16,389 nt of DNA, from NCBI GenBank assembly GCA_031288935.1, contig JAITQL010000173.1, positions 1 through 16,389 on the forward strand, written 5' to 3'. Positions 1 to 16,389 of the stretch are shown piece by piece (position 1 is the stretch's first letter; each line of letters begins with the position of its first letter). Origin of the DNA: Tannerella sp. (GTDB taxonomy: Bacteria; Bacteroidota; Bacteroidia; Bacteroidales; Tannerellaceae). The notes beneath the pieces were generated by a model that did not search any database, was not told the origin of the DNA, and saw only the letters and a list, made by a program, of their open reading frames with translations. Made by a program: the position numbers and the translations under genes.

Positions 1-81
1 CTTCGCTCCTGGACGGTGATGGAAACCATCATCTCGGTAACAGGCTTCGCCCTGGCACTGGGACTGTCGCTGCTCTTCTGA
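1..81 (+). CDS. C-terminal end of a membrane permease, probably GntP (gluconate) family
   Basis: Only the last 26 codons and the TGA stop are in the window; the gene begins upstream. The visible peptide is a hydrophobic C-terminal helix preceded by SWTVMETIISVTGF. A tail of this kind (TWTVMETIISV followed by a hydrophobic segment ending in Leu/Phe) is, from memory, characteristic of the GntP family of gluconate and related sugar-acid permeases, which are inner-membrane proton symporters. The family call rests on this short tail alone, so another transporter family remains possible. It converges on glgB with the stem-loop at 93-125 between them. Confidence 0.5.
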   Translation, partial: LRSWTVMETIISVTGFALALGLSLLF

Positions 82-92
82 AATACACGAAA

Positions 93-125
93 AAACGCGG
101 AGGGTTCTTTTCTTCCTCCGCGTTT
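93..125 (-). terminator. Intrinsic terminator for glgB, possibly bidirectional
   Basis: An 11-bp perfect stem (93-103 with 115-125, core ACGCGGAGG/CCTCCGCGT) closes an 11-nt loop. Read on the minus strand the stem runs straight into six T residues, the classic rho-independent layout downstream of glgB. On the plus strand only three T follow, so termination of the upstream permease would be weaker. Confidence 0.8.
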
Positions 126-195
126 CCGTGTCTCACTGTTTGTTCTTTTACGGGCAACCGCTGGGGTTTCCCTGCGGCCACTCCGCCGTTTCGCA

Positions 196-2226
196 TCAGG
201 CGAGTCGGGGTGCAGCGCTTCCCACTCTTTCCAGAACGACGGCCGTGCGAGCCGGCAGATACAGTTTGAGCCACGCTTTCTTCTGGCCGGCATACAGCGG
301 GTCGTCCTGGGTTACGTGTTCCACGGCGTCGTCCGTCAGTCCGTAGCCGCCAAAGCGCGGATCGTCCGTATTGAGCATCGCCCGGTAGGTTCCCGGAGGC
401 GTCAGGAATCCATAGTCCGTATAGGAACGGTGCGGATGAAAGTTGAAGACAAACATCCATTCTCCACGCCGGTAGGCCAACACCTGATCGCCGTCGCTGT
501 CCCATACTTTCAGGATCGTCAATGACTGGAAATCCTTTATGCTTCGGATCATCGCAATCATGGCACGGTCAAAGTCGCCCAGATAATGATATTTCAACCG
601 CGGATCATCCATCAGATTCCACTGGCGACGGGCGTACTTGTACGACCAGCCGTTCCCTTCGCGCGGAAAGTCGATCCATTCCGGATGACCGAACTCGTTG
701 CCCATGAAATTGAGGTAGGCGCCATTGATCGTCGTCGCCGTCACAAGGCGGATGATTTTGTGCAGGGCGATGCCCCGGTCGACGCGCAGGTTCGGATCGT
801 CGACCTGCATGTGCCAGTACATGTCGGCATCAATCAACCAAAACACCAGCGTCTTGTCTCCAACGAGCGCCTGGTCGTGACTCTCGGCATAGCTGACCAC
901 TCTTTCATCCGAACGGCGGTTTGTCACTTCCCACCAGATGGCCGACGGCAGCCACTCTTCGTCTTTCTTCTCCTTTATCGTCCTGATCCAGAAGTCGGGG
1001 ATATTCATCGCCATGCGGTAGTCGAATCCGTAGCCGCCGTCTTCGAAAGGTGCGGCCAGTCCGGGCATCCCGCTCACCTCCTCGGCAATCGTGAGAGCGT
1101 GGGGGTTGATTTCGTGAATCAGTTTGTTGGCCAGGGTAAGGTACACAATCGCATCGCCGTCCTGATGGCCATTGTAGTAATCACTGTAGTTGGAAAACGA
1201 TTCGCCCAGTCCGTGACTGTAATACAGCATCGACGTCACGCCGTCGAAACGGAAGCCGTCGAAACGGTACTCCTCCAGCCAGAACTTGCAGTTCGACAAC
1301 AGAAAATGCAGCACTTCGTTCTTCCCGTAATCGAAGCAGAGTGAATCCCACTGCCGGTGTTCACGCCGCCGGTCGGTGTGGAAATATTGCCCGTACGAAC
1401 CGTCGAAACGCGCCAGCCCTTCGACTTCGTTCTTGACGGCATGGCTGTGCACCAGATCCATGATGACGGCAATACCCCTCTTGTGTGCATCATCGATCAG
1501 GTGTTTCAGTTCGTCCGGCGTACCGAAGCGTGACGAAGCGGCGAAGAAACTGCTCACGTGATAGCCGAACGAACCGTAATAGGGATGTTCCTGAATGGCC
1601 ATGATCTGGATGGCGTTGTACCCTTCGCGGGCGATACGCGGCAGAACGTGCGTGCGAAACTCCTCGCAGGTGCCCAGTTTCTCTTCCTGCGAAGCCATGC
1701 CGATGTGACACTCGTAAATGAGCAGGGGCGACGTGTCGGGTTGAAAACGGTTGTTTTTGAACCGGTACGGTTTTTCGGGCTGCCAGACCTGTGCCGAGAA
1801 AATCTTCGTCTGTTCGTCCTGGATAACGCGCCTGCACCAGGCGGGAATCCGCTCGCCACAGCCCCCATTCCACTCAACCAGCAGCTTGTACAGGTCGCCA
1901 TGCTGCAAGGCCGCCTCCGGCAGCGTGATTTCCCACACCCCGTTTCCCAGACGCGACAGCCGGAAATCTTCACTCTTCCGCCAGTCGTTGAACATACCGG
2001 TCAGGTAGATGGCCGTCGCATTCGGCGCCCATTCGCGAAACACCCAGCCGTCGGGCGTACGGTGCATCCCGAAGTACAAATATCCGGAGGCAAAATCGGA
2101 CAACGTCTGCGTGCCGCCGTCCGTCAAGTCCCGTTCTTTCCAGAGGGCATAGCGGTAACGCCCCGCGATCGCATCTTCAAACGGCGACAACCAAGGATCG
2201 TTTTGAATCAAATTGAGCTTTTCCAT
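196..2226 (-). CDS. glgB: 1,4-alpha-glucan (glycogen) branching enzyme, GH13
   Basis: This cytoplasmic enzyme cuts alpha-1,4 glucan chains and re-attaches the piece through an alpha-1,6 bond during glycogen synthesis. The 676-residue product is full length for the Bacteroidota form. An N-terminal carbohydrate-binding region (about 15-150) precedes the GH13 barrel. All four GH13 signature regions are visible: DLVHSH (257-262), GFRFDGVTS with the nucleophile at Asp328, IAEEVSG with the likely acid/base at Glu382, and AESHDQ with Asp451. The opening NDPWLSPFEDAI and the AEEVSGMPG region resemble eukaryote-type (GH13_8) branching enzymes, known in Bacteroidota, more than the E. coli form. An all-beta C-terminal domain follows. 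The ATG at 2226 is chosen because a -7-like box lies 29 bp upstream and no Shine-Dalgarno is expected. No other glycogen gene is adjacent. Confidence 0.95.
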   Translation of the reverse strand: MEKLNLIQNDPWLSPFEDAIAGRYRYALWKERDLTDGGTQTLSDFASGYLYFGMHRTPDGWVFREWAPNATAIYLTGMFNDWRKSEDFRLSRLGNGVWEITLPEAALQHGDLYKLLVEWNGGCGERIPAWCRRVIQDEQTKIFSAQVWQPEKPYRFKNNRFQPDTSPLLIYECHIGMASQEEKLGTCEEFRTHVLPRIAREGYNAIQIMAIQEHPYYGSFGYHVSSFFAASSRFGTPDELKHLIDDAHKRGIAVIMDLVHSHAVKNEVEGLARFDGSYGQYFHTDRRREHRQWDSLCFDYGKNEVLHFLLSNCKFWLEEYRFDGFRFDGVTSMLYYSHGLGESFSNYSDYYNGHQDGDAIVYLTLANKLIHEINPHALTIAEEVSGMPGLAAPFEDGGYGFDYRMAMNIPDFWIRTIKEKKDEEWLPSAIWWEVTNRRSDERVVSYAESHDQALVGDKTLVFWLIDADMYWHMQVDDPNLRVDRGIALHKIIRLVTATTINGAYLNFMGNEFGHPEWIDFPREGNGWSYKYARRQWNLMDDPRLKYHYLGDFDRAMIAMIRSIKDFQSLTILKVWDSDGDQVLAYRRGEWMFVFNFHPHRSYTDYGFLTPPGTYRAMLNTDDPRFGGYGLTDDAVEHVTQDDPLYAGQKKAWLKLYLPARTAVVLERVGSAAPRLA

Positions 2227-2254
2227 ACTGCTACTGTATTTTATAGAATAACGG

Positions 2255-2262
2255 CAAAGATA
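2255..2262 (-). promoter_or_regulatory. -7 box of the glgB promoter
   Basis: On the minus strand this reads TATCTTTG, a full match to the Bacteroidota TAnnTTTG element, 29 bp before the glgB ATG. No good TTTG lies 19 bp further upstream, so the -33 part is weak. Confidence 0.55.
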
Positions 2263-2281
2263 AATAAAAGATTCAAGGTTC

Positions 2282-2374
2282 CACGCAGATTCAATGGATT
2301 TCAGCGCAGATTACGCCGGTTACAACGCTCTTCCGTCTGCGGAATCCATACCGAAATCCGCGCAAATCTGCGTG
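2282..2374. repeat. Imperfect inverted repeat between glgB and the helicase
   Basis: Left arm 2282-2302 (CACGCAGATT then GGATTTC) pairs with right arm 2353-2374 (GAAATCC then AATCTGCGTG). Near the apex is a perfect 5-bp stem with a tetraloop (2331-2335 with 2340-2344, TTCCG/CGGAA). The interior also holds GCGCAGATTACGC-like echoes of the arms. It resembles short intergenic repeats seen in Bacteroidales, but copy number elsewhere cannot be checked here. The rest of 2227-2538 contains promoters and no credible gene. Confidence 0.45.
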
Positions 2375-2473
2375 AAACGAAAGAAATACAAGCGGATTTG
2401 TCAACCTGTTTTCTGCCGAACGCTAATGCCTCGACAGGATTGACGACATCCCGAATCACAGAGGCTGTTCGGA

Positions 2474-2500
2474 GAATCTTTGTTTGAATCTTTGAATTTT
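2474..2500. repeat. Short TTTGAATC-type direct repeats
   Basis: Three tandem copies of a GAATCTTTG/TTTGAATC word lie directly upstream of the helicase -7 box. The middle TTTG (2483-2486) is the -33 element of that promoter. The same word family recurs at 8321-8396, 9008-9037 and 16347-16380. Confidence 0.6.
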
Positions 2501-2513
2501 TCATGTACATTTG
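2483..2513 (+). promoter_or_regulatory. Helicase promoter: TTTG-N19-TACATTTG
   Basis: TTTG at 2483-2486 and TACATTTG at 2506-2513 are separated by exactly 19 bp, the Bacteroides consensus arrangement. The -7 box overlaps an in-frame ATG at 2503, so that ATG cannot be the translation start. The next ATG at 2539 fits. Confidence 0.75.
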
Positions 2514-2538
2514 CATCGAATTTAATAAATCAAACGCG

Positions 2539-4776
2539 ATGAATCTTCAACAAGCAGACGAAAACAACACTGTTTTTGAAATGGCGACGACGTTCGTCAA
2601 CGAGACCTCCGAACATATTTTTCTGACTGGCAAGGCGGGTACGGGCAAGACGACTTTTCTGCGCCATATCCGCCAGCTTACGCACAAGTACGCGGTAGTG
2701 GCTGCGCCCACCGGAGTGGCTGCCATCAACGCGGGCGGCGTTACGCTGCATTCCCTGTTTCAGTTGCCCTTCGAACCGTATGTGCCCGGCTACTCGAACC
2801 AGAAAAACAGATTCCGTTTCAGCAAGGCGAAACTGGATATGCTGCGACAGCTGGAGTTGCTGATCATTGACGAGGTCAGCATGCTCCGCGCCGATACGCT
2901 CGACTCCATTGACCGGACGCTGCAAAGCCTCCGCCGCAACACGCAGCCCTTTGGCGGCTTGCAGGTATTGTACATCGGCGACATGTTTCAATTGCCGCCG
3001 GTGGTGAAGGACGAGGAATGGGAACTGCTGCAACCGCATTACGAAAGCGTCTTCTTCTTTCACGCACAGGTTTTCAGACAGACGCAACCGGTGTATCTGG
3101 AACTCAAAAAAGTGTATCGCCAGAGCGAACAGGTGTTTGTGGACTTATTGAACAACGTGCGCAACAACTGCCTTACCGATGCGGACATGCGGCTGCTGAA
3201 CGCGCGCTACCGGCCTGACTTTATCGCCCCGTCCGAAGACAAGTACATCACGCTGACAACGCATAACTACAAAGCCGACCGGCTGAACCGGCAGGAACTG
3301 GACAAGATTGCCGGACGGGAATACGTTTTCGCGGGAAAGATCGAAGGCGAATTTCCCGAATATGCCTTGCCGACCGACATGCAGCTGTGCCTCAAGAACG
3401 GTGCGCAGGTCATGTTCATCAAGAACGATCCGGACGGGCGCTACTTCAACGGAAAGATCGCCACGGTAAGCAGCATCGGCAACGACCGGATCGAAGTACG
3501 CATGCCCGAAAAGGAGATCGTGCAGGTGCCGAGGGAAACGTGGAAAAACATTCGCTACTCGCTGAACAAGGAGAGCGGCGAAATGGAAGAAGAGGACATC
3601 GGCGCCTACACGCAGTATCCCCTGCGTCTGGCCTGGGCGGTCACCATCCACAAGAGCCAGGGGCTGACGTTCGACAAGGCCATCATCGACATCGGCGCGT
3701 CCTTTGCCGCCGGACAGGCCTACGTCGCCCTGAGCCGCTGCACCTCGCTGGAGGGCATTATCCTGCGCACGCCCGTTTCGCATCACTGCATCATGACCGA
3801 TGCTCATGCCGTTGACTTCAGCAAAACGGAAAAGGAGGACACGGTACTGCAGCAAATCCTTGCCGAAGGGAAACGAAAGTTCTGGAAGGAAAGGCTGCTG
3901 ATGTATTTCGAGTGGAAGCCGATGTTCACGTTCCTGTGGGAACTTGAGAAGCTTCTCGAAGACAAAACGTCGGAAGAATTTGAACCGGCGAGGAAGTTGC
4001 ACGCGGAGTTCAAACAGGTCGTACGCGAAATGAACGAAGTAGCCGGGAAATTCCGTCAGCAGCTGCTGGTACTGGCAGAACAGGAAAAGTCCACGGGCGA
4101 CCTCCAGCCCCTGCGCGACCGCTGTCGCAAGGCCGTACAATACTTTTATGAACAAACGGGAGCGAGAATCCTGACGCCGCTGCAAAACTTCATTACCGGC
4201 TTCAAGCTGTCCAAACGCGCAAAGACCTTCCATAAAAACATCCTCGAACTGGAGAGCGACGTGAAACTGTTTCTGGAAAACATGAAGCGGGTACGCTACA
4301 ACAACATCCCGCTCGCTGAAGACCTGGAGACGGCGCTGCCCGAACGGAGCGACATTTTCGGCAGCGCGGAGAACACGCAGACGGAAGGAAGCAAACCTTC
4401 TTCCGGCCGCCGCTCCAGGAACAGAAAAGCGGAGCAGACGCCGAAGGTGGATACGCGCCGCTTGACACTGGCGCTCTTCAGTGCCGGCCTTTCGATGGAG
4501 GAGATTGCAGCGCAGCGCAACCTGGCCGTCTCGACCATCGAGAGCCATCTGGCCGAATTTGCAGGAAAGGAGGTATCCATAGACAAGTTCTTCGGCCCGG
4601 ACGAACTGGATGAAATCGGCACCGCGCTCAAGCCCTTTCTCGATCATGACAATCCCCCCTTCAAGATCATCTACGGGCAGACGGGAGGCAAATATACCTA
4701 CGGCAAACTGCGCATGGCGCTCGGCTACCTGAAGCGGTCAAGCAACAAAGAAGAGCCGGATACCGAGTCTGCATGA
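2539..4776 (+). CDS. PIF1/RecD2-like superfamily 1B DNA helicase with C-terminal helix-turn-helix
   Basis: The product is a 745-residue ATP-dependent 5'-3' DNA helicase-like protein of a type common in Bacteroidota. Walker A GKAGTGKT is at 31-38, Walker B IIDEVSM at 109-115 and motif III GDMFQLPPV at 148-156. The C-terminal motor motifs are HKSQGLTFD (371-379) and GQAYVALSR (392-400). A long helical linker follows, then an HTH_40-like segment at about 638-674 (SAGLSMEEIAAQRNLAVSTI), probably for nucleic-acid or partner binding. The frame stays open to an ATG at 2503, but that codon overlaps the -7 promoter box, so 2539 (MNLQQADENN) is preferred. Likely role: unwinding of stalled forks or structured DNA; the exact substrate cannot be read from sequence. 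It is transcribed alone. Confidence 0.9.
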   Translation: MNLQQADENNTVFEMATTFVNETSEHIFLTGKAGTGKTTFLRHIRQLTHKYAVVAAPTGVAAINAGGVTLHSLFQLPFEPYVPGYSNQKNRFRFSKAKLDMLRQLELLIIDEVSMLRADTLDSIDRTLQSLRRNTQPFGGLQVLYIGDMFQLPPVVKDEEWELLQPHYESVFFFHAQVFRQTQPVYLELKKVYRQSEQVFVDLLNNVRNNCLTDADMRLLNARYRPDFIAPSEDKYITLTTHNYKADRLNRQELDKIAGREYVFAGKIEGEFPEYALPTDMQLCLKNGAQVMFIKNDPDGRYFNGKIATVSSIGNDRIEVRMPEKEIVQVPRETWKNIRYSLNKESGEMEEEDIGAYTQYPLRLAWAVTIHKSQGLTFDKAIIDIGASFAAGQAYVALSRCTSLEGIILRTPVSHHCIMTDAHAVDFSKTEKEDTVLQQILAEGKRKFWKERLLMYFEWKPMFTFLWELEKLLEDKTSEEFEPARKLHAEFKQVVREMNEVAGKFRQQLLVLAEQEKSTGDLQPLRDRCRKAVQYFYEQTGARILTPLQNFITGFKLSKRAKTFHKNILELESDVKLFLENMKRVRYNNIPLAEDLETALPERSDIFGSAENTQTEGSKPSSGRRSRNRKAEQTPKVDTRRLTLALFSAGLSMEEIAAQRNLAVSTIESHLAEFAGKEVSIDKFFGPDELDEIGTALKPFLDHDNPPFKIIYGQTGGKYTYGKLRMALGYLKRSSNKEEPDTESA

Positions 4777-4923
4777 AGGAAGAATCGCTGTTGCGAAAAA
4801 TGTAAAGCGATGGACGGGTGGACGGCGTATGACTTTCAGACGATTGGTGCGGTGAAGGCATGAAAGATAAAGTCGGATGCCTGTACGGAGATGTATTTTA
4901 TTACGAAAAACAGAAAGCTTTTT

Positions 4924-4956
4924 TTGCCGGTTGTGGGAGAAAGATACTTACCTTAG
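4924..4956 (+). promoter_or_regulatory. Weak candidate promoter for the nitroreductase
   Basis: TTG at 4924-4926 and TACCTTAG at 4949-4956 give a near-consensus -33/-7 pair with one mismatch in the -7 box and a 22-bp spacer, longer than the usual 19. It lies 26 bp before the ATG at 4983. Nothing else is seen in 4777-4923. Confidence 0.35.
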
Positions 4957-4982
4957 CGGCCGTTATTTTTAAAAACAGATTT

Positions 4983-5582
4983 ATGAAAAGAACTTACATG
5001 GAAGCGGTGAAACATCGCCGCAGTTATTATGCGATCACGAAAAGCTCGCCGGTTGGCGACGCCGAGATTGAAAAAATGGTGCACCGGGTCGTTACATACG
5101 TCCCTACCGCGTTTAATTCGCAGTCGAGCAGACTTGTGTTGCTCCTGGGAGATCATCATACGAAATTGTGGAACATTGTTGGAAAGGAATTGCGTAAAAT
5201 CGTTCCGCCCGAAGCATTTGCCGGTACGGAAAGGAAAATCGGCAGCTTTTCGGCAGGATACGGGACGGTGTTGTATTTTGAAGACGAAAGCGTGGTGAAG
5301 CATCTGCAGGAAAGCTATCCGCTGTATAAAGACAATTTCCCCGTCTGGTCGACACAGGGTTCGGCCATGCACCAGATTACGCTTTGGACGCTCCTGACGG
5401 ATGCCGGACTGGGTGTTTCCCTTCAGCATTACAATCCGCTGATAGACGACGAGGTGCGCCGCACGTGGGATCTTCCCGCCGACTGGAAACTGATTGCTCA
5501 AATGCCGTTTGGCGCGCCGGTGCAAGAGCCTGATCCGAAAACCTTCCTGCCGCTGGAGGAACGGGTACGGGTATTCAAATAG
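4983..5582 (+). CDS. Nitroreductase-family FMN oxidoreductase
   Basis: The 199-residue product has the nitroreductase fold: HRRSYY near residue 11, where the family binds FMN phosphate, PTAFNSQSSR at about 41-50, and a conserved QITLWTLLTDAGLGVSLQHYNPL segment in the second half, as in the HBN1/YdgI-like subgroup. Such enzymes use NAD(P)H to reduce nitro compounds, quinones or similar acceptors in the cytoplasm; the natural substrate is unknown. The frame is open from 4860, but the internal ATG at 4983 gives the usual length for the family, starts with the typical MKRTYMEAVKHRRS and follows a promoter-like sequence. The stop overlaps by 8 bp, tail to tail, with the end of the thioredoxin-like gene on the other strand. 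Confidence 0.85.
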   Translation: MKRTYMEAVKHRRSYYAITKSSPVGDAEIEKMVHRVVTYVPTAFNSQSSRLVLLLGDHHTKLWNIVGKELRKIVPPEAFAGTERKIGSFSAGYGTVLYFEDESVVKHLQESYPLYKDNFPVWSTQGSAMHQITLWTLLTDAGLGVSLQHYNPLIDDEVRRTWDLPADWKLIAQMPFGAPVQEPDPKTFLPLEERVRVFK

Positions 5583-6099
5583 CAGGCGCGGCCAGCGCGT
5601 TGTCAATCATCCGCTGCATCCGCCTGAAGTCCGTCGGACTGTATCCCTTTGCCACGAAAAGAATTTTCCCGGTTTTATCAATCAGGTAGGAACGGGGAAT
5701 GAGTTGCGTGGCGAAGGAGGCATAGATCCGGCGGCTTTTATCGGGATACAGCGGAAACGTAAACCCTTTCCCTGCGTTGTATCCGGCCAGTTCGGCCTCC
5801 GAATGTTCCCGACCAATGACCAGCAGGACGAAATCCGCCTCCTGCCTGTATTTCGGCCAAAGCGTCTTTTCCACTTCGGCCAGTTCCACCTGGCAAGGCG
5901 GGCACCACGTCGCAAAGAAACTGATCAGAATTACTTTTCCCTTCCACGTTGCCGACGGCGTCTCCGTGCCGTCATCCGAAACCAGTGTGAAAGCCGGCAT
6001 CGCATCGCCCGCATACACCGCGTCCGTCGTATCGCGCTGCGCTTTTCCCGCCGTTGCGAATACCAGCAACAGACAGGCGGATAGCATACACCTTTTCAT
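5575..6099 (-). CDS. TlpA/ResA-like exported thioredoxin-family protein
   Basis: The 174-residue product has a signal peptide (Lys-Arg start, hydrophobic core to about residue 16, likely cleavage after AGKAQ). A TlpA-type redoxin domain follows, with the active site WCPPC at 65-69 and the cis-proline motif IPRSYLID with Pro135. TlpA/ResA-like proteins sit outside the cytoplasmic membrane and reduce or exchange disulfides, for example in cytochrome c maturation; no cytochrome genes are nearby, so the target is unknown. Its ATG overlaps the iorB stop as ATGA, making it the last gene of the iorA-iorB operon. Whether it serves IorAB or is only co-transcribed cannot be told. A lipoprotein is less likely because no lipobox is visible at the end of the signal sequence. 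Confidence 0.88.
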   Translation of the reverse strand: MKRCMLSACLLLVFATAGKAQRDTTDAVYAGDAMPAFTLVSDDGTETPSATWKGKVILISFFATWCPPCQVELAEVEKTLWPKYRQEADFVLLVIGREHSEAELAGYNAGKGFTFPLYPDKSRRIYASFATQLIPRSYLIDKTGKILFVAKGYSPTDFRRMQRMIDNALAAPAI

Positions 6100-6680
6100 G
6101 CCTTTTTGATTTGTGCCGCCTCGTAACCGGCTTTCAGCGCTTTCAGGTTCAGTTCGACAATTTCATCGCCCTTGCGACCGAAAATCGAACGGATGCCTTC
6201 GGCTATTTTCCCGTACTCGATCCCGAGGAAGGGAACGGAAGCGCCCAGCATGACGATGTTGGCCGTTCGCAGCGAACCCGCTTCCCTTGCAATCGACTCC
6301 ACGTTCAGGGTAACGCAGTTGGGCAGCCTGGCCAGCTCCTCCGCAATCCGTTCCATGGCCGGATAGTTCGGAATGTTGACGTACGGCTGGATATTCGTTA
6401 CCAGCCAGCCCTCTTTCTTCAGGTAAGGCAGGTAGCGGAGGCTTTCCATCGGTTCCAGCGAGATGATCAGGCCGGCCTGTCCCAGCGGAATCAGGTCGGA
6501 GGCCACCGGCCTGTCCGACAGGCGGAGGTTGGACTGCACGTCGCCCCCGCGCTGGCTCATGCCGTGCACTTCGGACTGCTTCATGTATAACCCTTCTTTC
6601 AATGCGGCCTCGCCGATGACGGCGGCAATCGAAAGAATCCCCTGTCCGCCGACGCCCGATAAGATAATGTCTGTTTTCAT
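6096..6680 (-). CDS. iorB: Indolepyruvate ferredoxin oxidoreductase, beta subunit
   Basis: The 194-residue product is the gamma-type catalytic domain of the 2-oxoacid:ferredoxin oxidoreductase superfamily. With IorA it oxidatively decarboxylates indolepyruvate and other arylpyruvates to aryl-acyl-CoA, passing electrons to ferredoxin, in aromatic amino-acid breakdown (or the reverse under reducing conditions). The N-terminal GVGGQGILS (residues 9-17) and SEVHGMSQRGGDV are hallmarks of the family. The frame extends upstream inside iorA, but the ATG at 6680 overlaps the iorA stop as ATGA and begins with the conserved MKTDIILSGVGGQG, which fixes the start. Its own stop overlaps the tlpA-like start in the same way, so translation is probably coupled through the operon. 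Confidence 0.93.
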   Translation of the reverse strand: MKTDIILSGVGGQGILSIAAVIGEAALKEGLYMKQSEVHGMSQRGGDVQSNLRLSDRPVASDLIPLGQAGLIISLEPMESLRYLPYLKKEGWLVTNIQPYVNIPNYPAMERIAEELARLPNCVTLNVESIAREAGSLRTANIVMLGASVPFLGIEYGKIAEGIRSIFGRKGDEIVELNLKALKAGYEAAQIKKA

Positions 6681-8278
6681 TGCTGATTTGTTTTTTTCTT
6701 TTTTCTGCTTAAAGTCTGGATACATTCGCGACGGGGAATAATTACGGATACGCCCCGATAGTCGATCTCTTCCCGGATCACGGTTTTCATTTCCCCGTAA
6801 TTTTTCTTCAGGGGAACGAACGTGCGGATATGCTGCCTGTCCACGCCGATGCCTTCGCAGATGGCCTCGATGCGTCCCGTGCCCGCCGAGTCCTGTCCGC
6901 CGGTCATGGCCGTCGTTTCGTTGTCGGAAATGACAATCGTCACGTGACTGTTTTCGTTGACGCAATCCAGCAGGCCGGTCATGCCGGAGTGGGTAAAGGT
7001 GGAATCGCCAATCACGGCGATCGACGGATAGACGCCGGCGTCCGAAGCGCCCTTGGCCATCGTGATGGAGGCGCCCATGTCGATGCAGCTGTCAATGGCA
7101 TGAAACGGAGGCAGGGCGCCCAGCGTGTAGCACCCGATGTCGCTGAATACCTTCGGCGCTTCGTATTCCTTCAGCACTTCGTTCAGGGCTTCGTAAACAT
7201 CCCGGTGTCCGCAACCCTGGCACAGGGCAGGCGGGCGCTGCACCACCACTTCGGGGATCGCGTAGCCGGCGCGAATCTCCCGGCCCAGCGCTTCGCCGAC
7301 GAGATCGGGCGTCAGTTCGCCGTCGCGGCGGAGCGTGCCGTCCAGCCGTCCCCTGACCTTCCGCCCCGTGTCCAGAAGACCTTTCAACTGTCCCTCCACA
7401 ACCGGATAGCCTTCTTCAAAAACGATGATCTCCCCGCATTCGCCGGCCAGTTTCCGGATCCACCGGACGGGCAGGGGGTATTGACAGATCTTCAGTACGG
7501 GGTATTCGAATCCGTCCGGATAGTTTTCCGACAGGTAGTTGAACGCAATGCCGGTGGTGATGATCCCCTTCCGCTTGTCCGGAGCGTCAAAATAGCGGTT
7601 GTAGGCCGACGATTCGGAGAGCGCGGTCATGACGTCCTGCGCGGCCAGGAGTTTCTTGTAACGCTGACGCGCCAGCGCCGGCAGAAGGATGTAGCGTTGC
7701 CGGCCGTCGGCAGGACAGTTCACCGGCCGTTCGGGCAGGGGCGGCCGCAGGACGACGCCGGCGCGCGAGTGCGCCATGCGGGTCGTGATGCGCAGCAGGA
7801 CGGGATAGCCGGTTTGTTCGGACAGGTCGAATCCTTCGTACACCATGTCGTAGGCCTCCTGTTGACTGGACGGCTCCAGCACGGGCACCATCGCAAAATT
7901 GCCGTACACGCGGTTATCCTGTTCGTTCTGGGAGGAGTGCATCGAAGGGTCGTCGGCGGTGACGATGATCATGCCCCCGTGAATACCGCTCATGGCAGCG
8001 TTCATGAAGCAGTCTGCCGCCACGTTCAGCCCGACATGCTTCATGCAGCAGAGCGCCCGTTTACCGGCATAACTCATTCCCAGCGCCGCTTCCATGGCGG
8101 TCTTCTCGTTGGTGCACCAACGGCTGCGGATTCCCTTTTCCCGTGCGGTGACCGAATGTTGAATGTATTCGGTAATTTCCGTAGAAGGCGTCCCCGGATA
8201 GGAATATACGCCGGACAGACCCGCGTCGATAGCGGCCTGGGCAATGGCTTCGTCGCCCAAAAACAATCGTTGTTCCAT
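6677..8278 (-). CDS. iorA: Indolepyruvate ferredoxin oxidoreductase, alpha subunit, lacking the ferredoxin tail
   Basis: This is the thiamine-diphosphate subunit partnering IorB. The 533-residue product has an N-terminal pyrimidine-binding domain (FLGDEAIAQAAIDAG; SYPGTPSTE at 26-34), a middle domain, and a C-terminal TPP-binding domain with CQGCGHRD (353-360), DIGCYTLGALPP (380-391) and GDSTF...SDN (424-453). IorA of archaea and many bacteria ends in two 4Fe-4S ferredoxin-like motifs; here the protein stops soon after VIIPRRECIQT in a lysine-rich tail with no cysteine cluster. Shorter forms like this are, from memory, normal in Bacteroidota. An in-frame ATG at 8332 is rejected because the -7 box (8303-8310) lies downstream of it; 8278 gives MEQRLFLGDEA. 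It is the first gene of the iorA-iorB-tlpA operon. Confidence 0.93.
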   Translation of the reverse strand: MEQRLFLGDEAIAQAAIDAGLSGVYSYPGTPSTEITEYIQHSVTAREKGIRSRWCTNEKTAMEAALGMSYAGKRALCCMKHVGLNVAADCFMNAAMSGIHGGMIIVTADDPSMHSSQNEQDNRVYGNFAMVPVLEPSSQQEAYDMVYEGFDLSEQTGYPVLLRITTRMAHSRAGVVLRPPLPERPVNCPADGRQRYILLPALARQRYKKLLAAQDVMTALSESSAYNRYFDAPDKRKGIITTGIAFNYLSENYPDGFEYPVLKICQYPLPVRWIRKLAGECGEIIVFEEGYPVVEGQLKGLLDTGRKVRGRLDGTLRRDGELTPDLVGEALGREIRAGYAIPEVVVQRPPALCQGCGHRDVYEALNEVLKEYEAPKVFSDIGCYTLGALPPFHAIDSCIDMGASITMAKGASDAGVYPSIAVIGDSTFTHSGMTGLLDCVNENSHVTIVISDNETTAMTGGQDSAGTGRIEAICEGIGVDRQHIRTFVPLKKNYGEMKTVIREEIDYRGVSVIIPRRECIQTLSRKKKKTNQQ

Positions 8279-8302
8279 GTAGTTGGTTTTTAAAAATGAT
8301 CG

Positions 8303-8333
8303 CAAAGATAAGAAGTAAAGTTCAAGATTCAAA
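8303..8333 (-). promoter_or_regulatory. iorA operon promoter: TTTG-N19-TATCTTTG
   Basis: On the minus strand TTTG (8330-8333) is followed after exactly 19 bp by TATCTTTG (8303-8310), a perfect Bacteroides-type promoter 24 bp before the iorA ATG. The -33 TTTG belongs to the adjoining TTCAA repeat tract. Confidence 0.75.
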
Positions 8334-8396
8334 AATTCAAAAATTCAAGGCTTCAAAAATTCAAGATTCAAGATTCAAGGATTCAAAGATTAATTC
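8321..8396. repeat. Degenerate TTCAA(A/G)-type short tandem repeats
   Basis: About nine copies of TTCAA followed by 2-3 A/G-rich bases run with a 7-8 bp period (TTCAAGA, TTCAAAAA and similar). Read on the minus strand they are TTGAATC/TTTGAA words, so several potential -33 TTG elements are stacked upstream of the iorA promoter. Similar tracts lie at 2474-2500, 9008-9037 and 16347-16380. Confidence 0.75.
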
Positions 8397-8413
8397 GCCA
8401 TCTCTGTCATAAT

Positions 8414-8448
8414 GTCCGGGTATTACCTGCCGGACGGAAACCGTTCCG
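8414..8448. other. Two small adjoining hairpins at the edge of the palindrome array
   Basis: GTCCGG (8414-8419) pairs perfectly with CCGGAC (8430-8435) across a 10-nt loop. Immediately next, sharing base 8435, CGGAA (8435-8439) pairs with TTCCG (8444-8448) across a tetraloop. They could be alternative or tandem structures. No T-run follows on either strand, so they are not typical terminators. Confidence 0.4.
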
Positions 8449-8453
8449 AAGGC

Positions 8454-8810
8454 GTTGCCCAGGCTTGGGCAGGCCGTCGGGAGCGTTTGGGGGCACTTGC
8501 CCAAGCTTGGGCAAGTCGGCCGGAGCGTTCGGAAGGGTTTGCCCAAGGTTGGGCAAGTCTGCCGGAGCGCCCGGAATCGCTTGCCCAAGGTTGGGCAAGT
8601 CGCCGGGAGCGCCCGAAATGCCTGTCCGGGGTTGGGCAAGTCGGCGAAAGCGCTCAAAATCGCTTGTTCAGGGTTGGGCAAGTCTGCCGGAGCGCTCAAA
8701 ATCGCTTGCCCAAGCTTGGGCAAGTCTGCCGGAACGCTCAAAATCGCTTGCCCGGGGTTGGGCAAGTCTGCCGGAGCGCTCTGGATCACTTGCCCAAGGT
8801 TGTACCGGCG
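8454..8810. repeat. Nine-unit 42-bp tandem array with a palindrome in each unit
   Basis: The anchor TTGGGCA (first unit 8465) recurs at 8507, 8549, 8591, 8632, 8674, 8716 and 8758, with a truncated ninth copy at 8800. Spacing is 42 bp throughout except one 41-bp step (8591 to 8632). Each unit is a palindromic half, consensus CTTGCCCAAGSTTGGGCAAG, plus a half like TCTGCCGGAGCGCTCAAAAT that itself contains GAGCGCTC. Units 2 (8496-8515) and 7 (8705-8724) are perfect 20-bp palindromes; unit 2 extends to 22 bp. The first and last units are most diverged. All forward frames and one reverse frame stay open because 42 is a multiple of three and the unit lacks stops, but the 41-bp unit shifts the frame, so coding is unlikely. 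The inter-palindrome segments are near-identical, unlike CRISPR spacers. Function unknown. Confidence 0.92.
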
Positions 8811-9007
8811 TGTGGACGGGGTTTTGCCGGCATATAAGGGGGCTGTGCAGCGGGGCTGGCCGTGAACATGTACAGTGAGATGGAAGGGAACGCCGCGCTC
8901 CGTCCCTGCAAACGCAGTAAAACAGTACAGCGATAGCATTGACTGTCCGTCCTGTTGCGGGAGATGACAGATTGGCAGAAACGATAACAGATGAACAGAG
9001 ATGATTT
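8811..9007. other. Intergenic DNA with no recognised gene
   Basis: Between the palindrome array and the hydrolase 3' end there is no convincing coding sequence. CCGGC (8805-8809) can pair with GCCGG (8826-8830) just past the last array unit. Open frames here are extensions of frames kept open by the array or shadows of the hydrolase. Confidence 0.5.
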
Positions 9008-9037
9008 TTGAATCGCTGAATCATTGAATCGCTGAAT
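9008..9037. repeat. Two 14-bp direct repeats at the hydrolase 3' end
   Basis: TTGAATCGCTGAAT occurs perfectly at 9008-9021 and 9024-9037, 16 bp apart. The second copy lies inside the hydrolase gene and encodes its last residues; the first lies beyond the stop. The word belongs to the TTGAATC family seen elsewhere in the window. Confidence 0.65.
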
Positions 9038-9917
9038 TTTCCGTATGGTTGCGTATAAATTCGGCCATAAGGATCATGGCCTTGTCGGTATCGGTCGAGG
9101 GGTAATATGTAAAGCCGTGGGCGGCGTTCGGGAAATCGTGCAGTACGACGGATACGCCTGCCTGTCTCAGCATTTCGGCATAGCGTACCCCTTCGTCGTG
9201 AAGGGAGTCGCGTCCGGCTACGATCAGCAGCGCCGGAGGCAGTCCGCCGAGCTGTTCCGGCGTGGCGAATACCGGCGAGACGCGGGGATCCTCCGCCTGT
9301 CGGGGATCGACGACGTAACAGGCATTGAAGAGGGTGGCCATTCGGGGAGAAACACAGCCTTTGGGCAGGGGTTTGAGATAGGCATCGGTAGCCAGGTCGA
9401 GCGGCGGATAGTCTAAGAGCTGGAAACGAAAGGAGAGATCGCCCCGTTCCTTTGCCATCATGCAGACTGCGGTGGCCAGATTCGCCCCGGCGGAATGACC
9501 GCCAATGCCGATTCGTCGAGCGTCGATGCCCCATTCCGCGGCGTGGGCAACGTAAAACCGTACGGTTTCACAGACCGCTTCCGGCGGGACGGGAAAGGGA
9601 TGCTCCGGCGCCTTGGGATAGTCGATACTGATGATTTTCACGCCGGTCTTTTCCCTTAGATACAGGTTCATGACCTCGTCCGCTTCGGCGTGCATCAGGA
9701 TAAAGCCTCCGCCGTGCATGTCTACGTAAAGAGGCTGCGGGGCGCTGTCCTCGAAACCGTACTCCAGCACCCTGACCGTGCCGCAAGCCGTTTCCACCTG
9801 CCGCAGGCCGTGCCGGTTCACACGCCTTCGCGTTTTGAGGCGCAGAAAAAAATTTGCGACCATACGTATCCTTTGTCCCTTCCTTGCAATTTGTTTTCGG
9901 GTCATCTGTCTTGCCAT
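9021..9917 (-). CDS. HSL-family alpha/beta hydrolase (esterase/lipase-like)
   Basis: The 298-residue product has every mark of the hormone-sensitive-lipase group (Abhydrolase_3): oxyanion motif HGGG at 68-71, nucleophile elbow GHSAGA with Ser142, acid Asp237 in AGRDSLHDEG and catalytic His267 in AAHGF. Such enzymes cleave short-chain esters; the physiological substrate cannot be deduced. The basic N-terminus followed by ANFFLRLKT is not a clear signal peptide, so a cytoplasmic location is likely. The frame is open to an ATG at 9974, but the -7 box (9945-9952) lies after it, so the ATG at 9917 is preferred; 9905 is an alternative. The last codons fall in a TTGAATC-type repeat, so the extreme C-terminus (SAIQ) may be a late addition. 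It is transcribed alone. Confidence 0.9.
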   Translation of the reverse strand: MARQMTRKQIARKGQRIRMVANFFLRLKTRRRVNRHGLRQVETACGTVRVLEYGFEDSAPQPLYVDMHGGGFILMHAEADEVMNLYLREKTGVKIISIDYPKAPEHPFPVPPEAVCETVRFYVAHAAEWGIDARRIGIGGHSAGANLATAVCMMAKERGDLSFRFQLLDYPPLDLATDAYLKPLPKGCVSPRMATLFNACYVVDPRQAEDPRVSPVFATPEQLGGLPPALLIVAGRDSLHDEGVRYAEMLRQAGVSVVLHDFPNAAHGFTYYPSTDTDKAMILMAEFIRNHTENSAIQ

Positions 9918-9944
9918 CCTCTTTTGAATTGTTTTATGAGCCTG

Positions 9945-9975
9945 CAAATATACGACAACCGGCCGGGATGGCAAG
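9945..9975 (-). promoter_or_regulatory. Hydrolase promoter: CTTG-N19-TATATTTG
   Basis: On the minus strand TATATTTG (9945-9952) is a full -7 match. CTTG at 9972-9975 sits exactly 19 bp upstream and matches the -33 TTTG in three of four positions. The element places the start at 9917. The remainder of 9976-10220 shows no gene. Confidence 0.65.
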
Positions 9976-10220
9976 CGTTCAAGCGTTCAAGATTCACGGC
10001 ACAAGGTAAAATCCCGTCCCGGCATTACACGGTCTGCTCGTGCTCCCTCCTTCCTTTTCCCGGCAGCAACCGGTCGCTGACTGCCGAAGTTATACTTGAT
10101 CCCGATGATACCTCCCGGACGGCTTTCTCCTTAAAACAATTACTGTACCGAACAATACGTCCGCCTGTTTTTTGGCATGTTTTCTCCTTTCTTTTTGTCC
10201 ACCGGTGGCAGGATATGACA

Positions 10221-10236
10221 TACTTTTGTATCTTTG
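10221..10236 (+). promoter_or_regulatory. Tandem -7 boxes before the hicB-like gene
   Basis: TACTTTTG (10221-10228) and TATCTTTG (10229-10236) are two adjoining matches to TAnnTTTG, 26 bp before the start. No clean TTTG lies 19 bp upstream of either; the nearest is 10194-10197. Confidence 0.55.
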
Positions 10237-10261
10237 TGCCATAACTATTTCAAGCAATAAA

Positions 10262-10453
10262 ATGATGGAATACACGGCAATTATAGAACGGGGTAAAAAT
10301 GGTTGGTATGTCGCTCAATGTGCACAGATACCTGCGGCAATTTCACAAGGTAAAACAGTCAGCGAAGCAGAAGAGAACCTGAAGGATGCTATAAAGTTGC
10401 TGCTCGAATGTGAATCGGAAGAAACAATGAAAGCATTTAGGGATGAAAAATAA
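10262..10453 (+). CDS. HicB-like antitoxin, apparently without its HicA partner
   Basis: The 63-residue protein has the HicB N-terminal fold signature: YTAIIERGKNGWYVAQCAQI, then a turn with SQGKTVSEAEENLKDAI and a short helical tail. HicB proteins bind and neutralise the HicA mRNA-cleaving toxin, and often repress their own operon. This copy lacks any added DNA-binding domain, as in many short Bacteroidota HicB proteins. The start is MM at 10262/10265; upstream in-frame codons precede the promoter boxes and are rejected. Its base composition is AT-richer than its neighbours, consistent with recent acquisition. The expected downstream hicA is absent: only a 22-codon frame overlaps the end, and a repeat-like element follows. 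Confidence 0.8.
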   Translation: MMEYTAIIERGKNGWYVAQCAQIPAAISQGKTVSEAEENLKDAIKLLLECESEETMKAFRDEK

Positions 10454-10511
10454 ACAAGTGATAACAACAGGCAAACAATCTTTCACAGGTTATTCATTTT
10501 ACGTTGCTTAG
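10443..10511 (+). pseudogene. Possible 5' remnant of hicA (22 codons)
   Basis: An ATG overlaps the hicB stop by 11 bp (ATGAAAAATAA), exactly where a partner toxin would start. The frame begins MKNKQVI, plausible for a HicA start, but then diverges and stops after 22 codons. From about 10481 the DNA looks like a repeat element. The hicA interpretation is an inference from position and seven residues only. A fortuitous frame is equally possible. Confidence 0.25.
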
Positions 10512-10600
10512 CACGGCGAATCCCGGAGAGCCATAGCAGCTTGCGTCCTTTCAGGGCCTGGGGGATGCGGGCGGAATACCTTTCACAGGGCATTGCCCTT
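10481..10600. repeat. Candidate Bacteroidota intergenic repeat element
   Basis: TTTCACAGG occurs at 10481-10489 and again exactly 100 bp on at 10581-10589. The second copy runs into a palindrome AGGGCATTGCCCT (10587-10599, stem AGGGCA/TGCCCT). The interior includes CCTTTCAGGGCCTGGGGGATGC. From memory, modules pairing a CCCTGAAAGG word with a CAGGGC...GCCCTG hairpin recur between genes in Bacteroidota. No gene is credible here, and the hairpin could act as a 3' processing or termination signal for folB. Confidence 0.45.
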
Positions 10601-10638
10601 CAATGGGCGACATTGGGTTCTACCCTGTTCGGTCTGTC

Positions 10639-11001
10639 TCATTCCCGTCTCTTCTCTACCGTTACGGAAGCGCTGTGTACTTCTCCCCCCAAAGGCGGAT
10701 GCAGCTTGGACAATTTGACCTTGAGACAGGTCAATTGCGGAAAAGCATCATGCAAGGCATGCAAAATCCGTCCGGCCACATGTTCCAGTAATCGGGAAGG
10801 GCGTTCCATTTCTGTTTTAACTGTTCCGTATACATCGGCGTAATTGACCGTATCATGCACGTCGTCGCTTTCAAAAACAGTTTCCGACGCAAACGTATAC
10901 GAAACCTCTACTTCGAACTCATTCCCCACCCTGGTTTCCTGCGGAGAAACGCCGTGGTAGGCGTAAAATCTCATTCCTGTCAAATCAATCGTCAGTTCCA
11001 T
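10639..11001 (-). CDS. folB: Dihydroneopterin aldolase
   Basis: FolB converts 7,8-dihydroneopterin to 6-hydroxymethyl-7,8-dihydropterin plus glycolaldehyde in cytoplasmic folate synthesis, working as an oligomer. The 120-residue product is the standard length. FYAYHGVSPQE (12-22) carries Glu22, YADVY begins at Tyr54, LLEHVAGRI contains Glu73, and VKLSKLHPP carries Lys99; Glu22, Tyr54 and the lysine correspond to the catalytic set in the S. aureus enzyme. The frame is open upstream to 11232, but that would run through the divergent bactofilin gene, and ATG 11001 begins MELTIDLTGMRF, typical of the family. Other folate genes are not in the window. Confidence 0.93.
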   Translation of the reverse strand: MELTIDLTGMRFYAYHGVSPQETRVGNEFEVEVSYTFASETVFESDDVHDTVNYADVYGTVKTEMERPSRLLEHVAGRILHALHDAFPQLTCLKVKLSKLHPPLGGEVHSASVTVEKRRE

Positions 11002-11061
11002 TATAATGTTAATTCGGTCGTAAAAATAGGGAAAAAAACGATGGGGAGAAAGATTATTGCA

Positions 11062-11069
11062 TATATTTG
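11062..11069 (+). promoter_or_regulatory. -7 box of the bactofilin promoter
   Basis: TATATTTG is a full -7 match, 22 bp before the ATG at 11092. It lies between the divergent folB and bactofilin starts. No TTTG is found 19 bp upstream. Confidence 0.6.
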
Positions 11070-11091
11070 CGCAAAAACAAACAGAATTATC

Positions 11092-11502
11092 ATGCTGAAG
11101 ACAAAGCAAAACGAAGAACAAACCGGTAATAGCGGTATTTTTAATGTATTGGCCAATGGTACGGTGATCACCGGAAGTGTTGTAACGGAATCGGATTTTC
11201 GTCTGGACGGACGAATTGAAGGCGACATCCATTGCAAGGGGAAAATTGTGGTCGGACCGAAAGGCAGTATTATCGGGAATATCATTTCTGACAATGCCGA
11301 AGTGCTGGGTGTTGTAGAAGGCACTATACGGATCAGGGAAAAACTGGTACTGAAATCAACCGCCCAGGTAAAAGGCGACATTTTCATACAGGTACTTGAA
11401 GTCGAGCCTGGCGCCAGCTTTAATGGAAGTTGCACCATGTCGGGGAAAAATCCGGTGGAAATGGACAGAGCCTTCAAAGCCAACTCAGAGGGCGTCAAAT
11501 AA
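11092..11502 (+). CDS. Bactofilin (polymer-forming cytoskeletal protein)
   Basis: The 136-residue protein carries one bactofilin domain (about 20-118): repeated beta-strand turns such as DFRLDGRIEGDIHCKGKIVV, GPKGSIIGNI and AQVKGDIFIQ fit the right-handed beta-helix that polymerises without nucleotide. Bactofilins form filaments, often at the membrane, that position cell-wall enzymes and shape cells. The disordered N-terminus (1-17) and C-terminal tail (119-136) are usual for the family. In-frame ATGs at 10855 and 11041 precede or overlap the promoter, so 11092 is chosen. No M23 peptidase gene, a frequent bactofilin neighbour, is adjacent. It converges with the rhamnose regulator gene, 26 bp away. 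Confidence 0.92.
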   Translation: MLKTKQNEEQTGNSGIFNVLANGTVITGSVVTESDFRLDGRIEGDIHCKGKIVVGPKGSIIGNIISDNAEVLGVVEGTIRIREKLVLKSTAQVKGDIFIQVLEVEPGASFNGSCTMSGKNPVEMDRAFKANSEGVK

Positions 11503-11528
11503 AGCGTTTGACATAGGGATTACATCTT

Positions 11529-12413
11529 CTATTTTCGTATCTCTTCCCGGAACCGGGACGGAGTAAGGCCTTCTTTTTTCCGAAAAAAGGTGGAGAACTG
11601 GCCGGTACTTTCGAAGTGCAGTTTATAGGCTACTTCGGAGATGTTCATGGAGGTATCGGTCAGAAGCTCCTTGGCGCGCAACATTTTTTGTTGCAGTTGA
11701 TACTGCGCCGGAGAAACGCCCGTATATTCCTTGAACGTCCGGCGGAACCACGAATAACCCAAACCCAGTTTCGCGGCAATATCCTCCTGTGACAGCAATC
11801 CTTCGAGATTGTCCTTGATCAGCTGGCGCGCTTCCATAATCCGTTCTTCTATGTAGGAATCCATGAAGTGATTGTTTTTCCATTTGTAGTAAACGGAACC
11901 CAGGATATGAAGCACAATACTGGAAATCATTTGTTGATAGCCGGTCTTTTCTTTCTTTGCCAAGTCAAGAATATCTTCGTACAGTCGGAGAATCGTTGAA
12001 CTGTGGCCGATGTTGAACAGCGGATTTTCCTTGCCGAAGAAATGATTCTCCACCCGCCTGTCGATGTGCGGGCCGCGGAATCCTACCCAGTGCTCGTCCC
12101 ATCCCGTATCGGGATCGGGATAATAGCTGTGCCATTCGCCCGGGAAAAGCAGTATCATCGAGCCTTCGCCGATTTTCTGTTTCCTGACGGACCGGGACAT
12201 GAAATAACCGGAACCTTTGGTGATGTAAATCAGTTGATATTCATTAAGCGTCCGTTTGCTTAACGGCGAAAAATTATACTTGTCCGGATGGCGGGACAGC
12301 GGATAGGGACTTTGCGGCGGAATAAACTGGTACCCGACCGTTGTTACTACAATGCCCCAGTCTTCGTCTACGGCATTGATCGTCAGATAGCGCAGCTGCT
12401 CATTTTTCAACAT
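11529..12413 (-). CDS. rhaR: AraC-family transcriptional regulator, probable rhamnose-operon activator
   Basis: The 294-residue product has an N-terminal cupin-like sugar-sensing domain (about 20-125, with LIYITKGSGYF and LLFPGEWHSYYPD) and a C-terminal AraC/XylS double HTH (about 190-294, with LSQEDIAAKLGLGYSWFRRTF and NISEVAYKLHFESTGQFSTFF). It is divergent from rhaK, the arrangement of the rhamnose activator RhaR (BT3768) beside rhaKIPAO in B. thetaiotaomicron, so it most likely activates rhaK-rhaI-rhaT when rhamnose or a derivative is bound. Ligand and sites are inferred from context, not read from residues. The ATG at 12413 lies 41 bp downstream of a perfect -7 box. It is cytoplasmic and DNA-bound. 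Confidence 0.88.
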   Translation of the reverse strand: MLKNEQLRYLTINAVDEDWGIVVTTVGYQFIPPQSPYPLSRHPDKYNFSPLSKRTLNEYQLIYITKGSGYFMSRSVRKQKIGEGSMILLFPGEWHSYYPDPDTGWDEHWVGFRGPHIDRRVENHFFGKENPLFNIGHSSTILRLYEDILDLAKKEKTGYQQMISSIVLHILGSVYYKWKNNHFMDSYIEERIMEARQLIKDNLEGLLSQEDIAAKLGLGYSWFRRTFKEYTGVSPAQYQLQQKMLRAKELLTDTSMNISEVAYKLHFESTGQFSTFFRKKEGLTPSRFREEIRK

Positions 12414-12454
12414 GGTTGTGTCAGAATTTAAATCTATATTGTCATTTTAGTAAG

Positions 12455-12462
12455 CAAAGATA
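12455..12462 (-). promoter_or_regulatory. -7 box of the regulator (rhaR) promoter
   Basis: On the minus strand this reads TATCTTTG, a full match, 41 bp before the regulator ATG. It lies within about 20 bp of the divergent rhaK -7 box, so the two promoters are back to back and could share regulator binding. Confidence 0.6.
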
Positions 12463-12475
12463 GAGAAAAAGAAAA

Positions 12476-12483
12476 TACCTTTG
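12476..12483 (+). promoter_or_regulatory. -7 box of the rhamnose operon promoter
   Basis: TACCTTTG matches TAnnTTTG, 31 bp before the rhaK ATG. No TTTG is present 19 bp upstream, as expected of a promoter needing an activator such as the divergent AraC-type protein. TTGTCAT occurs at 12439-12445 and 12510-12516 but is too short to call an operator. Confidence 0.6.
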
Positions 12484-12514
12484 CCACGGTTAAATTATTT
12501 ATTGCCATGTTGTC

Positions 12515-13942
12515 ATGAAGAAATATTATTTTTTAGCATTTGATCTGGGCGCGACAAGCGGCCGGTCGATTCTCGGAACGTTTGACGGTGTCAATTTTGA
12601 AATGAAAGAGCTGACCCGTTTCCCCAATGCCATCTTGGAATTGCATGGCAAATATTATTGGAATGTGTTCGGGCTGTACGAGTCGTTGAAAGAAGGGTTA
12701 AAGGTTTGCGCAAAGCAGGGGATTGAATTGACCTCAATCGGGATAGACACCTGGGGCGTGGATTTTGGCTATATTGGCAAGGACGGTACGGTACTGGGTA
12801 TGCCGCGTGCCTATCGCGACCCGTATACGGACGGTGCGCCGGAAGAGTTTTTCCAAATTGTACCGCGCGAACGGGTATACGGTCTGACGGGTATCCAGGT
12901 GATGAATTTCAACAGTCTGTATCAGCTTTTCAGGGCGAAGAAAACAGGTTTCGCGCCTTTGGCTGCGGCTGATAAAATTCTCTTTATGCCGGATTTGCTG
13001 TCCTATCTGCTGACCGGGAAACAGGTTTGCGAATATACGGAAGCGTCGACTTCGCAACTGTTGAATCCCGCGACGCGCCAGTTCGAAACCTCTCTGCTGG
13101 AAGCGGCCGGACTGCCGGCTTCGCTGGTATATCCGCCGGTGGATCCGGGTACGGTAGCAGGTACGCTGACCGACGCCCTGGCGGAAGAAACAGGTCTCGG
13201 AAAAGTCCCTGTCGTCACCGTAGCCGGACACGACACCGCCTCGGCTATTATTTCCGTACCGGCTGAAAACAGGCATTTCGCCTACTTGAGCAGCGGCACG
13301 TGGAGCTTGATGGGGGTCGAAACGGAAACGCCCATCCTGACACGGGAATCGTTTGAGAAGAATTTCACGAACGAAGGCGGTATTGAAGGGACGACCCGTT
13401 TTCTGAAAAACATTACCGGCATGTGGCTGCTGGAGCAGTGCCGGAAAGAGTGGGAAAAAGCCGGACGCAGCTATTCGTATCCCGAAATAGTGAAGATGGC
13501 CGAACAAGCCGGAAAGAGCCGGTCGATCGTCAATCCGGACGACCCGCGTCTGGCGAATCCGGTCAGCATGAGTAAGGCAATCGCCACGATTTGCGAAGAA
13601 AACAACCAGCCGGTTCCGGACACGGATGCCGCTTATATCCGTTGCATTTTCGACAGTCTGGCCAATCGCTACAAAGAAGTCCTGGGAATGTTGTCATCCA
13701 TGATTCCGTTCCCCGTCGAGAAACTGCACGTGATTGGCGGCGGCTCGCAAAATGCGCTGCTGAACCAATTCACGGCCAATGCCATCGGTTTGCCGGTCGT
13801 AGCCGGCCCGTCCGAAGCAACGGCTATCGGTAATTGTCTGATGCAGGCCAAAGCCGCCGGACTGGTGGCCGACCGCTGGGAAATCCGCAAAATCGTGGCC
13901 AAGTCGTTTCCCTTGCAGACGTTTCTTCCGCAACAGGGATAA
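12515..13942 (+). CDS. rhaB: L-rhamnulose kinase
   Basis: This FGGY-family kinase phosphorylates L-rhamnulose to L-rhamnulose-1-phosphate with ATP in the cytoplasm, the second intracellular step of rhamnose breakdown (called RhaK in Bacteroides). The 475-residue product is full length. It shows the N-terminal ATPase loop AFDLGATSGRS (8-18), substrate-region GIDTWGVDFGYIG (76-88), GHDTAS with the likely catalytic base Asp240, SSGTWSLMGVE (259-269) and the adenosine motif IGGGSQNALLNQFTAN (407-422) followed by PSEATAIGN. The ATG at 12515 is the only early start and fits the promoter. It heads the operon; the gap to rhaI is 52 bp. Confidence 0.95.
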   Translation: MKKYYFLAFDLGATSGRSILGTFDGVNFEMKELTRFPNAILELHGKYYWNVFGLYESLKEGLKVCAKQGIELTSIGIDTWGVDFGYIGKDGTVLGMPRAYRDPYTDGAPEEFFQIVPRERVYGLTGIQVMNFNSLYQLFRAKKTGFAPLAAADKILFMPDLLSYLLTGKQVCEYTEASTSQLLNPATRQFETSLLEAAGLPASLVYPPVDPGTVAGTLTDALAEETGLGKVPVVTVAGHDTASAIISVPAENRHFAYLSSGTWSLMGVETETPILTRESFEKNFTNEGGIEGTTRFLKNITGMWLLEQCRKEWEKAGRSYSYPEIVKMAEQAGKSRSIVNPDDPRLANPVSMSKAIATICEENNQPVPDTDAAYIRCIFDSLANRYKEVLGMLSSMIPFPVEKLHVIGGGSQNALLNQFTANAIGLPVVAGPSEATAIGNCLMQAKAAGLVADRWEIRKIVAKSFPLQTFLPQQG

Positions 13943-13994
13943 AACAGAAACAGTATATCACATAGTATTAACAGTAAATAAAAACAGATTGATT

Positions 13995-15251
13995 ATGAAA
14001 GAAAGTTTGGTTAAACAAGCGTATGACATCGCAGCGGAACGTTATGCTGCGTTAGGCGTGGATACGGGAAAAGCCCTGAACACGTTGGGAAAGATTTCTT
14101 TGTCGCTGCACTGCTGGCAGGCCGACGACGTCAGTGGTTTTGAAAACCAGGGCGGCGACCTGACAGGAGGGATACAGGTAACCGGAAATTATCCCGGTAA
14201 AGCCCGTACGATCGAAGAATTGCGTGCCGATCTGGTGAAAGCCAAATCATTTATTGCCGGTAATCACCGAATCAGCTTGCATGAGATTTATGGTGACTTT
14301 CAGGGAAAAGCAGTGGATCGCGACGAAGTGGAACCGGTTCACTTCCAAAGCTGGATGGAATGGGCGAAAGCGAACGGCCTGAAGCTGGATTTCAACTCCA
14401 CGTCGTTCTCGCACCCAAAAAGCGGTAATCTGACACTGGCGAATCCGGACAAGGGGATTCGCGACTTCTGGATCGAGCATACGAAACGCTGCCGTGCAGT
14501 CAGTGAAGCGATGGGACAGTTCCAGGGCGATCCCTGCATCATGAACCTTTGGGTACACGACGGCAGCAAGGAAGTACCGGCCAACCGGCTGAAGTATCGC
14601 CGCATCCTCGAACAGTCGCTGGACGAGGTTTTCGCAACCGGATACCGGAACATGAAGGACTGTATCGAAGCCAAGCTGTTCGGTATCGGTCTGGAGAGCT
14701 ATACCGTCGGTTCGTATGATTTCTATCTGGGTTACGGCGCGAAAAAAGGGAAGATCGTTACCCTGGATACCGGCCATTTCCATCTGACGGAGAGTATTGC
14801 CGACAAGATTTCGTCGATGCTGCTCTTTACGCCCGAAATCATGCTGCACGTCAGCCGGCCGATTCGCTGGGACAGCGACCACGTCGTCATCCTGAATGAC
14901 GACCTGCAGGATCTGGCGCGCGAGATTATCCGTTGCAACGCACTCGACCGCGTACACATCGGACTGGATTACTTCGACGCCACCATCAACCGGATCGGCG
15001 CTTACGTGATCGGCAGCCGCTCTACGCAGAAGGCGATTTTGATGGCCTTGCTGGAACCGTCGACGACGTTGCAGGCCTACGAAGACAACGAGCAGCTGTT
15101 TGAACGCCTCGCCTTGCAGGAAGAATTGAAGAGCCTGCCCTGGAACGCGGTGTGGGACATGTTCTGTTTGCAAAACAGCGTGCCGGTGGGCGAAGATTAC
15201 ATCGCCGAGATACAGGCCTACGAAAGGGACGTTACATCGAAAAGGGGTTAA
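13995..15251 (+). CDS. rhaA: L-rhamnose isomerase
   Basis: The enzyme interconverts L-rhamnose and L-rhamnulose using divalent metal ions and is the first cytoplasmic step of the pathway (RhaI in Bacteroides). The 418-residue product matches the usual length of about 420. Characteristic blocks are SLHCWQADDVSGFE (37-50), GGIQVTGNYPGKAR (58-71), the metal-ligand region GIGLESYTVGS with Glu234, TLDTGHFH (257-264, Asp258) and HVSRPIRWDSDHVV (285-298, with His285, Asp293 and Asp295). A TTG at 13989 is in frame, but ATG 13995 (MKESLVKQAYDIA) is the normal start. The long frame at 15152-16159 overlapping its end is a shadow. Second gene of the operon, 9 bp before rhaT. Confidence 0.96.
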   Translation: MKESLVKQAYDIAAERYAALGVDTGKALNTLGKISLSLHCWQADDVSGFENQGGDLTGGIQVTGNYPGKARTIEELRADLVKAKSFIAGNHRISLHEIYGDFQGKAVDRDEVEPVHFQSWMEWAKANGLKLDFNSTSFSHPKSGNLTLANPDKGIRDFWIEHTKRCRAVSEAMGQFQGDPCIMNLWVHDGSKEVPANRLKYRRILEQSLDEVFATGYRNMKDCIEAKLFGIGLESYTVGSYDFYLGYGAKKGKIVTLDTGHFHLTESIADKISSMLLFTPEIMLHVSRPIRWDSDHVVILNDDLQDLAREIIRCNALDRVHIGLDYFDATINRIGAYVIGSRSTQKAILMALLEPSTTLQAYEDNEQLFERLALQEELKSLPWNAVWDMFCLQNSVPVGEDYIAEIQAYERDVTSKRG

Positions 15252-15260
15252 CAGACGCTC

Positions 15261-16280
15261 ATGAACACGTTAATCGGATTGGTAATCATCGCGATCGGGA
15301 GTTTCGGACAGTCCAGTTCCTACGTCCCGATCAACAAGGTAAAGGAATGGTCGTGGGAAAGTTTCTGGCTGACGCAGGGTCTCTTTGCGTGGCTGATTTT
15401 TCCCTTGCTGGGCGCTTTGCTGGCCGTGCCCGAAGGAAGCAGTCTGGCGCAGGTGCTTGCAGTCGATCCCCCGGCTGCGCTGAAAGCGCTGGGCTTTGGC
15501 GTGCTGTGGGGCATCGGCGGACTGACGTTCGGACTGAGCATGCGCTATCTGGGCGTCGCCCTGGGACAGTCGATCGCGCTGGGCACCTGCTCGGCCTTCG
15601 GAACCGTTATTCCGGCCATCATGAAAGGGACGGATCTGTTTCACGGCAGCGGACTTATCCTCCTGGCCGGCGTTTGCATTACGCTGGCGGGCATTTCCGT
15701 CATCGGGTATGCCGGCAGTCTGCGCGCACGGAACATGACGGAAGAAGAGAAGAAAGCCGCCGTAAAGGATTTTGCCCTGACCAAAGGCATGCTGGTCGCA
15801 TTGCTGGCGGGCGTGATGAGCGCCTGTTTCGCACTGGGACTGGAAGCCGGCGAGCCGCTGGTTGTTTCCGGAGGCAGCGAACTGTTCAAGACCTTGCCGG
15901 CCACACTGATGGTGACTTGCGGGGGATTCCTTACGAATGCCATTTACTGCCTGTATCAAAACGGGAAAAACAGAACCTTCGGCGATTACGGCAAGACGTC
16001 GCTGCTGCCGAACAACCTTGCCTTTTGCGCACTGGCCGGGCTGCTGTGGTACTGCCAGTTTTTCGGACTGGGTATGGGAAAGAGTTTCCTGGAGCCGGGA
16101 AGCGTCATGATGGCGTTTTCGTGGTGCATCCTGATGGCGCTGAATGTGACCTTCAGTAACGTATGGGGGATCGTGCTCAAGGAGTGGAAAGGCGTTTCCC
16201 GGACAACCATCCTCGTGCTGGTGGCCGGACTGGTCGTATTAATCTTTTCGCTGATCTTCCCGAATCTGTTCAAGAATTAG
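15261..16280 (+). CDS. rhaT: L-rhamnose/H+ symporter
   Basis: The 339-residue, strongly hydrophobic inner-membrane protein has about ten membrane segments and belongs to the RhaT family of the drug/metabolite transporter superfamily. It imports L-rhamnose with protons. Recognisable stretches are SFGQSSSYVPINKVKEWSWE (14-33), GIGGLTFGLSMRYLGVALGQ and FSNVWGIVLKEWKGVSR near the end. The charged loop NMTEEEKKAAVKDF at mid-protein separates the two halves, and the length is close to E. coli RhaT (344). It corresponds in position to RhaP of B. thetaiotaomicron. It is the last gene before a strong terminator. Confidence 0.95.
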   Translation: MNTLIGLVIIAIGSFGQSSSYVPINKVKEWSWESFWLTQGLFAWLIFPLLGALLAVPEGSSLAQVLAVDPPAALKALGFGVLWGIGGLTFGLSMRYLGVALGQSIALGTCSAFGTVIPAIMKGTDLFHGSGLILLAGVCITLAGISVIGYAGSLRARNMTEEEKKAAVKDFALTKGMLVALLAGVMSACFALGLEAGEPLVVSGGSELFKTLPATLMVTCGGFLTNAIYCLYQNGKNRTFGDYGKTSLLPNNLAFCALAGLLWYCQFFGLGMGKSFLEPGSVMMAFSWCILMALNVTFSNVWGIVLKEWKGVSRTTILVLVAGLVVLIFSLIFPNLFKN

Positions 16281-16304
16281 TTTTTCATGTCTATAAATGT
16301 TTGG

Positions 16305-16344
16305 AGAGCGCCCCGATGTGATTTCGAAGGCGCTCTTTTTTTTT
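16305..16344 (+). terminator. Strong intrinsic terminator after rhaT
   Basis: AGAGCGCC (16305-16312) pairs perfectly with GGCGCTCT (16329-16336) across a 16-nt loop and is followed by an uninterrupted T-run to 16344. It lies 25 bp beyond the rhaT stop. Confidence 0.9.
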
Positions 16345-16346
16345 GT

Positions 16347-16380
16347 GATTCAAAGATTCAAAATTCAAAGATTCAAAAAT
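16347..16380. repeat. GATTCAAA-type short tandem repeats
   Basis: Four tandem copies of a GATTCAAA/ATTCAAAA word follow the rhamnose-operon terminator and reach almost to the window edge. They belong to the same word family as 8321-8396. Confidence 0.7.
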
Positions 16381-16389
16381 TGAGTCCAC

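Follow-up and report, generated by a model that had tools for sequence, protein, structure and literature searches.

REP/BIME sequences, which are associated with RAYT transposases, are intergenic palindromes that sometimes occur in tandem, and iteron and partition-site arrays are phased binding sites of dimeric proteins. Satellites of 22/44 and 52 nt are reportedly the subject of a 2020 J Bacteriol paper by Subirana and Messeguer. Closest to the DNA described here are the non-coding satellites of Bacillus, whose sequence varies at a fixed size of 20-21 or 52 nt; in the portions of that report drawn upon here, it is noted that 20-21 nt corresponds to two helical turns, a polymerising protein or small RNAs are proposed, and the keeping of length without sequence is called enigmatic (PMC8161180). 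The terms 'palindrom' and 'bacteroid' are absent from the main text of PMC8161180. Among the satellite densities given in the part of PMC6749651 used here, which were obtained with a program other than TRF, the highest listed is 89 per Mb; in the relevant part of PMC8625621, transcription is described for the 52-nt satellites of Bacillus coagulans. The BrickBuilt MITE of Porphyromonas gingivalis is, in the sections considered, a single 23-nt sequence with 19 copies in one genome (PMC4596501).

The window, i.e., the whole stretch of 16,389 nucleotides of Tannerella sp. that was analysed, holds a tandem array of palindromes in front of an iorA-like gene. The features of this region are as follows.

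6677..8278, minus strand: iorA-like gene with POR_N and TPP-binding domains (Pfam; relatives in the genus), downstream of the array
8303..8333, minus strand: promoter-like site of iorA, TTTG-N19-TATCTTTG (pattern match)
8428..8451, no strand assigned: left end module (alignment and pattern search in 7 genomes)
8442..8802, no strand assigned: tandem array of nine 42-bp units, one of them 41 bp (TRF, unit alignment and dyad pairing per unit)
8442..8802, no strand assigned: consensus dyad of the array, CTTGCCCAAG|STTGGGCAAG (unit alignment)
8496..8515 (unit 2) and 8705-8724 (unit 7), no strand assigned: perfect 20-bp dyads (per-unit dyad pairing)
8803..8855, no strand assigned: right end module (alignment)
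9021..9974, minus strand: alpha/beta hydrolase gene, Abhydrolase_3 (Pfam), upstream neighbour of the array

The array was detected by TRF at 8442-8802 with a period of 42, 8.6 copies and a score of 272, and a second row gave an 84-bp unit over 8496-8802 (score 335); 100 random sequences of matched dinucleotide content reached a TRF score of 63 at most (period of at least 15). Dyad centres were placed after 8463, 8505, 8547, 8589, 8630, 8672, 8714, 8756, and 8798. The resulting steps of 42, 42, 42, 41, 42, 42, 42, and 42 reproduce the nine units of period 42, with one of 41, reported by the first-pass annotation, and they bear out its statement that the period equals about four helical turns with the palindromes in phase. 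Its further description, that most units carry a near-perfect palindrome, holds as to the presence of the dyads and was generous as to their quality: pairing is complete (10/10 positions) in two of the nine units, reaches at least 8 positions in four and at least 7 in six, and amounts to 5 or 6 in the other three. The right half-site TTGGGCAAG is intact in seven of the nine units (8454-8797) and the left one drifts, a one-sided decay of the dyad. As had been argued from the letters, the array is not CRISPR-like, for the whole unit repeats, the units are near-identical and unlike spacers are absent. A coding repeat was rejected, as the 41-bp step shifts the frame; furthermore, none of four ORFs through the array had a Pfam match at E ≤ 1e-3, and one ORF that was searched yielded 0 homologues at E ≤ 1e-3 among 1523 candidates, so that translation of the array as one conserved protein, a possibility named at the outset, finds no support. 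Rfam at gathering thresholds matched nothing in the window, and blastn against plasmids and phages gave no match at E ≤ 1e-5.

The array belongs to a small family with common end modules. A second contig of the same genome, C111, carries an array that is 86% identical and has matching ends, beside an FN3-gene-like fragment (by eye); this array starts at the contig end. A more diverged copy was found in another genome of the genus, G037, between nuo-like genes and a truncated signal-peptide gene (by eye). The left end module (8428..8451) showed zero mismatches to a degenerate pattern in both related arrays; the right one (8803..8855) has a similar counterpart in G037 (ATAAGGGGGCTGTGC...) and also on C111, up to the contig's end. 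Exact end-module matches were obtained at three places by pattern search of 7 genomes, and the two ends of the window element have in common only about GCCGG, in opposite orientation (by eye in the alignment). At E ≤ 1e-3, the window sequence was detected in 2 of the 41 genomes of the genus (own genome included), with two copies in the incomplete own genome, one in G037 and 0 in the other 39. These counts do not fit a BrickBuilt-like MITE, whose unit and end modules would recur in many copies of a genome. Both relatives (L013 421-840 on C111; L016 7790-8020 in G037) lie directly before gene-start-like sequence that is cut short, of FN3 type and signal-peptide type (by eye), as if the arrays marked breakpoints. 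The array on C111 is adjoined by a tandem repeat with an 89-bp unit (L013 900-1158; 2.9 copies, 97% alike), which includes the octamer microsatellite described below. When genome contigs were searched with the exact consensus pattern, two matched: one has a lone palindrome, and the other belongs to a Prevotellaceae MAG whose own 41-bp array closes with a unit that has the same core palindrome. A paired-palindrome pattern was rejected as a family probe since it matched the own genome alone among 393 genomes of the order; it is too strict because the sequence is not conserved.

The promoter-like site of iorA (8333-8303), which we liken to the Bacteroides-type promoter consensus, was found 109-121 bp from the array, in line with the box about 120 bp away that had been pointed out before. 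Octamer microsatellites of the GATTCAAA type lie between genes of the window at 8324-8391, 9009-9037, and 16347-16381, the first of which overlaps the promoter-like site (8303-8333); octamers like GATTCAAA also terminate close to contig sequence in L013 and L148. Strong iorA matches (E < 1e-100) were identified in 35 of the 41 genomes of the genus. Outside these stands the array-rich genome G003, whose iorA matches are distant only (28-30% identical). The Abhydrolase_3 gene was not found by tblastn in the stretches fetched around 29 other iorA loci. Thirty iorA loci were at hand, of which 27 were usable (at least 1 kb upstream). Arrays of period 21, 41 or 42 and a score of at least 100 lie before iorA at seven of these 27 loci (own included), and 0 arrays of that score were detected in front of iorA at the other 20. 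When the units from the seven sites were compared, one of the 21 pair scores was 11 (shuffle 99th percentile 10.96) and the rest were at most 8. Thus, the array length recurs at the iorA site and the sequence does not. The window array is not an iorA feature but a member of a genome-wide class.

This class was surveyed chiefly in G003, the sole single-contig genome among the 41, of which 600 kb was sampled; much of the evidence on the class accordingly comes from one genome. With a period of at least 15 and a score of at least 100, TRF reported 135 arrays, of which 95 fall in the period range 38-44 and 85 are of 41 or 42 (counts by period: 40, 7; 41, 42; 42, 43; 43, 2; 44, 1), and a minor class of 20-23 nt is present beside the main size. 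Three shuffles of the first 100 kb of G003 produced 0 arrays, as did 100 kb of E. coli K-12 at a score of at least 80. In a later 100 kb of G003, seven of nine arrays had a period of 41-43. All seven 100-kb blocks sampled contained arrays (7-20 each), which speaks against the suggestion that the array is a single partition site; the 102 arrays of period 38-44 in 700 kb extrapolate to hundreds per genome. In the own genome, eight contigs chosen by round numbers (67.5 kb) held eight arrays, i.e., five of 42, two of 21 and one of 40. Elsewhere, arrays of the 21/42 type with a score of at least 80 numbered three in 12 contigs of other genomes of the genus (135 kb), nine in 28 iorA loci (122 kb), nine in 13 genomes of other genera of the family (321 kb), and five in 20 genomes of other families (297 kb); in one set of 20 sampled stretches, four hold an earlier weak match, which makes the density not unbiased, and in another 20-stretch sample one stretch is 422 bases long. 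At a score of at least 100, 0 arrays were detected in 120 kb of G476 and 0 in 54 kb of G001. Draft genomes may misstate copy numbers, and their contigs may end within arrays. The phenomenon is spread over the order and is extreme in part of this genus, and the array is not peculiar to one strain, with neither palindrome nor period conserved elsewhere, the outcome that would have refuted the first-pass annotation, because period and palindromy recur in other genomes. Arrays were grouped by local alignment scores, as shared 9-mers had chained 90 of 101 into one group; of 3321 array pairs in G003, 145 scored at least 14 (shuffles 0.3%) and 54 at least 20, so the arrays are mostly unrelated with some families. 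G003 also has longer repeats (172, 216, and 378 bp), outside the 41/42 class, at L065 12276-13400, L075 8481-9091, and L075 15389-16309, which have in common the strong palindrome GGGGCGTATTGCATACGCCCC or a near form. In G028, two adjoining 23-bp arrays (L108 4041-4273) have unlike palindromes, CTTTGTAAGGTTACAAAG and GCATAAGGTTATGC.

The arrays were found to lie between genes irrespective of gene orientation. Among 118 G003 arrays of the 21/42/84/126 types, 111 had less than 20% of their length inside called genes and seven had at least 80% inside (crude caller); an earlier, looser ORF flag had marked 20 of 95 arrays as possibly coding. In the sampled G003 stretches, the gaps with arrays numbered 57 tandem, 15 convergent, and 16 divergent vs 134, 38, and 36 gaps of at least 100 bp, which is roughly 40% and a rate alike whatever the orientation. 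Avoidance of divergent gaps, expected of an intrinsic terminator or 3′-end hairpin element, was not observed, nor was avoidance of convergent gaps, expected of a promoter element.

Each array was reduced to units aligned to the array's consensus, and the symmetry axis scoring best over all units was taken. The mean best-axis score was 0.787 under Watson-Crick pairing vs 0.62-0.64 under three control pairing rules, and a dyad score of at least 0.85 was reached by 35 of 89 arrays vs 3, 0, and 0. When single consensus units were shuffled, 22 of 95 arrays were palindromic at P ≤ 0.01 and 36 at P ≤ 0.05. The result was repeated in six held-out arrays (score of at least 0.85 in two vs 0, 0, and 0; P 0.001-0.003) and in arrays outside G003 (8 of 19 vs 1, 1, and 1); in 30 arrays of 20-24 nt, palindromy was weaker (P 0.001-0.005). 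A second dyad was detected half a unit (about 21 bp) off the main axis, with a score of 0.525 vs 0.423 after the columns outside the main palindrome were shuffled (P 5e-12, 101 arrays) and with 12 of 101 arrays scoring at least 0.7 vs 0.6% expected. The 19 arrays outside G003, a subset of the 101, gave 0.526 vs 0.420 (P 0.0002); the six held-out arrays gave 0.471 vs 0.410, not significant (P 0.14), and the second dyad of the window's own array is weak and not significant by the half-unit score. Over the class as a whole, the 42-bp unit resembles a pair of unlike dyads set about 21 bp from each other, and this would connect it to the 21-bp arrays.

Variability among the units of an array also follows the distance from the dyad: it is small at 3-7 bp, rises at 9-13 and falls once more at 16-18. 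For the 60 most palindromic arrays it was 0.35 at 4-6 bp, 1.91 at 11-13, and 0.63 at 16-18 (16-18 vs 11-13, P 1e-7). The low value at 4-6 bp is partly built in, because the axis was selected on pairing across the units, a criterion that favours arms with little variation; the contrast of 11-13 with 16-18 bp is outside the positions used in choosing the axis. Under the control rules the dip at 16-18 bp was absent (smallest P 0.052, in the opposite direction), and under one of them the arms were slightly low (P 0.048). The 11-13/16-18 contrast recurs in the held-out arrays (P 0.03, n = 6) and outside G003 (P 0.0007, n = 19). Kinship among arrays inflates the P-values of the dyad-score, second-dyad, and constraint tests; the constraint pattern alone was redone with related arrays removed, and the contrast was retained (P 0.001-0.005; 22-50 arrays by threshold). 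In 18 arrays of 20-24 nt, variability at 4-6 bp was below that at 9-11 (P 0.015). Hypervariability of the dyad centre (0.175 vs 0.094 outside, 36 arrays) was not significant in a later test (P 0.17), and the autocorrelation of column variability, computed with no dyad alignment, was flat and showed no helical period. A half-site preference of T-8, C-5, and A-4 in 18 unrelated G003 arrays (uncorrected P 0.0007-0.003), not clearly repeated in the held-out arrays (4, 2, and 1 of 6, by eye), is a lead only. Fixed length, palindromy, the class-level second dyad, the shared constraint, and the intergenic, orientation-blind placement are thus established by calculation. Conserved blocks spaced by about one helical turn, in arrays of unrelated letters, agree with contacts along a single face of the DNA.

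The combination of a fixed length and a mirror-symmetric constraint with no shared sequence suggests that the cell may read one side of the helix at regular steps and no fixed word. Since an RNA role is less likely and RAYT is not required, a sequence-tolerant dimeric DNA-binding protein is favoured: tentatively, and with somewhat less than even confidence, we take the genome-wide intergenic satellites to be the binding lattice of such a putative protein, probably of the nucleoid type, with two helical turns per dimer. The first-pass annotation had proposed a dimeric or nucleoid-type protein as the binder, and this is supported here as a candidate reading. One dimer would bind each dyad and contact the helix some 4-6 bp away on both sides, in adjacent major grooves, and the next would follow about 21 bp (two turns) on, on the same face. 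Because dimers would stand about 21 bp apart on one face, the 21-bp arrays and the 41/42-bp arrays, with their two unlike dyads per unit, would form one lattice. Spacing and symmetry would be kept and the letters would drift between arrays; within an array, the letters would be alike because units are copied from each other. A protein as the reader, cooperative binding, and any effect on the nucleoid or on topology are inferred. Counting against the lattice are the low array density in most other sampled genomes of the genus, the half-site preference and the second dyad, which are not clearly borne out in the held-out arrays, the lack of a significant second dyad in the window's own array, the lack of excess in paired compensatory changes, and the flat autocorrelation. 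A wider version of the idea is rather doubtful: fixed-length satellites of 21, 42, and 52 nt (2, 4, and 5 turns) might all be chromatin-like tracks of a widespread face-assembling protein, and unit length would then be conserved and sequence not because such a protein would read dyad symmetry and helical phase and no fixed word.

The main rival to the lattice, which we regard as somewhat unlikely, is an amplifier, selfish or neutral, that would share this geometry. Copying would proceed in two- or four-turn steps wherever a dyad arises between genes, by slippage, a recombinase, or a hairpin-using enzyme; the conserved half-sites would reflect the amplifier's need, and the cell would gain nothing. 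Consistent with this are the high turnover at the iorA site (unrelated arrays at seven of 27 loci, none of score at least 100 at 20), the disregard of gene orientation, the great variation in density among genomes, and the movement of the window family with its end modules to other loci. However, the fixed 41-42-bp step and the common constraint over unrelated sequences would still require a factor that reads dyads, and several array-bearing genomes lack RAYT, which would be the obvious candidate. The RAYT domain PF01797 (Y1_Tnp) was detected in 17 of the 41 genomes of the genus, including G003, G012, and G037, and the search found it absent from the array-bearing G015, G017, and G034 and from the incomplete G000; the idea of a REP/BIME-like array spread by RAYT loses ground accordingly.

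An RNA role, in which transcription of the arrays would yield hairpin strings or small RNAs, is improbable. The strong folding of the window array on either strand (z-scores of -9.1 and -8.5), the four single transitions in its arms, all of which leave G.U on the plus strand, and the transcription of the Bacillus coagulans satellites as described in the part of PMC8625621 used here would agree with it. However, the strand-consistent tolerance of G.U that hairpins would show is absent from the class: over 67 arrays, 37 transitions give G.T and 31 A.C, with no per-array strand consistency (P 0.93). Nor were compensatory changes in excess, whether as covariation over all column pairs (1409 vs 1437, 1374, and 1324 under the control rules) or as paired changes on the axis (12 of 26 double changes vs 2/32, 16/37, and 11/36), and gene ends are not preferred, divergent gaps not being avoided. 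The same observations bear on the earlier proposal of tandem RNA hairpins.

Regulation of iorA by the window array, as an operator array or through copy number, is very improbable. The location just upstream of the promoter-like site agrees with it, yet most of the usable loci have no such array, those of the other six genomes with an array are unrelated in sequence, and both C111 and G037 have the window family beside different genes. An iorA-specific role, and the tuning by copy number that had been put forward, are not supported, given a class that occupies so many gaps of G003, a genome with no close iorA, and given unrelated arrays or none at the iorA site of other genomes. An artefact of assembly or detection can hardly be entertained, for although most genomes are drafts and the C111 array begins at a contig end, the densest set is from the single-contig G003, and shuffles and E. 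coli K-12 yield 0 arrays.

The kind of element, constant-size satellites of variable sequence, is already published, since PMC8161180 and PMC6749651 describe such satellites. As far as our searches show, the 41-42-nt class, the host group, the palindromy, the second dyad, and the constraint pattern are new; satellites of 41-42 nt, or dyads in them, were not found described for this order in the literature searched, supplementary tables being outside its scope. With dyads about 21 bp apart and kept bases about one turn apart, free between, the enigmatic conservation of length becomes a testable structural claim. The shared inner pattern could serve as bait for the reader protein, and G003 is the genome where the effect is extreme. 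Such a protein would be relevant to the question of how genomes could be shaped by nucleoid proteins that need no strict sequence motif.

Unlike iteron and partition-site arrays, the class occurs at hundreds of places per genome by extrapolation and not at one locus. Like REP/BIME, the arrays are intergenic palindromes in tandem; unlike REP/BIME, the class has no shared palindrome sequence. BrickBuilt, whose host order we take to be akin to that of the present genomes, is, as far as the account drawn on goes, likewise an intergenic tandem repeat with flanking end modules, and those of the window family are common to its three copies; the class here differs from it in its unrelated sequences and its unit of 41-42 bp. 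The last comparison is with the satellites of Subirana and Messeguer (PMC6749651 and PMC8161180). As in those satellites, short non-coding tandem arrays are numerous in a genome, have one length per genome and are unrelated in sequence, with some families. In contrast to the 20-21 and 52 nt given there, the main size is 41-42 nt, twice 20-21, with a minor class of 20-23 nt. The density in G003 is 225 per Mb (TRF, 600 kb) vs a highest listed value of 89 per Mb, obtained with another program (PMC6749651). To those satellites, as described there, the present arrays add palindromes, two dyads per unit, and a constraint common to unrelated sequences.
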